DNA from: Sphingopyxis lindanitolerans
Lineage (GTDB): Bacteria; Pseudomonadota; Alphaproteobacteria; Sphingomonadales; Sphingomonadaceae
DNA length: 64,000 nt
Reading direction: 5' to 3'
Assembly (NCBI RefSeq): GCF_002993885.1
Contig: NZ_CM009578.1
Coordinates: forward strand, 2,331,751 to 2,395,750
In this document: piece after piece, positions 1 to 64,000 of the stretch
Numbering within the stretch: the stretch's first letter is position 1
Layout of the letters: every line of letters begins with the position of its first letter
Notes under the pieces: model-generated
Seen by the model: the letters and a program-made list of their open reading frames with translations, nothing else
What the model was told of the DNA's origin: nothing
The model's database searches: none
Program-made: the position numbers and the translations under genes

Positions 1-558
1 CCGTTCGTCCGCGACCAGGCTGTCGTCGGGCAATCGCACGGCCGCGTGGATGATCCCGCGGCTGTCGACGATCCGGTGCCGCGAATCGAACGCGCCAAAG
101 CGAAAGGCCACGGCCGAGCCGGGCCGAACATGCAGGCTCGTGCGGATCGCGGGCGCCGCGCTCTTCGGCCACACGCGATCCAGCGCGTGGATCGCCCGGC
201 GCGCGAGCGTGTCGTCGGCCGGATAGAGGGTCGCGATCTTCCCGACCTGCTCGGCTCCGCCTTCGCCGGCGTTGATCGCGGCGATCGCATCGAGCGAGGC
301 CGGAAGCTTGAAGGCTATGCGAAGGTCCGCCAGCAGCGGCGCCAGCGTGCGGGCAAAGACAGCCGCCTCGCCGACCGCGACGGCGACATGCACCTTCCAG
401 CCCTGCGCGACATCGGGCGCATCCAACGGCGCGTGGAACTGCCAACGACAGCTTCCATCCCGCCATTGGCGCACGGCCCAGTCGCCGCCGAGCTGGTCGC
501 GTAAAAAGGAAAGCGCTTCTTCATAATCATGAAGAAGCGCCGTCCGCCCCGACAACAT
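1..558 (-). CDS. LanKC/RamC-like lanthionine synthetase, N-terminal part (runs off window)
   Basis: Partial gene: 186 codons are open from the ATG at 558 to the window edge, and the C-terminus lies outside. An in-frame TAG sits two codons upstream, so this is the first possible ATG. Residues 53-62 (GWKVHVAVAV), 81-86 (IAFKLP), 106-116 (GKIATLYPADD) and 152-157 (FRFGAF) match the pattern of the N-terminal domain of class III lanthipeptide synthetases, which dehydrate and cyclise Ser/Thr/Cys peptides. In that family a kinase and a LanC-like cyclase domain follow; here they cannot be seen. The start is 16 bases after the stop of the small peptide gene 575-751, so the two are probably co-transcribed. 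The domain match is by eye; a decayed or stand-alone domain is possible. Confidence 0.72.
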   Translation of the reverse strand, partial: MLSGRTALLHDYEEALSFLRDQLGGDWAVRQWRDGSCRWQFHAPLDAPDVAQGWKVHVAVAVGEAAVFARTLAPLLADLRIAFKLPASLDAIAAINAGEGGAEQVGKIATLYPADDTLARRAIHALDRVWPKSAAPAIRTSLHVRPGSAVAFRFGAFDSRHRIVDSRGIIHAAVRLPDDSLVADER

Positions 559-574
559 CGGAGTCTAGCGAAGT

Positions 575-751
575 TTAGTGGCGGGTTGCCTGGCAGGTAT
601 GCCAGGGACAGCGGTGCCCGGCGTGAAGATCATTATCCTCGTCCGACGCGGCAAGAGCGGACACGGCCTTCAAATCGATATCGCCGCCTGAAAGCATCCG
701 TTCCTTCACGATCTCGAATTCGCGTCGCATCATGTTCAGATTGGTTTGCAT
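575..751 (-). CDS. Putative RiPP (lanthipeptide-like) precursor peptide, 58 aa
   Basis: Small peptide gene directly upstream of the LanKC-like gene. The chosen ATG (751) has a strong Shine-Dalgarno, GGAGG, eight bases upstream; an in-frame ATG at 799 would give 74 residues but lies beyond that site. Residues 1-42 are charged and likely helical, as expected of a leader. The tail from residue 43, HAGHRCPWHTCQATRH, has two Cys (48, 53), two Thr (52, 56), one Trp (50) and five His. Co-directional position next to a modifying enzyme, a leader-like N-terminus and a Cys/Thr-rich tail all fit a precursor. Oddly, each Cys precedes its nearest likely Thr partner. No leader cleavage site is obvious. The precursor role is inferred from context and composition. 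Confidence 0.65.
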   Translation of the reverse strand: MQTNLNMMRREFEIVKERMLSGGDIDLKAVSALAASDEDNDLHAGHRCPWHTCQATRH

Positions 752-870
752 TTCAAATTCCTCCAACAAGGTTTGCGACCCGAAATCGGAAGATTTCAAT
801 TGGAGAATGTCAACTTAAGTTACAGGATGTCAACCCCGATATCGTTTCGCGCCCTCGCGGAGGAGGAATT
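752..870. promoter_or_regulatory. Divergent promoter region between peptide gene and P450
   Basis: 119 bases separate the two divergent starts. The octamer ATGTCAAC occurs twice on the plus strand, at 807-814 and 827-834, exactly 20 bases apart. Read on the minus strand each copy contains TTGACA, the sigma-70 -35 consensus, so one or both may be -35 elements for the peptide operon; no good -10 is visible at 17 bases. Two helical turns of spacing would also suit a dimeric or tandem-binding regulator. Plus-strand AGGAGG at 861-866 is the ribosome binding site that points to the TTG start of the P450. Confidence 0.4.
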
Positions 871-2067
871 TTGCCAGACATATTGGCGCCGCTGCCGTTC
901 ATGGACGCGGGCTTCAAAAGCCGCAGCATCGACGCGGTCCGCCACCTTGCCGCCGCGCAGGGGCCGCTCTTCAAATTCGCGCTTCCGTTCGGCGGAGAGG
1001 CCTGGCTGGTGGCGAACCATGGGCTTTCGAGCGGCCTCCTGGCCGATCCCCGGCTTTCCAAAATATCGCCGCTGCGCGATGCGGCCGAGGCGGGGCCGCA
1101 TCGGCTCTACCGTCATCTGCTGGTGACCGACCCGCCCGACCATATGCGGCTTCGCCGTCAGATCCGTCACGCCCTGGCTGACTGGACGAGCGCCAGGATC
1201 GAGACGCTGGCGCGCGCGATCATCGCTCGCCGTCTCGCGACCTTCGACCGCGACGAGGCGAGCTTCGATCTGGTGGCGCGCATCGCCATGCCCGCGGCGC
1301 TCGAAATCGCCTGCACGATCGTCGGCATTCCGCCCCGCGACATGGAAAAGATACACGTCTGGAACGACATGCTGACGCGATCGGATCTCGACGGCGAAGA
1401 CCGGGCGAGCGAGATTGCGGAAGAGATTGAACGCTATCTGGCGGCGCTCGCCGAAACGGATGCCATAGGGTCAGGCAACGGCGCGATCGCGACGCTTGGC
1501 CGCGCCGCGTCGGCGGGCGACCTCGACAATGGCGAAGCCATGGCGCTTGCCTATCTCCTTCTCTCGGCGGGCTACGAAACCACCGGGCACCTGCTGTCTT
1601 CGGCGGTCTGGTTGCTCGTCGGCGATCGGAAAATCTGGCAGACGATCGCGCAGGATGATGCGGTCGCCGCCCGCGCCGTCGAGGAATGTTTGCGGTTCAA
1701 TCCGTCGCTCGAACTCGCCACGCCGAGATATGCACGCGAGGATCTCGACATAGCGGGCACCGCGGTTCGCAAGGGCGACCTCCTGTTTATCGCCCTTGGC
1801 GCCGCGAACCGCGACCCGGCGGTCTTTGCGGCCGGCTCGGCTTTCGATTGCGCGCGGTCCGGACCCGTTCACCATCTTTCGTTCGGGCGCGGCCCGCATG
1901 TCTGCCCGGGCGCAGGCATCGCCCGCGTCGCGTCGCGCACCATCTTGCAGGAACTGGCGCGCCATTTTCCGAAACTGGGCCTGCCGGCCGGTCATGAACC
2001 CCAATGGGTTCCGGGCCTCGTGATGCGCGGTCTCCGCTCGCTCCCCGTCGTCATCGACGGCGAATAG
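871..2067 (+). CDS. Cytochrome P450 (bacterial class I type)
   Basis: Haem-thiolate monooxygenase, 398 residues from a TTG at 871 that follows AGGAGG by four bases; the next in-frame ATG is at 901. The open frame extends much further upstream but has no ribosome site there and would overlap the peptide gene. All P450 signatures are present: I-helix AGYETTGH at 233-240, the ExxR pair E272/R275, and the haem loop FGRGPHVCPG with Cys345 as thiolate ligand. There is no membrane anchor, so it is soluble and needs an external ferredoxin and reductase, not seen here. It is divergent from the putative lanthipeptide operon, which suggests it may oxidise or cross-link the peptide; that role is inference from position only. 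Confidence 0.9.
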   Translation: MPDILAPLPFMDAGFKSRSIDAVRHLAAAQGPLFKFALPFGGEAWLVANHGLSSGLLADPRLSKISPLRDAAEAGPHRLYRHLLVTDPPDHMRLRRQIRHALADWTSARIETLARAIIARRLATFDRDEASFDLVARIAMPAALEIACTIVGIPPRDMEKIHVWNDMLTRSDLDGEDRASEIAEEIERYLAALAETDAIGSGNGAIATLGRAASAGDLDNGEAMALAYLLLSAGYETTGHLLSSAVWLLVGDRKIWQTIAQDDAVAARAVEECLRFNPSLELATPRYAREDLDIAGTAVRKGDLLFIALGAANRDPAVFAAGSAFDCARSGPVHHLSFGRGPHVCPGAGIARVASRTILQELARHFPKLGLPAGHEPQWVPGLVMRGLRSLPVVIDGE

Positions 2068-2183
2068 GAAGCGCTTCCGGCCGGGCGCGCCTTTAGGTTC
2101 AGGACTGGCGGAGAGTTGCGGGCTCGTGCGTTCAGGCGGCAGAAGGGGTTGCTCCCCGCCCGCCGCACCGCCACATCTGCGCC

Positions 2184-4589
2184 ATGCCGCTTCCCGCCCC
2201 CTTCACCGACTGGTTCGCCGCGCGCGGGTGGCGGCTTCGGCGGCACCAGGCCGACATGCTCGCGGCGGGGATCGGCGGCGAGCATGCGCTGCTCGTCGCC
2301 GCGACCGGCGCCGGCAAGACGCTGTCGGGGTTCCTGCCGACGCTCGTCGATCTGGCGGCCCATCCCTCGGACCGGCTGCACACGCTCTACGTCTCGCCGC
2401 TGAAGGCGCTCGCCGCCGACGTCGAGCGCAACCTCCTCGGCCCGATCGCTGAGATGGAGCTTGCCATCAGCGTCGAAAGCCGCAGCGGTGACACCAGTTC
2501 AGACAAGAAGGCGCGCCAGCGCAGCCGACCGCCCAACATTCTGCTGACCACCCCCGAATCGCTGTCGCTGCTGCTTTCCTACCCCGACAGTTTCACGATG
2601 TTCGCCGATTTGAAGACCATCGTGATCGACGAAATCCACGCCTTCGCACCGGGCAAGCGCGGCGATTTGCTCAGTCTCGCGATGGCGCGGCTCCAGACGA
2701 TTGCACCGGGGCTGCGCCGCGTCGGGCTTTCCGCCACGATCGCCGACCCCGACGCCTACCGCGCGTGGCTCGCTCCCGATGCCGATGCGGACAGCGTGAC
2801 TCTCGTCGAGGGCGAACCCGGCGCCGAGCCCGATATCCAGATCTTGCTGCCCGAGGGTGCGGTGCCATGGGCGGGACATTCGGGGCGCTACGCCGTGCAT
2901 CAGGTGATGGGCGAGATTGCGAAAAATCGCACGACGATCATCTTCTGCAACACGCGCGGGCTGGCCGAGCTGATCTTTCAGGAACTGTGGAAGGTCAACG
3001 ACCTGTCGCTGCCGATCGCGATCCACCACGGCAGCCTCGACCGCGAAGCGCGCCAGCGCGCCGAAACCGCCATGGCGGAAGGGCGGCTGCGCGCGCTCGT
3101 CGCGACCGCCAGCCTCGACCTCGGGCTCGACTGGGGCGATGTCGACTGCGTGATCCAGATGGGAGCGCCCAAGGGAAGCTCGCGGCTGCTTCAGCGCATC
3201 GGCCGCGCGAACCACCGGCTCGACGAGCCGAGTCGCGCGCTGATCGTGCCGGGCAACCGCTTCGAATATCTCGAAGCGCGCGCCGCGCTCGATGCCGTCG
3301 CGGCGGGCGAACGCGACGCCGACCGCTTCCGCCCCGGCGCGCTCGACGTGCTCGCGCAGCATGTGATGGCGCTCGCCTGCGCCGCGCCGTTCGACGAAGC
3401 CGACCTGCTCGCCGAGATCCGCATCGCGGCGCCCTATCGCTGGATCGACGCCGCGATCTTCGCGCGCCTGCTCGGCTTCGTGCGCGACGGCGGCTATGCG
3501 CTCAAAAGCTACGACCGCTTCCGCCGTCTCGCCCCCGACGGGCCGGGGCGCTGGCGGATCGCGCACCCGCGGCTCGCGGCGCAGCACCGGCTCAACGCCG
3601 GGATCATCGTCGAGGCGCCGATGGCCGATGTGCGTTTCAAAAATGGTCGGCGGCTCGGCAAGGTCGAGGAATATTTCGCGAGCACGCTGACCCCCGGCGA
3701 CACCTTCGCCTTTGCCGGACTCAGCCTCGAGGTCGAATCGATCCGCGACACCGACGTCATCGTCCGTGCGACGACGCGCCCGGCGCGCATCCCGAGCTAT
3801 ATGGGCGCGCGCCTGGCGATCTCGACCCGGCTCGCCGACCGGGTGCGCGGCTTTCTGGCTGATCCGGCAAGCTGGCGGCGCTTTCCCGAGGATGTCCGCT
3901 TCTGGCTGGAGATGCAGGCGCTCCGCTCGGTGCTGCCGCGCCCCGGCGAACTGCTCGTCGAGACTTTTCCGCACGAAGGCCATCACTACATGGTCTGCTA
4001 TCCCTTCGAGGGATGGAACGCGCATCAGTCGCTCGGCATGCTGATCACCAAAAGGATGGAGCGCGTGGGGCTCCAGCCGCTCGGCTTCGTCGCGTCCGAC
4101 TATGCGATCGCAATCTGGTCGCTTCGCGAAGTGACGAACCCCGAGGCGCTGTTCGACGCGGAGATATTGTCCGACGAATTCGTCGAGTGGGTCGAGCAAT
4201 CGCACCTGCTGAAGCGCGCCTTTCGCGAAGTCGCGGTGATCGGCGGGCTGATCGAGCGCCAGCATCCGGGGAAGCGCAAGACCGGCAAGCAGGTGACCTT
4301 CTCGACCGACCTGATCTTCGACGTGCTGCGCAAATATGAGCCCGACCATCTCCTGATCGAGGCCGCATGGGCCGACGCCCGCGAGCGGCTGACCGATGTC
4401 GCGCGGCTTGGCGACCTGCTCGACCGCGCGGCGGGGACGATGGTGCACCGGCGGCTCGACCGGATCAGCCCGCTCGCAATTCCGGTGCTCGTCCTGATCG
4501 GGCGCGAGAATGTCGCCGCCGCCGACCTCGACGATGCGCTGCTCGGCGACCTTGCCGACGCGCTGGCCGAGGCGGCGATGCGGGCCTGA
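2184..4589 (+). CDS. Ligase-associated DNA damage response DEXH-box helicase (Lhr-like)
   Basis: Superfamily 2 helicase of 801 residues. Walker A AATGAGKT is at 39-46, the DEIH box at 149-152, and the second RecA domain shows the QRIGRANHR arginine-finger motif. The size and C-terminal winged-helix region match the Lhr-like helicases that, in many bacteria, sit with an ATP-dependent ligase, an exonuclease and the phosphoesterase PdeM. PdeM is encoded downstream (5785-6507), which supports the call. No ligase or exonuclease gene is in the window. It probably unwinds DNA or DNA:RNA in repair. Confidence 0.93.
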   Translation: MPLPAPFTDWFAARGWRLRRHQADMLAAGIGGEHALLVAATGAGKTLSGFLPTLVDLAAHPSDRLHTLYVSPLKALAADVERNLLGPIAEMELAISVESRSGDTSSDKKARQRSRPPNILLTTPESLSLLLSYPDSFTMFADLKTIVIDEIHAFAPGKRGDLLSLAMARLQTIAPGLRRVGLSATIADPDAYRAWLAPDADADSVTLVEGEPGAEPDIQILLPEGAVPWAGHSGRYAVHQVMGEIAKNRTTIIFCNTRGLAELIFQELWKVNDLSLPIAIHHGSLDREARQRAETAMAEGRLRALVATASLDLGLDWGDVDCVIQMGAPKGSSRLLQRIGRANHRLDEPSRALIVPGNRFEYLEARAALDAVAAGERDADRFRPGALDVLAQHVMALACAAPFDEADLLAEIRIAAPYRWIDAAIFARLLGFVRDGGYALKSYDRFRRLAPDGPGRWRIAHPRLAAQHRLNAGIIVEAPMADVRFKNGRRLGKVEEYFASTLTPGDTFAFAGLSLEVESIRDTDVIVRATTRPARIPSYMGARLAISTRLADRVRGFLADPASWRRFPEDVRFWLEMQALRSVLPRPGELLVETFPHEGHHYMVCYPFEGWNAHQSLGMLITKRMERVGLQPLGFVASDYAIAIWSLREVTNPEALFDAEILSDEFVEWVEQSHLLKRAFREVAVIGGLIERQHPGKRKTGKQVTFSTDLIFDVLRKYEPDHLLIEAAWADARERLTDVARLGDLLDRAAGTMVHRRLDRISPLAIPVLVLIGRENVAAADLDDALLGDLADALAEAAMRA

Positions 4590-4667
4590 CCGGCGGCCCG
4601 CTCCGCGCGGCTTGCCGGGCCGCGCGATGCGGCGTAGACTGGCATCCTCTATATGAGGATGCCGGCC

Positions 4668-5744
4668 ATGATCGAAGCCACCAAGTCATCCGTTGCCGCG
4701 GTGCTGCTGATCGCCGCCCCGCTGCTGGTCGGCGCGGCGCAGAAACCCGCCGACCCGCCACCCACCCCACCCCCCGCTTCATCGCAGGCGCCCGTGACAT
4801 CCGCCGCGGTGCCCGCCCCGGCCCCGGCCGACGCTGCGCTCGCTCCGCCGGTCCTCGTCACGCCCTTCATCCAGCCGTTCGACCTCGACGCGTCGCGGCG
4901 CATGGCGGTAAAGGTCATGGTCGGCGGCGAGGGGCCGTTTTCCTTTCTGGTCGATACCGGCGCCGAACGCACCGTCATCGCGCGCGAGCTTGCCGAGCGG
5001 CTGGGGCTCGTCGAAGGCGCGAAGCTGCGGATGGCGACGATCGGCGGATCGGCGGTGGTGCCCAGCTATCGCGTCGCGGCGGTGGAGATGGCGAATCTGC
5101 GCCTCACCGGGATCGACGCCCCCGCGCTTTTTGGCCGCCACCTCGGCGCGGCGGGGCTGATCGGGGTCGATATGCTCGAGGAGCGGCGCGTGTTGATCGA
5201 TTTCCGCAAGGAAAGCATGGAGATTCTCGAAACCCGCAAGCGCGCGCGCCCGATCATCCGCGACGATGATGCGATCGTCGTCACCGCGCGCAATTCGGCG
5301 GGGCGACTGATCCTGTCCGACGCGCGGATCGACGGCAAGCGCATCGACGTCATCGTCGACACCGGCGCCCAGACAAGCGTCGGCAACCCCATGCTGCAAA
5401 AGCTGGTCGCCAGTCGCCGCGCCAATCGGCTGCCGTTCATGGCGTCGACCCTCGATTCGGTGACCGGCGAAACCGTGCCGGCGCTGCGGACCGCTATCAA
5501 GCGGATCACGCTCAACGGCCTCGACGTGAATAATCTGCCGATCAGCTTTGCCGACAGCCAGGCGTTCCGTGCGCTGGGGCTTCAGAACCGGCCGGCGCTG
5601 CTGCTCGGCATGGACGGCCTCGCGCTGTTCGACCGGGTCGAGATCGATTTTCCGAACCGTCGCGTCGTCTTCGACCTGCCGAGCGGTGCGAGCCGCGAGA
5701 CCGGGCAACGCTTTGCCGCGAACATGGCGACGCGCGGCGGATAG
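4668..5744 (+). CDS. Exported aspartic protease with two retropepsin-like domains
   Basis: 358 residues from the ATG at 4668, chosen because GAGGA lies about eight bases upstream; in-frame ATGs at 4653 and 4659 lack one. Residues 7-24 form a signal-peptide-like hydrophobic stretch, followed by a Pro/Ala-rich linker. Two retropepsin-type motifs occur, VDTGAE with Asp96 and VDTGAQ with Asp231, each followed by hydrophobic strands. A two-motif chain could build a pepsin-like active site within one molecule. It is predicted to act in the periplasm. It lies between two ligase-associated repair genes with only 40-80 base gaps. Substrate unknown. Confidence 0.8.
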   Translation: MIEATKSSVAAVLLIAAPLLVGAAQKPADPPPTPPPASSQAPVTSAAVPAPAPADAALAPPVLVTPFIQPFDLDASRRMAVKVMVGGEGPFSFLVDTGAERTVIARELAERLGLVEGAKLRMATIGGSAVVPSYRVAAVEMANLRLTGIDAPALFGRHLGAAGLIGVDMLEERRVLIDFRKESMEILETRKRARPIIRDDDAIVVTARNSAGRLILSDARIDGKRIDVIVDTGAQTSVGNPMLQKLVASRRANRLPFMASTLDSVTGETVPALRTAIKRITLNGLDVNNLPISFADSQAFRALGLQNRPALLLGMDGLALFDRVEIDFPNRRVVFDLPSGASRETGQRFAANMATRGG

Positions 5745-5784
5745 CCGCCTTGCCGCCGGACGCGGCGCTTGCCATAGCGGCGCC

Positions 5785-6507
5785 ATGTCCGGCGCGGCGA
5801 CCTTTGACTTTGCGGGCGAGCGCTTCGTCATGCTCGCCGACCGCGCGCTGTTCTGGCCGGCGCACGGCGCGCTGATCGTCGCCGACCTCCACCTCGAAAA
5901 GGGGAGCTGGTACGCGGCGCACGGCCAGCCGCTGCCCCCCTATGACAGTCACGACACGCTCGACCGGCTGGCGCGCCTCGCCGCCGACACCGGCGCCCGT
6001 GCGATCTGGTGCCTCGGCGACAGTTTCCACGACCGCGCGGCCGCCGCGCGCATCGTCCCCGCCGTCGCCGCGCGGCTGGCGCGGCAGGCGGCGGCGGCAA
6101 AGCTGGTGTGGATCGCGGGCAACCACGACGGGCTGACCGCGGGCGCGTGGGGCGGCGAGGTTGCCGACGAATGGGTGGCGGATGGCATCGTCTTTCGCCA
6201 CCAAGGCCTCGCGGGCGAGACGCGGCCCGAAATCTCGGGGCATTTCCACCCCAAGCTGCGCCTCAGCCTGCGCGGGCGCGGCGTGTCGCGACCCTGCTTC
6301 GCGGGCGATGCGACGCGGCTGATCCTGCCCGCCTTCGGCAGCTTCACCGGCGGGCTTGATGTCGAAGATAGCGCGATCGCGGCGAATTTTTCCGGCCCCT
6401 ATCGCGCGATGCTCGTCGCGCGCGATCGCCTTCTGTCGCTGCCCTGCGGCCAGGCGGCGGAAAAGGACGCCGCGGCGAGCGAGCCGGCCGCCGCGACCCG
6501 GCGCTGA
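5785..6507 (+). CDS. pdeM: Ligase-associated DNA damage response endonuclease PdeM
   Basis: Calcineurin-like metallophosphoesterase, 240 residues, from the ATG at 5785; the open frame begins far upstream inside the preceding gene. Metal-binding motifs appear in order: DLH (34-36), GDSFHD (78-83), GNHD (112-115) and GHFH (152-155). PdeM proteins belong to the ligase-associated repair group, and the Lhr-like helicase of the same group is two genes upstream. The chain ends in an Ala/Pro-rich tail of about 20 residues that is probably disordered. Assignment is by motif and neighbourhood. Confidence 0.88.
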   Translation: MSGAATFDFAGERFVMLADRALFWPAHGALIVADLHLEKGSWYAAHGQPLPPYDSHDTLDRLARLAADTGARAIWCLGDSFHDRAAAARIVPAVAARLARQAAAAKLVWIAGNHDGLTAGAWGGEVADEWVADGIVFRHQGLAGETRPEISGHFHPKLRLSLRGRGVSRPCFAGDATRLILPAFGSFTGGLDVEDSAIAANFSGPYRAMLVARDRLLSLPCGQAAEKDAAASEPAAATRR

Positions 6508-6595
6508 TCGGCCAATTCGGATCGCCCCGAATCCCGACCCTGGCGGCGGTTTCTTTTTCTGGACGCTTTTCGCTTTTTTCGCATAGGCTTGCATC

Positions 6596-8395
6596 ATGTT
6601 CGCGATCGACTCCCTGCTCGTCAAGATCGCCCTGATCGGGGTCATCGGTATCGGCGCCCAATGGGTCGCCTGGCGCACGAACAAGCCCGCGATCGCGCTG
6701 ATGCTGGTCGCGGGGATCGTCGCGGGGCCGATCCTGGGCCTGATCGATCCCGCGCGCGACTTCGGCGCGCTGCGCGAACCGATCATCAAGCTCGCGGTCG
6801 CGGTGATCCTGTTCGAGGGCGGGCTGACGCTGAAGTTTCGCGATCTGCGCCATGCCGGCGCGGCGGTGTTCATGCTCGTGTTCATCGGCGTGCCGATCGG
6901 CTGGGCGCTGGGCACCGCCGCGGCTTATTATGGCGCCGGACTGTCGCTCGAGCTTGCGGCGCTGTTCGGCGGTATCATGGTGGTGACCGGCCCGACGGTG
7001 ATCGTGCCGATGCTGCGCACGCTGAACATCACGCCGCGCGTCAAGCATATGCTGAAATGGGAAGCGATCGTGAACGATCCGATCGGCGCGCTGCTCGGGG
7101 TCGGCATCTATGCCTATATCACCCACGGCGGCGCGCAGGCGAACAGCACCGCGATCATCACCGACGTCGTCGCGGCAAGCGTGCTCGCGGTGCTGATCGG
7201 CGGCGGCACCGCCTTCGCGCTGACGGCCGCCTTCGTCCGCGGCTGGGTGCCCGAATATCTGAAGGCGCCGGTGCTGCTGACGACGGTGATCGCGGTTTTC
7301 GTCCTGTCCGATCTGGTGATGCACGAAACCGGGCTGATCACCGTCACCGCGATGGGCGTGGTGATGGCGAACCGCGAAACCGATTCGAGCCATATGCTGA
7401 TGCGGTTCAAGGAGGATCTGACCGTTGTCCTCGTCTCGGGCGTGTTCATCATCCTGTCGGCGACGCTCGACTGGACCGTGGTGACCAATTTCCAGATACG
7501 TTTCCTGCTGTTCCTGATCCTGCTGCTGTTCGTCGTCCGGCCGGTAACGATCATGATCGCGCTGCTCTTTACCCGCATTCCCTTCAAGGAGCGCCTGTTC
7601 GTGGCGTGGATCGCGCCGCGCGGCATCGTCGCCGCGGCGGTGACCGGCCTGTTCGCGCTGCGCCTGTCGGACTATGGCGTGCCGGGCGCCGAGGCGCTGG
7701 TGCCATTGTCCTTCGCGGTCGTCATCGCGACCATTTTCGCGCACGGTTTCACCGCCCAGCCCTTTGCCCGCTGGCTCGGGCTCGACCGCGGCAAGGGCAA
7801 TGGCGTGCTGCTGGTCGGCGCGAACAGCTGGACGATCGCTTTCGCCGAATTCATCAAGGCACAGGGAAGCGAGGTGCTGATCGCCGACGAGAGCAAGTTC
7901 GCCCTTCGCCGCGCGCGCCGCGCCGACTTGCCGGTCTATCAGGGCGACATATTGGACGAGACGCACAACGAGGATCTCGACATGGGCCGCTATCAGCAAC
8001 TGATCGCGGCGACCGACAACGACAGCTATAATGCGCTGGTGTGCAGTGAACTGGCGCCCGAGGTCGGCCACGACCGGGTGAGCCGGATGCTGGTGACCGC
8101 GCAGACCGGCACCGGGCGGCGCGGGCGCGTGCTGACGCTTGGCGGAACCCCGATCGAGGAGCAGCTCGACCGGCTGCAGGCCGGATGGAGTTTCGGGCGC
8201 ACCCGGATCACCGAGAAATTCTCCTACGCCGATTTCGTGGCGCGGATAAAGGCGTCGGGCGGCGACAGCCTGGCGATCGCGCGCGCCAATGGCGAGCTCG
8301 CGGTCTTTTCGATGCAGCACCGCCCGCCGGTCGAACCCGGCGACACGATCTGGACCTTCGTCCCGCCCGATCCGGTTGTGGTGCCGGCCGCTTGA
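6596..8395 (+). CDS. CPA-type cation:proton antiporter with C-terminal TrkA-N (RCK) domain
   Basis: 599-residue inner-membrane protein. About twelve hydrophobic segments cover residues 1-400, including the conserved FEGGLTL and VNDPIGA stretches of sodium/proton antiporters; the Asp of NDP is the expected ion-binding residue. From about 400 a Rossmann-type nucleotide-binding domain begins (VLLVGANSWTIAF, then ADESKF), followed by a TrkA-C-like tail. Such domains couple transport to nucleotide binding. The stop codon abuts the stop of holA on the other strand with no gap, so there is no room for a separate terminator. Confidence 0.9.
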   Translation: MFAIDSLLVKIALIGVIGIGAQWVAWRTNKPAIALMLVAGIVAGPILGLIDPARDFGALREPIIKLAVAVILFEGGLTLKFRDLRHAGAAVFMLVFIGVPIGWALGTAAAYYGAGLSLELAALFGGIMVVTGPTVIVPMLRTLNITPRVKHMLKWEAIVNDPIGALLGVGIYAYITHGGAQANSTAIITDVVAASVLAVLIGGGTAFALTAAFVRGWVPEYLKAPVLLTTVIAVFVLSDLVMHETGLITVTAMGVVMANRETDSSHMLMRFKEDLTVVLVSGVFIILSATLDWTVVTNFQIRFLLFLILLLFVVRPVTIMIALLFTRIPFKERLFVAWIAPRGIVAAAVTGLFALRLSDYGVPGAEALVPLSFAVVIATIFAHGFTAQPFARWLGLDRGKGNGVLLVGANSWTIAFAEFIKAQGSEVLIADESKFALRRARRADLPVYQGDILDETHNEDLDMGRYQQLIAATDNDSYNALVCSELAPEVGHDRVSRMLVTAQTGTGRRGRVLTLGGTPIEEQLDRLQAGWSFGRTRITEKFSYADFVARIKASGGDSLAIARANGELAVFSMQHRPPVEPGDTIWTFVPPDPVVVPAA

Positions 8396-9427
8396 TCAGC
8401 GCGCCCGCGCCGCCTGGTGCGCGATGTCGGTCATCAGCTTGCGGAACAGCACCGCGCCCGCGGTGCCCGAGGTTTTGAGCGCGCGCTCGCAGTCGAGCAA
8501 CCGCGTCATCAGCCGTGCGACGCGCACCGAATCCCAGATGTGGAGCTGTGCGGTCACCGCGCCCTGCTCTTTCCAGAAGACGCCGCTGCTTCGCGCCGAA
8601 ACCACCGTCGCGGGGTGCGCGCCGCCATCGACCTCGTCGCGCAGCCGCGCAAGCTGCATCGCGCGGATAGCGAGCGCGCGGATGATGCGAATCTCGGCGA
8701 CGCCGACCGCCGCCGCCTTGGCCAGCATCTCGGGCATCTCGCGCACCTTGCCGCCGAGTGCGACATTGATGCACGCGCTGACATCCTCTTCGTGGGTCGC
8801 GGCGCCGAGCGCGGCGATGTCGGCGACGGTCACCTGCCGCTGGCGATCGGGCGCGGCGTCGAGATAGAGTGCGATCTTCTCGATCTCGCGGCGCATCAGG
8901 GCCTGGTCGCCCGAGACGAGATCGACGAGCAGTTGCGCCTCGGCATTGGCGAGCCGGAGGCCTTCCTCCCCGGCCGCCGTCATCGCGATGCCGACGAGCG
9001 CGCGCCGGTCGGGCTGGTAACAGATCGCGGCGACGGCGTGGCTCGATCCTTCGACAAGCTTGACGAGTTTCGATTTCGCGGTGATCGACGCGCCGGTCGC
9101 GATCACCGGGTTGATCGCGGTTTCGGCCGCGAGCAACGCCTCGACGGCGGCGAGGCTGTCGTCGCCGCTGCCCGAAATTTCGAGCCGGATCACCCGGCTC
9201 GGCGAAAAGAGCGACATCGACGCCGCCTCGGCCGCCAGCAGCGACGGATCCTGCGACAGTTGCAATCCGGTGAGGTCGAGGCGTTCGGTGTCCTTGCCGG
9301 CGAGGCCGATCAAATGACCCGCGACCGCCGCCATCGTCGCTTCGTCGGGGCCGGTAAGCAGGATGAAGCGAAGGGCCGGGTCGAGGCGCGTCTGGCGTTC
9401 GAGGTCGGCGGGCTTGACGCTTTTCAT
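8396..9427 (-). CDS. holA: DNA polymerase III delta subunit
   Basis: Clamp-loader subunit that opens the beta sliding clamp, 343 residues. The N-terminal half carries the expected ILLTGPDEATM and later SRVIRLEISG segments of HolA AAA-like folds, and the helical C-terminal half matches in length. Its ATG overlaps the stop of lptE by four bases (ATGA), showing translational coupling. The leuS-lptE-holA order is common in alphaproteobacteria and supports the name; sequence conservation in this family is low. Confidence 0.88.
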   Translation of the reverse strand: MKSVKPADLERQTRLDPALRFILLTGPDEATMAAVAGHLIGLAGKDTERLDLTGLQLSQDPSLLAAEAASMSLFSPSRVIRLEISGSGDDSLAAVEALLAAETAINPVIATGASITAKSKLVKLVEGSSHAVAAICYQPDRRALVGIAMTAAGEEGLRLANAEAQLLVDLVSGDQALMRREIEKIALYLDAAPDRQRQVTVADIAALGAATHEEDVSACINVALGGKVREMPEMLAKAAAVGVAEIRIIRALAIRAMQLARLRDEVDGGAHPATVVSARSSGVFWKEQGAVTAQLHIWDSVRVARLMTRLLDCERALKTSGTAGAVLFRKLMTDIAHQAARAR

Positions 9428-9978
9428 TGCCCGGCGGGGGGCGGGGCGGGCGCCGGGGCGTCGGCCGACTGGCCGCCGCCGCGGTTGGCGATCACCGCGA
9501 GGTGCGCGTCGATCTGGTCGGCGACCCCCGAGGCGAGCCGTTCGAGCGAGGTCGATTCGGCGGCGATCGTCGCATATTCGCTGCCGACGACGTCGATCCC
9601 GGCGTCCTGCGCCGCGGTCGCGTCGAGCAATACCTCGCCGCTCGCGGCATCGACGAGTTGATAGCGCGCGCGAAGCGTCCGCCGCTCGCGCGTCACCGCA
9701 TCGTCGGCGCGGACGCCAAAGCCGGTGATCATATCCTCGAGCCGGACGTCGAGCCGCAGTCTTTTGCCCGCGCCATGCCCGGCCTGCGTCGCCTGCAACC
9801 GGTCGCGCAGCGCGTTGCGGACGAGGAAACCGCTATGCCCCTCGATCGGCGCGACATCGACGTCGGCGAGCACCTGCGCCACCGCTCCCTTGCTGCCGTT
9901 CGCATAGAGCGGCCTGAGGCCGCAGCCGCCGAGCATCAGCGAGGCGGCGACGAGCGAGGAGGTCAGGAGAGCGCGCAT
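9424..9978 (-). CDS. lptE: LPS assembly lipoprotein LptE
   Basis: 184-residue outer-membrane lipoprotein. A signal peptide ends in the lipobox LGGC with Cys19 as lipid attachment site, followed by GLRPLY, typical of LptE. It plugs the LptD barrel that inserts lipopolysaccharide into the outer membrane. The C-terminus is a Pro/Ala-rich tail. It lies between leuS and holA, the usual alphaproteobacterial order, and is translationally coupled to holA. Confidence 0.88.
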   Translation of the reverse strand: MRALLTSSLVAASLMLGGCGLRPLYANGSKGAVAQVLADVDVAPIEGHSGFLVRNALRDRLQATQAGHGAGKRLRLDVRLEDMITGFGVRADDAVTRERRTLRARYQLVDAASGEVLLDATAAQDAGIDVVGSEYATIAAESTSLERLASGVADQIDAHLAVIANRGGGQSADAPAPAPPPAGQ

Positions 9979-10001
9979 GCTTGAATATGTGACCTAGATA
10001 T

Positions 10002-10130
10002 CCGTTCGTGTCGAGCCGTTCGACTGCCTTGGCAGGCGCTCATGATAAACTTCGGCCAAGGGCCGAATTCGACACACCCAGAGCGCGCGCACGACCGACG
10101 GGCATCTCGACTTCGCTCAATGCGAACGGG
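10002..10130. repeat. Repeat element with terminal inverted repeats, copy 1
   Basis: A 129-base island between lptE and leuS. It begins CCGTTCGTGTCGAG and ends with the inverted CGAACGG; inside are TCGACTTCG and GGCCGAA-type palindromes. The same blocks in the same order occur at 43732-43864. It has no open frame with coding character and no transposase, so it looks like a REP/MITE-type extragenic repeat. Confidence 0.65.
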
Positions 10131-10153
10131 AAGGGGGAAGGCGTTCCAAGCCA

Positions 10154-12703
10154 TCAGGGAACGATATTCACCAAACGGTCGGGGACCACAATCACCTTCT
10201 TCGGCGCCACCCCGCCGAGCAGCTCGGCGATGCGCGGGCGCGCGAGCGCCGCGGCCTCGGCCGCCCCCCTGTCGAGTCCCTTGGGCATCGTCATCGTATC
10301 GCGCAGCTTGCCAGCAACCTGGATCGCGATCGTCACCTCATCCTCGACGAGCAGCGCCGGATCGGCGGCGGGCCATGCGGCATCGGCGACGAGGTCGGTC
10401 GTGCGCTGGCTGGCGGGCAGCGCCGCCCAGGCTTCTTCGGCCAGGTGCGGGAGCATCGGCGCGACGAGCAGGATCAAGGCGCGGCACGCCTCGGCGCGAG
10501 TCGCCGAGGGGGGCGCCTTTTCGATCTCGTTGGCGAGCGCGTGGATTTTGGCCACTGCCTTGTTGAAACCGAGCGCCTCGATATCGGCCGCGATCCCGGC
10601 CATCGCCTGGTGCAGCTTGCGCGCGAGGCCCTTGTCTTCGCCGCCGTCGCCGATGCTTTCGGTCTCACCGAAAATCCGCCACAGCCGCTGGACGAAACGC
10701 CATGCGCCCTCGATCCCCGCCTCGCTCCACGGCAGGTCGCGTTCGGGCGGACTGTCGGACAGCATGAACCAGCGCGCGGCGTCGGCGCCATACTGATCGA
10801 GGATGGCGTCGGGATCGACGACATTCTTCTTCGACTTCGACATTTTGATCACGCGGCCGACGGTGACCGGCGCGCCATCGGCGTCGAGCGTAGCGCCGTC
10901 GGCCGAACGGCTGATCTCGTCGGGGGTGAAGAAAAGCGGCGGCAGGCCTTCGCCTTGGGCGCGGCTATAGGTTTCGTGCGTCACCATGCCTTGCGTGAAC
11001 AGGCTGGCGAAGGGTTCGGCGATATCGATCATCCCCAGATGCTTGAGCGCGCGCGTCCAGAAGCGCGCGTAGAGCAGGTGGAGGATCGCATGCTCGATGC
11101 CGCCGATATATTGATCGACGGGCAGCCAGCGGCGGATCACTTCAGGATCGAACGGCTTGTCCGACGGCGAGCTTGCGAAACGCAGGAAATACCAGGACGA
11201 ATCGACGAAGGTGTCGAGCGTGTCGGTCTCGCGCACCGCCTCGCCGCCGCACGACGGGCACGCGACATGCTTCCACGTCGGGTGGCGAACCAGCGGATTG
11301 CCGGGGACCGAGAAATCGACATCTTCGGGCAGCACGACGGGAAGCTGGCTCTTGGGGACCGGCACCGTGCCGCACGCGGCGCAGTGAATGAAGGGGATCG
11401 GCGTGCCCCAGTAACGCTGGCGCGACACGCCCCAGTCGCGCAGGCGCCAAACCGTGGTGCCCTTGCCCCAGCCCTCATGCTCGGCGCGCGCGATCACCGC
11501 GGCCTTCGCCGCGTCGATCGTCATCCCGTCGAGGAAATGGCTGTTCACGAGGCGGCCGGGGCCGACATAGGCCTCGTCGCTGTGGAAGACCTGCTCGGTC
11601 TCCTCGCCGTCGGCGATCACCCGGTGGACGGGCAGTTCATATTTGCGCGCGAAATCGAGGTCGCGCTGGTCGTGCGCGGGACAGCCGAAGATCGCGCCGG
11701 TGCCATAATCCATCAGCACATAATTCACGACCCAGACCGGCATATGCCAGTCGGGATCGAGCGGATGCTCGACCGAAAGGCCGGTGTCGAAGCCCAGCTT
11801 CTCGCCGGTTTCGATCTGTTCGGCCGACGTGCCCTGGCGGCGGCATTCGGCGATGAAGGCGGTCAGCTCGGGCGAATCCTTCGCCAGCCGCTCGGCGAGC
11901 GGATGGTCGGGCGCAATCGCCGCGAAGCTCGCGCCGAAAAGCGTGTCGGGGCGCGTCGTGAAGACGTCGAACCCGGGTGCGCCGCCCGCCAGCTTGAAGC
12001 TGAACTCCAGCCCCTGCGACTTGCCGATCCAGTTTTCCTGCATCAACCGCACCTTGTCGGGCCAATGGTCGAGCTTGCCGAGCCCTTCGAGCAAATCGTC
12101 GGCAAAGGCGGTGATCTTGAGGAACCACTGCGACAATTTCTTCTTTTCGACCAGCGCGCCCGAACGCCAGCCGCGGCCGTCGATCACCTGCTCGTTGGCG
12201 AGCACGGTCATATCGACCGGATCCCAGTTGACGTAGCTTTCCTTGCGCGTGACGAGTCCGGCGGCGAACAGGTCGAGGAATAGCGCCTGTTCCTGGCCAT
12301 AATAATCGGGCTCGCAGGTCGCGAGCTCGCGGCTCCAGTCGATCGCGAGGCCCAGGCGCTTCAACTGCGCGCGCATCGCGGCGATATTGGCGCGGGTCCA
12401 GCCGCCGGGGTGGACGCCCTTTTCCATCGCGGCGTTTTCCGCCGGCATGCCGAACGCATCCCAGCCCATCGGGTGGAGGACATCGTGTCCGGTCATCCGC
12501 TTGAAGCGCGCGAGCACGTCGCCCATCGCATAGTTGCGGACGTGTCCCATGTGGATGCGCCCCGACGGATAGGGGAACATCTCGAGGATATAGGCTTTCG
12601 GCTTGTCGTCGCTCTCGTTCGTGGCAAAGCTGTTCGCGGCGTCCCAGGCCGCCTGCCAGCGGGCATCGGCGGCGAGGGCGCCAAAGCGCGGTTCGCGGGT
12701 CAT
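10154..12703 (-). CDS. leuS: Leucyl-tRNA synthetase
   Basis: Class I aminoacyl-tRNA synthetase charging tRNA-Leu, 849 residues. The HIGH motif is HMGH at 51-54 after PYPSGRI, and KMSKS is at 620-624. The CP1 editing domain and the [13 protein letters not shown] block are present. The ATG at 12703 is preferred over an in-frame TTG at 12730 because residues from it match the usual N-terminus. It follows a DUF3576 lipoprotein gene and precedes lptE and holA on the same strand. Confidence 0.97.
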
Positions 12704-12833
12704 GTGTTCGGTTACCCCGTTATTCTGCAATCAAATCATCTGCCAAAACTGCGCGCCCCCGCGAAGGGGGCCATCACCTGCCGCTTAAATCCGAAACAAC
12801 CGGAGAGGCCCCCGCCTTTGCGGGGTTTTGGAA

Positions 12834-13295
12834 TCAACCCTCGATCGCGCCGCGACGCAGGTCGCGGGCGCGGGTGAGGATGATTTCCTCGAGCTTCTGC
12901 ACCGTGGCCGCCTGCACCGGCGCGTCGGCCCAGGTGCCGCCCTGCGACACCTGGCGCGAGGCGGCGACGCGAAGGGCGTCGGCGCGCAGGTCGCGGTCGA
13001 GAATCGAGACGGTGACCTTCATCCGCTCGCCCGGATTCGCGGGGTTCGCGTACCAGTCGGTGATGATCACCCCACCCGACGAATCGGCCTGGAGCAGCGG
13101 CATGAACGACAAGGCGTCGAGCGAGGCGCGCCAGAGATAGGCGTTCACGCCGATCGTCGTCACCTGCGACGCCGCGAGATCGGCCTTCGGCCGTTCCTTG
13201 CCGCCACAGGCCGAGAGGCCGAGCGCCGCGAGCCCGAGCAGCGCGAGCGCGGCCGAACGGCGACCGGGCGAAGCAAGAACGGAAAGCTTGGACAT
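12834..13295 (-). CDS. DUF3576 family lipoprotein
   Basis: 153 residues from the ATG at 13295; an open frame upstream of it has no signal sequence. Residues 14-32 form a signal peptide ending in the lipobox LSAC, predicting a lipoprotein. The rest (GVNAYLWRASLDALSFMPLLQAD and later a basic helix) matches the DUF3576 family, which in many alphaproteobacteria is encoded just upstream of leuS, as here. Function unknown; an envelope role is likely. Confidence 0.85.
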   Translation of the reverse strand: MSKLSVLASPGRRSAALALLGLAALGLSACGGKERPKADLAASQVTTIGVNAYLWRASLDALSFMPLLQADSSGGVIITDWYANPANPGERMKVTVSILDRDLRADALRVAASRQVSQGGTWADAPVQAATVQKLEEIILTRARDLRRGAIEG

Positions 13296-13571
13296 GCCGA
13301 AACACCTTATACTGGGCGCCGCCGGGCGAAAAACCGGCTGCACTGCTGCAAATTTGTCAGCGTCTCTATCGCCCTTGCCGCCGTCCGGCAAGCGCGGCCA
13401 TCGCGTCTTTTCGGCCATTCACCTCCGGCTCAGTTTGGGGCCGCACTGTGGTGTTCGCGCAACAAGTTCGGCGAAAAGCCGGAGCGGCGCGATAATTCGT
13501 TCGGGAATCACTGGAATTATCCCCGCCAGAGGCCTATCTGACGAGTCGATTGGGGATGGAGTCGCAGGATT

Positions 13572-14288
13572 ATGGCGCGGAAGCCGCGACATTTCTGGAA
13601 GGTTGGGCTGTTCGCCGCTGCGGCGATTTCGGTTGCGCTTCCGCCTGCGCTCGCCGCGATGACCCGCGCCGACCGCATCCGCGACACCCATTTGTCCGAA
13701 AGCCTGCTCGGCCAGTTCACCCCCGCTTCGGGCGATCAGCGCCTGATCGCGCGCTATAACAAGATGTCGGCCGAAACGCGGCGGAGCTTCAGCTTCACGC
13801 CCGCGGTCACCGACCGGACCCGCCAGAATCGCGCCATCACCGTCGTGATCCGCACCCGCGACGACGCGTCGAGCGCCGCGCGCACGACTGGTCTGGCCGC
13901 TGGTCGCGCCAATATGCCGATCGCGATCACGCCGATCGCCTATAATCTCGGCGCATCGGTCGGCTTCCAGAAATTCGTCACCCCGGCGCTGCCGCGCGGA
14001 GTCGACCTGCGCAACCTGCCGGTCGCGAAGGCGCCCGAACAGGCCGAGCGGAAGTCGCGCTTCGCGGCCCGCGTGACGAGCCAGCCGAGCGATCCGGCCG
14101 GCGCGACCGACCGCATCACCGCGCCCGGTGACGACCAGAATGTCGATGTCGTCAGCAGCTATCGCCTGACCAAGAATCTCGATGTCACGGCGGGCGTCCG
14201 CTATCGCACCGACGATCGCGTCCAGCCGCTGACCGATTCGCGCCGCGACAGCCAGGCGGTCTATGTCGGGACGGCCTTCCGCTTCTAG
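13572..14288 (+). CDS. Exported protein with outer-membrane-like C-terminus, unknown function
   Basis: 238 residues. Residues 1-28 form a signal peptide (positive start, hydrophobic core, ALA end). The middle is rich in charged and Pro/Ala residues without a recognisable domain. The last 50 residues alternate polar and hydrophobic (YRLTKNLDVTAGVRYRT), and the protein ends YVGTAFRF; a terminal Phe is the usual outer-membrane insertion signal. It may be a small beta-barrel or a barrel-associated protein. I do not recognise the family. A 276-base non-coding gap precedes it, giving room for its own promoter. Confidence 0.75.
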   Translation: MARKPRHFWKVGLFAAAAISVALPPALAAMTRADRIRDTHLSESLLGQFTPASGDQRLIARYNKMSAETRRSFSFTPAVTDRTRQNRAITVVIRTRDDASSAARTTGLAAGRANMPIAITPIAYNLGASVGFQKFVTPALPRGVDLRNLPVAKAPEQAERKSRFAARVTSQPSDPAGATDRITAPGDDQNVDVVSSYRLTKNLDVTAGVRYRTDDRVQPLTDSRRDSQAVYVGTAFRF

Positions 14289-14418
14289 CCTGCGTTGATA
14301 TTTGGGCCGCTGCGGTCTGAAACGTCACTTTTTTCGAGCTTCCGGTGTTCACGCACATGAGTGCGCAGTACTCCGAGTCTCTAAAAAGCAGCGTTTTCGG
14401 TTCACCCCGAACCCAGTC

Positions 14419-15039
14419 TCAACGCGGCCTTGAACGCCGCTTCGTGGCCTTTTCATCCCAGCTATCGATCGCCGCCCAACCGGCATCATGCGCCCCCGCG
14501 CGGCGCAGCGCCCGCGCCCGCGCCGGGGTCATACCGCCGAGCGCCACGGCCTTTGTGCCAGCGAGCCGCGCGAGCCGCAGCCACGCCGCGCGCCCCAGCG
14601 CTGGCGCACCGGGGTGCGAGCGCGTCGGATGGAGCAGTGAGACGAAGGCGGCGTCGGCGCGTGCGCGCCGCGCGGCGCGCGCTTCGCGCGTGTCGTGGAC
14701 CGGCAGGGTGGCGATCAGGCCAAGCCGATGCGCCTGCGCGGCGCGGCGCGCGAGCGGCTGGCGGAGGTGGACACCATCGGCGCCCCAGCGTTTCGCGAGC
14801 GCGGGCGTCCCGGCGAGCAACAGCCGCAGCTTGCGCGCCCGCGCGATTCGCGCCAGCCGCCGAAACAGCCGCCAGCGCGCGCCGGGCGCCAGCCCGTCGT
14901 GGCGCACGACGATGCCGCTCCCCGGCGGCAGGATCGCGGCGAGTTCGGCCATGTCCGCCGCGAGCCGCTCGTCGCTGAACAGCCAGGCGTCAGGCAATTT
15001 GGGGGCAAGCTTGCGGGCAAGAGGGTGGCGCCGGACCAT
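14419..15039 (-). CDS. Thiamine phosphate synthase (ThiE/TenI)-like protein, probably not a true ThiE
   Basis: 206 residues from the ATG at 15039. It has the TIM-barrel landmarks of the ThiE/TenI superfamily: GADGVHLRQ, a HPTRSHPG phosphate-loop region and AVALGGMTP near the end. However, the Asp of the ThiE LINDR motif is replaced (LLLAGT), and HLGQxD lacks its Asp (HLRQPL), so the usual magnesium-pyrophosphate ligands appear missing. It may have another ligand. It is divergent from the YggS gene with a 58-base gap. The C-terminus is very basic (KATKRRSRPR). Confidence 0.7.
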   Translation of the reverse strand: MVRRHPLARKLAPKLPDAWLFSDERLAADMAELAAILPPGSGIVVRHDGLAPGARWRLFRRLARIARARKLRLLLAGTPALAKRWGADGVHLRQPLARRAAQAHRLGLIATLPVHDTREARAARRARADAAFVSLLHPTRSHPGAPALGRAAWLRLARLAGTKAVALGGMTPARARALRRAGAHDAGWAAIDSWDEKATKRRSRPR

Positions 15040-15097
15040 CGCCCTTCCTATAGGCGCGTCGCGAGCGCGCGCAACGCGCGCCCTTCGAGGACGAGCT

Positions 15098-15760
15098 ATG
15101 GACGACGCGGCGAATCGGTTGGCCGAAGTGAAGACGGTGATCGCGGAGGCGGCGAAGCGCGCGCAGCGAAAGCCCGCGGATATCTGCCTGATCGCGGTGT
15201 CGAAGACGCACGACGCCGACGCCATCCGCCCGTTGATCGCCGCGGGCCAGCGCCATTTCGGCGAGAATCGCGTCCAGGAAGCCGCGGCGAAATGGCCCGC
15301 ACTGCGCGCCGCGACGGCGGACGTCACGCTCCACCTGATCGGCCAACTCCAGTCGAACAAGGCCGAGGAAGCGATCGGCCTGTTCGATGCGATTCATTCG
15401 GTCGACCGCTCGTCGCTGGTGCAGGCGCTCGCGAAAGCCTGCGAAAAGACCGGCAGGCGGCCGCAGTTCTTCGTCCAGGTCAATATCGGCGACGAGGAGC
15501 AGAAGGGCGGCTGTGCGGTGCGCGACCTGCCCGCGCTGCTTGCCGAAGCGGCCGCGGCGGGCCTCAAGATCGAAGGCCTGATGGCGATCCCGCCCGCCGA
15601 CGTCGAGCCCGCACCCTATTTCGCACTGCTCGACGAACTCGCCGAACGCCACGGCCTGCCGCTGCGCTCGATGGGGATGAGCAGCGATTATGAAACCGCG
15701 GTGATGCTCGGCGCGACGCATGTGCGCGTCGGGACGGCGCTGTTCGGCACGCGAGGGTAG
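15098..15760 (+). CDS. YggS/PROSC family pyridoxal-phosphate homeostasis protein
   Basis: 220 residues; ATG at 15098 with GAGG about seven bases upstream. It has the family's PLP lysine motif AVSKTH, the GENRVQEA block, HLIGQLQSNK and the C-terminal phosphate-binding region SMGMSSDYETAVMLGATHVRVGTALFG. These cytosolic fold-type III proteins buffer PLP and affect amino-acid and vitamin B6 balance. Full length for the family. Confidence 0.95.
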   Translation: MDDAANRLAEVKTVIAEAAKRAQRKPADICLIAVSKTHDADAIRPLIAAGQRHFGENRVQEAAAKWPALRAATADVTLHLIGQLQSNKAEEAIGLFDAIHSVDRSSLVQALAKACEKTGRRPQFFVQVNIGDEEQKGGCAVRDLPALLAEAAAAGLKIEGLMAIPPADVEPAPYFALLDELAERHGLPLRSMGMSSDYETAVMLGATHVRVGTALFGTRG

Positions 15761-15894
15761 GGTTCGGGACCAGAGGGGAGGCGCGGCGGCTTTCGACCGG
15801 AAGCCACCCTATCCTTCATCGTCACCCTGAAACAAGTTCAGCATGGCGACATTAAAAGGCCGCTCCCCATCCCCCCAAACCATCCTTCGCCGCC

Positions 15895-16422
15895 CTATTG
15901 ATATTCGACCGTCACCGGAATCCGCCCGCGATAGTCGCCGTCGCTCGCGCCCGCGACCTGCAACCGGCCGCCGAAGCGGAAGATGAGGCGGCCGTCGGGG
16001 CCGAGTCGCGGCGCGGCGCCGAGGTCGGTGGCAAGGCCGGTGACGCGCGCGGTCCGGCCGCTGCCGTTTTCGAGATCGACCGCGGTGGGCAGGAAGATGC
16101 GCACTTGGGCGCCGGGTTCGCCGCGCACGGTGACGGTGCCGGTCACCGCGAAGCCGCCCAGGTCGCGGACGTCGCCGCTAAGGCGGCGGGCGCCGGTGAC
16201 GGGGTCGAGATCGACTTCGCCGCCGCTCGCGCCCGCCGCGACGCGGCCCATGTCGAGTTGGGTTTCGATGTCGATGCGAAGCGGCGTTTCGGCCTTGCGG
16301 TTCGCCGCGACCGACCCGCTGTCCCCCTTGCCGCACAGCATACATTGCGCCGACGCCGCCGAAGGAAGGGCGAGCCACAGGAAAAGCACGGATAAAAGGC
16401 GCGGTTTCACGCGGATCGGCAT
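15895..16422 (-). CDS. DUF4402 family exported protein
   Basis: 175 residues from the ATG at 16422. A signal peptide ends in ASA before QCMLCGKGDSG. The remainder has repeated short strands with Gly-rich turns, consistent with DUF4402 proteins, a family of beta-sandwich secreted or surface proteins found in clusters in Sphingomonadales. Cys residues just after the signal peptide (CMLC) could form a disulfide. Function unknown. It is divergent from the type III polyketide synthase operon with an 83-base gap. Confidence 0.72.
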   Translation of the reverse strand: MPIRVKPRLLSVLFLWLALPSAASAQCMLCGKGDSGSVAANRKAETPLRIDIETQLDMGRVAAGASGGEVDLDPVTGARRLSGDVRDLGGFAVTGTVTVRGEPGAQVRIFLPTAVDLENGSGRTARVTGLATDLGAAPRLGPDGRLIFRFGGRLQVAGASDGDYRGRIPVTVEYQ

Positions 16423-16505
16423 AGACGCTTCATGGTTAAGCCGCGGTAAAGCCGACTGCGCGCTTATCGGCTGGCGGGGGTGCCCCTTTCGGTCTAACCA
16501 GCGCC

Positions 16506-17582
16506 ATGAGCAGCCCCCCGCTCCGCCCACCTTCTGTCCGCCTCAATGCTCTCGCCACCGCGGTGCCGGGTCACGACATCCATCACGCCTTTATCGATTG
16601 GGCGACGCCGCGTCTCGCCGACGAGCGCGTCCGCGCACTCTTCGCGCGGATGGCGGCGCGGTCGGGGATCGACCATCGCTGGTCGGTGCTGCCGCCGACA
16701 CCGACGGGCGGTTCGCCGGTCGCGCCGGGCGGCTTCTACGACCATCCCGGCCTTCCCCCGACCTCGGTGCGGATGGCGGCCTATGCCGATCATGCCCCCG
16801 ACCTTGCGATGCAGGCGATCGCAGCGCTCGGCGATGCCTTCGACCCCGCGCGCGTCACTCATATCGTCGTCGCAAGCTGCACCGGCTTCGTCGCGCCGGG
16901 GATCGACCAGATCCTCGCGCGCCGGCTGAAGCTGGCGCCGAGCGTCGAGCGCGTGCTGATCGGATTCATGGGCTGCTATGCCGGGATCACTGCGTTGCGC
17001 ACCGCGCGGCATATCGTGCGGTCGCAGGCCGACGCCGTCGTGCTGGTCGTCAGCGTCGAATTATCGACGCTGCACCTGCAACTCGAGGATCGCCCCGAAC
17101 CCTTGCTCGCGATGCTGCAATTCAGCGACGGCGCGGCGGCGGGGATCGTCTCGGCCGATGCGAGCGGACTCGAACTGGGCGAGGGGATCAGCCTCGCGCT
17201 CGAGGACAGCGCCGAGATGATCCGCTGGGACATCGGTGACACCGGCTTTGCGATGCATCTGTCGGGCGAAGTGCCCGGCCGCCTGCGCGAGGCGCTGGCG
17301 GCGCCTCCGGTGCGCGAGCGGCTGTTCGGAGGCGGCACGCCGCCGCTGCTCGCGGTCCACGCCGGCGGCCGCTCAGTACTCGACGCGGTCGAACATGGAC
17401 TGGACGTGCCCGCCGATGCGCTCGCCGACAGCCGCGCGGTGCTGGCGCGCTTCGGCAATATGTCGTCGGCGACGATCCTGTTCGTGCTCGCCGCGATGAT
17501 CGCACGCGGCGCGGCGGGGCAGGGGCTTGCGATCGCTTTCGGTCCCGGCCTCGCCGCCGAGGCGATCCGGTTCGACGCATGA
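16506..17582 (+). CDS. Type III polyketide synthase (chalcone/stilbene synthase-like)
   Basis: 358-residue homodimeric ketosynthase that extends an acyl-CoA with malonyl-CoA. The catalytic triad is visible: Cys157 in GFMGCYAG, His285 in AVHAGG (usual form AVHPGG) and Asn318 in GNMSSAT. Its stop overlaps the start of a methyltransferase gene by four bases, and an FAD oxidoreductase follows, giving a three-gene operon. The same trio makes methylated phenolic lipids and quinones in the Streptomyces srsABC system; a similar lipid product is plausible but not proven. Starter unit cannot be told from sequence. Confidence 0.92.
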   Translation: MSSPPLRPPSVRLNALATAVPGHDIHHAFIDWATPRLADERVRALFARMAARSGIDHRWSVLPPTPTGGSPVAPGGFYDHPGLPPTSVRMAAYADHAPDLAMQAIAALGDAFDPARVTHIVVASCTGFVAPGIDQILARRLKLAPSVERVLIGFMGCYAGITALRTARHIVRSQADAVVLVVSVELSTLHLQLEDRPEPLLAMLQFSDGAAAGIVSADASGLELGEGISLALEDSAEMIRWDIGDTGFAMHLSGEVPGRLREALAAPPVRERLFGGGTPPLLAVHAGGRSVLDAVEHGLDVPADALADSRAVLARFGNMSSATILFVLAAMIARGAAGQGLAIAFGPGLAAEAIRFDA

Positions 17583-18307
17583 ACCCCTTCGCCAGCCTCG
17601 CCCGGCCGATCGCGCGCGAGGAAGAGATGGACGCGGCCGACCTGCCGCCCGCGCATTATGCGAAAGTGCTCGCCGACCTGTCGCGGATCAATGGTCTGAC
17701 GCTCGCGCGGCGGCCGACCATGGGCTTTCTGGGCCGCGTCCGCGCGCGGGGGGTGGAAGCGGGGGGAATCGGGGCAAAGCCGTGGCGCATCCTCGACGTC
17801 GGCTTCGGCGCCGGCGACATGCTTTTGGCGATCGCGCGCTGGGGCGACGCGCACGGCGTCGCGCTCGATCTGGTGGGCGTCGATCTCAATCCGAAAAGCG
17901 CGCCCGTCGCCGCGGCGCGACTCGGCGACCGCGCGCGGCTGATCACCGGCGATTATCGCGACCTGGCGGGGCAGGGGTGGGACATCATCCTGTCGAGCCT
18001 TGTCACCCACCATATGGACGGCGGGCAGCGGCGCGATTTCCTGCGCTTCATGGAGGCGGAAGGCACGCGCGGCTGGCTGGTCAACGACCTGCATCGCCAG
18101 CGCCTGCCGTTCGCGGGCTATCCGCTGCTCGCGAGCCTGGCCCTGGTCGACCCGATCGTGCGCCGCGACGGGCAACTTTCGGTCGGCCGCAGCTTTCGCC
18201 GCGCCGAATGGCAGGCGACGCTCGCCGACGCGCTATCGGACACCGCGAGCCAATGCCGCATCTTCCGCAGCTTTCCCTACCGGCTCTGCGTCGAGCGCAT
18301 CCGGTGA
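17579..18307 (+). CDS. Class I SAM-dependent methyltransferase
   Basis: 242 residues. The SAM-binding motif I is ILDVGFGAGD at 71-80, motif II-like acidic loop VGVDLNPKS follows, and SSLVTHHMDG corresponds to the later strand region. It overlaps the polyketide synthase by four bases and is followed within four bases by the FAD gene, so it most likely methylates the polyketide or its oxidised form. C- versus O-methylation cannot be decided from sequence. Confidence 0.88.
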   Translation: MNPFASLARPIAREEEMDAADLPPAHYAKVLADLSRINGLTLARRPTMGFLGRVRARGVEAGGIGAKPWRILDVGFGAGDMLLAIARWGDAHGVALDLVGVDLNPKSAPVAAARLGDRARLITGDYRDLAGQGWDIILSSLVTHHMDGGQRRDFLRFMEAEGTRGWLVNDLHRQRLPFAGYPLLASLALVDPIVRRDGQLSVGRSFRRAEWQATLADALSDTASQCRIFRSFPYRLCVERIR

Positions 18308-18311
18308 CCCG

Positions 18312-19406
18312 GTGACCAGGCCCGACGCGATCGTCGTCGGCGCCGGGCCCGCCGGGTCGGCGGCGGCGATCGGGCTGGCGCGGGCGGGCGCGAAGCCGCT
18401 GCTGCTCGACCGCGCGCGCGAAACGGGCGACGCCCTGTGCGGCGGCTTCCTGAGCTGGCGGACGCTCGCGCGGCTCGACGCGCTCGGTATCGATCGCGCC
18501 GCGCTTGGCGGACAGACGGTCCGCCGCGTGCGGCTGTTCGCGGGCGAACGGGCGAGCGAGACGCGGCTGCCCCACGCGGCGATCGGCGTGTCGCGCCGCC
18601 GACTCGACGCCGCCTTGCAGGCCGCCGCCGCTGCCGCGGGCGCGGGCCTGGAGCGCGGCGTCCACGCAACGGCGTTTGCGGGCGGCGCGGTGCAGACGCG
18701 CGACGGCGCTGCGCTCGCCGCGCCGTCGATCTTCCTCGCCGCGGGCAAGCATGGCTTTCGCGGTTTCGCGCGCGATCCCGCGCCGTGGCAGCGCGCCGAT
18801 CCCGTCATCGGCCTGCGGCTCCGCCTTCCCGCGCACCCGGCGCTCGATCGTCTCGTCGGCGATGCGGTCGAGCTTCACCTCTTCGATCGCGGCTATGCCG
18901 GGCTGGTGCGGCAGGAGGGTGGCTGCGGCAACCTCTGCCTCGCGGTCCACAAGTCACGCCTCGACGAAGCGGGCGGCGACCCGACGGCGCTGCTCCGCGC
19001 GCTCGGCGACGGCTTGCCGCATCTTGGCGAGCGACTCGCGCACGCCGACTGGGCGCGCCCGATCGATGCGATCGGCCATGTCCCCTATGGCTGGCGCGCG
19101 GCCGACACCGCGCCGGGCCTGTTCCGCCTCGGCGACCAGGCGGGGGTGATCCCGAGCCTGGCGGGTGAAGGCATGGGACTCGCCCTTGCCAGCGCCGCGG
19201 CCGCGGCGCTGGCCTGGCAGCGCGGCGGCGCGGCGGCGGCCCCCGCTTTCCAGCAAGCGCTCGCTACGCGCATGGCGCGGCCCTTCGCCGTCGCGAACCT
19301 GATCTGGCGCGCGGGCGAAAACCGGCGCAGCGCCGGTTTGTTGACGGCAATCGCGGCGGCTTTTCCGTCGCTGGTGCGCTTTGCGTCGCAGATGACGCGC
19401 GTTTAG
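18312..19406 (+). CDS. FAD-dependent oxidoreductase (geranylgeranyl reductase / monooxygenase-like)
   Basis: 364 residues from a GTG at 18312, five bases after the methyltransferase stop; the open frame extends upstream but inside that gene. The N-terminal dinucleotide fold GAGPAG is at 10-15, and the second FAD motif GLFRLGDQAGVIPSLAGEGM is near the C-terminus. The arrangement suggests a flavoprotein that hydroxylates or reduces the polyketide-derived product. CGGFLSW after the first fold resembles the geranylgeranyl-reductase branch. Confidence 0.88.
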   Translation: MTRPDAIVVGAGPAGSAAAIGLARAGAKPLLLDRARETGDALCGGFLSWRTLARLDALGIDRAALGGQTVRRVRLFAGERASETRLPHAAIGVSRRRLDAALQAAAAAAGAGLERGVHATAFAGGAVQTRDGAALAAPSIFLAAGKHGFRGFARDPAPWQRADPVIGLRLRLPAHPALDRLVGDAVELHLFDRGYAGLVRQEGGCGNLCLAVHKSRLDEAGGDPTALLRALGDGLPHLGERLAHADWARPIDAIGHVPYGWRAADTAPGLFRLGDQAGVIPSLAGEGMGLALASAAAAALAWQRGGAAAAPAFQQALATRMARPFAVANLIWRAGENRRSAGLLTAIAAAFPSLVRFASQMTRV

Positions 19407-19409
19407 GGG

Positions 19410-19422
19410 ATTCGCGCAGAGG
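19410..19422 (+). repeat. Single copy of the ATTCGCGCAGAGG repeat motif
   Basis: The 13-mer ATTCGCGCAGAGG begins four bases after the FAD gene stop. The same motif forms arms of the inverted repeats at 24739-24849 and 42065-42230. Here only one arm is present, with no partner downstream. Confidence 0.5.
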
Positions 19423-19519
19423 AGGCGCAGGCGTCCCTGGGGGCTTGTCGCGACCCGGCGCCGGGCCGATATAAGAGCCAGCCAGACGCCGCCGGGCGCC
19501 GCCGCAAGGAGTTCCCACC

Positions 19520-19927
19520 ATGACCGACCCCAAAGCCGACAAGGCCCTCGACCCCATGGCGCAGCATGTGCTGCGCGAGGGCGGCACCGAGCGCGCCTTC
19601 ACCGGCAAATATACCGACCACAAGGGCGACGGCGTCTATCGCTGCGCCGGCTGCGGCGAGCTTTTGTTCGACAGCCGCACCAAATATGACAGCGGGTCGG
19701 GTTGGCCCAGCTATACCGCGCCCGCCGCCGACGCGGCGGTGATCGAGCTGACCGACCAGAGCCACGGCATGGTCCGCACCGAAGTGCGCTGCGCACGGTG
19801 CGAGGGCCACCTCGGCCATGTCTTTCCCGACGGCCCCGGACCGACCGGGCTTCGCTACTGCATCAACAGCGCGGCGCTTGACTTCGCGGAGCGCGCGCCG
19901 GATGAGGCGGACACCGGCAAGGGCTGA
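19520..19927 (+). CDS. msrB: Peptide-methionine (R)-S-oxide reductase
   Basis: 135 residues. Zinc ligands are Cys42, 45, 91 and 94 (two CxxC pairs) and the catalytic Cys114 lies in [14 protein letters not shown] and [10 protein letters not shown] are the standard MsrB blocks. It repairs oxidised methionine in the cytoplasm. A plausible ribosome site AAGGAG precedes the ATG. Confidence 0.97.
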
Positions 19928-19979
19928 CCGCCCCCGCCGGTCGATGCAGCGGGGTTTCGCGAGGGAAGGAACATAGGGT

Positions 19980-22193
19980 TTGCGCCGCGAACGACAGCAG
20001 GCATCCTCGGGTAAATCGTCATCGTCGGGCAAGGGAGGCTCGGGCAAGGGCTCGCCCGCCGGTCCGTCGCGTTTCCGCATCTGGCTCCGGCGGCTGTTCC
20101 GCTGGGGGCTCGGCCTCGCCTTCGTCGGCGCGGTCGCGATCGCCGTCGCGGTCGGCATCGCGGTGCAGCGCATCCCGAGCTTCGAGGAGCTCAAGAAATC
20201 GCCCGCCGGGCAGACGATCCGCGTCCACGCCGCCGACGGCACGGTCTTTCTCTCGCTCGGCCCCAATTACGGCCGCTGGCTGACGCTGACCGAGACGCCG
20301 CAGGTGATGCAGGACGCGATGGTCGCGGTCGAGGATCGCCGCTTTCGCTATCATCCGGGGATCGATCCCGTCGGCATAAGCCGCGCCGCGGTGTTCGCGG
20401 TCGAACATTATGGCACCGGCCGCCGCATGCAGGGCGCCTCGACGATCACCCAGCAGCTTGCGCGCAACATCTTTCTGTCGAACAGCTATACCTGGACGCG
20501 CAAGGCGCGCGAAATGGTGCTCGCGCTCGCGCTCGAATGGAAATTCTCGAAGGACGAGCTGCTCGAACTTTATTTGAACAAGGTGTATTTCGGCGGCGGC
20601 AGCTATGGCATCGACGCCGCATCGCGGCGCTTCTTCGGGCATAGCGCGACCGAGATGTCGCTGTCGGAGGCCGCGGTGGTCGCGGGGCTGGTCAAGGCGC
20701 CGTCGCGCTATTCGCCGACCGCCGACGCCGCCGCCGCGCTCGGCCGGTCGGGGGTCGTCCTCGAAACGATGGTCGATGCGGGCTTCATCACCCAGTCGCA
20801 GGCCGATGGCGCGAAACCCGCCGACGTCCAGCTTGCGCAGGAAACGGGGCAGAACAGTGCGCGCTATTTCACCGACTGGGCGCTGCCGCAGCTCGACATG
20901 CTGATCGACGAGGGCAGCGAGGCGCTCGACGTCTTTACCACCCTCGACCTTGGCATGCAGCGCGCGGCGACCGCGGCGGTCCAGGCCGACACGCCGAAGG
21001 GCGTGCAGGCGGCGCTGGTCTCGATCGACCGCGACGGCGCGGTGCGCGCGATGGTCGGCGGCACCGACTATGTCGCCTCGAACTATAACCGCGCGACGCA
21101 GGCGCTGCGCCAGCCGGGATCGGCATGGAAGCTGTTCGTCTATATGGCCGCGCTCGAAGCGGGGCATAAGGTTGACGACCAGGTGGTCGATGAACCGGTG
21201 ACGATCAACGGCTGGAGCCCGCGCAACTCGTCGGGCCGCTTTGCTGGAGCGATGAGCCTGCGCACCGCCTTCGCTTATTCGGTCAACACCATCGCGGCGA
21301 AGCTGGGCGACGAGGTCGGCTTTTCGTCGGTCGCCAACATGGCGCGCCGCTTCGGCATCACGACGCCGATCAACACCCACCCCTCGATGGTGCTCGGCAG
21401 CGCCGAGGTGCGGGTGATCGACATGACCGCCGCCTTCGCCGCGGTCGCGCGCAAGGGCGTGTCGGCGCAGCCTTATGCGATCACCAAGGTCACGACCGCC
21501 GACGGGCGGCTGCTCTTTCAGCGGCCGGCCGAGCGCGGGCAACTGCTCGTCGATAGCTGGGTCGCCGCCGGAATCACCGACCTTCTTCAGACCGCGGTCG
21601 CGACCGGGACCGGCCGCGCGGCGCAGATCGGGCGCCCCGTCGCGGGCAAGACCGGGACGACGTCGAGCAACAAGGACGGCTGGTTCCTCGGCTTTTCGAG
21701 CGGCCTCACCACCGGCGTGTGGATGGGCCGCGACGATGCAAAGCCGGTCGGGGGCCTCCAGGGTGGCCGCGCTCCGGCCAAGGCCTTTGCCGATTATATG
21801 CGGATCGCGGTCGCGCGCCGCCCGGTCGAGCCTTTCGACACTCAGGTCAAGCTGCCCGAATGGCAGCTCGAGGACGAAAGCGACGCCTATCTGGGCGAGC
21901 CGGGCGACGAAGGGCTGACCGACGACAATGGCATGCCGATCGAGCTTCCCTATGACAGCCGCCCCCCGCAGCAGCAGCAGGGCGACGCGCCGCCGCCGCC
22001 GCCGCAGGACGAGAGTCCGGTGCTCAACCAGCAATGGATCGAGGAACAGACCGGCCGCCGCCCGCCGCCGCCCGACTCGGGCGCGGCGCCCAAGGCGGTG
22101 CCGCAGCTAAAGACGGTGCCCGCGCCGCCGCCGCCGAAGATTCCGGCACCGCAGCGCACGCCGGGCGGCGAGGGCCGTCAGCCGAACCTGTAG
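19980..22193 (+). CDS. Class A penicillin-binding protein (PBP1A family)
   Basis: 737-residue bifunctional peptidoglycan synthase. An N-terminal Ser/Gly-rich cytoplasmic tail leads to one membrane segment at about 42-63. The transglycosylase domain has the catalytic Glu118 in AVEDRRF. The transpeptidase has SAWK (Ser381, Lys384), SVN, and KTG at 557-559. The C-terminal 100 residues are Pro/Gln-rich. The start is a TTG at 19980, with GGAAGGA about ten bases upstream. Its last 16 bases overlap the convergent YgjP-like gene. Confidence 0.93.
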   Translation: MRRERQQASSGKSSSSGKGGSGKGSPAGPSRFRIWLRRLFRWGLGLAFVGAVAIAVAVGIAVQRIPSFEELKKSPAGQTIRVHAADGTVFLSLGPNYGRWLTLTETPQVMQDAMVAVEDRRFRYHPGIDPVGISRAAVFAVEHYGTGRRMQGASTITQQLARNIFLSNSYTWTRKAREMVLALALEWKFSKDELLELYLNKVYFGGGSYGIDAASRRFFGHSATEMSLSEAAVVAGLVKAPSRYSPTADAAAALGRSGVVLETMVDAGFITQSQADGAKPADVQLAQETGQNSARYFTDWALPQLDMLIDEGSEALDVFTTLDLGMQRAATAAVQADTPKGVQAALVSIDRDGAVRAMVGGTDYVASNYNRATQALRQPGSAWKLFVYMAALEAGHKVDDQVVDEPVTINGWSPRNSSGRFAGAMSLRTAFAYSVNTIAAKLGDEVGFSSVANMARRFGITTPINTHPSMVLGSAEVRVIDMTAAFAAVARKGVSAQPYAITKVTTADGRLLFQRPAERGQLLVDSWVAAGITDLLQTAVATGTGRAAQIGRPVAGKTGTTSSNKDGWFLGFSSGLTTGVWMGRDDAKPVGGLQGGRAPAKAFADYMRIAVARRPVEPFDTQVKLPEWQLEDESDAYLGEPGDEGLTDDNGMPIELPYDSRPPQQQQGDAPPPPPQDESPVLNQQWIEEQTGRRPPPPDSGAAPKAVPQLKTVPAPPPPKIPAPQRTPGGEGRQPNL

Positions 22194-22906
22194 CGGTGCA
22201 GCCCGCGCCCTTCGCGGCGCAGCCAGGCGCGCGCGGCGGCGACGTCGCCGCCGTGCAGTTCATCGACCAGCGCGTGAAAATCGGGGCCGTGATCCATGTG
22301 CCGCAGATGCGCGACCTCGTGCGCGACGGTCGCGCGGCGGACTTGATCGGGCGCCATCACCAGCCGCCAGCTATAGCGAAGATCGCCGCCGTGGGTGCAA
22401 CTGCCCCAGCGGCTGCGCGGGTCGCCGACCCCGACGCGGCCGAGGCCAAGCCCCGCGCGGTCGGCGATCTCACGGCTTTCGCGCGTCATGATCGCGAGCG
22501 CTTCGGCCTTCAGCCAGCGCTCGATGCGGCGGCCGACGGTTTCGGCGGGTCCGCCGACTGTCACGGCGTCGCCCGCCAGTCGCACCGCGCGCGGCGCATC
22601 CGGATTCCAGTCGATGCGGCGCAAAACCCCAAAGACGGGCACCGAATCGCCCGGGCCGACGCACAGCGGCGCGGCGGCTTTGCCGACCTGTTCGGCCAGC
22701 CACTCCTGCTGCTCGCTTGCCCATTTGAGCGCGCGCGCCGCATTGGCGCGGCGCGGCAGCGTCAGCCGCAATTCGCCGCGCGCGCCGTCGAAGATCAGCT
22801 TGTAGCGGCGCGACTGGGCGTGATGGACAAGCCGCACCGGCCACGGCGTCTCACCGACCCATAGCTGGGGCCGGTCGCCCTGAAGGTCAGACGACGCGTT
22901 CGACAA
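22178..22906 (-). CDS. YgjP-like (M48/SprT-like) metal-dependent hydrolase
   Basis: 242 residues. The zinc motif HEVAH is at 196-200, followed by HMDHGPDFH, the family signature, and preceded by RSRWGSC. Members are annotated as predicted metal-dependent hydrolases of unknown substrate. Its start lies 20 bases inside the upstream ycgN-like gene, so translation is probably coupled. The 3' end overlaps the convergent penicillin-binding protein gene. Confidence 0.9.
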   Translation of the reverse strand: MSNASSDLQGDRPQLWVGETPWPVRLVHHAQSRRYKLIFDGARGELRLTLPRRANAARALKWASEQQEWLAEQVGKAAAPLCVGPGDSVPVFGVLRRIDWNPDAPRAVRLAGDAVTVGGPAETVGRRIERWLKAEALAIMTRESREIADRAGLGLGRVGVGDPRSRWGSCTHGGDLRYSWRLVMAPDQVRRATVAHEVAHLRHMDHGPDFHALVDELHGGDVAAARAWLRREGRGLHRYRFG

Positions 22907-23339
22907 GATGATTCTCCAGCGGACCCGCCATATCCTCGGCCACCGTCCAGCCGACGATCGATTCGCCCGCGCGGTGGACAGCGTCGCGGTCGCCGCAGAC
23001 CAGATAATGCCATTCGGGCAGCGGCTCGCCCTCGGCGCGCAGGCGATAGGCGCAGGTCTGCGGCAGCCATTCGATGTCGGCGACCTTGGTCTTGGTCAGC
23101 GTCAGGCAGTCGGGGACATGGCGGCGGCGATGCCGGTAATCGCCGCAGCGCGCGGTCGACAGGTCGAGCAAGCGGCACGCGACATTGGTCGGATAGATGC
23201 GGCCCGTGTCCTCATCCTCGAGCTTGTGGAGGCAGCATTTGCCGCAGCCGTCGCACAGGGCCTCCCACTCGCCCGCATCGAGGCTGGCGAGTGGCGCTTC
23301 CCAGAAGGGGCGCTCCGCGGCGGCGCCCCTCGCGGTCAT
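22887..23339 (-). CDS. YcgN family cysteine-cluster protein (UPF0260)
   Basis: 150 residues, ATG at 23339 overlapping the stop of the SCO gene by four bases. Conserved Cys cluster: CDGCGKCC near residue 30, then NVACRLLD, CGDYRHR, CLTL, CAYRL and LVCGD. The YcgN group has unknown function; the cluster may bind metal. Co-directional with SCO and the YgjP-like gene. Confidence 0.92.
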   Translation of the reverse strand: MTARGAAAERPFWEAPLASLDAGEWEALCDGCGKCCLHKLEDEDTGRIYPTNVACRLLDLSTARCGDYRHRRRHVPDCLTLTKTKVADIEWLPQTCAYRLRAEGEPLPEWHYLVCGDRDAVHRAGESIVGWTVAEDMAGPLENHLVERVV

Positions 23340-23980
23340 ATCACCCATTTCGCCAGGTCGGCGGCGACCTTGTCGGGCGCGCCCTCGTCGCCATCGGTCG
23401 ACGGGTCGTCGAGCGGCAGCAGCGCGAGCGGCTTGCCCTGCGGGTCCATCAGGAACGCCAACTGGCTGTGCGCCATCAGATAGCGGTCGGGCGCCGAGCC
23501 CGGCACCTTGTTGTAAATGACGACAAAGGCTTTCGCGACCGCGGCGATCTGTTCGGGGGTGCCGGTCAGGCCCAGGAGGCGCGGGTGATAGCGGCTGACG
23601 AAGGGTTTCAGCGCGGCGGGCGTGTCGCGTTCGGGGTCGATCGTGATGAACATCGGCGCGATCTTCGCCCCGCGCGCCGGGTCGCTCTTTTCGAACGCCG
23701 CCAGGCCGCGCATCAGCTTTTGCAGGTCGACCGGACAGATGTCGGGGCAATAGCTGTAGCCGAAATAGACGAGGCGATATCGGCTCGCAAAGTCGGTATC
23801 GCGCACGGTCTTGCCGTCCTGGTCGATCAGGGTGAACGGCCCGCCGATCTTTGCGCCCGCGAGCGGCGGGGTGGCGGCGGGCGCGTCGGATGAGGGGTTG
23901 CAGCCCGCAAGCATCGCGCCAAGAAGCAGAAGCAGACTTGAACGGACGAGCTTTTGCCCCATGTTTGCGATATTCATCAT
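23336..23980 (-). CDS. SCO family protein (copper delivery / thioredoxin-like)
   Basis: 214 residues. A signal peptide ends in the lipobox LAGC with Cys27. The copper-binding CxxxC is Cys78-Cys82 in YCPDICP, with His171 as third ligand. SCO proteins mature the CuA centre of cytochrome c oxidase or act as periplasmic thiol reductants. Start codons at 23980, 23977 and 23962 are all possible; the first is given. Confidence 0.93.
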   Translation of the reverse strand: MMNIANMGQKLVRSSLLLLLGAMLAGCNPSSDAPAATPPLAGAKIGGPFTLIDQDGKTVRDTDFASRYRLVYFGYSYCPDICPVDLQKLMRGLAAFEKSDPARGAKIAPMFITIDPERDTPAALKPFVSRYHPRLLGLTGTPEQIAAVAKAFVVIYNKVPGSAPDRYLMAHSQLAFLMDPQGKPLALLPLDDPSTDGDEGAPDKVAADLAKWVI

Positions 23981-24084
23981 GCGGCCAGCCTTGATCGGCT
24001 AGGGCATGAAAATCAACCATTGTCGTGCGGGCGGCGCAATTGGCTTCACCCGATCCGCGACATATTGCGAGGGGGTCGCCCACC

Positions 24085-24708
24085 ATGTTCCGACGCGCGG
24101 AATTCCGCTTTGCCTTCCTGACCCTGCTCGCCGCCGCGGCGGCGGGTGCGCTGGCGCCCGCCCCGGCGTTCGCCCAGTTCCGCGGCGCCTATGGCTTCCT
24201 CCAGGCCGTCGACAATCGCGACGGCACCAAGGCGACCGAGGCGCTGAAGGACGACCCGTCCTTCGTCAACACGCGCAACCCCGACACCGGCGAGACCGCG
24301 CTGATCCTCGTCGCCAAGCGGCGCGACCCGACCTGGCTGCGCTTCCTGATCGGCAAGGGCGCCGACCCGTCGATCGCCGACCGGCAGGGCGTCACGCCGC
24401 TGATGCACTGCGCGCTGCTCAATTTCACCGATGGCGCCGAAGCGCTGCTCGACGCGAAGGCCCCCGTCGATCAGACCAACCGCCGCGGCGAGACCGCGCT
24501 GATCCTCGCCGTGCAGGCGAAAAATGCCGCGATGGTCCGCCTGCTCGTCCGCCACGGCGCAAGTCCCGACAAGAGCGATCATATCGCGGGCATGTCGGCG
24601 CGCGATTATGCCAAGCGCGACGACCGCACCGGCCAGTTCCTCACGCTGCTCGACGCCAAAGCCGCCGCCACGCCGCGCGATCCGGGGGCGGTGTTCGGGC
24701 CGAATTGA
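24085..24708 (+). CDS. Exported ankyrin-repeat protein
   Basis: 207 residues from the ATG at 24085 (GAGGG about eleven bases upstream). A signal peptide ends AFA. Four ankyrin-type repeats follow, recognisable by TGETALILVAKRRD, GVTPLMHCALLN and RGETALILAVQAKN. It is probably a periplasmic protein-protein interaction module. Partner unknown; neighbours give no clear lead. Confidence 0.88.
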   Translation: MFRRAEFRFAFLTLLAAAAAGALAPAPAFAQFRGAYGFLQAVDNRDGTKATEALKDDPSFVNTRNPDTGETALILVAKRRDPTWLRFLIGKGADPSIADRQGVTPLMHCALLNFTDGAEALLDAKAPVDQTNRRGETALILAVQAKNAAMVRLLVRHGASPDKSDHIAGMSARDYAKRDDRTGQFLTLLDAKAAATPRDPGAVFGPN

Positions 24709-24738
24709 TTCGCGGGATCGGCCGCAGGCCGGGAAACG

Positions 24739-24849
24739 ATTCGCGCAGAGGCGCAGAGAACGCGAAGGAACCAGGCTGAATGTTCCCCCGCCTTCGCGGG
24801 GGAACAGGATAATTTCATTCCTCTGCGTTCTCTGCGCCTCTGCGCGAAT
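24739..24849. repeat. Nested inverted repeat (25-bp arms with inner 11-bp hairpin)
   Basis: Arms 24739-24763 and 24825-24849 are perfect 25-base inverted copies beginning ATTCGCGCAGAGG. Inside them a second perfect palindrome lies at 24781-24806 (arms TGTTCCCCCGC / GCGGGGGAACA). No open frame and no transposase. It is related to the element at 42065-42230 and looks like a non-autonomous extragenic repeat. Confidence 0.75.
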
Positions 24850-24919
24850 AAGCCGTTACACCCCCCTACAATGTGATTTCTGCATTGACGCTCACACTAT
24901 GATGTGAAACAAGTGCGGC

Positions 24920-26197
24920 ATGTCCACACAGCTCCTCCACCGTATCCGCGCCATCGTCGAAGACGGCACCATGTCCCGCTCGGGACTGGCGCGCGCCGCG
25001 GGCCTGCACGCCAACAGCCTTCGCGACCTCGAGTCGGAGGGCTGGAACCCGACCGCCGAAACGCTGCGCAAGCTCGAAAACTGGCTTGCGCACGGCAGCG
25101 ACCTGTCGCCGATGGCCAGCCCCGAGGAGATCATCGCCGAGGCGCGCAACGGCCGCATGTTCATCCTCGTCGACGACGAGGACCGCGAAAATGAGGGCGA
25201 TCTCGTCATTCCGGCGCAGATGGCGACCCCCGACGCGATCAATTTCATGGCGACCCACGGCCGCGGCCTCGTCTGCCTGACGCTGACGCGCGGCCGGGTC
25301 GACACGCTCGGGCTCGAACTGATGAGCCGCAACAACGGCACGCGCCACGAAACCGCCTTCACCACCTCGATCGAGGCGCGCGAGGGCGTCACCACCGGCA
25401 TTTCGGCGGGCGACCGCGCGCGCACCGTCGCGGTGGCGATCGACGCGGGCAAGACCCGCGACGACATCGTCACCCCGGGCCATATCTTTCCGCTGATCGC
25501 GCGCGACGGCGGCGTGCTGGTGCGCGCCGGCCATACCGAGGCGTCGGTCGATATCGCGCGGCTCGCCGGGCTCAACCCCTCGGGCGTGATCTGCGAGATC
25601 ATGAACGACGACGGGACGATGGCGCGGCTCGCCGACCTCATCCCCTTCGCGCGCCGCCACGGGCTCAAGATCGGGACGATCGCCGACCTGATCGCCTATC
25701 GCAGCCGCACCGACCGGCTGGTCGTATGCGTTGCGGACGAGCCCTTCGAATCCGATTATGGCGGCGACTGGCGGCTCAAATCCTATCGCAACAAGGTCGA
25801 TGGCTCGGTCAATCTGGTGCTCCAGAAGGGGCCGGTCGATCCCGAAGGCGTGACGTTGGTCCGCATGCACGCGGTGTCGATCTTCGACGATATCATGGGC
25901 CGCCCGGGTCCGCGGAAACGCCGCCTCCAGCGTTCGATGGACGCGGTCGGCGAGGCGGGCAGCGGCGTGATCGTGATGCTGATGCGCCCGCTCCCCGGCT
26001 CGGCCGATGCCGAAGCGGCCCCGGCCCCGGCCGGCGGCATGGACCTGCGCACCTATGGCATCGGCGCGCAGATCCTCGCCGACCTCGGCGTCCACGCGAT
26101 GGAATTGCTCACCCCCACCCACAGCAATATCGTCGGCCTCGAAGGCTATGGCCTGTCGGTCGTCGGTGAACGTCCCATTCCCGGAGAGGTCGAATAA
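24920..26197 (+). CDS. ribB: 3,4-dihydroxy-2-butanone-4-phosphate synthase with N-terminal HTH and decayed GTP cyclohydrolase II domain
   Basis: 425 residues in three parts. Residues 1-57 resemble an XRE-type helix-turn-helix ([20 protein letters not shown]). Residues 70-265 are the RibB domain that converts ribulose 5-phosphate, with the acidic loop [11 protein letters not shown] at 85-95 and TPGHIFPL. The rest aligns in length with RibA, but where RibA has its zinc-binding Cys cluster this protein reads [14 protein letters not shown] without Cys, so cyclohydrolase activity is unlikely. It overlaps ribH by one base. The HTH could give autoregulation; that is inference. Confidence 0.93.
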
Positions 26198-26622
26198 TGG
26201 CGCATGTCCTGATCGTCGAAGCCCGCTTCTATTCGCACCTCAACGACATGCTGCTCGACGGCGTGCGCAGCGCACTCGATGCCGCGGGGCATAGCCACGA
26301 GACGGTGACCGTTCCCGGTGCCTTGGAAGTGCCCGCCGCCATTTCGCTAGCCGCCGACAGCGGCCGCTACGACGCCTATGTCGCGCTCGGCGTCGTGATT
26401 CGCGGCGAAACCTATCATTTCGAGGTGGTCTCGAACGAGAGCGCGCGTGGCATCATGGCGCTGACGCTCGACGGGCTGGCGATCGGCAACGGCATATTGA
26501 CCGTCGAGAATGAGGAGCAAGCCCTTGCGCGCGCCGACAAGACGCGCAAGGATAAGGGCGGCGAGGCGGCGAAGGCTGCGCTCGCGATGCTCGCTTTGAA
26601 GGAACAGTTCGGCATTGGTTGA
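26197..26622 (+). CDS. ribH: 6,7-dimethyl-8-ribityllumazine synthase
   Basis: 141 residues, typical for lumazine synthase. Conserved blocks: [33 protein letters not shown] with the catalytic His, and [11 protein letters not shown]. It condenses the RibB product with the pyrimidine amine in the penultimate riboflavin step. Its ATG overlaps the TAA of ribB, so the two are translationally coupled. Confidence 0.97.
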
Positions 26623-27292
26623 TCGACCGCCTCCCAGCCGCTTTTCCGTCGTCGAGCGCGGCGGGCGGCTGGTGGTGATCGACAAGGAAACCGGCCAGAC
26701 GCCGCTCAGCGCGGCCGAGCGCATGGATATTCACGATCGCAGCATGGGTGTCGAGCCGATCCGGCCCGCGAAACCCAGCGTCGCGCCCGACCTGTCGGCG
26801 GCGGCGCGCGCCGAATCGGGCCTGAGCGCGCGGCCCGCCCCGGCGCGGCAATCCGCGCCGACGGTCGCCGCCGCCACTCCCGCCGCCGCCGATGGCAAGG
26901 CGCGCATGGCCGCCGCGATCGCCGAACGCAGCAAAGGGCCGTGGGTTCAGCGGCCGACCGATCGCCCGGCGCTGAAATCGACCGCGCAGCCCGCGTCCAG
27001 CACCAGCCGGCCGCCGCCGCGCGCGGGTGGGCAGCGCAAGACGATCGTCACCGGCAAATGGTGGGATGCCAAGGGACCGCGAACGATCGAGCTTGGCCCC
27101 AAGGGGCAGCAGGTGCTGAGCGGCGGCTTCGTGACGATCGTCGTCGTCGTCCTGATCGCCGCGATCGTCGCGCTGCTCCTCGCGCCGCTGCTCCTCTTCG
27201 TCGGCGCTTTCCTGCTGTTCCGCTTCGGCGGGCAGATATTGGGCCCGATCGGCGCCGGGATCATCGACAAGGCGCTGGCCGAGAAAGGCTAA
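26615..27292 (+). CDS. Membrane protein of unknown function
   Basis: 225 residues from a TTG at 26615, overlapping ribH by eight bases; the first in-frame ATG is about 36 codons later, so the start is uncertain. Residues 1-160 are Ala/Pro-rich and polar, likely cytoplasmic and disordered. A long hydrophobic segment runs from about 172 to 205 (two membrane passes or one hairpin). A Gly-rich, mildly charged tail follows. No family recognised. Position behind ribBH may only reflect read-through. Confidence 0.65.
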
Positions 27293-27294
27293 GC

Positions 27295-27337
27295 CGTCGC
27301 CCCCGCTGTTCGCCTTTGGCGGAAATCGGGGGCGACG
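27295..27337. terminator. Palindrome between convergent genes, possible two-way terminator
   Basis: Perfect 11-base arms, CGTCGCCCCCG at 27295-27305 and its inverse at 27327-27337, sit between the stop of the membrane protein gene and the stop of the convergent old yellow enzyme gene. No T-run follows on either strand, so it may instead be one of the GC-rich extragenic palindromes common in this window. Confidence 0.4.
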
Positions 27338-27345
27338 CCGAGATA

Positions 27346-28431
27346 TCAGGCCGTCACCAGCGCCGGATAATCGGTGTAACCTTCCGGCCCCGGCGAATAC
27401 CAGGTCTGCGGATTGTCGGCGGCCCAATCGGTGCCGGTGCGGATGCGCTCGACGAGGTCGGGATTGCCGATGAACGGGCGGCCGAAGGCGATCGCGTCGG
27501 CAAGCCCGCTCGCCAGCGCGTCCTCGGCGAGCGCGACGTCATAATCGCTGTTGAGAATCAGCGGCCCGTTGAACGCCGCGCGGATCGCGGGCGACTGTCT
27601 TGGCACGTCGGTGCGTCCGAACGTCCCGTCGGGGCCGGGTTCGCGCAGTTCGAGGAAGGCGATGCCAAGCGCATCGAGCGCCGCGGCGGCGGCCGTGAAC
27701 AGCGGTTCGGGGGCGCTGTCGTCGACCCCCTGCGAATCGCCGTTCGGCGACAGGCGCACCGCGACGCGGTCCTTGCCCCAGACGCCGATCAGCGCTTCGG
27801 TGACTTCGCGCAGCAGGCGGATGCGATTCGCGATCGGCCCGCCATAGTCATCGTCGCGCAGATTGCTGTTGTCGCGCAGGAACTGGTCGATCAGATAGCC
27901 GTTGGCGCCGTGAAGCTGAACCCCGTCAAAGCCCGCCTTCTTCGCATTTTCGGCCGCCTTGACATAATCGGCGATCACGCGCGGAATCTCGTCGAGCCGG
28001 AGCGGCCGGGCTTCCTCCAGGTCGCGGCGGCCGACCGGTGTATGCGCGCGGCCTTCGCCCTTGGTGGCCGAGGCCGAAACGGGCTGCTTGCCGTCGTTGA
28101 ACACCGAATGGACGAGCCGCCCCATGTGCCAGAGCTGCGCGACGATCCGCCCGCCCGCGTCGTGGACCGCGTCGGTCACCGGCTTCCAGCCTTCGACCTG
28201 CGCCGCGGTCCACAGCCCCGGCGCGCTCGGCCAGCCGAGCCCTTCCTGCGAGATGCCGGTGGCTTCGGAGATGATCAGCCCGGCCGAGGCCCGCTGGCGG
28301 TAATAATCGCGCGCCAGGTCGTTCGGCACGAAACCCGGCCCGGCGCGACCGCGGGTCAGCGGCGCCATGATGATGCGGTTCGGTGCCTCGATGGCTCCCA
28401 GCTTGATCGGATCGAACAGTGATGCGGCCAT
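27346..28431 (-). CDS. Old yellow enzyme family alkene reductase (NemA-like)
   Basis: 361 residues from the ATG at 28431, with AAGGA seven bases upstream. FMN-dependent TIM barrel: APLTRGRA near the N-terminus, QLWHMGR, QLHGANGYLIDQFLRD and, near the end, AFGRPFIGNPDLVERI. It reduces activated alkenes, quinones or nitro-compounds with NAD(P)H. Divergent from the EamA transporter with a 113-base gap. Confidence 0.94.
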   Translation of the reverse strand: MAASLFDPIKLGAIEAPNRIIMAPLTRGRAGPGFVPNDLARDYYRQRASAGLIISEATGISQEGLGWPSAPGLWTAAQVEGWKPVTDAVHDAGGRIVAQLWHMGRLVHSVFNDGKQPVSASATKGEGRAHTPVGRRDLEEARPLRLDEIPRVIADYVKAAENAKKAGFDGVQLHGANGYLIDQFLRDNSNLRDDDYGGPIANRIRLLREVTEALIGVWGKDRVAVRLSPNGDSQGVDDSAPEPLFTAAAAALDALGIAFLELREPGPDGTFGRTDVPRQSPAIRAAFNGPLILNSDYDVALAEDALASGLADAIAFGRPFIGNPDLVERIRTGTDWAADNPQTWYSPGPEGYTDYPALVTA

Positions 28432-28544
28432 AGTCCTTGCACCTTTCACTTTGTCCGCGACGACCCCATCGGTCGCCGCTATGGCCCGCGAAGCTATGGT
28501 TGCCGCGGCGCCAGCACAATGGTGGGTAGCAAAAGAAAATCTAA

Positions 28545-29453
28545 ATGAGCAACAAGAGCGACAGCGTGGACATGGCACCCGTCGCGGCGACGACGAACCG
28601 CTGGGCCTTTGCCGCGCTCCTCGGCGGCAATCTCGCGTTGTCGCTGACCGCGCTCGTCGTGCGCTTCGCCGACACCGGGCCGGTCGCAGCGGGCCTGTGG
28701 CGCCTGTCGCTCGCGCTGCCGGTGCTGCTCGTGCTTGCCTGGCGCGAGACTGGCGGACGGATGCCGTCGCGCCGCGCCCTGGGGATCGCGACTGGAGCGG
28801 GGGTCTTTTTCGCGCTCGATCTCGCCGCCTGGCATCTCGGCATCCTGCAGACGAAGGTCGCCAACGCGACACTGTTCGGCAACAGCGCCAGCCTGCTGCT
28901 CGTGATATGGGGCATCATGCTGTCGCGGACCTGGCCGCGCGGCTGGCAGGCGCTGGCGGTCTTGCTCGCCTTCGCGGGGTCGGCGCTGCTCATGGGACAG
29001 AGTTACGAGGCGTCGGCGGCCTATCTGGCCGGTGATCTGTTGAGCTTGCTCGCGGGCGCGCTCTACACCGGTTATGTGCTGATGATGCAGCGCGTGCGCG
29101 GCGAGGTCGGGGCCTGGTCGGCGCTCGCTATCGCGTCCGCCGCCGGAATCCCGATCCTGCTCGGGACCGCGCTCGCGCTGGGCGAGGCGATTCTCCCGCA
29201 TAACTGGACGCCGCTGATCATCCTCGCGGTGATGAGCCAGCTCGTCGGACAGGGCCTGCTGATCTGGGCGCTGCCGCGCTTTTCGCCGCTCGTCGTCGGG
29301 TTGACTCTGCTTGTCCAGCCGGTCGTCGCGGCGGTCGCGGGCTGGCTGGTCTTCGGCGAGACGCTGAGCCTGTGGGAGATATTCGGCGGCGCGATGGTCG
29401 CCGCCGCGCTCGTCCTGATAAGGTTGCCGAGCCGCGCGGCGCGGCCTATCTGA
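28545..29453 (+). CDS. EamA/DMT superfamily transporter
   Basis: 302 residues with ten hydrophobic segments arranged as two EamA repeats (about 20-150 and 165-295), the usual drug/metabolite transporter fold. The second repeat ends with the typical E-T-L-S-L-W-E-I-F-G-G block. Inner-membrane exporter; substrate unknown. It lies five bases before the COQ9 gene. Confidence 0.9.
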   Translation: MSNKSDSVDMAPVAATTNRWAFAALLGGNLALSLTALVVRFADTGPVAAGLWRLSLALPVLLVLAWRETGGRMPSRRALGIATGAGVFFALDLAAWHLGILQTKVANATLFGNSASLLLVIWGIMLSRTWPRGWQALAVLLAFAGSALLMGQSYEASAAYLAGDLLSLLAGALYTGYVLMMQRVRGEVGAWSALAIASAAGIPILLGTALALGEAILPHNWTPLIILAVMSQLVGQGLLIWALPRFSPLVVGLTLLVQPVVAAVAGWLVFGETLSLWEIFGGAMVAAALVLIRLPSRAARPI

Positions 29454-29458
29454 TTCAT

Positions 29459-30136
29459 ATGGCCCAAAAGCTGAACACGTCCCTGCCCGCCGATCCGACG
29501 CTCGACGAGATTCGCGCCGCGCTCGCACCGCTGATCGCCGAAGGAGCCGCGTTCGACGGCTTCGGCAACGCCGCGCTCGCCGACGCCGCGCGCCGCGCCG
29601 GGGTCGATCCCGACCTAGCGCGGCTTGCCTTTCCCGGCGGCGCGCGCGACATGGTCGATGCCTGGTTCGCCGACATCGACGCGGCGATGGCGGCGGCCTG
29701 GCCGGCCGAAAAGCTTGCGACGCGCAAGATTCGCGAACGGATCACGACGCTTGTCGAAACGCGCATCGACCTGCTCGCGCCTGCCCGCGAATCGCTGCGC
29801 CGCGCCCTCGCGTTGCTCGCGCTGCCGACCAATGCACCGCACGCGGCAAGGCTCGGCTGGCGCGCCGCCGACCTGATGTGGCGGCTCGCGGGCGACACCG
29901 CGACCGACTATAATCACTACAGCAAACGCGCGATCCTCGGCGCGGTCTATGGTTCGACGATGGCGGTGTTGCTGAACGACGAAAGCGAAGGCTTCGCCGA
30001 CACCCGCGCCTTCCTCGCGCGCCGCATCGACAGCGTGATGCGCTTCGAGGCCTGGAAACACCGCCGCGCCGCGCGCGGCATCGAACGGCCGAGCCTGGCC
30101 CGCTTCGTCGGCCGCCTGCGCTATCCGGGGCGCTGA
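29459..30136 (+). CDS. COQ9 family protein
   Basis: 225 residues from the ATG at 29459. The fold is TetR-like: an N-terminal helical part with AALADAARRAGVDPDLARLAFPGG resembling a degenerate HTH, then the COQ9 block RAADLMWRLAGDTATDYNHYSKRAIL. COQ9 proteins bind lipids and support ubiquinone hydroxylation in alphaproteobacteria and mitochondria. Confidence 0.92.
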   Translation: MAQKLNTSLPADPTLDEIRAALAPLIAEGAAFDGFGNAALADAARRAGVDPDLARLAFPGGARDMVDAWFADIDAAMAAAWPAEKLATRKIRERITTLVETRIDLLAPARESLRRALALLALPTNAPHAARLGWRAADLMWRLAGDTATDYNHYSKRAILGAVYGSTMAVLLNDESEGFADTRAFLARRIDSVMRFEAWKHRRAARGIERPSLARFVGRLRYPGR

Positions 30137-30189
30137 CGTTATCGGGGCGCTGACGGGCGATTTGCAATCAGGGCTGGCGTTCGCCTGCT

Positions 30190-30208
30190 GTTATTGATAA
30201 TCGCTCGC
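30190..30208 (+). promoter_or_regulatory. Fur-box-like site upstream of feoAB
   Basis: Two bases before the feoA ATG. By my count 13 of 19 positions match the classical Fur box, with the core TGATAATC intact at 30195-30202. The site covers the place where a ribosome site would be, so iron-loaded Fur could block expression directly. Identified by eye. Confidence 0.45.
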
Positions 30209-30210
30209 AA

Positions 30211-30459
30211 ATGATCGCGAAGCTCGATTCCTCGCCGCTCGGTCTCGCCGTGCGCATCGCCCGTATCGATTGGGCCGCGATGTCGGAGGACGAGGGACGC
30301 CGTCTGCGCGAATTCGGCCTGCTCGAAGGGTGTGAGGTCACCCCGCGCCATCGCGGCAGCATCTTTTCGCGCGATCCGCTCGCGCTGACGATCGGGCGGA
30401 TGCAGGTGATCATCCGCGCGCGGCAGGCCGCGGCGATCGAGGTCGAGTCGACGATATGA
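30211..30459 (+). CDS. feoA: Ferrous iron transport protein A
   Basis: 82 residues with an SH3-like FeoA core: REFGLLEGCEVTPRHRG and DPLALTIGRMQVIIR. FeoA is a small cytosolic partner of the FeoB iron transporter. Its end overlaps feoB by four bases. No clear Shine-Dalgarno is seen, so the transcript may have a very short leader. Confidence 0.9.
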   Translation: MIAKLDSSPLGLAVRIARIDWAAMSEDEGRRLREFGLLEGCEVTPRHRGSIFSRDPLALTIGRMQVIIRARQAAAIEVESTI

Positions 30460-32321
30460 CCGGCGCGATCCCCTCCATCGCCCTTGTCGGCAATCCCAAT
30501 GCCGGCAAGTCGAGTCTGTTCAACGCGCTGACCGGCGCGCGGCAAAAGATCGCCAATTATCCCGGCGTCACCGTCGAACGAAAGGCGGGGCATGCGAGCT
30601 TCGCCGACGGCCGGCCGCTGTCGCTGATCGACCTGCCCGGCACCTACAGCCTGATCCCCGCAAGCCTCGACGAGGCGGTGACGCGCGACGTCGTGCTCGG
30701 CAAACAGGTGGGCGAGACACGCCCCGACGCGCTGATCGTCGTCGTCGACGCCGCGAACCTCGACAATCATCTCTGCTTCGCGCTCGAACTGCTGTCGCTC
30801 GGCCTGCCGACGGTGATCGCGCTCAACATGCTCGACCTCGCGACCCGCGACGGGCTGACGCTCGATCCCGAACGGCTGTCGCGCGAACTCGGCGTGCCGG
30901 TGGTGCCGACCGTCGCGGTGCGCAGGCGCGGCCTTGCCGAGCTGCTCGAAGCGGTCGACGGCGCGATCGTCACGCACCGGCCACGCGCCGCCACGCCCGC
31001 GCCGCCGAACGACGCCTCGCTCCACCAGCGCGCCCGCGCGATCGCCCACGCCGCGACGATCGACGAGACTCCGGTGCGCCGCTGGACGCAGCGCGTCGAC
31101 CAGGTCGTGCTCCATCCCGTCGCCGGCCTCCTCATCCTGCTCGCGCTGATGTTCGTGATGTTCCAGGCGGTCTATGCCGCCGCCGAGGCGCCCGCCGACT
31201 TTCTCGAGGGCGGGATCGGCATCCTGCAAGGCTGGGTCGTCGATGTCCTGCCCGACGGTTTCCTGCGCGGATTGATCGTCGAGGGGCTGCTCGCCGGGGT
31301 CGGCGCGGTGATCGTCTTCCTGCCGCAGATCCTGATCCTCTTCCTCTTCATCCTGCTGCTCGAGGCGTCGGGCTATATGACGCGCGCCGCCTTCCTGATG
31401 GACGGGCTGATGGGCAAGGTCGGGCTGTCGGGGCGCGGCTTCATCCCGCTCCTCTCCAGCTTCGCCTGCGCGGTTCCGGGGATCATGGCGACGCGCGCGA
31501 TTCCCGACGAAAAGGACCGGCTGACGACGATCCTGATCGCACCGCTGATGACCTGTTCGGCGCGCATGCCGGTCTATACGCTGATCATCGGCGTTTTCAT
31601 CCCCGCGCGCACGGTCGGCGGATCGCCGATCGGATTACAGGGCCTCGTCCTCTTCGGCCTGTTCCTGAGCGGTATCGTCGGCGCATTGCTCGTCGCCTAT
31701 GTCCTTCGCCGGTCGGTGACCAAGGGCAATGCCGCGGGCTTCATGATGGAAATGCCGCGTTATCAATGGCCGCGCGCGGGCGACATCGCCATCGCGCTGT
31801 GGCAGCGCGCGTGGATCTTCCTGCGCCGCGCCGGCACGATCATCGCCGCGACCACCGTGGTGCTGTGGCTGCTCTTAAGCTTTCCCAAGGCGCCCGAAGG
31901 CAGCGCCGTGCGCCAGGTCGACTATAGCATCGCCGGCCATATCGCGAGCGGGCTGGAAATCGTCGTGAAGCCGATCGGCTTCAACCACGACATCGCGCTC
32001 GCGCTGATCCCCGCGATGGCGGCGCGCGAGGTCGCGGTGTCGGCGCTCGCCACCGCCAATGCGATCGATGCGGGCGATGACGAGGAAGCGGTGGCGATGT
32101 CGCTCGGCGAGCGCCTCCAGGGGCGTTGGAGCCTCGCGACCGCGCTCGCTTTTCTCGCCTGGTTCGTCTTCGCGCCGCAGTGCATCTCGACGATCGCGAT
32201 CACCCGTCGCGAAACCAACGGGTGGAAATGGCCACTGTTCATGGTTGGCTATTTATTCGCACTCGCCTATGCCGCTGCTGGTATCACATATTGGACGGCC
32301 GTCGCCTTCGGACTCGGCTGA
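30456..32321 (+). CDS. feoB: Ferrous iron transport protein B
   Basis: 621-residue inner-membrane Fe(II) transporter. The N-terminal G-domain has G1 GNPNAGKSS at 12-20, G3 DLPGTYS and the NMLD-type G4. The membrane part has two gate regions with conserved Cys: SSFACAVPGIMATR and MTCSARMPVYTLI. No separate FeoC gene is seen. Somewhat shorter than the E. coli form, like other alphaproteobacterial FeoB. Confidence 0.96.
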   Translation: MTGAIPSIALVGNPNAGKSSLFNALTGARQKIANYPGVTVERKAGHASFADGRPLSLIDLPGTYSLIPASLDEAVTRDVVLGKQVGETRPDALIVVVDAANLDNHLCFALELLSLGLPTVIALNMLDLATRDGLTLDPERLSRELGVPVVPTVAVRRRGLAELLEAVDGAIVTHRPRAATPAPPNDASLHQRARAIAHAATIDETPVRRWTQRVDQVVLHPVAGLLILLALMFVMFQAVYAAAEAPADFLEGGIGILQGWVVDVLPDGFLRGLIVEGLLAGVGAVIVFLPQILILFLFILLLEASGYMTRAAFLMDGLMGKVGLSGRGFIPLLSSFACAVPGIMATRAIPDEKDRLTTILIAPLMTCSARMPVYTLIIGVFIPARTVGGSPIGLQGLVLFGLFLSGIVGALLVAYVLRRSVTKGNAAGFMMEMPRYQWPRAGDIAIALWQRAWIFLRRAGTIIAATTVVLWLLLSFPKAPEGSAVRQVDYSIAGHIASGLEIVVKPIGFNHDIALALIPAMAAREVAVSALATANAIDAGDDEEAVAMSLGERLQGRWSLATALAFLAWFVFAPQCISTIAITRRETNGWKWPLFMVGYLFALAYAAAGITYWTAVAFGLG

Positions 32322-32354
32322 TCCTTCCCACTTTCAAGCGGAGCGGAGCGGCGG

Positions 32355-32921
32355 ATGGCAGGCAGCGTCAACAAGGTAATTTTGATCGGCAATCTGGGCG
32401 CCGATCCCGAAATCAAGTCATTCCAGAACGGCGGCAAGATCGCCAATATCCGCATCGCGACCTCCGAAAGCTGGAAGGACCGGATGACCGGCGAGCGCAA
32501 GGAGCGCACCGAATGGCATAATGTCGTCATCAACGGCGAGGGGCTGGTCGGGGTCGTCGAGCGCTTCCTCAAAAAAGGCTCGAAGGTCTATATCGAGGGC
32601 AGCCTGCGCACCCGCAAATGGCAGGATCGCGACGGCAACGACAAATATACGACCGAAGTCGTCATCGCGGGCATGGGCGGCACGCTGACCATGCTCGACG
32701 GCGCGCCGGGCGGCGGTGGATCGCGCGGCGGCGGCGACAGCTGGGGCCAAGGCGGCGGATCGAGTGGCGGTTCGGGCGGCGGCTGGGACCAGGGTAGCGG
32801 CGGCTCGGGCGGAAGCTCGGGTGGCGGCGGCTGGAACCAGGGCGGCGGCGGCAGCCCCGCCGGCGGCGGTGGCGGTCGGCCGCCCTTCGACGACGATCTG
32901 GACGACGACGTCCCCTTCTGA
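32355..32921 (+). CDS. ssb: Single-stranded DNA-binding protein
   Basis: 188 residues. An OB-fold N-terminal 110 residues ([16 protein letters not shown], then [14 protein letters not shown]) is followed by a long Gly/Ser/Trp/Gln-rich linker and the acidic tip [10 protein letters not shown] that recruits repair and replication proteins. Followed 15 bases later by mmcB, another DNA-repair gene. Confidence 0.97.
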
Positions 32922-32935
32922 GGATCGACTGAGCG

Positions 32936-33406
32936 ATGAGCGATCTGCTGACCGCCGCGGATGTCGCGCGCGGCGTGTGCCGGTTGTTCGCGCAGCAGGG
33001 GTTGGTTGCGATTCCTGAGGTGAGTTTGCCCAACGGGCGGCGCACCGACCTCACCGCGATCGACGCCAAAGGTCAGATCATCATCGTCGAGATCAAGGTC
33101 AGCCGCGCCGACCTGCACGGTGACGGCAAATGGCCCGACTATTGCGACTGGTGCGACCGCTTCTATTGGGCGCTGGCGGCCGGGCTCGACCCGGCGATTC
33201 TGGAAACGCCCGACTATCGCCCCGAAAGCTCGGGCCTGATCGTCGCCGATCGCTATGGCGCCGCGGTGGTCCGCGAAGCCGCAAGCCGCAACCTCGCCCC
33301 CGCGCGGCGCAAGGCCGAACTGCTGCGCATCGGCCGCCTCGCGATGCGCCGCGCGATGATCGCGGCGGACCCCGACCTGGCGGGGCCATGGGGCGAGGGA
33401 CTCTGA
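32936..33406 (+). CDS. mmcB: MmcB family DNA repair protein
   Basis: 156 residues. It shows a PD-(D/E)xK nuclease-like core: RRTDLTAID followed by IIIVEIKVSRADL, then GDGKWPDYCDWCDRFYWA, the family signature. In Caulobacter MmcB belongs to the LexA-regulated damage response. It is 15 bases after ssb, suggesting shared expression. Confidence 0.9.
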   Translation: MSDLLTAADVARGVCRLFAQQGLVAIPEVSLPNGRRTDLTAIDAKGQIIIVEIKVSRADLHGDGKWPDYCDWCDRFYWALAAGLDPAILETPDYRPESSGLIVADRYGAAVVREAASRNLAPARRKAELLRIGRLAMRRAMIAADPDLAGPWGEGL

Positions 33407-33459
33407 AAGCGTTGCACGCGAGGGCGCAGAGAGATCAGCCTGAGCCGAATGGCCCCAAA

Positions 33460-34074
33460 TTATCCCCGCGCCTGCATCCGCGCCAGATAGCGGGCGAGGA
33501 TGTCTATCTCCAGATTCACCGCGCGCCCGGCCGCCGCTTCGTCGAGCGTCGTCATCTCCTGCGTGTGCGGGATGATGTTGAGCGTGAAATGCGCGGTGCC
33601 GCCCGGCTGGTCGATCACCTCGTTGACCGTCAGCGACACGCCGTCGAGCGTGATCGAGCCCTTGGGCGCGATATGCGGCGCGAGCGTGGCGGGCGCCTCG
33701 ACGGTGATTTTCACGCTGTCGCCCACCGGCTCGATCGCGACGATCCGGCCCACCGCATCGACATGGCCGGTGACGATGTGCCCGCCAAGCTCGTCGCCGA
33801 CGCGTAGCGCGCGTTCGAGGTTGAGGCGGCGGCCCGCGTCCCACATGCCGGGCGCGGTGCACGCGAGCGTTTCGGCGCTTGCGTCGATCGCGAACCAGTC
33901 GCCGTCGGCGTTGCTACCCTTGTCGACGACGGTCAGGCACGCGCCCGAACAGGCGATCGACGCGCCCAGATCGATACCGCCCGCGTCATAGCGCGTCGCG
34001 ATGACGAGCCGCGTGTCGCCGCGATCCTCATGGGTCAATATGGTGCCGATGTCGGTGATGATGCCGGTGAACAT
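33460..34074 (-). CDS. ribE: Riboflavin synthase, alpha subunit
   Basis: 204 residues from the ATG at 34074. Starts MFTGIITDIG, as nearly all riboflavin synthases do. Two tandem lumazine-binding barrels follow, with CSGACLTVVD and GSITLDGVSLTVNEV. It dismutates 6,7-dimethyl-8-ribityllumazine to riboflavin. Seven bases after ribD on the same strand. Confidence 0.97.
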   Translation of the reverse strand: MFTGIITDIGTILTHEDRGDTRLVIATRYDAGGIDLGASIACSGACLTVVDKGSNADGDWFAIDASAETLACTAPGMWDAGRRLNLERALRVGDELGGHIVTGHVDAVGRIVAIEPVGDSVKITVEAPATLAPHIAPKGSITLDGVSLTVNEVIDQPGGTAHFTLNIIPHTQEMTTLDEAAAGRAVNLEIDILARYLARMQARG

Positions 34075-34081
34075 ATGCGCT

Positions 34082-35089
34082 TCAATCCCTTCGCACCCGC
34101 TCGTAGACGTCGAGTTGGTCGCTGCCAAGCAGGCGGCTGTCGGCAAGGCGCCAGCGGCCGTGTGCCTCGGCCAGGTCGGCCAGGCCGATATCGCCGAGCG
34201 CCGCCCGGCCGCCGCCGATCAGCATCGGCGCGCGATACAGCAGCAGCCGATCGACGCGGTCGGCGGCGAGAAAGGCCGCGGCGGCGCCCGCACCGCCCTC
34301 GACGAGCAGCGAATCGACGCCATCGATCGCCTCGGGCGACGATATGGCGGTCCACCCCGCAGGCGCCTTCCCGCGCGTCAGCAGCCATTTCGCCGGGCTG
34401 CGATCCTCCAGCCCCGGCAGCCGCACGTCGAGTCCCGGCGCGTCGGCGTCGAGCGTGCCGCGCCCGACGAGAATCGCCTGGTGCATCGCGCGTTCGAGAT
34501 GGGCGTGCGCCCGCGCCCGCTCGCCGGTGATCCAGCGGCTCGACCCGTCGGCCATCGCGATGCAGCCGTCGAGCGAGGTCGCGAGCTTCAATGTCACGAA
34601 CGGCCGCCCCCATGCGTGCCGCGTCCACCACGGCGCCATTGCTGCGCGCGCTTCGGCAGGCAGCAGCTCCTCGACGACCTCGACCCCCGCCGCGCGCAAT
34701 CGGGCGATTCCGGCGCCGTCGGTGCGCGGGTCGGGGTCGCGAGCCGCGATCACCGCGCGCGCGATCCCCGCGGCAATCAGCAGGTCGCTGCACGCCGGGC
34801 CGCGCGCACTGGCATGTGCGCAGGGTTCGAGGCTGACATAGGCGGTCGCGCCGCGCGCCGCGTCGCCCGCCGCCGCGAGTGCCATCGCCTCGGCGTGCGG
34901 CCGCCCGCCGGGCTGAGTCCAGCCGCGCGCGACGACCCGGCCCCCCGCTTTCGCGGGGGCAGGCTGGACGAGGATGCAGCCGACATTGGGATTCGGCGCC
35001 GACGCGGGACGCCCGCGCCGCGACAATGCGATCGCGGCGGCCATCCAGTCGGCGTCGGTGTGCCCGCGCTGTATCAGGGTTGGGGGCAT
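34082..35089 (-). CDS. ribD: Bifunctional pyrimidine deaminase/reductase RibD
   Basis: 335 residues. The N-terminal deaminase has the zinc sites HAEAMAL and PCAHASARGPAC; the C-terminal reductase has VTLKLATSLDGCIA and LLVEGGAGAAAAFL. It catalyses the second and third steps of riboflavin synthesis. Its ATG overlaps the stop of the preceding gene by the ATGA pattern, and a small tandem duplication lies exactly at this junction (35073-35100). Confidence 0.96.
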   Translation of the reverse strand: MPPTLIQRGHTDADWMAAAIALSRRGRPASAPNPNVGCILVQPAPAKAGGRVVARGWTQPGGRPHAEAMALAAAGDAARGATAYVSLEPCAHASARGPACSDLLIAAGIARAVIAARDPDPRTDGAGIARLRAAGVEVVEELLPAEARAAMAPWWTRHAWGRPFVTLKLATSLDGCIAMADGSSRWITGERARAHAHLERAMHQAILVGRGTLDADAPGLDVRLPGLEDRSPAKWLLTRGKAPAGWTAISSPEAIDGVDSLLVEGGAGAAAAFLAADRVDRLLLYRAPMLIGGGRAALGDIGLADLAEAHGRWRLADSRLLGSDQLDVYERVRRD

Positions 35090-35100
35090 CAGGGTTGGGG
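35073..35100. repeat. 13-bp tandem microduplication at a gene junction
   Basis: The 13-mer ATCAGGGTTGGGG occurs at 35073-35085 and again at 35088-35100, with a 15-base period. It spans the start codon of ribD and the stop of the upstream gene, so it alters the first residues of RibD and the last residues of the upstream protein. Confidence 0.6.
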
Positions 35101-35568
35101 TTTGGCCGTCGATGCTGCTCGCGGCCCGCGCGCGGCGCGTTCGGCCAGCGTCGAGTGCGTCTTCACCGGCTCGGGCTTCTTCATCGCCGCCGCCGCGACG
35201 GCGTCGCCCAGTGTCTCGCGCGTCACCCTGTCGGCTTCGGTCGAATCATATTCGACCCCCAGGCTTTTCGCGAGACGCTGAAATTCGGCGCGCTTTTCGG
35301 CATTGAGGCGCGTCGTCTCCTTTGCGCGCGCGACCCAGTCGGCGCGAATCTCACTCTCGCTCCGCGTCGATTTCCAATTCTCGAAATAGATGATCTGCGC
35401 CTTCGGCTTCTCATAGGGGATCAGATATTCCGAAACGCCGTGAAAGATGAACCAGGTCAGCGCGATCGCGACACCCCAGATCGCCCAGCGATGCGGGCGC
35501 GGTTCGCGGATATAGCCCCAGAAATCGCTGAAGCCGCCGGTGACATCCATATTGCTGAACATTCGCAT
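35089..35568 (-). CDS. Single-pass membrane protein of unknown function
   Basis: 159 residues. An N-terminal segment WGYIREPRPHRWAIWGVAIALTWFIF contains one membrane helix at about 28-45, then a polar, charged, likely helical periplasmic or cytoplasmic part (ENWKSTRSESEIRADWVARAKETTRL) and a low-complexity Ala/Pro tail. Conserved position upstream of ribD would explain its annotation only by context. No family name is certain. Confidence 0.72.
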   Translation of the reverse strand: MRMFSNMDVTGGFSDFWGYIREPRPHRWAIWGVAIALTWFIFHGVSEYLIPYEKPKAQIIYFENWKSTRSESEIRADWVARAKETTRLNAEKRAEFQRLAKSLGVEYDSTEADRVTRETLGDAVAAAAMKKPEPVKTHSTLAERAARGPRAASTAKPQP

Positions 35569-35623
35569 GGCGCCAATTTAGGGGATGTCGATCGATATTG
35601 CGAGCGTCCGATATTATGGGGTC

Positions 35624-35790
35624 GATTGCGCGCGGCGCCTACAAAAGGGAGATGATTGCAAAAAATGCAACTGCGGATGCTCATTTCGCAGTTGCACAAT
35701 TCATTGTGCAGTGCAATATCACCCTTGCCTTTTAGGCATCCTCTCCCAAAAACTTTCAAGGGTCGCCCTCGGGCGGCCCTTTTTTTCGAC
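35624..35790 (+). ncRNA. Candidate structured small RNA
   Basis: Part of a 494-base stretch without protein genes. A TATTAT box at 35612-35617 could serve as -10, but no good -35 is seen. Downstream come a perfect 10-bp stem (TGCAACTGCG 35666-35675 with 35687-35696), a second 7-bp stem (35694-35700 with 35703-35709) that competes with it, an outer ATTGCA/TGCAAT closing pair (35655-35660, 35712-35717), a C/U-rich single-stranded CATCCTCTCCC segment, and an intrinsic terminator at 35759-35786. No plus-strand gene lies upstream within 2.2 kb, so the terminator needs its own transcript. Family unknown. Confidence 0.45.
35759..35786 (+). terminator. Intrinsic terminator of the candidate small RNA
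   Basis: Stem AGGGTCGCCC / GGGCGGCCCT with a short loop followed directly by seven T on the plus strand. On the minus strand the following T-run is weak, so the direction is plus. Confidence 0.75.
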
Positions 35791-35892
35791 TTTTTTGGTT
35801 GAGAGGGTCGATTCGGTTCCTTTTGGCGATTTCCCCGCGCAGGCGAATGCCGGGTTTCGGGCGGGAAGCGACGCTTGGTATCTCCTACCTTC

Positions 35893-35969
35893 GTCATTCC
35901 CGCGAAAGCGGGAACCCAGTGTGGGGTCAGCCGACGCATGCTCTGGGTTCCCGCTTTCGCGGGAATGAC
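35893..35969. repeat. 27-bp perfect inverted repeat (GTCATTCCCGCGAAAGCGGG type)
   Basis: Arms at 35893-35919 and 35943-35969 are perfect inverse copies, separated by 23 bases. Each arm is itself palindromic (CCCGCGAAAGCGGG). This is a REP-like extragenic element. It lies downstream of the minus-strand thioesterase gene and might also stop transcripts, though there is no T-run. Confidence 0.75.
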
Positions 35970-36062
35970 AAAGAGGGGGAGGCGGCCGCTCCCCACCCCA
36001 AAGCGGCAACCCGCATCGGATTCACCATCCCTATGAAGATCGCCTTCGCAGCAGCGCGGGCT

Positions 36063-36512
36063 TCAGTCCTGCACCGGCGTCCGCGTTTCGAATCGCCGCA
36101 CTTCGGCGATGAAGCTACCGGGCAAGGAGGTCGGCTGTCCGCTATCCCTGTCGATATGCGCGTAGCTGATCTCGATATCGGTCAGCCGTTCGTTCCCGCG
36201 AAAAATCCCGCAATGCAGAGTGAAGCTTTCCCGCCCGAACCGACTCACCCGCGCCGCGATGGTGATCAGCTCGTCGAGGCGCGCGGGAGCGTGATAGGCG
36301 ATCTCGCAGTGCGTCTCGCGAATGTCTGTACCATATTGGTGAAAATAGGGGCCGGGCTGTCCCTCGCCGAGCGCGCGAAAATATTCGGTCACGCCGATAT
36401 CGGCATAGACCAGATAATGCGCGTTGAAGACGATATTCTGGCCGTCGATCTCGTTGAAGCGGACGCGCACGGTCTCACGGACGCGAAAATCCTCGAGCGG
36501 ACTTTGCTCCAT
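36063..36512 (-). CDS. Hotdog-fold acyl-CoA thioesterase (4-hydroxybenzoyl-CoA thioesterase-like)
   Basis: 149 residues. The hotdog signature VRVRFNEIDGQNIVFNAHYLVYADIGVTEYF has the catalytic-type Asp within the family consensus DxxGxVxNxxY variant. It hydrolyses an acyl-CoA or related thioester. Seven bases after the aminopeptidase P gene on the same strand. Confidence 0.88.
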   Translation of the reverse strand: MEQSPLEDFRVRETVRVRFNEIDGQNIVFNAHYLVYADIGVTEYFRALGEGQPGPYFHQYGTDIRETHCEIAYHAPARLDELITIAARVSRFGRESFTLHCGIFRGNERLTDIEISYAHIDRDSGQPTSLPGSFIAEVRRFETRTPVQD

Positions 36513-36519
36513 CGCCGCC

Positions 36520-38358
36520 TCAGGCGGCCAGCGCGACGGGGGTGCGGTCGAGCGGCGCGCAGGCGGACGTCAGCCAGTCGCGGTCTTCGCCCTCCATCCC
36601 CGGCGCCAGCTTGGCAAGCACTTGGGCATGATAGGCATCGAGCCAGTCGGCCTCGGCCGGCGACAGCAGCGACACATCGACCAGGTCGCGCGCGATCGGC
36701 GCGAACGTGATCGTCTCGAACCCCAGCATATCCTCTTCGGCGTCGGCGATCGCCTGCGGCACCACGATGACCAGATTTTCGATGCGGATACCGAAATGGC
36801 CCGCCTTGTAATAGCCCGGCTCGTTCGACAGGATCATGCCCGCGTGCAGCGGCTCCTCGGTCCCCGCTTGCCCGCCCGCGGGCTTGGCGATGCGCTGCGG
36901 CCCCTCGTGAACCGCCAGATAGGCACCGACGCCGTGACCGGTGCCATGCGCATAATCGACCCCGTCGGCCCACAGATATTGCCGCGCCAGAATGTCGAGC
37001 TGGCTGCCGCGCGTGCCGGTCGGGAAGCGCGCGAGCGCGAGCGCAATATGCCCCTTGAGCACCTGGGTAAAGCGGCGGCGCATCTCGGCGCTCGGCGTTC
37101 CGATCGCGATCGTGCGCGTGATGTCGGTCGTGCCGTCGGCATATTGCCCGCCCGAATCGACGAGGTAGAGCGTCCCGGTCTCGATGCCGCGGTTGGTCGT
37201 CTCGTCGACCTTGTAATGCGGCAGCGCGCCGTTCGGGCCGGCGGCCGAGATGGTATCGAACGACAGGTCGCGAAGCGCGCCGCTCTGGTCGCGAAATTCG
37301 CGCAGCTTCGCGGCGGCGGCGAGTTCGTCGAGATGGCCTTGCGGCGCGGTCGCTTCCATCCATTTCAGGAAACGCGCAACCGCGACTCCGTCGCGGACAT
37401 GCGCGGCGCGGGTGCCGTCGAGTTCGGTCGCATTCTTGATCGCCTTGGGCAGCACCGCGGGGTCGCGATAGCGCGCGATCGTCGCCCCCGCCGCTTCGAG
37501 CGCGGTGAAGATCGCCGCGACCGCGCGGTCGGGATCGACCGCGACCGCCTTGCCCGCCAGATCGGCCAGCGCCGCCTCGAAAGCGTCGCGGTCGTGGATT
37601 CGCACGCTGTTGCCAAGGTGCGCGCGCACCGCGTCGGTGATTTTCTCGGGCGCGATGAACAGGTCGGCGGTGGCGTCGGCGTGGAGCAGCGCGAACGCGA
37701 GTCCCACCGGGGTGTGGCTGACGTCGGTCCCGCGAATGTTGAAGGTCCAGGCGATCGAATCGAGCGCGGTCATCACCGTCGTGTCGAGATTTTTGGCTTT
37801 CAGCCAGTCGGCGATGATCGCGCGCTTGTCGGTCGCGGTTTGCCCGGCGAGGCTTGCGTCATACACCGTGACCACCGCGTCGCTCGGTGCGGGCTGGTCG
37901 TCCCACGCGGCATCGAGCGGATTGGGCGTGACCGCGACGAGGCTCGCGTCCTTCGCGGCGAGTGCCCTTTCAAGGCCCCGCGCCCAGTCGATGCCGTGGA
38001 GCCAGGGGTCATAGCCGATTTTCTGCCCCGCGCTGACGTTCGCGCCCAGCCATTCGGCGACGCTCGACTGCGGCACCCCGATATAGTCGAACAGCGATCC
38101 GTCGACCTGGTCGCGGACCTGCACGGTGTAGCGGCCGTCGACGAACACCGCGGCCTTTTGCGGCAGCACCGCCGCAGTCCCGGCCGAACCGCCAAAGCCC
38201 GTCAGCCACGCCATGCGCTGGGCATAGGCGCCGACATATTCGCTCATATGCTCGTCGCTGATCGGGACGACGAACCCGTCGAGGCCACGCGCCGCGAGTG
38301 CGGCGCGGACGCGGGCGAGGCGCTCGGCGTGGATGATGCTGGGGACGGGGCTGGACAT
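36520..38358 (-). CDS. Xaa-Pro aminopeptidase (M24B, aminopeptidase P family)
   Basis: 612 residues from the ATG at 38358, with AAGGA seven bases upstream. Three-domain form: two creatinase-like N-domains and a pita-bread catalytic domain with metal ligands in DSGGQYADGTTDITRT, HGTGHGVG and ILSNEPGYY. It removes an N-terminal residue before Pro. It is cytosolic (no signal peptide) and divergent from a signal-bearing prolyl-oligopeptidase-type gene with a 67-base shared upstream region. Confidence 0.95.
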   Translation of the reverse strand: MSSPVPSIIHAERLARVRAALAARGLDGFVVPISDEHMSEYVGAYAQRMAWLTGFGGSAGTAAVLPQKAAVFVDGRYTVQVRDQVDGSLFDYIGVPQSSVAEWLGANVSAGQKIGYDPWLHGIDWARGLERALAAKDASLVAVTPNPLDAAWDDQPAPSDAVVTVYDASLAGQTATDKRAIIADWLKAKNLDTTVMTALDSIAWTFNIRGTDVSHTPVGLAFALLHADATADLFIAPEKITDAVRAHLGNSVRIHDRDAFEAALADLAGKAVAVDPDRAVAAIFTALEAAGATIARYRDPAVLPKAIKNATELDGTRAAHVRDGVAVARFLKWMEATAPQGHLDELAAAAKLREFRDQSGALRDLSFDTISAAGPNGALPHYKVDETTNRGIETGTLYLVDSGGQYADGTTDITRTIAIGTPSAEMRRRFTQVLKGHIALALARFPTGTRGSQLDILARQYLWADGVDYAHGTGHGVGAYLAVHEGPQRIAKPAGGQAGTEEPLHAGMILSNEPGYYKAGHFGIRIENLVIVVPQAIADAEEDMLGFETITFAPIARDLVDVSLLSPAEADWLDAYHAQVLAKLAPGMEGEDRDWLTSACAPLDRTPVALAA

Positions 38359-38425
38359 GCCGTGTTCCTTGTTCCTACATCGCAGCCAATCCTGCCCACC
38401 GGGGGCGATGCTGCGGGAGTTTCCT

Positions 38426-40588
38426 ATGCGTGCTACTTGGGTGTTTCTGGCCGCAATTACCACCCCGCTTGTCGTCGCCCCAACGGCTTTCGCCGAAGAG
38501 AAAGAGACCGCCTTGACCACCAGCCCCGCCCTGCCTGCCGCCCCCGTCGCCGACCAGCGGCCGCACGAGACGGTGCTGCACGGCAAAACATTGTCCGACC
38601 CGTATTTCTGGCTGCGCGACCAAAGCTATCCGGTGGTCGATGACGCCGACATCCTCGATTATGTAAAGGCCGAGAACAGCTGGTTCGACGCCGCGATGAA
38701 GCCGCACGCCAAGCTCGTCGAAACGCTGTTCCAGGAGATGAAGGGCCGGATCAAGGAAGCCGATTCGAGCGTGCCGCAAAAGGACGGCGACTGGGTGTAT
38801 TGGGTCGAATATGAGGAAGGCGCCGAATATAAGAAATGGTATCGCAAACCGGCGGCGGGCGGCGAACCCCAGCTGATCCTCGACGAGGTCGCGATGGCCG
38901 ACGGCAAGGAATATTTCCGCCTCGCCGAGCTGTCGATCAGCCCGAACGGCAAGCTGATGGCCTATTCGTTCGACGATAATGGCTCCGAACGTTTCGAGGC
39001 GCGCGTCCGCAATCTCGACACCGGCGATCTGCTGCCCGACGTCATCCCCGGCACGCTGTCGTCGCTCGTCTGGACCTCGGGGAATGATGCGATCCTCTAT
39101 GGCCTCGCGAACGAGAATTGGCGCACCGACAATGTCCGGCTGCACAAGCTCGGGCGTCCGGTGGCCGAGGATAAATTGCTCTACAAGGAGCCCGACATCG
39201 GCTTCGGGGTCGGGATCGGCAAGACTGCCGCCGACAATTATATCGTCATCGCGACGGGCGATAATGAGACGAGCGAGGTCTATCTCCTCCCCGCCGACAA
39301 TCCCGAGGCGCCGATGCAGCTCGTGTCGGCGCGCCAGAAGGGGCGCGAATATAGCGTCGATGAGCGGAACGGGATGCTCTACATCCATACCAACGACGAC
39401 CATCCGAATTTCCGCGTCGCGACCGCGAGCGTCAAGGCGCCGGGTGACTGGAAGACTTTGATCCCCGGATCGGATCATAGCTACATCACCGGCCTGTCGA
39501 TCTTCCGCGATTATTTCGTGATCGAGGCGCGCGAGGACGGGCTCGATCAGGTCGATGTCCGCGGCTATGACGCGCCGCTCACGCCGGGGCGGATCCGATT
39601 TCCCGAGGCGACCTATGTCGCGGGGCTCGGCGACAATCCCGAATATCATCAGGACAAGCTCCGGCTCGACTATGAATCGATGGTCACCCCCGACACCGTC
39701 TATGACTTCGATATCGCAACCGGGCGGTTGGAAACATTGAAGGTGCAGGAAATTCCTTCTGGTTATGATGCGTCACAATATGTAACCGAATGGGTCAATT
39801 TGCCGTCGCGCGACGGCAAAACGCTGATCCCCGCCTCGCTCGTCTATAAAAAGGGGACAAAGCTCGACGGCAGCGCGCCGCTGCATCTCTATGCCTATGG
39901 CAGCTATGGCTATCGCATCGCGCCGGGTTTCTCGACGACGCGGCTCAGCCTCGTCGATCGCGGGATGATCTATGCGATCGCGCACGTCCGCGGCGGCGAT
40001 GATATGGGGCGTGCCTGGTATCTCGCGGGCAAGACGACCGAACGCAAGAACACGTTCAACGATTTCATCGACGTGGCGAAGGGGCTGATCGCGAAGAATT
40101 ATACCAGCGCGGGCAAGATTTCGATCGAGGGTCGCTCGGCCGGCGGGCAGGTGATGGGCGTTGTCACTAACGAAGCGCCCGAATTGTGGGGCGCGGTGCT
40201 CGCGGGGGTGCCCTTCGTCGACGTCGTCAACACGATGGTCGACGAAACGCTGCCGCTGACCCCCGGCGAATGGCCCGAATGGGGCAATCCGATCACCGAC
40301 AAGGCGGCGTTCGACTATATGCTGAGTTACAGCCCCTACGACAATGTGACCGCCAAAGCCTATCCGCCGATGCTGGTGTCGGCAGGGCTCAACGACCCGC
40401 GCGTGACCTATTGGGAACCCGCTAAATGGGTCGCGAAACTCCGCGCGACGCGGATCAACGACGCCGCGCTGCTGCTGCGCACCAACATGGGCGCGGGCCA
40501 CGCCGGCAAGTCGGGCCGCTGGGGCGCGCTCCACGAGGATGCCGAGGAGTTCGCCTTCGTGCTGACGCAATTGGGGGTGGAGAAATAA
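38426..40588 (+). CDS. S9 family peptidase (oligopeptidase B / prolyl oligopeptidase), exported
   Basis: 720 residues from the ATG at 38426 (GGGAG about seven bases upstream); in-frame ATGs at 38333 and 38408 are less well placed. A signal peptide ends at about residue 24 (AFA). The N-terminal beta-propeller spans about 60-430 and the alpha/beta hydrolase holds GRSAGG with the nucleophile Ser571. The final His lies in GAGHAG. Cleaves short peptides, probably in the periplasm. Confidence 0.93.
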   Translation: MRATWVFLAAITTPLVVAPTAFAEEKETALTTSPALPAAPVADQRPHETVLHGKTLSDPYFWLRDQSYPVVDDADILDYVKAENSWFDAAMKPHAKLVETLFQEMKGRIKEADSSVPQKDGDWVYWVEYEEGAEYKKWYRKPAAGGEPQLILDEVAMADGKEYFRLAELSISPNGKLMAYSFDDNGSERFEARVRNLDTGDLLPDVIPGTLSSLVWTSGNDAILYGLANENWRTDNVRLHKLGRPVAEDKLLYKEPDIGFGVGIGKTAADNYIVIATGDNETSEVYLLPADNPEAPMQLVSARQKGREYSVDERNGMLYIHTNDDHPNFRVATASVKAPGDWKTLIPGSDHSYITGLSIFRDYFVIEAREDGLDQVDVRGYDAPLTPGRIRFPEATYVAGLGDNPEYHQDKLRLDYESMVTPDTVYDFDIATGRLETLKVQEIPSGYDASQYVTEWVNLPSRDGKTLIPASLVYKKGTKLDGSAPLHLYAYGSYGYRIAPGFSTTRLSLVDRGMIYAIAHVRGGDDMGRAWYLAGKTTERKNTFNDFIDVAKGLIAKNYTSAGKISIEGRSAGGQVMGVVTNEAPELWGAVLAGVPFVDVVNTMVDETLPLTPGEWPEWGNPITDKAAFDYMLSYSPYDNVTAKAYPPMLVSAGLNDPRVTYWEPAKWVAKLRATRINDAALLLRTNMGAGHAGKSGRWGALHEDAEEFAFVLTQLGVEK

Positions 40589-40596
40589 GGGCGCCG

Positions 40597-41124
40597 TCAG
40601 GCGAGGAGCTTGCGCATCCGCACGAGCGGGACGTCGATCCCGTCGACCGAGGCGACGGTGCGCTCGATCTGTGCATAGCCGCTCGCTCGGTAGAGCGGTT
40701 CGCCGGAAAGCGTCGCCATCAGTTCGGCCGCGCCGAAACCAGCAGCGCGCGCTGCGGCTTCCGATGCTTCGAGGATCGCGCGGCCGACGCCGCGGCGCGT
40801 GAAGCCGGGATCGGTGTACATCGCGCGCGCGCGCGCCGCCTCGGACCGCGGGTCCAGCAAACGCGGCTCGCGCAGGTCGCTGCTGTGATCTCCACCATAG
40901 AGCGTCGCGCGCCGGCTCCAACCGCCGCATCCCGCCAGATCGTCCTCGATGGTCGCGACGAAATAGGTGCCGTCGGCGACGAGCTGGGTGTCGAGCCCCA
41001 TCACCGCGCGGCTCGCGCGCACTTCGGCCGCCGACAAAAAGTCGCGTTGCAGCTCGTCGATCGCGCGGCGCATCAGCTCGCGCATCGCCGGCAGATCGTC
41101 GGTGGTCGCGATCCGGATTTTCAT
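40597..41124 (-). CDS. GNAT family N-acetyltransferase
   Basis: 175 residues. Acetyl-CoA-binding loop FTRRGVGRAIL and the typical N-terminal MKIRIATTDDLPAMRELM. Substrate unknown. Start overlaps the stop of the upstream HAD gene by four bases. Confidence 0.92.
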   Translation of the reverse strand: MKIRIATTDDLPAMRELMRRAIDELQRDFLSAAEVRASRAVMGLDTQLVADGTYFVATIEDDLAGCGGWSRRATLYGGDHSSDLREPRLLDPRSEAARARAMYTDPGFTRRGVGRAILEASEAAARAAGFGAAELMATLSGEPLYRASGYAQIERTVASVDGIDVPLVRMRKLLA

Positions 41125-41738
41125 GTCGGTATCGCCAGATAGTCACGCGCGACGAGTTCGCGTTCCAGCGCCTCGGCATCGACGAAGCGATGCCCAGCGA
41201 TCCCGACCGACTCAGCGCCCGCGATATTCGCGGCAACATCGTCGATGAACAGCGCCCCCGCGGGATCGATGCCGAATCGCGCGATCGCAAGGTGGTAGAT
41301 TGCAGGGTCGGGCTTCGTCAGCCTTTCGGTGCCCGAGACGATGATATCGCGGAAGCGGTCGAAGATGGGCTGGGTCGGGTGAAAACCTTCCCAGAATTCA
41401 TGGCCGAAATTGGTGATTGCGAACAAGGGCAGTCCCGCCGCGTCCAATCGCTCGACGAGTTCGAGGCTGCCGGGCATCGGCCCCGGAATCGTCTCGTTGA
41501 AGCGGGCCGCATAGGCGTCGATCAGCGCGTCATACCCCGGAAACTGGCCTTTCAGCTCGGGAACCATCTCGGCGAGCGGGCGGCCGGCATCGTGCTGAAA
41601 ATGCCATTCGGGCGTGACGACGTTCGTCACGAACCATGCCAGATCGGCCTTGTCGTCGATCAGCTTGGCGAACAGATAGCGTAAATCCCAGTCGAACAGC
41701 ACGCGGCCGACGTCGAAGATCACGCAACGCTCGATCAT
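41121..41738 (-). CDS. HAD family hydrolase (YihX-like)
   Basis: 205 residues from the ATG at 41738, four bases after GGAGG; an upstream in-frame ATG at 41753 is less likely. Motif I is FDVGRVLFDWD (Asp9), motif II ITNFGHE, the Lys motif KPDPAIY and motif III FIDDVAANI. Probably a sugar-phosphate or similar phosphatase. Coupled to the GNAT gene downstream. Confidence 0.9.
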   Translation of the reverse strand: MIERCVIFDVGRVLFDWDLRYLFAKLIDDKADLAWFVTNVVTPEWHFQHDAGRPLAEMVPELKGQFPGYDALIDAYAARFNETIPGPMPGSLELVERLDAAGLPLFAITNFGHEFWEGFHPTQPIFDRFRDIIVSGTERLTKPDPAIYHLAIARFGIDPAGALFIDDVAANIAGAESVGIAGHRFVDAEALERELVARDYLAIPT

Positions 41739-41760
41739 ATATCCTCCAGACACGCGAAAG

Positions 41761-41784
41761 CGCCGCCGGAAGCCTCCGACGGCG
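41761..41784 (-). terminator. Probable terminator of rpmJ
   Basis: On the minus strand a 10-bp stem with one G-U pair (CGCCGTCGGA / TCCGGCGGCG) and a four-base loop is followed by CTTTCG. A second hairpin, GGGGCGA-AAA-TCGCCCC, lies between it and rpmJ at 41809-41825. The T-run is short. Confidence 0.45.
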
Positions 41785-41835
41785 TCACGCTCATTCGCTT
41801 ATGCGCGCGGGGCGAAAATCGCCCCGGCAGGGCCA

Positions 41836-41961
41836 TCAGCCCTGGCGCGCCTTGAAGCGGCGGTTGGTCTTGTTGATCACATAGGTGCGGCCACGGCGGC
41901 GAATCACGCGGTTATCGCGGTGGCGGTCCTTCAGCGACTTCAGGCTGTTGCGAATCTTCAT
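41836..41961 (-). CDS. rpmJ: 50S ribosomal protein L36 (zinc-free form)
   Basis: 41 residues, starting [18 protein letters not shown] and ending RFKARQG. The four zinc ligands of the C+ form are absent, so this is the zinc-independent C- type normal in alphaproteobacteria. Stand-alone gene; followed by hairpins. Confidence 0.95.
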
Positions 41962-42064
41962 GGGTCTTTTCCGTAAATTTCAAGCGTTGCACGCGAAGCG
42001 GCGCAACTATGGGGAAGCGGGTCAAAAGTCAACCGCTCCATGGCGCACCGATAGCTCAAAAAAG

Positions 42065-42230
42065 TTCACGCGGAGCCGCGGAGCCGCGGAGAAGAAGATA
42101 TTCGCGCAGAGGGAACAGAGTCCGCGGAGAATGAAGAAGGCGGCAAAGTCGCCAATCTCCCTCCTACTCCGCGGCTCCGCGTCTCCGCGTGAACCAAATC
42201 CTCTGCGTTCTCTGCGCCCTCTGCGCGAAT
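42065..42230. repeat. Two interleaved inverted repeats
   Basis: First pair: 42065-42091 with 42168-42194, 26 of 27 bases inverse (TTCACGCGGAG-type). Second pair: 42100-42112 with the inverse at 42218-42230 (ATTCGCGCAGAGG). The pairs overlap in order a-b-a'-b', so both hairpins cannot form as simple nested stems. The second motif is shared with 19410 and 24739-24849. No transposase. Confidence 0.75.
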
Positions 42231-42236
42231 CAAATC

Positions 42237-43709
42237 CTACCCCGCCAGCGCCTTTTGCCGCCGCCTCTGCACCGAAGAGCCATAGCCCATCGCCTCGCGA
42301 TATTTGACGACGGTGCGGCGCGCGATGTCGTGGCCCTCGGCCGACAGTTTCTGCGCGATCGTCTCGTCGGACAGAATCGCTTTCGCATCCTCGGCCTCGA
42401 TCATCGCCTTGATCCGGCTCTTGACCGCCTCGGCCGACACCGCGCCGTCGCCCGCCACGTCCGAAATGCCGCTCGAGAAGAAATATTTGAGCTCGAACAA
42501 TCCGCGCGCGCAGCTCAGATATTTGTTGCTGGTGACGCGGCTGACGGTCGATTCGTGCATGCCGATATCTTCGGCGACCTGGCGCAGGGTCAGCGGGCGC
42601 ATGGCGGCGACGCCGTGGAGGAAAAACCCTTCCTGCTGCTTGACGATCGCGCTCGCGACCTTGACGATCGTCCGCTGGCGCTGGTCGAGCGCCCGGACAA
42701 GCCAATTGGCGCCCGCGAGCTGTTCGGACAGCCACGCCTTGCTTTTCGCCGCGGCGCCCTTGGCGAGTTCGCTATAATAGCGGCGGTTGACGAGCAACCG
42801 CGGCAAGGTCGTGCTATTCACCTCGACCGCCCAGCCTTCGGCGATCCGGCGAACATACAGGTCGGGGACCACCGCCTGCGCGCTGTCGCCGCCGAATTTG
42901 AGGCCCGGCTTGGGGTCATAGCCGCGCAGCTCGCGGATCATGTCGGCGAGATCCTCGTCATCGACCCCGCAGATGCGCTTCAATTGCGGGAAAGCGCCCT
43001 TCGCGACCAGGTCGAGATGGGCGATCATGCACGCCATCGCGGGGTCGTAACGGTCGGCCTCGCGCGCCTGGATCGCGATACATTCGGCCAGGTCGCGTGC
43101 GCCGACGCCCGAGGGGTCGAAAATCTGGACGCCCGCTAGGACCGCTTCGACCAGCGCCAGCGGAACGCCAAGCTGCGCCGCGAGCTCGGCCAGGTCGGCG
43201 CGCAGATAGCCCGCCTCGTCGATCAAGGCGACGAGCTGCGCCGCGACGATCGCCTCGACCCCGTCGAACCGTTCGCCGACCTGCGCCAGCAGATGGTCGT
43301 GGAGCGTGCCGTCATGCTCGGCAAAACTGTCGAAATCGATGCCTTCGCTGGCGCCCGACAGGCCGACCGAATCGCTTGCGCTGTCGTGGTGAAAGCGTTC
43401 CTCGGCGAAGTCGATGTCGAGGTCGTCGGCGGTGCCTGCATCGGAGGACAGCGCCTGGTCGGTATCGGGCTGAACGTCGGCGGCCGGCAGCCCTTCTTCG
43501 CCGCGCTCCTCGGCCCCTCCCTCATCGGGCCCGCCATCGTCGCGGTCGGCGGGCGCGGCGTCGAGCAGCGGATTGCCCTCGAGCGCTTCGGCCAGATAGG
43601 CTTCGAGTTCGAGGTTCGACAGCGCCAGCAGCTTGATCGCCTGCTGAAGCTGCGGCGTCATCACCAGCGATTGCGACTGGCGTAAATCGAGGCGCGGACC
43701 CAACGCCAT
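42237..43709 (-). CDS. rpoN: RNA polymerase sigma-54 factor
   Basis: 490 residues. Region I begins LDLRQSQSLVMTPQLQQAIKLL; region II is a long acidic stretch (about 60-130); the DNA-binding HTH is TLRQVAEDIGMHESTVSRVTSNKY; and the RpoN box is ARRTVVKYRE close to the C-terminus. It directs activator-dependent transcription. lptB lies upstream on the same strand as in many proteobacteria, but a 133-base repeat is inserted between them. Confidence 0.97.
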   Translation of the reverse strand: MALGPRLDLRQSQSLVMTPQLQQAIKLLALSNLELEAYLAEALEGNPLLDAAPADRDDGGPDEGGAEERGEEGLPAADVQPDTDQALSSDAGTADDLDIDFAEERFHHDSASDSVGLSGASEGIDFDSFAEHDGTLHDHLLAQVGERFDGVEAIVAAQLVALIDEAGYLRADLAELAAQLGVPLALVEAVLAGVQIFDPSGVGARDLAECIAIQAREADRYDPAMACMIAHLDLVAKGAFPQLKRICGVDDEDLADMIRELRGYDPKPGLKFGGDSAQAVVPDLYVRRIAEGWAVEVNSTTLPRLLVNRRYYSELAKGAAAKSKAWLSEQLAGANWLVRALDQRQRTIVKVASAIVKQQEGFFLHGVAAMRPLTLRQVAEDIGMHESTVSRVTSNKYLSCARGLFELKYFFSSGISDVAGDGAVSAEAVKSRIKAMIEAEDAKAILSDETIAQKLSAEGHDIARRTVVKYREAMGYGSSVQRRRQKALAG

Positions 43710-43731
43710 CGGCGATTATCGGCTTCTTGTT

Positions 43732-43864
43732 CGGTTCGTGTCGAGCGAAGTCGAGACAGCCATCAGGACAGCGCAAGTCCGAGCGGCATCTCGACTTCGG
43801 CCGACGGGCCGAAGTTTATCCTGAGCACCGCCGCAGGCGGCGTCGAAGGGCTCGATGCGAACGG
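43732..43864. repeat. Repeat element with terminal inverted repeats, copy 2
   Basis: Second copy of the element at 10002-10130. Shared blocks in the same order: TTCGTGTCGAG, GGCATCTCGACTTCG, GGGCCGAA and the ending ATGCGAACGG. It lies between lptB and rpoN, two genes often in one operon. Confidence 0.65.
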
Positions 43865-43907
43865 ATACGGAAAACCGCTCAAAACGCACTGGAAAAGCTC
43901 CAGCTCA

Positions 43908-44717
43908 TCACAGCGAGAAGCCCTCGCCAAGATAGAGCCGCCGCACCTCGGGATCGGCGACGAGTTCGGCGGGCGAACCGGCCAGCAGCACCTTGCCGTC
44001 ATAGATGATCGCGGCGCGGTCGACGAGGTCGAGCGTCTCGCGCACATTATGGTCGGTGATCAGCACGCCGATACCGCGCGTCTTGAGGTCGGCGACGAGG
44101 TCGCGGATGTCGCTGATCGACAGCGGGTCGATGCCCGCGAACGGCTCGTCGAGCAGCATGATCGAGGGGTTCGCCGCGAGCGCGCGGGCAATTTCGGCGC
44201 GGCGGCGTTCGCCGCCCGACAGCGCCATCGCCGCCGAATCGCGCAGCCGCCCCAGGCCGAATTCGTCGAGCAATTCCTCGAGCCGCCGTTCGCGCTCGAT
44301 CTTGTCGGGCTCGGCGAGTTCGAGCACCGCGCTGATATTCTGGGCGACGGTCATGCCGCGAAAGATCGAGGTTTCCTGCGGCAGATAGCCAAGGCCGAGG
44401 ATCGAGCGGCGATACATGGGAAGCGAGGTGATATCGGCGCCGTCGAGCATGATGCGCCCGGCGTCGGGCCGCACCAGCCCCATGATCGAATAGAAACAGG
44501 TCGTCTTGCCCGCGCCATTGGGGCCGAGCAGGCCGACGACTTCGCCCTTGCCGACCGACAGCGACACGTCGGACAGCACCACGCGCTTGTCATAGCTTTT
44601 GGCGATCGAGATGATCGCGAGACCATTGCCCGCCGCCGCATCGTCGCGGACATGCGCCCGGTGTTCGGCGATGCCATGGTCGCCTTCGGCCGGTGCGGTC
44701 GTGGTTTCGTCGGTCAT
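43908..44717 (-). CDS. lptB: LPS export ABC transporter ATP-binding protein LptB
   Basis: 269 residues. Walker A GPNGAGKTT, Q-loop LPQETSIF, signature LSGGERRR, Walker B IMLLDEPFAGIDP, switch His in ITDHN. It powers lipopolysaccharide extraction from the inner membrane with LptFG. An N-terminal extension of about 30 polar residues precedes the usual start. No lptA or lptC is next to it in this window. Confidence 0.95.
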   Translation of the reverse strand: MTDETTTAPAEGDHGIAEHRAHVRDDAAAGNGLAIISIAKSYDKRVVLSDVSLSVGKGEVVGLLGPNGAGKTTCFYSIMGLVRPDAGRIMLDGADITSLPMYRRSILGLGYLPQETSIFRGMTVAQNISAVLELAEPDKIERERRLEELLDEFGLGRLRDSAAMALSGGERRRAEIARALAANPSIMLLDEPFAGIDPLSISDIRDLVADLKTRGIGVLITDHNVRETLDLVDRAAIIYDGKVLLAGSPAELVADPEVRRLYLGEGFSL

Positions 44718-44807
44718 ATGCAGGTCGGATCCGTTCTAGCCCCAAGCGCGCGTTACCGCAGCGACGCGGCAAAGGTCAATCTGGCAGGGATTTTGCAGGG
44801 ACGTTTT

Positions 44808-44925
44808 CCCCTCCCGCTTGCGGGAGGGGCAGCGAGGCTTGCGAGCTTGCTCGCTAGCCGTAGCGGGGTGGGCATGACCGCACCATCGCCGACCCACCCC
44901 CGACCCCTCCCGCAAGCGGGAGGGG
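44808..44925. repeat. Paired 22-bp palindromes (CCCCTCCCGCTTGCGGGAGGGG type)
   Basis: A 22-base palindrome at 44808-44829 and its near-identical inverse at 44904-44925 enclose GC-rich sequence with CGAGCTTGCTCG. Extragenic repeat between the phosphomannomutase and lptB genes. Confidence 0.65.
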
Positions 44926-44935
44926 AGGTCACGCC

Positions 44936-46318
44936 TCAATGCCCGGCGCTTTCCCCGCGCGCGACTCCCGACAGCGCGAGCTGCTCGTCGATTGCCGCCA
45001 TCAGCCGCACCAGCGCCGCTTCGTCTTTCGCCTCGGCGCGCGCGACGAGCACGTCCTGGGTGTTCGACGCGCGCAGCAGCCACCAGCCGTCTTCGGTCAG
45101 CACGCGCGCGCCGTCGGTGCGATCGACCGTCGCGCCCGCCGCCGCGAGCCGCGCCAGAACCTCGTCCACAATGGCGAATTTGCGCACCTCGTCGACCTGA
45201 AAGCGCAGTTCGGGGGTGTTGACCATCGCGGGCATCTCTCCGCGCAGTTCGGTCACGCTCTTGCCGAGCTTCGTCGCCGCCTCGATTAGCCGCACCGCGG
45301 CGTAAGGCGCGTCGTCATAGCCATAATAGCGATCGGCGAAGAAGATATGCCCGCTCATCTCGCCCGCGAGCGGGCTGCCCGTTTCCTTCATCTTCGCCTT
45401 GATCAGGCTGTGGCCGGTCTTCCACATCAGCGGGATGCCGCCGAGCTCGGCGACGCGGTCGAACAGCGCCTGGCTGGCCTTCACATCGGCGATGATCGTC
45501 GCGCCGACATGCTCCCTCAGCACCGCCTCGGCATAGATTTGCAGGAGCTGGTCGCCCCAGATCACCCGCCCCTCGCCGTCGATCGCGCCGATGCGGTCGC
45601 CATCTCCATCGAAAGCGACGCCGAAATCGAGGCTCTTCTGCGCGACCAGCGTCTTCAGATCGGCCAGATTCTTCTCTTCGGTAGGATCGGGATGATGGTT
45701 CGGAAAATGGCCGTCGATGTCGGTGTACAAAAGATGATGCTCGCCGGGCAGCCGCGCGGTCAGCTTCTCGATGACGGTGCCCGCGGCGCCATTGCCGGCG
45801 TCCCAGCCGATGCGGAAGGCGCCGCCGGCGAAACCCTCGACGAGCCGGTCGACATAGGCGTCGACGATATCGATACTCTCGGCCGTGCCTTCGCCGCTTT
45901 CCCAATCTCCGGCGGCGGCGATTTCGCCGATCCGCTGAATGTCGGCGCCGAAGAAGGGGCGCCCCTGAAACACCATCTTGAAACCATTATAGTCGGGGGG
46001 ATTGTGGCTGCCGGTTATCTGTATGCCGCCGTCCACATCCTCGGTTGACGCGGCATAATAGAGCATCGGCGTCGGCCCCAGCCCGACGTTCAGCGCGTCG
46101 ATCCCGGCGGCGTTGATCCCCGCGATCAGCGCCTCGGCGAGCATCGGCGACGACAGCCGCCCGTCATAGCCGACGGCGACCCGCCTGCCCCCCGCGCGCT
46201 GGATCAGCGTCGCGAAGCTGCGCCCGATCGCGGTGGCGTCGGCCGCCGACAGCGTGTCGCCGACGACGCCGCGAATGTCATATTCGCGCAGCAGCGTGGG
46301 GTGGAAGATATGGGTCAT
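44936..46318 (-). CDS. Phosphomannomutase/phosphoglucomutase
   Basis: 460 residues from the ATG at 46318, with AAGGAG six bases upstream. The phosphoserine loop is [11 protein letters not shown], the metal loop is DGDGDR, and the sugar loop is GEMSGH. It interconverts hexose 1- and 6-phosphates for surface polysaccharide synthesis. Starts REYDIRG as usual for the AlgC/ManB group. Confidence 0.95.
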
Positions 46319-46349
46319 CTCGGCTCCTTGTTGGGGGAGGCGGTGGGAT

Positions 46350-47159
46350 TCAGGCGACGGCGAACAAATCCCCATCGGGATGCAACCGCTCGCGCGCCGG
46401 AAGGTTCAGTCCGCCCATCGCCTCGCGCAATTCCTGTCGCGCGACGACATGGCCGATCCCCATGCCGCCAAGATGCGCCTTGTCGAGCAAGGTCAGCCCG
46501 GCGGGGAAAAGCTCGCGATAGATGACGCGCTCGCCCAGCCCCGGAATGACGCGAAAGCCGACGCGGCGCGAAAGCTGGTTCAGCGCTTCGCCGACGCGGC
46601 GCATATTATGCGCGTCGACATGCTGGAGGCGGTTCCTCAGGATGATCCAGTCGATCGTTCGCCCGTCGCTTTTCGCGCGCGCCTTGCGCGTGTCCCAGAT
46701 CAGCTCCGAATAAAAGCTCGGCCGCACGACCTGAAACGTTTCGGGATCGACCTGGCCGATCAGGTCGAAATCGATGAAGCTGTCGTTGATCGGGGTGACG
46801 AGCGTGTCGGCGCTCGTCGCCATGTGACGCGCGAAGATATCGTCGCGGCCCGGCGTGTCGGCGATGAGATAGTCGACGTCCACGGCCAGCCGCTCGACCT
46901 GCGCGTCGAGTTCGTCGATCGTCGAACCCTCGAACACCTCGAAGCGCGGGGTGGGAAGCGCGATGTCGCGGCGCTTCGCCGTATTCTCGCGATTCTCGAG
47001 ATAGCGGTGAAAGGTGCGCTGGCGCGGATCGAGGTCGATCCCCGCGACGCGCCAGCCCAGGCTCGTCAGCGCGACCGCGAAATGCACCGCGCAGGTCGAT
47101 TTGCCGGTGCCGCCCTTTTCATTGGCAAAGATGATGCGGTGGGGGTTTGCCTTCGTCAT
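46350..47159 (-). CDS. mipZ: MipZ-like division-plane positioning ATPase
   Basis: 269 residues from the ATG at 47159. ParA/MinD superfamily: deviant Walker [10 protein letters not shown] near residue 14-22, then [16 protein letters not shown] and ADTPGRDD, all typical of MipZ. In Caulobacter MipZ forms a gradient from the poles and keeps FtsZ at midcell. Divergent from panC. Confidence 0.88.
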
Positions 47160-47243
47160 GGGCGTTGCGATTTTCCTGTTGGCGGCGCATGGCGGCCGCG
47201 TGAACGGTGCGGATGCGCCGCCAATATCGGAGGCTGGGCAAGC

Positions 47244-48083
47244 GTGCAAATCATCCGTGATATCGCGATGCTGCGCCGTGCCGTTTCGGCACTGAAGCAG
47301 GGGGGAAAGAGCGTCGCGCTGGTGCCGACGATGGGCGCGCTCCACGACGGGCATCTCTCGCTCGTGCGCATGGGGCGGCGGGTCGCCGACCATGTCGTCG
47401 TCTCGATCTTCGTCAATCCGACCCAGTTCGGCCCGGCCGAGGATTATGCCGCCTATCCGCGCGACGAGGCGCGCGACGCCGCGCTGCTCGCGCAGGAAGG
47501 CGTCGCGCTGCTCTGGGCGCCCGACGTTGCGGTCATGTATCCCGGGGGCCATTCGACGCATGTCGAGGTTGCCGAACTTGGCGCCGATTATTGCGGCGCG
47601 GCGCGGCCTGGCCATTTCGACGGCGTCGCGACGGTCGTCGCCAAACTCTTCAACCAGGTGCGCGCCGATGTCGCGATCTTCGGCGAAAAGGACTGGCAGC
47701 AGCTCGCGATCATTCGCCGCATGGCGCGCGACCTCGATTTCGCGATCGACATATTGGGCGCACCGATCGCGCGCAATACCGACGGCCTCGCGCTGTCGTC
47801 GCGCAACGCCTATCTCTCGAAGGATCAGCGCGCCGCGGCCACCGCCTTTCCCGCCGCGCTGAAGGCCGCGGCGCAAGCGATCGCGGGCGGCGCCGAGGTC
47901 GGCGAAGCACTCGCGAAAGCCGAATCCGATATCGTCGCGGGCGGTTTCGACAGCATCGACTATGTCGCGCTCGCCGACGCCGACAGTCTCGAAAGGCTGA
48001 GCGCGCTCCGCAAACCCGCGCGCCTGCTCGCCGCGGCGCGGATCGGCAAGACCCGCCTGATCGACAATCTGGCGGTCGAGTAA
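47244..48083 (+). CDS. panC: Pantothenate synthetase
   Basis: 279 residues from a GTG at 47244, ten bases after GGAGG. VPTMGALHDGHLSLV with the HIGH-like site, FVNPTQFGPAEDYAAYPR, KDWQQLAIIRRM and SSRNAYLS are the family blocks. It joins pantoate and beta-alanine for coenzyme A synthesis. Its last codons and stop are duplicated in the downstream 18 bases. Confidence 0.96.
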   Translation: MQIIRDIAMLRRAVSALKQGGKSVALVPTMGALHDGHLSLVRMGRRVADHVVVSIFVNPTQFGPAEDYAAYPRDEARDAALLAQEGVALLWAPDVAVMYPGGHSTHVEVAELGADYCGAARPGHFDGVATVVAKLFNQVRADVAIFGEKDWQQLAIIRRMARDLDFAIDILGAPIARNTDGLALSSRNAYLSKDQRAAATAFPAALKAAAQAIAGGAEVGEALAKAESDIVAGGFDSIDYVALADADSLERLSALRKPARLLAAARIGKTRLIDNLAVE

Positions 48084-48104
48084 AAGCTGGCGGTCGAGTA
48101 AAAG
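48069..48104 (+). repeat. 18-bp tandem duplication covering the panC stop
   Basis: CTGGCGGTCGAGTAAAAG is present at 48069-48086 and again at 48087-48104. The first copy contains the last codons and the stop of panC, so the second is silent. Confidence 0.75.
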
Positions 48105-48108
48105 GCCA

Positions 48109-48209
48109 CGTCATTGCGAGGAGCCGAAGGCGACGCGGCAATCTCCAGCCACCGTCCCGCCTTGCCGATGGCTGGAGATTGCGTCATCACCCCGCTCCTC
48201 GCAATGACG
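48109..48209. repeat. Inverted repeat of the CGTCATTGCGAGGAGC type
   Basis: Outer arms 48109-48124 and 48194-48209 and inner arms 48138-48151 (GCAATCTCCAGCCA) and 48169-48182 are perfect inverse pairs. A REP-like element downstream of panC; it may also work as an mRNA 3' structure. Confidence 0.75.
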
Positions 48210-48349
48210 AAGGCTTGAAAACCCGCTCTTTTCCGCCCCTTTCCCACAATATCCCCAAAAATCTGCATCGGCGTTAACGCTTTGTTGACCATAAGCCGCA
48301 ACTTTGGGGGCTAGGATCTCCATGTGGGGTGGAGGCAAAGGGGGTTATC

Positions 48350-48664
48350 ATGGCGAACAGTCTGAAGTCTGCCCAATATCTGATCGAGAGCCGTCTGCTC
48401 GACGCGGCGCGCGGCGACGCCAACGCCTATTTCGATCTCGGCATCGCATTTTCCACCGGCTCGGGCGGGGTCGATGTCGACCTGATCCAGGCGCATAAAT
48501 GGTTCAATCTCGCCGCGCTCGGCGGCAGCCTCGAGGGCCAGCGCTGCCGCGCCGACGTTTCGGACGAAATGAGCCGCGACGAAATCGCCGAGGCCCAGCG
48601 TCAGGCGCGCGCCTGGCTCGACGAAACCGCCCGCCGCCCGGCGGCGCGGCGCTTCGCCGCCTGA
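48350..48664 (+). CDS. Small Sel1-repeat protein
   Basis: 104 residues from the ATG at 48350, with AAGGGGG about six bases upstream. Residues 25-60 form a Sel1/TPR-like helical pair (AYFDLGIAFSTG then DLIQAHKWFNLAALGGS). No signal peptide; cytosolic. Possibly a protein-interaction adaptor; function unknown. Confidence 0.82.
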   Translation: MANSLKSAQYLIESRLLDAARGDANAYFDLGIAFSTGSGGVDVDLIQAHKWFNLAALGGSLEGQRCRADVSDEMSRDEIAEAQRQARAWLDETARRPAARRFAA

Positions 48665-48696
48665 CGCTCTTCGCTCGAAGGGCGCGAAATATATTC

Positions 48697-49857
48697 TCAG
48701 CGACCGGGTGAAGCCGCCCGCCGGAACGGCATATGCCCTTCCAGCCACTCCATTTCCTGCACCTCGGCCGCGCGCTCGCGTTCCAGATAGTCGGACACCG
48801 CCCGGCGGAAGCCAGGGTCGGCGATATAATGCGCCGACCAGGTCGCGACCGGACCATAGCCGCGGGCGAGCTTGTGCCCGCCCTGCGCCCCTGCCTCGAC
48901 CCGGGCCAGGCCGCGCGCGATCGCGATGTCGATCGCGCGATAATAGCAAAGCTCGAAATGCAGATAGGGGACGTCGACGAGACAGCCCCAATAACGGCCG
49001 TAAAGCGTGTCGGCACCGACGAAGTGCATCGCCCCCGCGATCGGCGCGGCGCCGTCCCAGGCGATGACGAGGATGATCCGGTCGGCCATGCGCCGCCCCA
49101 TCAGGTCGAACGCCGCGCGCGTCAGATACGGATGTCCCCATTTGCGCGACCCGGTGTCCTGGTAAAAGGCCCACATCGCGTCCCAATGTTCGGGGGCGAT
49201 CGCATCGCCGGTGACGTCCTCGATCCGCAGACCCTGAACCGCCCGCGCGCGTTCCTTGCGGAGCTGCTTGCGCTTTTGCGAGGTCAGCGTGGCCAGGAAA
49301 TCGTCGAAACCGGCATAGCCCGCGTTGGCGAAATGAAACTGGATGTCGCGCCGCACCAGCCAGCCCGCGCGCTCGAACAGCGGCATCTGGTCGGGCGCGA
49401 CGAAGGTCGCATGCGCCGACGACAGCCCGTTCTGCCGCACCACCGCCTCGGCGCCGCGGATCAGCAGCCGCGCCGCCTCCTCGTCGGGCGCGAGCAGACG
49501 CGGTCCCGGCACCGGGGTAAAGGGCGCCGCGATCTGCAGCTTGGGATAATAATCGCCGCCGGCGCGCGTCCAGGCATCGGCCCATGCCTGGTCAAAGACA
49601 TATTCGCCCTGGCTGTGCGATTTGAGATAGGCGGGCGCCGCGGCGACCAGTGCCCCGGCCTCGTCCTCGATCAGGATCGGCGCCGCCTGCCAGCCGGTGC
49701 CGGGTCCGACGCTGCCCGATAGCTCGAGCAGCGTCAGGAAATCATGGCTGACGAACGGATTGCCGCCGCCCGCGAGCGCATCCCACGCCGCCGCATCGAC
49801 AGCGGCGACGCCGCTGCCGAGCGAGATGGTGCGGGCTGGCGGGTCGGCTTCGGCCAC
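48697..49857 (-). CDS. FemAB-like GNAT-fold protein (peptidogalycan biosynthesis family)
   Basis: 386 residues. Matches the FemAB_like family: an N-terminal NPFVSHDFLTLLELSGSVGPGTGW, SQKRKQLRKERA, YLTRAAFDLMGRRM, and the signature YWGCLVDVPYLHFELCYY near 300. Members are predicted acyl-aminoacyl transferases acting on peptidoglycan-like substrates; no activity is proven. Seven bases after the RidA gene. Confidence 0.87.
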   Translation of the reverse strand: MAEADPPARTISLGSGVAAVDAAAWDALAGGGNPFVSHDFLTLLELSGSVGPGTGWQAAPILIEDEAGALVAAAPAYLKSHSQGEYVFDQAWADAWTRAGGDYYPKLQIAAPFTPVPGPRLLAPDEEAARLLIRGAEAVVRQNGLSSAHATFVAPDQMPLFERAGWLVRRDIQFHFANAGYAGFDDFLATLTSQKRKQLRKERARAVQGLRIEDVTGDAIAPEHWDAMWAFYQDTGSRKWGHPYLTRAAFDLMGRRMADRIILVIAWDGAAPIAGAMHFVGADTLYGRYWGCLVDVPYLHFELCYYRAIDIAIARGLARVEAGAQGGHKLARGYGPVATWSAHYIADPGFRRAVSDYLERERAAEVQEMEWLEGHMPFRRAASPGR

Positions 49858-49864
49858 CGAAACC

Positions 49865-50332
49865 CTACGCCGGCTTCACCGCGACGATCGCATCGACCTC
49901 GACGGCGGCTCCCAGCGGAAGCACCGACACGCCGACCGCGCTGCGCGCGTGGCGACCGGCTTCTCCGAACAGCGATTCCATCAATTCCGACGCGCCGTTG
50001 GCGACCTTCGGCTGCGCGGTAAAGCCTGGATCGCTGTTCACGAACACGCCGAGCTTGACGATCTTTTCGACCCGCGACCAGTCGCCGCCGACCGCCTGCC
50101 CGACCTGCGCGACGAGCATCAGCGCGCAGCGGCGCGCGGCATCATAACCCGTCGCTTCGTCCATGTCGGCGCCGAGCCGCCCGGTGACGACCTGCCCGTC
50201 GCGGAACGGAAGCTGGCCCGAGATATGGAGCAGCCCGCCCTGTTCGACGACGGGCACATAGGCCGCGACCGGCGCGGCGGGCTTGGGCAGGTCGAGGCCG
50301 AGAGCTGCGAGTTTGGCGGCGATGTCGGACAT
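49865..50332 (-). CDS. RidA family protein
   Basis: 155 residues. The family's reactive-imine deaminase core includes LLHISGQLPFRDG, ARRCALMLVAQVGQAVGG and RSAVGVSVLPLGAAVEVDAI. The long-N-terminus branch of the YjgF/RidA group; it may lack the arginine of true RidA. Cytosolic detoxification or regulatory role. Confidence 0.88.
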   Translation of the reverse strand: MSDIAAKLAALGLDLPKPAAPVAAYVPVVEQGGLLHISGQLPFRDGQVVTGRLGADMDEATGYDAARRCALMLVAQVGQAVGGDWSRVEKIVKLGVFVNSDPGFTAQPKVANGASELMESLFGEAGRHARSAVGVSVLPLGAAVEVDAIVAVKPA

Positions 50333-50359
50333 GGTCGTTCCTTTATACGAGTTGGGCCT

Positions 50360-51001
50360 TTATACGAGTTGCGGGGCCGGAGCCGGAATATTTTCGGCCA
50401 GCCGCGCCAATATCCAGCCCTGCGCTTCGCTCCAATCGTCGATTCGCGCATGGGCATGTTTCGCCGGACGCACCTTGTCGGCGATCGCGGGCTCGCCGAC
50501 GAAATGGAGCCGCCAGACCTCGGGCGCCTCGATCGCCACCGAATGATGGTGGTTCGGCAGGTCGTCGATGAAGACCGCGACCGACGGCCGGCGCTCCTCG
50601 ATCAGCGCGCGCACCGGCTCGCCCTTGCCGCCGCGGCTACCGATCACCGGGGCGTGAAAGCCCAGGGCAGCGAGCTGGTCGCCGCGCGCCGCCTGATGGT
50701 CGGGGCCGACATTGGTGAGGACGACGATGTCGGCGATGTCGCCGATCGCCGCCATCGCCGCGATCGCGCCCGGAATCTCGGTCTGCCGCCCCATTTCGGT
50801 GCGGAAGAAACCGTCGAGCAGCGGCCAGACCTCGGCCGCTTCGAGCGGAGTGCCGCACTCCTTGCGTTTCAGCGCCCCCGCAAAGCTCGCATCCTCCATG
50901 CGGAAAAGCACGCCATGTTCCTCATCGACCCACCGGGCGAAGGGGACGACCATGTGCATCAGCACCTCGTCGCAATCGGTGATCACGAGCGGCCGGGTCA
51001 T
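50360..51001 (-). CDS. HAD family hydrolase
   Basis: 213 residues from the ATG at 51001, overlapping the DUF3572 stop by four bases. Motif I ITDCDEVLM with Asp9 and Asp11, motif II VVLTN, motif III FIDDLPNHH. Predicted phosphatase of unknown substrate. Confidence 0.88.
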   Translation of the reverse strand: MTRPLVITDCDEVLMHMVVPFARWVDEEHGVLFRMEDASFAGALKRKECGTPLEAAEVWPLLDGFFRTEMGRQTEIPGAIAAMAAIGDIADIVVLTNVGPDHQAARGDQLAALGFHAPVIGSRGGKGEPVRALIEERRPSVAVFIDDLPNHHHSVAIEAPEVWRLHFVGEPAIADKVRPAKHAHARIDDWSEAQGWILARLAENIPAPAPQLV

Positions 51002-51270
51002 GCGTCCATCCTTCGACTTCCTTCGAGGCGCCGCGCGGCGGCGGCAAGGGCTTCGGGTTTCAGATCGAGCGCCTCGGCGCAAGCGACCAGATCGGCTTCA
51101 TAGGCAGTGAGGAACGACAGGATCGCGGCGAGCGTCGCGCGGTCGCCCAGCGACGTCCGCAGCGAATCGGGGTCGAGCCCGGTCGTGCCGAGCAGCCGTT
51201 CGGCCCGCGGCTCGTCGCTCAATATCCAGCCGAGCGCGTGGAGCGCCAGCGCCGCATCATCCTCGTCCAA
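50998..51270 (-). CDS. DUF3572 family protein
   Basis: 90 residues, helical: ALALHALGWILSDEPRAERLLGTTGLDP and ILSFLTAYEADLVACAEALDL. The DUF3572 family is restricted mostly to alphaproteobacteria and is often encoded beside divK, as here (divergent, 88 bases). Function unknown. Confidence 0.85.
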   Translation of the reverse strand: MDEDDAALALHALGWILSDEPRAERLLGTTGLDPDSLRTSLGDRATLAAILSFLTAYEADLVACAEALDLKPEALAAAARRLEGSRRMDA

Positions 51271-51358
51271 TCGGGAAACCCCTTTACCGCGATGAATTGT
51301 GTCATGCCGCCGATTCGCCTAGACGGGCCGCGCATACAAGGTGGGGAAGACAGAGCAT

Positions 51359-51721
51359 ATGGGCAAGACCATCCTGGTCGTCGAGGACAATGAGCTGAAC
51401 CTCCGCCTGTTCTGCGACCTGCTCAACGCGCATGGCTATCAGGCGCATCCGGTGCGCGACGGGCGCGACGCGCTGGCAAGGGCGCGCGAAGTTTCGCCCG
51501 ACCTGATCATCATGGACATCCAGTTGCCGCATGTCAGCGGGCTCGACCTGATCGGCCAGATGAAGGCCGACCTGACTCTGCGCGCGGTGCCGATCATGGC
51601 GGTGACCGCCTATGCCGGCAAGGGCGACGAGGAACAGATCAGGGCGGCGGGGGCGGAAGCCTATGTCTCGAAACCGATTTCGGTGATCAAGTTCATCGAA
51701 AGCGTCGGGGTATTTGCCTGA
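51359..51721 (+). CDS. divK: Single-domain response regulator DivK
   Basis: 120 residues from the ATG at 51359; an in-frame GTG at 51341 is possible. Receiver domain: acidic pair ED at 9-10, phospho-acceptor Asp53, Lys105 in SKP. It has no output domain. DivK controls the PleC/DivJ-CckA cell-cycle pathway; pleD, often next to it, is not here. Confidence 0.88.
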   Translation: MGKTILVVEDNELNLRLFCDLLNAHGYQAHPVRDGRDALARAREVSPDLIIMDIQLPHVSGLDLIGQMKADLTLRAVPIMAVTAYAGKGDEEQIRAAGAEAYVSKPISVIKFIESVGVFA

Positions 51722-51749
51722 GCGGCGTTTGTCGGCGACCGCCAACCTT

Positions 51750-51839
51750 CGTCGCCCCCGCGCAGGCGGGGGCCGCTGTCGGTTTGCGTAGCGATGCAGG
51801 ATCAGGCGTCCGACGGCCCCCGCCTGCGCGGGGGCGACG
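51750..51839. repeat. 26-bp perfect inverted repeat
   Basis: Arms 51750-51775 and 51814-51839 are exact inverse copies (CGTCGCCCCCGCGCAGG...). It lies between divK and the small minus-strand gene at 51851, both of which point towards it, so it could act as a shared transcript end. Confidence 0.75.
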
Positions 51840-51850
51840 GACGGAACCGC

Positions 51851-51973
51851 TCAGCGCGAGGTCGCGCGGCCCCACGGGGCGTGATAATGGACGGCGACCG
51901 CGGCGGCGGAGGCTTCGATCACCGACGACCAGAGACGCTGGAGCCAGTTGGTTTCGGGGGTGACGCGGGCCAT
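51851..51973 (-). CDS. Small protein, 40 aa, unknown function
   Basis: Too short for routine gene calling but has a strong ribosome site, AGGAG about seven bases before the ATG at 51973. The peptide starts MARVTPETNWLQRLWSSVIE and ends HAPWGRATSR; the first half could be an amphipathic helix with Trp. It is divergent from the AsnC-type regulator at 52122, with 148 bases between, so it is a candidate target of that regulator. No family recognised. Confidence 0.6.
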   Translation of the reverse strand: MARVTPETNWLQRLWSSVIEASAAAVAVHYHAPWGRATSR

Positions 51974-52100
51974 ATTCGATCTCCTATATCCGAACCGCAG
52001 GGAGGGGGGAGAGCCGGTCGGCTCGAACGGTTCGGATACGAAGTATCTACCCTGCCCGCACCGATTATTGGCGCCGAAATTAGGCATGCCAGCGACTAAA

Positions 52101-52119
52101 TTTTGCGTTATATGCAAAA
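52101..52119. promoter_or_regulatory. Palindrome upstream of the AsnC-type regulator gene
   Basis: TTTTGC at 52101-52106 and GCAAAA at 52114-52119 form an inverted repeat with a seven-base AT-rich centre, in a window otherwise GC-rich. A related half, TATGCGAAAA, follows at 52121-52130. Lrp/AsnC proteins often bind such sites next to their own gene. It leaves almost no room for a ribosome site before the ATG at 52122. Confidence 0.4.
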
Positions 52120-52121
52120 AT

Positions 52122-52607
52122 ATGCGAAAAATGATCGATCTCGACCCGTTCGACCGCCGCCTGCTCGAACTGGTGCGGGCCAATAATCTGGAACCCGCGC
52201 GGCTCCTCGCCGACAAGGTCGGGCTGTCGATTTCGGCGGTGCTGCGCCGCTTGCGCCGGCTGCGCGCGGAAAAAGTGATCGTCGCCGACATGGCGGTGGT
52301 CGATCCCGCGCTCACCGGGTCGGCGCTCACCATGCACGTCCTCGTCCAGATGCAGCAGGCGGGGGCGCAGGCGATGGATAATTTCGCGCGCGAGATCGCG
52401 CGCCATCCCGAAATCACCGCCGCGTGGGACGTCACCGGCGACGATGATTTCCTGCTCAAGGTCCAGGTCGGCTCGATGGAGGAATATGACGGCTTCACCC
52501 GCCGCGCGCTGGGCGAGGACAAGGGCGTCCATTCGTTCAAGACGCTGATCGCGATCCGGAACATCATCGAAAACGACGTCGCGCGCCGCCCGCTGCGCGA
52601 TTATTGA
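52122..52607 (+). CDS. Lrp/AsnC family transcriptional regulator
   Basis: 161 residues if started at 52122; 52131 (158 residues) is equally possible, and neither has a Shine-Dalgarno. An N-terminal HTH (ARLLADKVGLSISAVLRRLRRL) is followed by the RAM ligand-binding domain (HPEITAAWDVTGDDDFLLKVQV). Amino acids are the usual effectors. Its last seven bases overlap the convergent ABC-F gene. Confidence 0.93.
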   Translation: MRKMIDLDPFDRRLLELVRANNLEPARLLADKVGLSISAVLRRLRRLRAEKVIVADMAVVDPALTGSALTMHVLVQMQQAGAQAMDNFAREIARHPEITAAWDVTGDDDFLLKVQVGSMEEYDGFTRRALGEDKGVHSFKTLIAIRNIIENDVARRPLRDY

Positions 52608-54211
52608 GGAAAAGTCGGCTCGCCGTCCCGAGTCGGCCGCAGCCCGATCTCGCGCTCGATCCCGATCGCTTCCAGAAACGCCGGGTCGTGGCTGACGACC
52701 AACAGCGCGCCGTCATAGGCGGCAAGCCCGGTCTCGACCGCGGCGAGCGAGTCGAGGTCGAGGTGGTTGCCGGGCTCGTCGAGAATCAGCAGCGCGGGCG
52801 GCGCGGGCGCGCCGAGGACGCAGGCAAGCCCGGCGCGCAGCAACTGGCCGCCGCTGAGCGTGCCGACGATGCGGTCGGCGGCGTCGGCGCGAAAGCGGAA
52901 GCGCGCCAGCGCCGCGCGGCACTGATTGTTGGTGGTGCCGGGATTGCGGAGGAGGAAATTGTCCGCGATCGATCGTGCGGGATCGAGCAGCGACACGCGC
53001 TGGTCGAACAGCGCAAGGGGCCCCGGAACGCGCACCCGCCCCGACCAGGGCGCGAGCGTCCCCGCGACGAGCGCGAGCAACGTCGACTTGCCCGATCCGT
53101 TGGGGCCGGTGATCGCGACGCGTTCGGGTCCGGTGATCGTCAGCGACAGGTCGGCGATCACCGGCCGCCCCGGCGCATAGCCGACGGTGACCCGGTCGAG
53201 TTCGACCATCGTGCGCGCGGCGGGCAGGCCGGTCGAGGGCAGGTCGGCCGCCAGCGGATCGACGACCTCGATCCGCGCGCGCGCGGCCGCGACCGCCTGC
53301 TCGGCCTCGCCGCGCTGGCGCTCGGCAAGGCGGCCGGCCGCGGCGCGGCTTTCCTCGGCGCGGCGCTTGAGGCCGCCGCTGACGATCTTCGGCATGTCGC
53401 CGCGCTCCGCCTTGCGGCGTCCGCCGGCATCGCGCCGATCCTGCTTCTCGGTCGCCGCCTGCGCCTGGCGCCGGGCCTGGTCGAGACGCTTTTCGGCGCC
53501 CGCGCGCTCGGCCTCGGCGGCGGCTTGCTCGATCGCCTTGCGCGCGCGCCAGGCGCTCCACCCGCCGCCATGGCGCGTGGCGCCGAGCGACGTCAGCTCG
53601 ACGATCGCGTCCATTTCCTCGAGCAGTTCGCGGTCGTGGCTGACGACGATCGCGCCGCCGCGCCAGCCGCGCAGCAGATCGCGCACCGCCGCCCGCCCCT
53701 CGCGGTCGAGATTGTTCGTCGGCTCGTCGAGCAGCAGGAAATCGGGGGCGCCGAACATCGCGCCCGCCAGCGCGGCGCGCGTGTGCTGGCCGCCCGAAAG
53801 CTGCGCGAGCGGCGTCGCGGCGGGCAGCGGCACGCCGACGGCGGCGAGCGCTTCGTCGATCCGCGCCTCGAGCGTCCAGTCGGCGTCGCCGATGTCGGCG
53901 ACGCTCGCCGCCCCCGCCTCGGCCTTGCGGAGCAGCGCGAGCCCCGCGCGGGCGCCGAACAGGTCGGCGATCGTCTCGTCGGTGCCGACCTGAACCGACT
54001 GGCGCAGCAGCGTGACGCGGCCGTCGATGGCGACCTGCCCCGATGCGGGCCTCAATTCGCCGGTCAGCAGGCGCAGCAGCGTCGATTTCCCGACACCGTT
54101 ACGCCCGACGATACCGGTGCGCTCGCGCGCGAAACGCAGGTCGAGCCCCGACAGAACGGCGCGGCCGTCGGGCGTGGACCAGCGAAGATTGGTGAGCGTA
54201 ATCGAAGACAC
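52601..54211 (-). CDS. ABC-F family ATPase
   Basis: 536 residues, starting at a GTG (54211). Two ABC modules: Walker A GRNGVGKST and GPNGSGKST; signatures LSGGQHTR and LSGGQLLR; Walker B DFLLLDEPTNNLD and LLILDEPGNHLD. A charged linker of about 100 residues joins them. No membrane segments. ABC-F proteins act on ribosomes as translation factors or antibiotic protection proteins; which applies here cannot be told. Confidence 0.92.
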   Translation of the reverse strand: MSSITLTNLRWSTPDGRAVLSGLDLRFARERTGIVGRNGVGKSTLLRLLTGELRPASGQVAIDGRVTLLRQSVQVGTDETIADLFGARAGLALLRKAEAGAASVADIGDADWTLEARIDEALAAVGVPLPAATPLAQLSGGQHTRAALAGAMFGAPDFLLLDEPTNNLDREGRAAVRDLLRGWRGGAIVVSHDRELLEEMDAIVELTSLGATRHGGGWSAWRARKAIEQAAAEAERAGAEKRLDQARRQAQAATEKQDRRDAGGRRKAERGDMPKIVSGGLKRRAEESRAAAGRLAERQRGEAEQAVAAARARIEVVDPLAADLPSTGLPAARTMVELDRVTVGYAPGRPVIADLSLTITGPERVAITGPNGSGKSTLLALVAGTLAPWSGRVRVPGPLALFDQRVSLLDPARSIADNFLLRNPGTTNNQCRAALARFRFRADAADRIVGTLSGGQLLRAGLACVLGAPAPPALLILDEPGNHLDLDSLAAVETGLAAYDGALLVVSHDPAFLEAIGIEREIGLRPTRDGEPTFPQ

Positions 54212-54253
54212 GAGACAAGGCTTTCCTGACGGCAGGGCACGGCGGCGATGCGG

Positions 54254-54268
54254 TCAGGTCTGATCCAT
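54254..54268 (-). other. Possible four-residue leader peptide (MDQT) before the ABC-F gene
   Basis: ATG GAT CAG ACC TGA, 42 bases before the ABC-F start, with AAGGAG ten bases upstream. The stop overlaps the start of an imperfect stem CCTGAC/GTCAGG that ends just before the gene. Short translated leaders regulate several ABC-F resistance genes by attenuation; whether this one does is inference, and such short frames arise by chance. Confidence 0.3.
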
Positions 54269-54340
54269 GGTCCTCGGTCTCCTTTGAGCGGTGAGCGGCG
54301 CAGTCTAGCCGATCGGGTAGCCCGCCGACAAGGGGCGCCG

Positions 54341-55006
54341 CTAAAGCTCGACGATGATCCGCACCTTGTCGGCGCTGGTTCCGACCATCATCGCGATCTG
54401 GGCGCGGCTGCGCTCGATCAGGTCCTGCAGCGCCTCGGGCGGATGATCGCCGAGCAGTTCGGACGTCGGCACGCCAAGGATCGCGGCGAGCGCAGCCATG
54501 CGGCTGTGCTTGGGCCGCGCGCGCCCCTTTTCCCAGCCCGAGACCGACGGCGCGCTGACGCCCATGCGCTCGGCGACCTGGGCCTGGTTGAGCCCCGCCT
54601 GCGCGCGAAGCCGCTGGAGCCGGCTGCCGAAAGCCGGATCGGCGGGCGACGCCGCGGCTTCGTCGTCGTGCGCGTCATGGGTGACGGCGCTGCGCAACTG
54701 GGCGGCGCTGAGCGTCGCGGGCGATATGGGGGTGTCGAATCGGCAGCCGGAGAGCCGGTCGCTGACCCACACCACCGTCGCCGGGCTTTCGCCCGCATGC
54801 GGCAGGTCGATCTCGATCCGGTCGCCGACCGCGATCCCGGCGTCGCTTTCGAGGAGCAGCCCGGTTTCCGAAATATTGTGGACGAGCACCGCGATGCCGC
54901 TTCCGTCGTCGTGCGTTCCCTGTGCGGGAAGGCGGAGCGTGCGGCGAGCGCGGGCGCGCGCGTCGGCGCCGGGCGCGGCGGGGTGGAAATATCCGGGAAT
55001 GGCCAT
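54341..55006 (-). CDS. PilZ domain fused to XRE-type helix-turn-helix
   Basis: 221 residues. Residues 18-95 look like a PilZ domain: an Arg motif RRTLR at 21-25 and NISETG at 44-49, close to the RxxxR and (D/N)xSxxG c-di-GMP motifs. After an acidic Ala-rich linker comes an XRE HTH at about 128-186 (AGLNQAQVAERMGVSAPSVSGWEKGRARP). The C-terminal 30 residues are helical. It could tie DNA binding to c-di-GMP. No neighbours suggest targets. Confidence 0.82.
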   Translation of the reverse strand: MAIPGYFHPAAPGADARARARRTLRLPAQGTHDDGSGIAVLVHNISETGLLLESDAGIAVGDRIEIDLPHAGESPATVVWVSDRLSGCRFDTPISPATLSAAQLRSAVTHDAHDDEAAASPADPAFGSRLQRLRAQAGLNQAQVAERMGVSAPSVSGWEKGRARPKHSRMAALAAILGVPTSELLGDHPPEALQDLIERSRAQIAMMVGTSADKVRIIVEL

Positions 55007-55127
55007 GAAGACTGGTGTCGGAGCAACCGGTTAAAAGAAGGTTAGCGTGAGCGCGCGAAGTCGTGAAATGCACGAGAAGCGCGGTGGGTTGCCCGGCCCC
55101 GGCGCCGATGCGACGAAGCGGGCGCGA

Positions 55128-56099
55128 TCAGAGCCAGCCGATCGTCCGGAACCGCCAATAGAGGAGGCCGCAGATGCTTCCCATCAGGCCGATCGCGAAC
55201 GGATAGCCGAAGGTCCAGCTCAGTTCGGGCATATGCTCGAAGTTCATGCCATAGATTCCCGCGATCGCGGTCGGCACCGCGAGGATCGCCGCCCAGGCGG
55301 CGAGCTGGCGTGTGATCACGCCCTGGCGCTGCTGTTCGAGCAGCGAATTGGTATCGACGACCGAACCGGCGACTTCGCGCAGCCCCGACAGGCGGAATTC
55401 GGCGCGCTGCACATGGTCCCAGACATCGCGGAAATAGGGGCGCACCGCGTCGTCGATCCACGGCAGGTCGGCGGCGCCGACAAGGCGCGCGGCGACATCC
55501 TTCATCAGCCCGACGATGCGCTGGAACCGGATGATCTCGTGCCGCTGGGCATAAAGGTGGCGGATTTCGTGGGCGTCGAGCGGCGTGTCCATCACGCTTT
55601 CCTCGACCAGCAGCAGCCGGTCCTCGATCGCGTCGATGACGGGGAAATAGCCGTCGATGACGAAATCGAGGATCGCATAAAGGACATAGTCGGGTCCATG
55701 CGCGAGCTTCGCGGGCAGCGTTTCGAGCCGCTGGCGTACTTCGGTATGCGCGCGCGCCGAGCCGTGGCGGACGGTCACCGCGAAATGGCGACCCAGGAAG
55801 ATCGCGGTCTCGCCCGACTGGATCGTGTCGCCGTCGAGCGTCCCCGTCGCGGCGATGACGAAAAGCTGGTCGCCATAAACCTCGACCTTCGGAAGCTGCT
55901 TCGCCTTCAGCGCATCCTCGACCGCGAGCGGATGGAGGCCGAAGCGCTTGGCGATCCCGCCCAGCTCCTCGGGGGTCGGCTCGAACAGGCCGAGCCAGAA
56001 GAAATCGGCGTCGGTGCAATCGTCGGGGATGACGTCGTCGGGACCAAGGTCGCGGAGGAGTTGGCCCTGATGATAATGGCGCGCGGCGATGATCGGCAT
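55128..56099 (-). CDS. corA: CorA family magnesium/cobalt transporter
   Basis: 323 residues from the ATG at 56099. Long N-terminal cytosolic domain with coiled region, two C-terminal membrane helices, and the pore motif YGMNF with MPEL loop. Forms a pentameric divalent-cation channel. The ORF could start earlier (56153) but AAGGAA is nearer this ATG. Confidence 0.93.
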   Translation of the reverse strand: MPIIAARHYHQGQLLRDLGPDDVIPDDCTDADFFWLGLFEPTPEELGGIAKRFGLHPLAVEDALKAKQLPKVEVYGDQLFVIAATGTLDGDTIQSGETAIFLGRHFAVTVRHGSARAHTEVRQRLETLPAKLAHGPDYVLYAILDFVIDGYFPVIDAIEDRLLLVEESVMDTPLDAHEIRHLYAQRHEIIRFQRIVGLMKDVAARLVGAADLPWIDDAVRPYFRDVWDHVQRAEFRLSGLREVAGSVVDTNSLLEQQRQGVITRQLAAWAAILAVPTAIAGIYGMNFEHMPELSWTFGYPFAIGLMGSICGLLYWRFRTIGWL

Positions 56100-56270
56100 C
56101 GGTTCGGGTTCCTTATCGAGCCGCGACGGAAGTGGCGACGAGAGCCATGCCATCCGTTGTGGCGCGAAGTCGGCTGGCCGCCAAGCTGAAAGCGACCGAA
56201 CACATGCCGTCGCCCCCGCCTTCGCGGGGCGGCGCTTGAGGTCTTCACCTCAAACCGGCGTCCGCCCACG

Positions 56271-56297
56271 AAAAAGGGCGGCGCGCGGCCGCCCTTT
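56271..56297 (-). terminator. Intrinsic terminator of rpmG
   Basis: On the minus strand a 7-bp GC stem (GGGCGGC/GCCGCCC) with a five-base loop, preceded by AAA, is followed by five T. It is 68 bases beyond the rpmG stop. Confidence 0.75.
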
Positions 56298-56365
56298 CCG
56301 AATCCCCGCTGGTGCGGCGATGACGCATTTTCCACCCACGCGCCATCAGCGCGCGGGGCAAGGCG

Positions 56366-56533
56366 TCACTTGATCTTGGCTTCCTTGAACTCGACATGCT
56401 TGCGCACGCGCGGATCATATTTGCGCACCGCCATCTTCTCGGTCATCGTGCGCGGGTTCTTCTTGGTGACATAGAAAAAGCCGGTGTCGGCGGTGCTCAC
56501 CAGCTTGATCTTGACGGTCGTCGGCTTGGCCAT
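56366..56533 (-). CDS. rpmG: 50S ribosomal protein L33 (zinc-free form)
   Basis: 55 residues from the ATG at 56533 with GAGGAA upstream. [20 protein letters not shown] and the C-terminal [10 protein letters not shown] are typical. The CxxC zinc pairs of the C+ form are absent, as usual in alphaproteobacteria. Confidence 0.96.
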
Positions 56534-56765
56534 GGCCCTGTTCCTCGAAATCTTGGCACATCCGCAGGGACATCCGGCGCATGTGGCGGGACTGGGGGCC
56601 CCGGCGGTTGCTGTGAAAAACAAAGAGGGCCGCGCGTCGGGCGCCGCCCCCATTTATCCGGGCGCCATTGGCGGGATTCGGCGTCGATGTCAAGCAATGT
56701 GTCGAGGAAAAGCGGGGGCGGGCGCCCGTGGAGGCCCGCCCCCGGGAGGGGTTCGGCGGGGGGTA

Positions 56766-57494
56766 TCAGCCGTTCCGGATCTGGAAGCGCACGGTCATTT
56801 CCTTCCAGCTTTCCTCGGCCACGCCGCCGCGCGTCGCGGGCTTGAAGCGCCATTTCGCCAGCGCGCGCCGTTTCGTCTCCTCGAAAAAGCCCCGGCTGTC
56901 GGTGCTGACGAGTTCGACCGCCTTGACGCGCCCGTCGGTGCCGATCAGCACGCGCACCCGCACGCTTCCCTCGATCTCGCGCCGCTGCTCGCTCGCCGGA
57001 TAGTCGGGCTGGAAGCTGCCGGCGTAGCGCGGATCGAGCTGGGCGACCAGGAAGGGCGCGGGTTTCGGCGGCAGCGGCGGATCGACGATGTCGGGGCCGG
57101 TCCCGCTGCCCGCCGGGGGCGTATAGGGCGGCAGCGGCGCCACCTTGGTCGAGCTGTCCGATACCGGCGGGAGCGGAGTCGGCGGCGCGGTGAATTCGGT
57201 CTGGATCGGGTCGGTCTGCGGCTTGGGGTCGGGCCGCGGGTTGGGCTTGGGCTTTTCGACGGTGAAATTGGTCCATGTCTTGGACTCGGTTCGCGGCTTT
57301 TCCTGGATGATCATCGGCGACAGCGCGACCGCGACGACGAGCGCCGTGGGCAGCCCGAACGCGAGCGCCGCGGCGACCGGGCGATGCGCCGCGCCGGGAT
57401 GGTAACTGTCGCGCCCGAACGGCGCGGTCCCGGCGGGCATGCTATGCTTTACGGGCCTCGCGATGATGGCGGACATCAGCGGAATCAGGGTCAT
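56766..57494 (-). CDS. tonB: Energy transducer TonB
   Basis: 242 residues. One N-terminal membrane segment at about 42-62, a Pro/Lys-rich periplasm-spanning linker (EKPKPNPRPDPKPQTDP), and a C-terminal TonB domain (GSVRVRVLIGTDGRVKAVELVSTDSRGFFEETKRRALAKWRF-type, ending IRNG). It passes proton-motive energy to outer-membrane receptors. exbB/exbD are not beside it. A 17-bp tandem array touches its likely -35. Confidence 0.9.
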   Translation of the reverse strand: MTLIPLMSAIIARPVKHSMPAGTAPFGRDSYHPGAAHRPVAAALAFGLPTALVVAVALSPMIIQEKPRTESKTWTNFTVEKPKPNPRPDPKPQTDPIQTEFTAPPTPLPPVSDSSTKVAPLPPYTPPAGSGTGPDIVDPPLPPKPAPFLVAQLDPRYAGSFQPDYPASEQRREIEGSVRVRVLIGTDGRVKAVELVSTDSRGFFEETKRRALAKWRFKPATRGGVAEESWKEMTVRFQIRNG

Positions 57495-57588
57495 GGCACC
57501 TCTCCTTGCCTCGTGTAGGCCCGGCCCCGCGCGTTGACCGCCGCTATTGGTCGGGATGGATTAAGAGATAATATAACATATCTATCCT

Positions 57589-57594
57589 TGTCAA
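57589..57594 (-). promoter_or_regulatory. -35-like TTGACA upstream of tonB
   Basis: A consensus TTGACA on the minus strand, 95 bases before the tonB start, followed by an AT-rich stretch unlike the surrounding GC-rich DNA. The best -10, TATTAT, is at 57568-57573 with a 15-base spacer, shorter than ideal. Confidence 0.5.
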
Positions 57595-57643
57595 GCGCGA
57601 GCATCGACCAAGCGCGAGCATCGGCCAGGCACGAGCATCGGCA
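57593..57643. repeat. Three 17-bp tandem repeats upstream of tonB
   Basis: Units at 57593-57609, 57610-57626 and 57627-57643 share AAGCGCGAGCATCGGCC with one to four changes. The first unit overlaps the TTGACA of the tonB promoter by two bases. The array fills most of the gap between the gltX stop and that promoter. Confidence 0.8.
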
Positions 57644-57662
57644 AAGAGGCGCGATTGCCAGG

Positions 57663-58973
57663 TCAGGCGGCTCCCAGCCGCGCGACCGCCTCACCCTGGG
57701 CGATCAGCGGCAGCAGTTCGGCCATGTCGGGGCCGTGGTCGCGCGCCGTCAGCGCGCGGCGCAGCGGCAGGAAGAGCGCGCGGCCCTTGGCGCCGGTCGC
57801 CGCCTTCACCGCATCGGTCAGCGCGCGCCACGGATCGGCGCCCCAGTCGAGGCTCGGCGCGGCGGCGGCGGCGGCGGCGAGTACCGGCCGGTCGGCCTCT
57901 TCGGGTGCGGGTGGAACCAGCGGTCCGTCGAACACCGCCGCCCAGTCGGCCGCCTCGGCGACCGTCATCAGATTCGGGCGAATCGCGTTCCAGCGGGCTT
58001 CGCCGATCGCGACCGGCAGACGCGGCGCGACCGCGGCATAGTCGGTGTGATGCAGGATCTTCTGATTGATGAGTGCCAGCTCGGCCTCGTCGAAGCGCGC
58101 CGGGGCGCGGCCGAAGCGCGCGAAATCGATGCTCTCGATCAGCGGCGCCGGGCTCGTCACCGGCTCGACCGGATCGCTCGTCCCCAGCCGCGCGAGCAGC
58201 GCGACGAGCGCGATCGGCTCGATCCCCGCTTCGCGCAGGGCAGCCATGCCGAGCGACCCCAGCCGCTTCGACAATTTGCCCTCAGTCCCCACCAATAAGG
58301 CCTCATGCGCAAATTCGGGCGGTTTCGCGCCGAGGCTCGCGAACATCTGAATCTGCGCCGCGGTGTTCGACACATGATCCTCGCCGCGCACGACATGGCT
58401 GATCCCCATCGCGATATCGTCGATCACGCTCGGCAGCAGATAGAGCCAGCTGCCGTCGGCGCGGCGCACCACCGGATCGGACAGCGTCTTCGGCTCGAAA
58501 TGCTGCGGCCCGCGAATCATGTCGGTCCATTCGATCGGCGCCTCATGGTCGAGCCGGAACCGCCAGTGCGGCGCGACGCCTTCGGGCACCGGTGCATCGG
58601 CGGGCTTGCGCTCATAGACCGGCGGCAGCCCGCGCGACAGCAGCACCTTGCGGCGGATATCGAGCTCCTCGGGCGTCTCGTAGCAGGCATAGACGCGACC
58701 CGCCGCCTTGAGCTTGTCGAACTCGGCCTCATAAAGCGCGAAGCGCGCCGACTGGCGTTCCTCGCCGTCGATATCGAGCCCGAGCCACGCAAGATCGGCG
58801 CGGATGCCCTCGACATACTCCTCTTTCGATCGCTCGCGGTCGGTATCGTCGATCCGCAGCACGAAGCGCCCGCCCGCCCTGCGCGCCCACAGCCAGTTGT
58901 GGAGCGCGGTGCGGACGTTGCCGACATGCAGATGGCCGGTCGGCGAGGGGGCGAAGCGGGTGGTGACGGTCAT
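57663..58973 (-). CDS. gltX: Glutamyl-tRNA synthetase
   Basis: 436 residues. Class I motifs: RFAPSPTGHLHVGNVR (HIGH at 14-19 region) and GKLSKRLGS (KMSKS). It charges tRNA-Glu or, in organisms with GatCAB, also tRNA-Gln. Slightly shorter than E. coli GltX but with an anticodon-binding region. Many alphaproteobacteria have two copies; a paralog elsewhere is possible. Confidence 0.95.
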   Translation of the reverse strand: MTVTTRFAPSPTGHLHVGNVRTALHNWLWARRAGGRFVLRIDDTDRERSKEEYVEGIRADLAWLGLDIDGEERQSARFALYEAEFDKLKAAGRVYACYETPEELDIRRKVLLSRGLPPVYERKPADAPVPEGVAPHWRFRLDHEAPIEWTDMIRGPQHFEPKTLSDPVVRRADGSWLYLLPSVIDDIAMGISHVVRGEDHVSNTAAQIQMFASLGAKPPEFAHEALLVGTEGKLSKRLGSLGMAALREAGIEPIALVALLARLGTSDPVEPVTSPAPLIESIDFARFGRAPARFDEAELALINQKILHHTDYAAVAPRLPVAIGEARWNAIRPNLMTVAEAADWAAVFDGPLVPPAPEEADRPVLAAAAAAAPSLDWGADPWRALTDAVKAATGAKGRALFLPLRRALTARDHGPDMAELLPLIAQGEAVARLGAA

Positions 58974-59021
58974 GACGGCGCCTATAGCCCGTTTCGCGCG
59001 CGACGCGAGTCCGGGGGCACG

Positions 59022-60683
59022 TCAGCCCGTCCGAAACCCGTGCGTGATCGGGTAACGACGATCGCGCCCGAAATTGCGCGTCGACAGCTTGACCCCCGGC
59101 GGCGCCTGGCGCCGCTTATACTCGGCGAGCATCAGCAACCGCTCGATCCGCGCCACCGCATCGCGGTCGAAACCATAGCGCGCGACGACATCGTCGACGC
59201 TCGCTTCCTCCTCGACCAGCATGTGGAGCATCCGGTCGAGGTCGGCATAAGGCGGCAGACTGTCCTCGTCCTTCTGGTCGGGGCGCAGTTCGGCGCTCGG
59301 CGGCTTGGTCACGATATTGGCCGGCATCACCGGCGCGACCGGGTTGCGCGACAGCCGCGGCACATGGGCGTTGCGCCATTCGGCGAGCGCGAACACCGTC
59401 GTCTTATAGGCGTCCTTCAATGGATTATAGCCGCCCGCCATGTCGCCATAGATGGTCGCATAGCCGACACTCATCTCGCTCTTGTTGCCCGTCGTCAGCA
59501 GCATCGGACCGAATTTGTTGGACAGCGCCATCAGCGTGACACCGCGGATACGCGACTGGACATTCTCCTCGGTCGTATCGACGTCCTTGTCGGCGAAACT
59601 GTCCGCAAGCATGACATCGAACGCCTCGACCGCCGGGGCGATCGCGAGGGTGTCGAGCCGACACCCGATCATTGCCGCGCAGCCCCTCGCGTCATCGAGG
59701 CTTTCCTCGCTGGTGAAGCGGCTCGGCAGCATCACGCACCAGACCTTGTCGGGGCCGAGCGCGTCGGCGGCGATGGCGGCGCAGATCGCCGAATCGATCC
59801 CGCCCGACAGGCCGAGCACGACGCCGGGAAAGCGGTTGCGTTCGACATAGTCGCGCAGGGACAGGATCATCGCGCTATAGATGTCGGCGGGATGCGCTTC
59901 CCATTCGGCGATCACGCCCGCCTCGCATTCCCAGCCGCCCGCGCCCTTCGTCCAGCGCGTGACGCGCTCCTCCGCCTCCCAGTCGGTCAGCCGGTGCGCG
60001 GCGCGCCCGTCGCCGTTCAGCACGAACGAACAGCCGTCGAACACCAACTCGTCCTGCCCGCCGATGCGGTTGAGGAAGATCAGAGGCAATCCCGTTTCGG
60101 CGACGCGCGCCGCGAACACCTGCGTCAGGCGACGGTCGTCCTTGTCGATCTCATAGGGACTGCCGTTGACCGAAAGGAGAATGTCCGCGCCTTGGGCGGC
60201 AAGATGGGCGCACACCGCCGGAAACCAGCCGTCCTCGCAGATCGGCAGTCCCAGCTTCACCCCGCGCCATTCGACCACATCGGGAAGCGGCCCGGGCGCA
60301 AAGACGCGTTTTTCATCGAAGGTGCCGTAATTCGGCAGTTCATGCTTGCGCCGCGTCGCGACGATTCGTCCGCCGTCGAGCAGCGCGACCATATTATAGA
60401 GCCGCCCCTCGGCATCGCGCTCGACCGACCCGACGAGCATCGCCGGGCCGCCGTCGCCGGTCTCGGCCGCCAGCGCGGCGAGGGCGGTGGCGGCGCGCTC
60501 CGCCAGCGCCGGTTTCAGCACCAGATCCTCGGGCGGATAGCCGATCAGTTGCAACTCGGGATAAACGATCAGGTCGGCGTCCCCGTGCCGCGCGCGCACC
60601 GCGCGGATCGCGGCGGCATTGGCGGCCAGGTCGCCGACCGCCTGGGTCATCTGCGAAAGGACGATCGAAAGCATCTGTGTCAT
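59022..60683 (-). CDS. nadE: Glutamine-dependent NAD+ synthetase
   Basis: 553 residues. The N-terminal nitrilase-type glutaminase has the Glu (YPELQLIGYPPEDL), Lys (RKHELPNYGTFDE) and Cys (LPICEDGW) triad. The C-terminal synthetase has the P-loop GLSGGIDSA and GNKSEMSVGY. Makes NAD+ from the deamido form. Confidence 0.96.
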   Translation of the reverse strand: MTQMLSIVLSQMTQAVGDLAANAAAIRAVRARHGDADLIVYPELQLIGYPPEDLVLKPALAERAATALAALAAETGDGGPAMLVGSVERDAEGRLYNMVALLDGGRIVATRRKHELPNYGTFDEKRVFAPGPLPDVVEWRGVKLGLPICEDGWFPAVCAHLAAQGADILLSVNGSPYEIDKDDRRLTQVFAARVAETGLPLIFLNRIGGQDELVFDGCSFVLNGDGRAAHRLTDWEAEERVTRWTKGAGGWECEAGVIAEWEAHPADIYSAMILSLRDYVERNRFPGVVLGLSGGIDSAICAAIAADALGPDKVWCVMLPSRFTSEESLDDARGCAAMIGCRLDTLAIAPAVEAFDVMLADSFADKDVDTTEENVQSRIRGVTLMALSNKFGPMLLTTGNKSEMSVGYATIYGDMAGGYNPLKDAYKTTVFALAEWRNAHVPRLSRNPVAPVMPANIVTKPPSAELRPDQKDEDSLPPYADLDRMLHMLVEEEASVDDVVARYGFDRDAVARIERLLMLAEYKRRQAPPGVKLSTRNFGRDRRYPITHGFRTG

Positions 60684-60916
60684 GGCAGCGGTTTAGGCGC
60701 AACCGCCCCGCCCGTTCAACCGAAGAGAAGCGTCAACAGCGTGCGCTCGCCCCCGCGCCACCGACGCGACGACCGCTTCGTCGATAAGGAAGCGGCGTTC
60801 ACCGCCATCTGTCGACGCCCGCAAAGGCCGCCGGGACTTTAACCCCTTCCCCTTCGGGCATCGGCTGGCTAAGGGGCGGCGCAATCCCCACTCGCCGCGA
60901 AAGGGCCTTGCTCGCC

Positions 60917-61852
60917 ATGAAACTCATCTCCGGCAACAGCAACCTGCCGCTGGCCCGCGCGATTGCGGATTATCTCGAACTGCCGCTGACCGACACCAGC
61001 GTCCGCCGCTTCGCCGACGAGGAAGTCTTCGTCGAAATCCACGAAAATGTGCGCGGCCAGGATGTCTTCGTCGTCCAGCCGACCAATTTCCCGGCCAACG
61101 ACAATCTGATGGAGCTTTTGATCATCACCGACGCGCTGCGCCGCGCCTCGGCGAAGCGCATCACCGCGGTCGTCCCCTATTTCGGCTATGCCCGCCAGGA
61201 CCGCAAACCCGGCCCGCGCACCCCGATCTCGGCCAAGCTCGTCGCCAACCTTATCACCACCTCGGGCGCCGACCGCGTGCTGGCGATCGACCTCCACGCC
61301 GGGCAGATCCAGGGTTTCTTCGATATCCCGACCGACAATCTCTACGCCGCGCCGGTGATGAGCGCCGATATCCAGGCGCGCTTTGCCGGCAAGAATCTGA
61401 TGGTCGTCTCGCCCGACGTCGGCGGCGTCGTGCGCGCGCGCGCGCTGGCGAAGCGGCTCGACAACGCCCCGCTGGCAATCGTCGACAAGCGCCGCGAGCG
61501 TGCCGGCGAATCGGAGGTGATGAACATCATCGGCGACGTCGCGGGCCGCTTCTGCATCCTCATCGACGATATCGTGGACTCGGCCGGCACCCTCTGCAAC
61601 GCCGCCGCCGCGCTGAAGGCCGCGGGGGCCGAAGGTGTTGTCGCTTATTGCACCCATGGCGTGCTGTCGGGCGGCGCGGTCGCGCGCGTCGATGCGAGCG
61701 AACTGACCGAACTCGTCATCACCGATTCCATCCAGCCCACCGACGCTGTGAACGACAGCGGCAAAGTCCGCGCCCTCACCGTCGCGCCGCTGCTTGGCGA
61801 GGCGATCAAGCGCATCGCCGACGAATCGAGCGTGTCGTCGCTGTTCGATTGA
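60917..61852 (+). CDS. prs: Ribose-phosphate pyrophosphokinase
   Basis: 311 residues from the ATG at 60917; an in-frame TTG at 60908 is unlikely. Blocks: [42 protein letters not shown] and the PRPP loop [10 protein letters not shown]. Supplies PRPP for nucleotides, His, Trp and NAD. A 233-base gap without genes precedes it; I see no clear element there. Confidence 0.97.
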
Positions 61853-61993
61853 ATCGGCCGATCGTGACGCCGATTTCATATTTCTGTTCCCCCGCAACGG
61901 CGGGGGTCCATCTCCGACCGCTGCTATTTTGCACGGGCGGATGACGGGGTTCCGCCTTAACGGGCCGCACGACCTCTTGGCTTGGGAAACTAG

Positions 61994-62776
61994 ATGACTC
62001 TCGAATCCGACATCGCCCTCGCCAATCGCCTTGCCGACGCTGCCGGCGCCGCGATCCGGCCTTTCTTCCGCGCGGCTTACCAGCACGAGGCCAAGGCCGA
62101 CGCTTCGCCGGTGACCGAGGCCGACCGCGCCGCCGAAGCCGCAATGCGGCGTCTGCTCGATGCCGAGGCGCCGCTCGACGGCATCATCGGCGAGGAATAT
62201 GGCGCCGAGCGGCCCGAAGCGTCGCGCCAATGGGTGCTCGACCCGATCGATGGCACGGTCAGCTTCATGGCCGGGCGGCCGATCTTCGGGACGCTGATCG
62301 CGCTGCTCCAGGACGGCTGGCCGCTGATTGGCATCATCGATCAGCCGATCGCCGGCGAGCGCTGGGTCGGTGCGACGGGGCGGCCGACCTTGCTCAGTGG
62401 CAAACCCGCGGCGACGCGCGTCTGCCGCAGCCTTGCCGACGCGGTCCTCGCGACGACCGGCCCGCAATATTTTGCCGATCATGACGGCGATCATTTCATG
62501 GCGCTCGCGGCGAAGACATCGCACGAGCGCATGGTCTTCGGCGGCGACTGTTATAATTACGGACTGCTCGCCAGCGGCCATATCGACCTGGTGGTCGAAG
62601 CGGGGCTGAAGCTCCACGATTTCGCAGCACTGGTGCCGATCGTAGAGGGCGCGGGCGGGACGATGTGCGACTGGAACGGCGAGCCGCTGCACAGCGAGAG
62701 CGACGGGCATGTCATCGCATTGGGCGATCCGGCGCGGCTCGAGGATGTGATTGAGGGGCTCGCCTGCCACCATTAG
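61994..62776 (+). CDS. Inositol-monophosphatase family phosphatase (histidinol-phosphatase-like)
   Basis: 260 residues. Metal motifs GEEYG (about 66-70), WVLDPIDGTVSF and the C-terminal GLKLHDFAALVPIVEGAGG. Closest in appearance to the HisN branch, which removes phosphate from histidinol phosphate; other sugar phosphates are possible. Confidence 0.88.
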   Translation: MTLESDIALANRLADAAGAAIRPFFRAAYQHEAKADASPVTEADRAAEAAMRRLLDAEAPLDGIIGEEYGAERPEASRQWVLDPIDGTVSFMAGRPIFGTLIALLQDGWPLIGIIDQPIAGERWVGATGRPTLLSGKPAATRVCRSLADAVLATTGPQYFADHDGDHFMALAAKTSHERMVFGGDCYNYGLLASGHIDLVVEAGLKLHDFAALVPIVEGAGGTMCDWNGEPLHSESDGHVIALGDPARLEDVIEGLACHH

Positions 62777-62786
62777 GGAGAGAGAG

Positions 62787-63137
62787 ATGGCATTCAACGG
62801 AAGCTGCCACTGCGGCGCGGTGACCTACACGGTCGAGGGCGATATCCCGACGACGGCGATGAGTTGCAACTGCTCGCACTGTCGGCGCAAGGGCTTCCTT
62901 CTGGCTTTCGTGCCGATCGACCGGTTCCGGCTGACGAGCGGCACCGGCAAGCTCAAAACCTATCAATTCCACAAGCACAATATCGACCATCAATTCTGCA
63001 CCGACTGCGGGTGCCAGGGTTTCGCGATCGGCACCGGTCCCGACGGCGCGAAGATGGCGGCGGTCAACCTGCGCTGCGTCCCCGACGCCGACCTCGATTC
63101 GCTTACCATCCAGAAGGTCGACGGCGCGAGCTTCTGA
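62787..63137 (+). CDS. GFA family protein (glutathione-dependent formaldehyde-activating type fold)
   Basis: 116 residues from the ATG at 62787, with GGGAGAG upstream. Zinc-binding Cys: SCHCG at 6-10, [10 protein letters not shown], and CTDCGCQ. A small beta-fold; the family name overstates what is known, and substrate is unclear. Ten bases after the phosphatase gene. Confidence 0.9.
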
Positions 63138-63267
63138 AGCGCTTCGATGCTTGCATTTCGGCGCGAATCCCCCTAAGCGCGCCGCTTCGCACGATAGAGT
63201 TGCTGACCTGCCTGGCGACAAGGGCTGCCAGGGCCGGTCGATATCGTCGCTCAACAAGGAGACGAAA

Positions 63268-63471
63268 ATGCCCAAGCTGAAGACCAAGAGCGGTGTGAAG
63301 AAGCGCTTCAAATTCACCGCCTCGGGCAAGGTGAAGCACGGCGTTGCCGGCAAGCGCCACCGCCTGATTTCGCACAATAGCAAATATATCCGCACCAACC
63401 GCGGCACCAGCGTGCTCAGCGATTCGGACGTGGCCCATGTGCGCCTCTGGGCGCCCTACGGCCTGAAGTAA
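63268..63471 (+). CDS. rpmI: 50S ribosomal protein L35
   Basis: 67 residues from the ATG at 63268, with AAGGAG seven bases upstream. [20 protein letters not shown] and the end [11 protein letters not shown] are typical. Followed 13 bases later by rplT. infC, usually upstream, is not in this window. Confidence 0.97.
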
Positions 63472-63484
63472 GGAGCGCTAGACC

Positions 63485-63865
63485 ATGTCACGCATCAAAC
63501 GCGGCACGACCACGCACGCCAAGCACAAGCGCATATTGGATCAGGCGAAGGGCTATTACGGCCGTCGCAAGAACACCATTCGCATCGCCAAGCAGGCGGT
63601 CGAAAAGGCCGGCCAATATGCCTATCGCGACCGCAAGGTAAAGAAGCGGACCTTCCGCGCCCTGTGGATCCAGCGCATCAACGCCGCGGTTCGCGCCGAA
63701 GGCCTGACCTATTCGCAGTTCATGCACGGCGTGAAGCTGGCCGGGATCCAACTCGACCGCAAGGTCATGGCCGATCTCGCGATGAACGAAGGCGGCGTCT
63801 TCACCACGATCATCGCGCAGGCGAAAACGGTCCTGAGCGACGTCGAAGGTTCCAAGGCGGCCTGA
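63485..63865 (+). CDS. rplT: 50S ribosomal protein L20
   Basis: 126 residues. [40 protein letters not shown] and [18 protein letters not shown] are L20 blocks. It is an early 50S assembly protein and in some bacteria represses its own operon. pheS, often next, is beyond the window or absent. Confidence 0.97.
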
Positions 63866-63889
63866 GCCCCTCGGCCTATCGCCAAAGCA

Positions 63890-63921
63890 AAAGGGCGGTC
63901 CCTCGCGGGGCCGCCCTTTTT
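63890..63921 (+). terminator. Intrinsic terminator after rplT
   Basis: 10-bp stem with one G-U pair (GGGCGGTCCC / GGGGCCGCCC) and a TCGC loop, followed by five T, 24 bases after the rplT stop. Confidence 0.85.
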
Positions 63922-64000
63922 CGTATCCGGCAAACAGGAACGGCACGAAGGTTTCCCTTCGCGCCGTTCCGACAATGGTTCGATTGGATACCATCGCCCC

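What the first reader, a model, noticed from the sequence alone, without database searches (positions are those of the whole stretch)
1..2067. Possible new RiPP locus: lanthipeptide-synthetase-like enzyme, short Cys/His/Trp-rich precursor and a divergent P450
Seen: a 58-codon gene with a strong ribosome site, 16 bases before a gene whose first 186 residues carry the N-terminal landmarks of LanKC-type synthetases, and a P450 reading away from both. Known: class III lanthipeptides pair a small precursor with LanKC, and P450s cross-link aromatic residues in some other RiPPs. Inferred: the three genes form one pathway joining thioether and oxidative chemistry. I do not know a described family with this combination in Sphingomonadales.
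Basis: partly seen in the sequence, partly recalled or inferred. Interest (0 to 1): 0.87.

Follow-up and report, generated by a model that had tools for sequence, protein, structure and literature searches.

The report
Widespread lanthipeptide-like family with fixed core
At the edge of this window lies a small gene cluster that probably makes a ring-shaped modified peptide whose last 13 residues are nearly the same in very distantly related bacteria, which points to an unstudied natural product with a fixed job.

Summary
Read whole in the window's own genome, the cut gene is an 876-residue lanthipeptide synthetase with lyase, kinase and LanC-type domains. The 58-codon gene is a real precursor: its core HRCPWHTCQATRH, changed at only 3 of 13 positions while codons drift, stands just upstream of the synthetase in all eight loci of this clade that were examined (three Sphingopyxis, Azohydromonas, Azoarcus, a proteobacterial MAG, Nitrospira, Gimesia); a 32%-identical relative, L004, lacks it. 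A protein search gave 89 precursors, all with C-P-W-x-T-C-x-[AG]-T, though it favours the core. The constant companion is not the P450 (5 of 8) but a PhyH-type dioxygenase beyond the window edge (8 of 8); TauD is in 5 of 8. The synthetases form their own clade, keep a C/C-H zinc triad and miss the class III and IV cut-offs. Most likely product: two methyllanthionine rings with Cys before Thr (C48-T52, C53-T56), then hydroxylation and variable tailoring. No held paper contains the core strings searched. No chemistry was measured.

The parts
1..558 (-). First 186 codons of the lanthipeptide synthetase (LanKC/LanL-like); the rest lies left of the window (whole gene L002:13678-16308, 876 aa)
575..751 (-). 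Precursor peptide gene, 58 codons, ATG start
   Evidence: homologs; synteny
578..616 (-). Core HRCPWHTCQATRH (codons 46-58); H46, C48, P49, W50, T52, C53, A55, T56, R57 and H58 are the same in 8 of 8 loci
   Evidence: codon table
760..764 (-). Shine-Dalgarno GGAGG of the precursor gene
   Evidence: sequence
752..870 (.). Divergent intergenic region between precursor and P450 genes
871..2067 (+). Cytochrome P450, probable TTG start at 871

Best explanation
A lanthipeptide-like RiPP pathway. Shown by sequence: precursor with variable leader and fixed core, three-domain synthetase with intact lyase and zinc-cyclase residues, PhyH dioxygenase in all eight loci, P450 and TauD in five of eight each. 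Inferred: the kinase domain phosphorylates T52 and T56, the lyase eliminates phosphate to give dehydrobutyrines, and the zinc cyclase adds C48 and C53 to make two side-by-side methyllanthionine rings (C48-P-W-H-T52 and C53-Q-A-T56) in which Cys precedes Thr. PhyH then hydroxylates a conserved core residue (best guess His or Pro); P450, TauD and, in Sphingopyxis, a sulfotransferase add optional changes. Leader removal and export would use enzymes outside the cassette. The fixed core under variable tailoring suggests a secreted accessory peptide with one conserved target or ligand; this last step is the weakest.
For: Domains. Lyase K55/H57/K84/K107/R153, kinase H341-D343-K345-N348 and D360, cyclase C733/C776-H777 invariant in 29 of 29 relatives; the cyclase residues align with WCHG/CHG of LicM2 and WCYG/CHG of a LanC in the PDB. 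Core in 8 of 8 loci not chosen by their core (own; six through the synthetase; L054 through the P450). At the 9 invariant positions other than Trp at least two codons are used; 160 synonymous against 54 non-synonymous differences in 364 codon comparisons, the latter at 3 positions only. 89 of 89 precursors keep C48, P49, W50, T52, C53, T56. PhyH 8 of 8 at 52-87% identity. Precedent: the PF05721 enzyme TsaJ is needed for His beta-hydroxylation in thiostreptamide S4 (PMC8153245, passages).
Against: No chemistry was measured. The own branch of synthetases (9 of 29) has Arg where 19 of 29 have the kinase beta3 Lys and one has Ile, so kinase activity is not assured. Neither the class III nor the class IV cut-off is reached. 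Three rows labelled class IV show WCQG/QCCG, not the WCHG/CHG seen here. The 89-precursor search seeds on 5-residue words, so core conservation there is partly selected for. Ring order is deduced only from where Ser/Thr and Cys stand: own has no Ser/Thr in the ten residues before C48, but 65 of 89 precursors do (most often at -4, 31 of 89), so there an ordinary Ser/Thr-first ring to C48 is possible. No protease or transporter lies in the Sphingopyxis cassette.
Confidence: 0.67

Rival explanations
1. The cyclase joins His rather than, or as well as, Cys to dehydrobutyrine (histidinobutyrine), giving a copper- or metal-binding peptide like noursin; H46, H51, H58 and free thiols are the ligands.
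For: Core rich in His and Cys; noursin is a precedent for a LanKC making a His-butyrine link and binding copper (PMC10206099: abstract, introduction, first part of results and the prevalence section read).
Against: H51 is Q or D in two of 8 loci; H58 is I in 9 of 89 precursors and H46 is Y in 2, while both Cys and both Thr never vary. The zinc cyclase favours thiol chemistry. Noursin's labionin uses two Ser and a Cys; the own core has no Ser.
Confidence: 0.16
2. Not a thioether peptide: the synthetase only phosphorylates or dehydrates, and the oxygenases cross-link Trp or His, or the two Cys form a disulfide.
For: P450s make His-containing cross-links in biarylitides (stated in PMC10206099); invariant Trp; T52 and C53 are adjacent, so a usual Thr-before-Cys ring is unlikely within the own core.
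Against: C733, C776 and H777 kept in 29 of 29; three of eight loci have no P450 gene in the stretch held.
Confidence: 0.13
3. The P450 and TauD belong to another pathway and only happen to lie next to a two- or three-gene RiPP unit.
For: P450 absent in 3 of 8 loci and TauD in 3 of 8.
Against: Against the window P450, cluster P450s of other genomes score 204-645 bits, any other P450 in the seven genomes searched 137 or less. The P450 is divergent from the precursor in own, L005, L054 and Azohydromonas. Within the genus P450 and cluster occur together in 3 of 3 genomes, own at another place than the other two.
Confidence: 0.12

Closest known systems
Class IV (LanL) lanthipeptides
   Same: Lyase-kinase-LanC architecture with zinc site; best NCBIfam match (303 bits)
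   Different: Below the curated cut-off of 650; separate clade from the three class IV rows used, which show WCQG/QCCG. A 2020 survey says that no secondary modification had then been reported for class IV (PMC7268733, passages)
Class III (LanKC) lanthipeptides, including noursin LanKCHbt
   Same: Same three domains; short precursor; His in the core as in noursin
   Different: Zinc ligands present; L-x-LQ-x-L in 0 of 89 leaders (looser [IVL]-x-LQ in 2); no Ser in the own core, so no labionin
Thioamitides (thioviridamide family)
   Same: PF05721 dioxygenase acting on a RiPP with a conserved His; a P450 in the thioalbamide cluster (PMC8153245, passages)
   Different: YcaO/TfuA core enzymes there, a lanthipeptide synthetase here; different core
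Cinnamycin/duramycin (class II)
   Same: Cys-before-Thr methyllanthionine rings and a 2-oxoglutarate hydroxylase (recalled; only a listing was seen)
   Different: LanM synthetase, different core and hosts (recalled)

Membership tests
Lanthipeptide RiPP (general) | Short precursor with C-terminal Ser/Thr and Cys, next to a dehydratase/cyclase | tested here: met
Lanthipeptide RiPP (general) | (Methyl)lanthionine in the product | not testable with these tools
   needs mass spectrometry
Class III LanKC | Cyclase domain lacks zinc ligands | tested here: not met
   C733, C776, H777 in 29 of 29; alignment with LicM2 and LanC; the class III rows show neither motif; definition from PMC7268733
Class III LanKC | Reaches NCBIfam NF038151 cut-off (575) | tested here: not met
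   207 bits
Class III LanKC | Leader motif of the LELQEL kind | tested here: not met
   L.LQ.L in 0 of 89; motif from PMC10206099
Class IV LanL | Lyase + kinase + LanC with zinc ligands | tested here: met
   but the three class IV-labelled rows have WCQG/QCCG
Class IV LanL | Reaches NCBIfam NF038150 cut-off (650) | tested here: not met
   303.2 bits
Class IV LanL | Groups with class IV synthetases in a tree | tested here: inconclusive
   Own clade of 32 rows, SH-aLRT 99; quick tree only, long branches meet
Noursin-type LanKCHbt | Core with Ser-Ser-Cys labionin pattern plus a His-butyrine pair | tested here: not met
   From the first core Cys on, the Ser/Thr/Cys order begins CTCT in all rows but one, which is CSTCT; the own core has no Ser
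P450-cross-linked RiPPs | P450 joins aromatic core residues | not testable with these tools
   only linkage shown

The most novel reading that the evidence does not exclude
A cross-phylum fixed-core RiPP family (Pseudomonadota, Nitrospirota, Planctomycetota) made by a separate clade of zinc-type LanKC/LanL synthetases, with two adjacent inverted methyllanthionine rings and Fe/2OG hydroxylation throughout, whose near-invariant 13-residue core acts as one conserved pharmacophore, signal or metal ligand.
Probability: 0.48. Interest if true: 0.82.

Novelty: new variant of a known kind. Interest (0 to 1): 0.73.

Why it matters
Lanthipeptide cores usually vary between species (recalled); one that is almost unchanged from Planctomycetota to Sphingopyxis, while its leader and tailoring enzymes change, implies a single conserved target. 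It would place a class IV-like synthetase family in Gram-negative bacteria, joined to Fe/2OG and P450 tailoring, with a core whose rings, in own, can only be built Cys-first or between neighbours. The three constant genes (precursor, synthetase, PhyH) are small enough to rebuild in E. coli, so structure and target are directly testable.

Tried and rejected
Class III assignment rejected on zinc ligands and cut-off. Metal binding by His as the main idea set back because H51 and H58 vary. Phage or plasmid origin: no match to P0001 in phages; in viral contigs no relative of the synthetase and no hit for a core pattern that admits only part of the core variants; with P0020 the 7 plasmid matches cover 45% of the query or less at 32% identity or less. 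Prevalence: 2 of 396 genomes of the own order have a synthetase match at 1e-40, own and the 32% relative L004 with another kind of precursor; 1 of 398 in the phylum, 1 of 299 in the family of Azohydromonas, 1 of 148 in the phylum of Nitrospira, 1 of 41 and 1 of 320 in the orders of L009 and L007, each time only the genome already known; groups were sampled and few candidates per genome scored, so misses are possible. One search scored only the 7992 candidates sharing most words, and one search used two peptide patterns, so more relatives may exist. Nine attempts to fold the unknown ~500-residue protein (A4) met a full queue; Pfam (5 members), NCBIfam (one weak match far below cut-off), PHROGs and a PDB profile search gave nothing usable. 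The careful tree was not finished; the quick tree is cited. The core strings were searched in one literature search (no paper); the nine others used family, enzyme or host terms and I saw no such family in their listings. Only open-licence full text is held, so a paper elsewhere could exist.

Full report
Observation. The window begins inside a gene on the minus strand. Its genome is held (G000, window at C1:2331751-2395750), so the region to the left was fetched (L002). The cut gene is 876 codons long and carries RamC_N, Pkinase and LANC_like domains. The 58-codon ORF at 575-751 (-) has a strong Shine-Dalgarno and ends 16 bases before the synthetase start. The P450 reads away; comparison with two close relatives shows indels upstream that shift the frame, so its start is most likely TTG 871.

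Beyond the window edge. Two more genes follow the synthetase on the same strand: a PhyH-family dioxygenase (L002:12839-13723, PF05721 8.7e-20; best PDB match by sequence MysH) and a TauD-family dioxygenase (L002:12018-12842, 4.6e-46); then a convergent sulfotransferase-like gene. P450 - precursor - synthetase - PhyH - TauD - sulfotransferase is one unit in three genomes of the genus (Sphingopyxis by the title of L005, whose assembly counts as same genus): own, L005 and L054. L005 and L054 match over 11.5 kb, from the end of the P450 to beyond the sulfotransferase, so those two share a flank there. Own sits elsewhere: its neighbours (glutaminase, glyoxalase, helicase) have no match in L005 or L054. 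Of three other genomes of the genus examined, two (L055, L057) have glutaminase, glyoxalase and helicase in order with 1-2 kb in place of the unit; in the third (L056) glutaminase and glyoxalase were not found near the helicase. So it is an accessory unit found in at least two places. Among 80 genomes of the genus the P450 ortholog is in 3, and these 3 are the cluster carriers.

Relatives. A database search gave 28 full-length relatives of the synthetase at 36-98% identity and 56 weaker or partial ones (capped). A scan of one genome per species gave six loci at 37-80% (a seventh hit at 24% over part of the query was dropped). All six have a small ORF just upstream ending in C-P-W-x-T-C-x-A-T-R-H, with up to five further residues; with own and L054 that is 8 of 8. 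Ten of 13 core residues are fixed, and each of the nine that can vary in codon does, so selection acts on the peptide. A profile search returned 89 precursors (limit E 10, worst 5.6e-5), all with C48, P49, W50, T52, C53 and T56; residue 51 is H in 84, H46 is kept in 87, R57 in 87 and H58 in 80 of 89. That search seeds on short words and so favours the core; the eight loci do not share this bias.

Neighbours. PhyH 8 of 8; P450 5 of 8 (own, L005, L054, L006, L010); TauD 5 of 8 (own, L005, L054, L006, L008); an unknown ~500-residue protein 5 of 8 (L006-L010), not in L005, L054 or own, and in the five genomes that have it nowhere else; sulfotransferase 3 of 8. Limits: the contigs of L007 and L010 end about 0.4 and 1.2 kb before the precursor, so a gene there could be lost, though the whole-genome search found no cluster-like P450 in the genomes of L007, L008 or L009 (best 75, none and 135 bits). 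TauD was sought in the loci only. Cluster P450s stand apart from all other P450s found in these genomes. Transporters and proteases: none inside the Sphingopyxis unit; L006 has a BT1/MFS transporter between TauD and P450; further out L007 has ABC-transporter genes and L005 an M28 peptidase; not all ORFs were scanned. Control: the 32%-identical synthetase L004 of the same family has a different precursor with CC pairs, and within 18 kb nothing similar to the own PhyH, TauD or P450, and no core.

Enzyme. Residues were tallied over 29 relatives; which residue does what is recalled from lyase, kinase and LanC literature. Lyase K55/H57/K84/K107/R153 and the cyclase triad are invariant; the kinase has HGDxKxxN and DFE in 28-29 of 29, but the beta3 Lys is Arg in nine (the own branch) and Ile in one. 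The tree places these synthetases in one clade apart from the class III and class IV rows used; the class IV rows carry WCQG/QCCG, the class III rows neither motif, L004 and P0031 WCHG/CHG (quick tree).

Mechanism. Shown: genes, domains, conservation, linkage. Inferred: dehydration of T52 and T56, closure by C48 and C53. These are the only Ser/Thr and Cys of the own core; because Cys precedes Thr in each pair, rings must be Cys-first unless T52 and C53 pair as neighbours. Against a general rule: 65 of 89 precursors have a Ser or Thr within ten residues before C48, at no fixed place (at most 31 of 89 at one position; own has none). PhyH acting on a core residue is inferred from its presence in all eight loci and from TsaJ (PMC8153245). 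Function is open: fixed core plus varied tailoring fits a secreted peptide with one target; the missing transporter and protease in Sphingopyxis fits less well.

Known work. A survey of lanthipeptide clusters (PMC7268733, passages) notes P450 and 2OG oxygenases in lanthipeptide clusters in general, that most LanKC/LanL are from Actinobacteria and Firmicutes, and no secondary modification then known for class IV. Noursin (PMC10206099, sections read) is the nearest His-using, copper-binding relative that I met. No held paper contains the core strings searched.

Odds changed on re-check: best explanation 0.70 to 0.67 and novel case 0.50 to 0.48, because of the upstream Ser/Thr count; two rivals rose by 0.01 each.

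Noticed in passing
L002:11376-11990 (+); L005:14313-14930 (-); L054:5124-5735: Sulfotransferase_2-like gene convergent with TauD, kept in all three Sphingopyxis cassettes examined; may tailor the peptide.
   Followed up: partly
L006:13473-14996, L007:4099-5919, L008:14642-16360(-), L009:12579-14003(-), L010:7223-8938: Conserved ~500-residue protein without a usable Pfam, NCBIfam or PDB match, found only in these clusters in the genomes searched (GHQ and EGQ motifs; perhaps a GT-B-like enzyme, a guess).
   Followed up: partly
synthetase residue 252 (gene at window 1-558, this part left of the window): Kinase beta3 Lys replaced by Arg in a fixed RQR motif in 9 of 29 relatives, all in the own branch.
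   Followed up: partly
L004:4061-4414 (-): Another synthetase relative of the same family with a longer precursor containing TTCCATNITSCC: a different lanthipeptide cluster.
   Followed up: no
L010:11330-12871; L006:16012-17082; L006:4328-5209: Weak integrase-like match, a transposase and a zeta-toxin-like gene near the clusters, in keeping with mobility.
   Followed up: no
L006:6844-8358: BT1/MFS-type transporter gene between TauD and P450; the only transporter seen inside a cluster.
   Followed up: no
L010:4678-7266: DMFA2_C (dimethylformamidase beta-like) protein between PhyH and the unknown protein in Gimesia.
   Followed up: no
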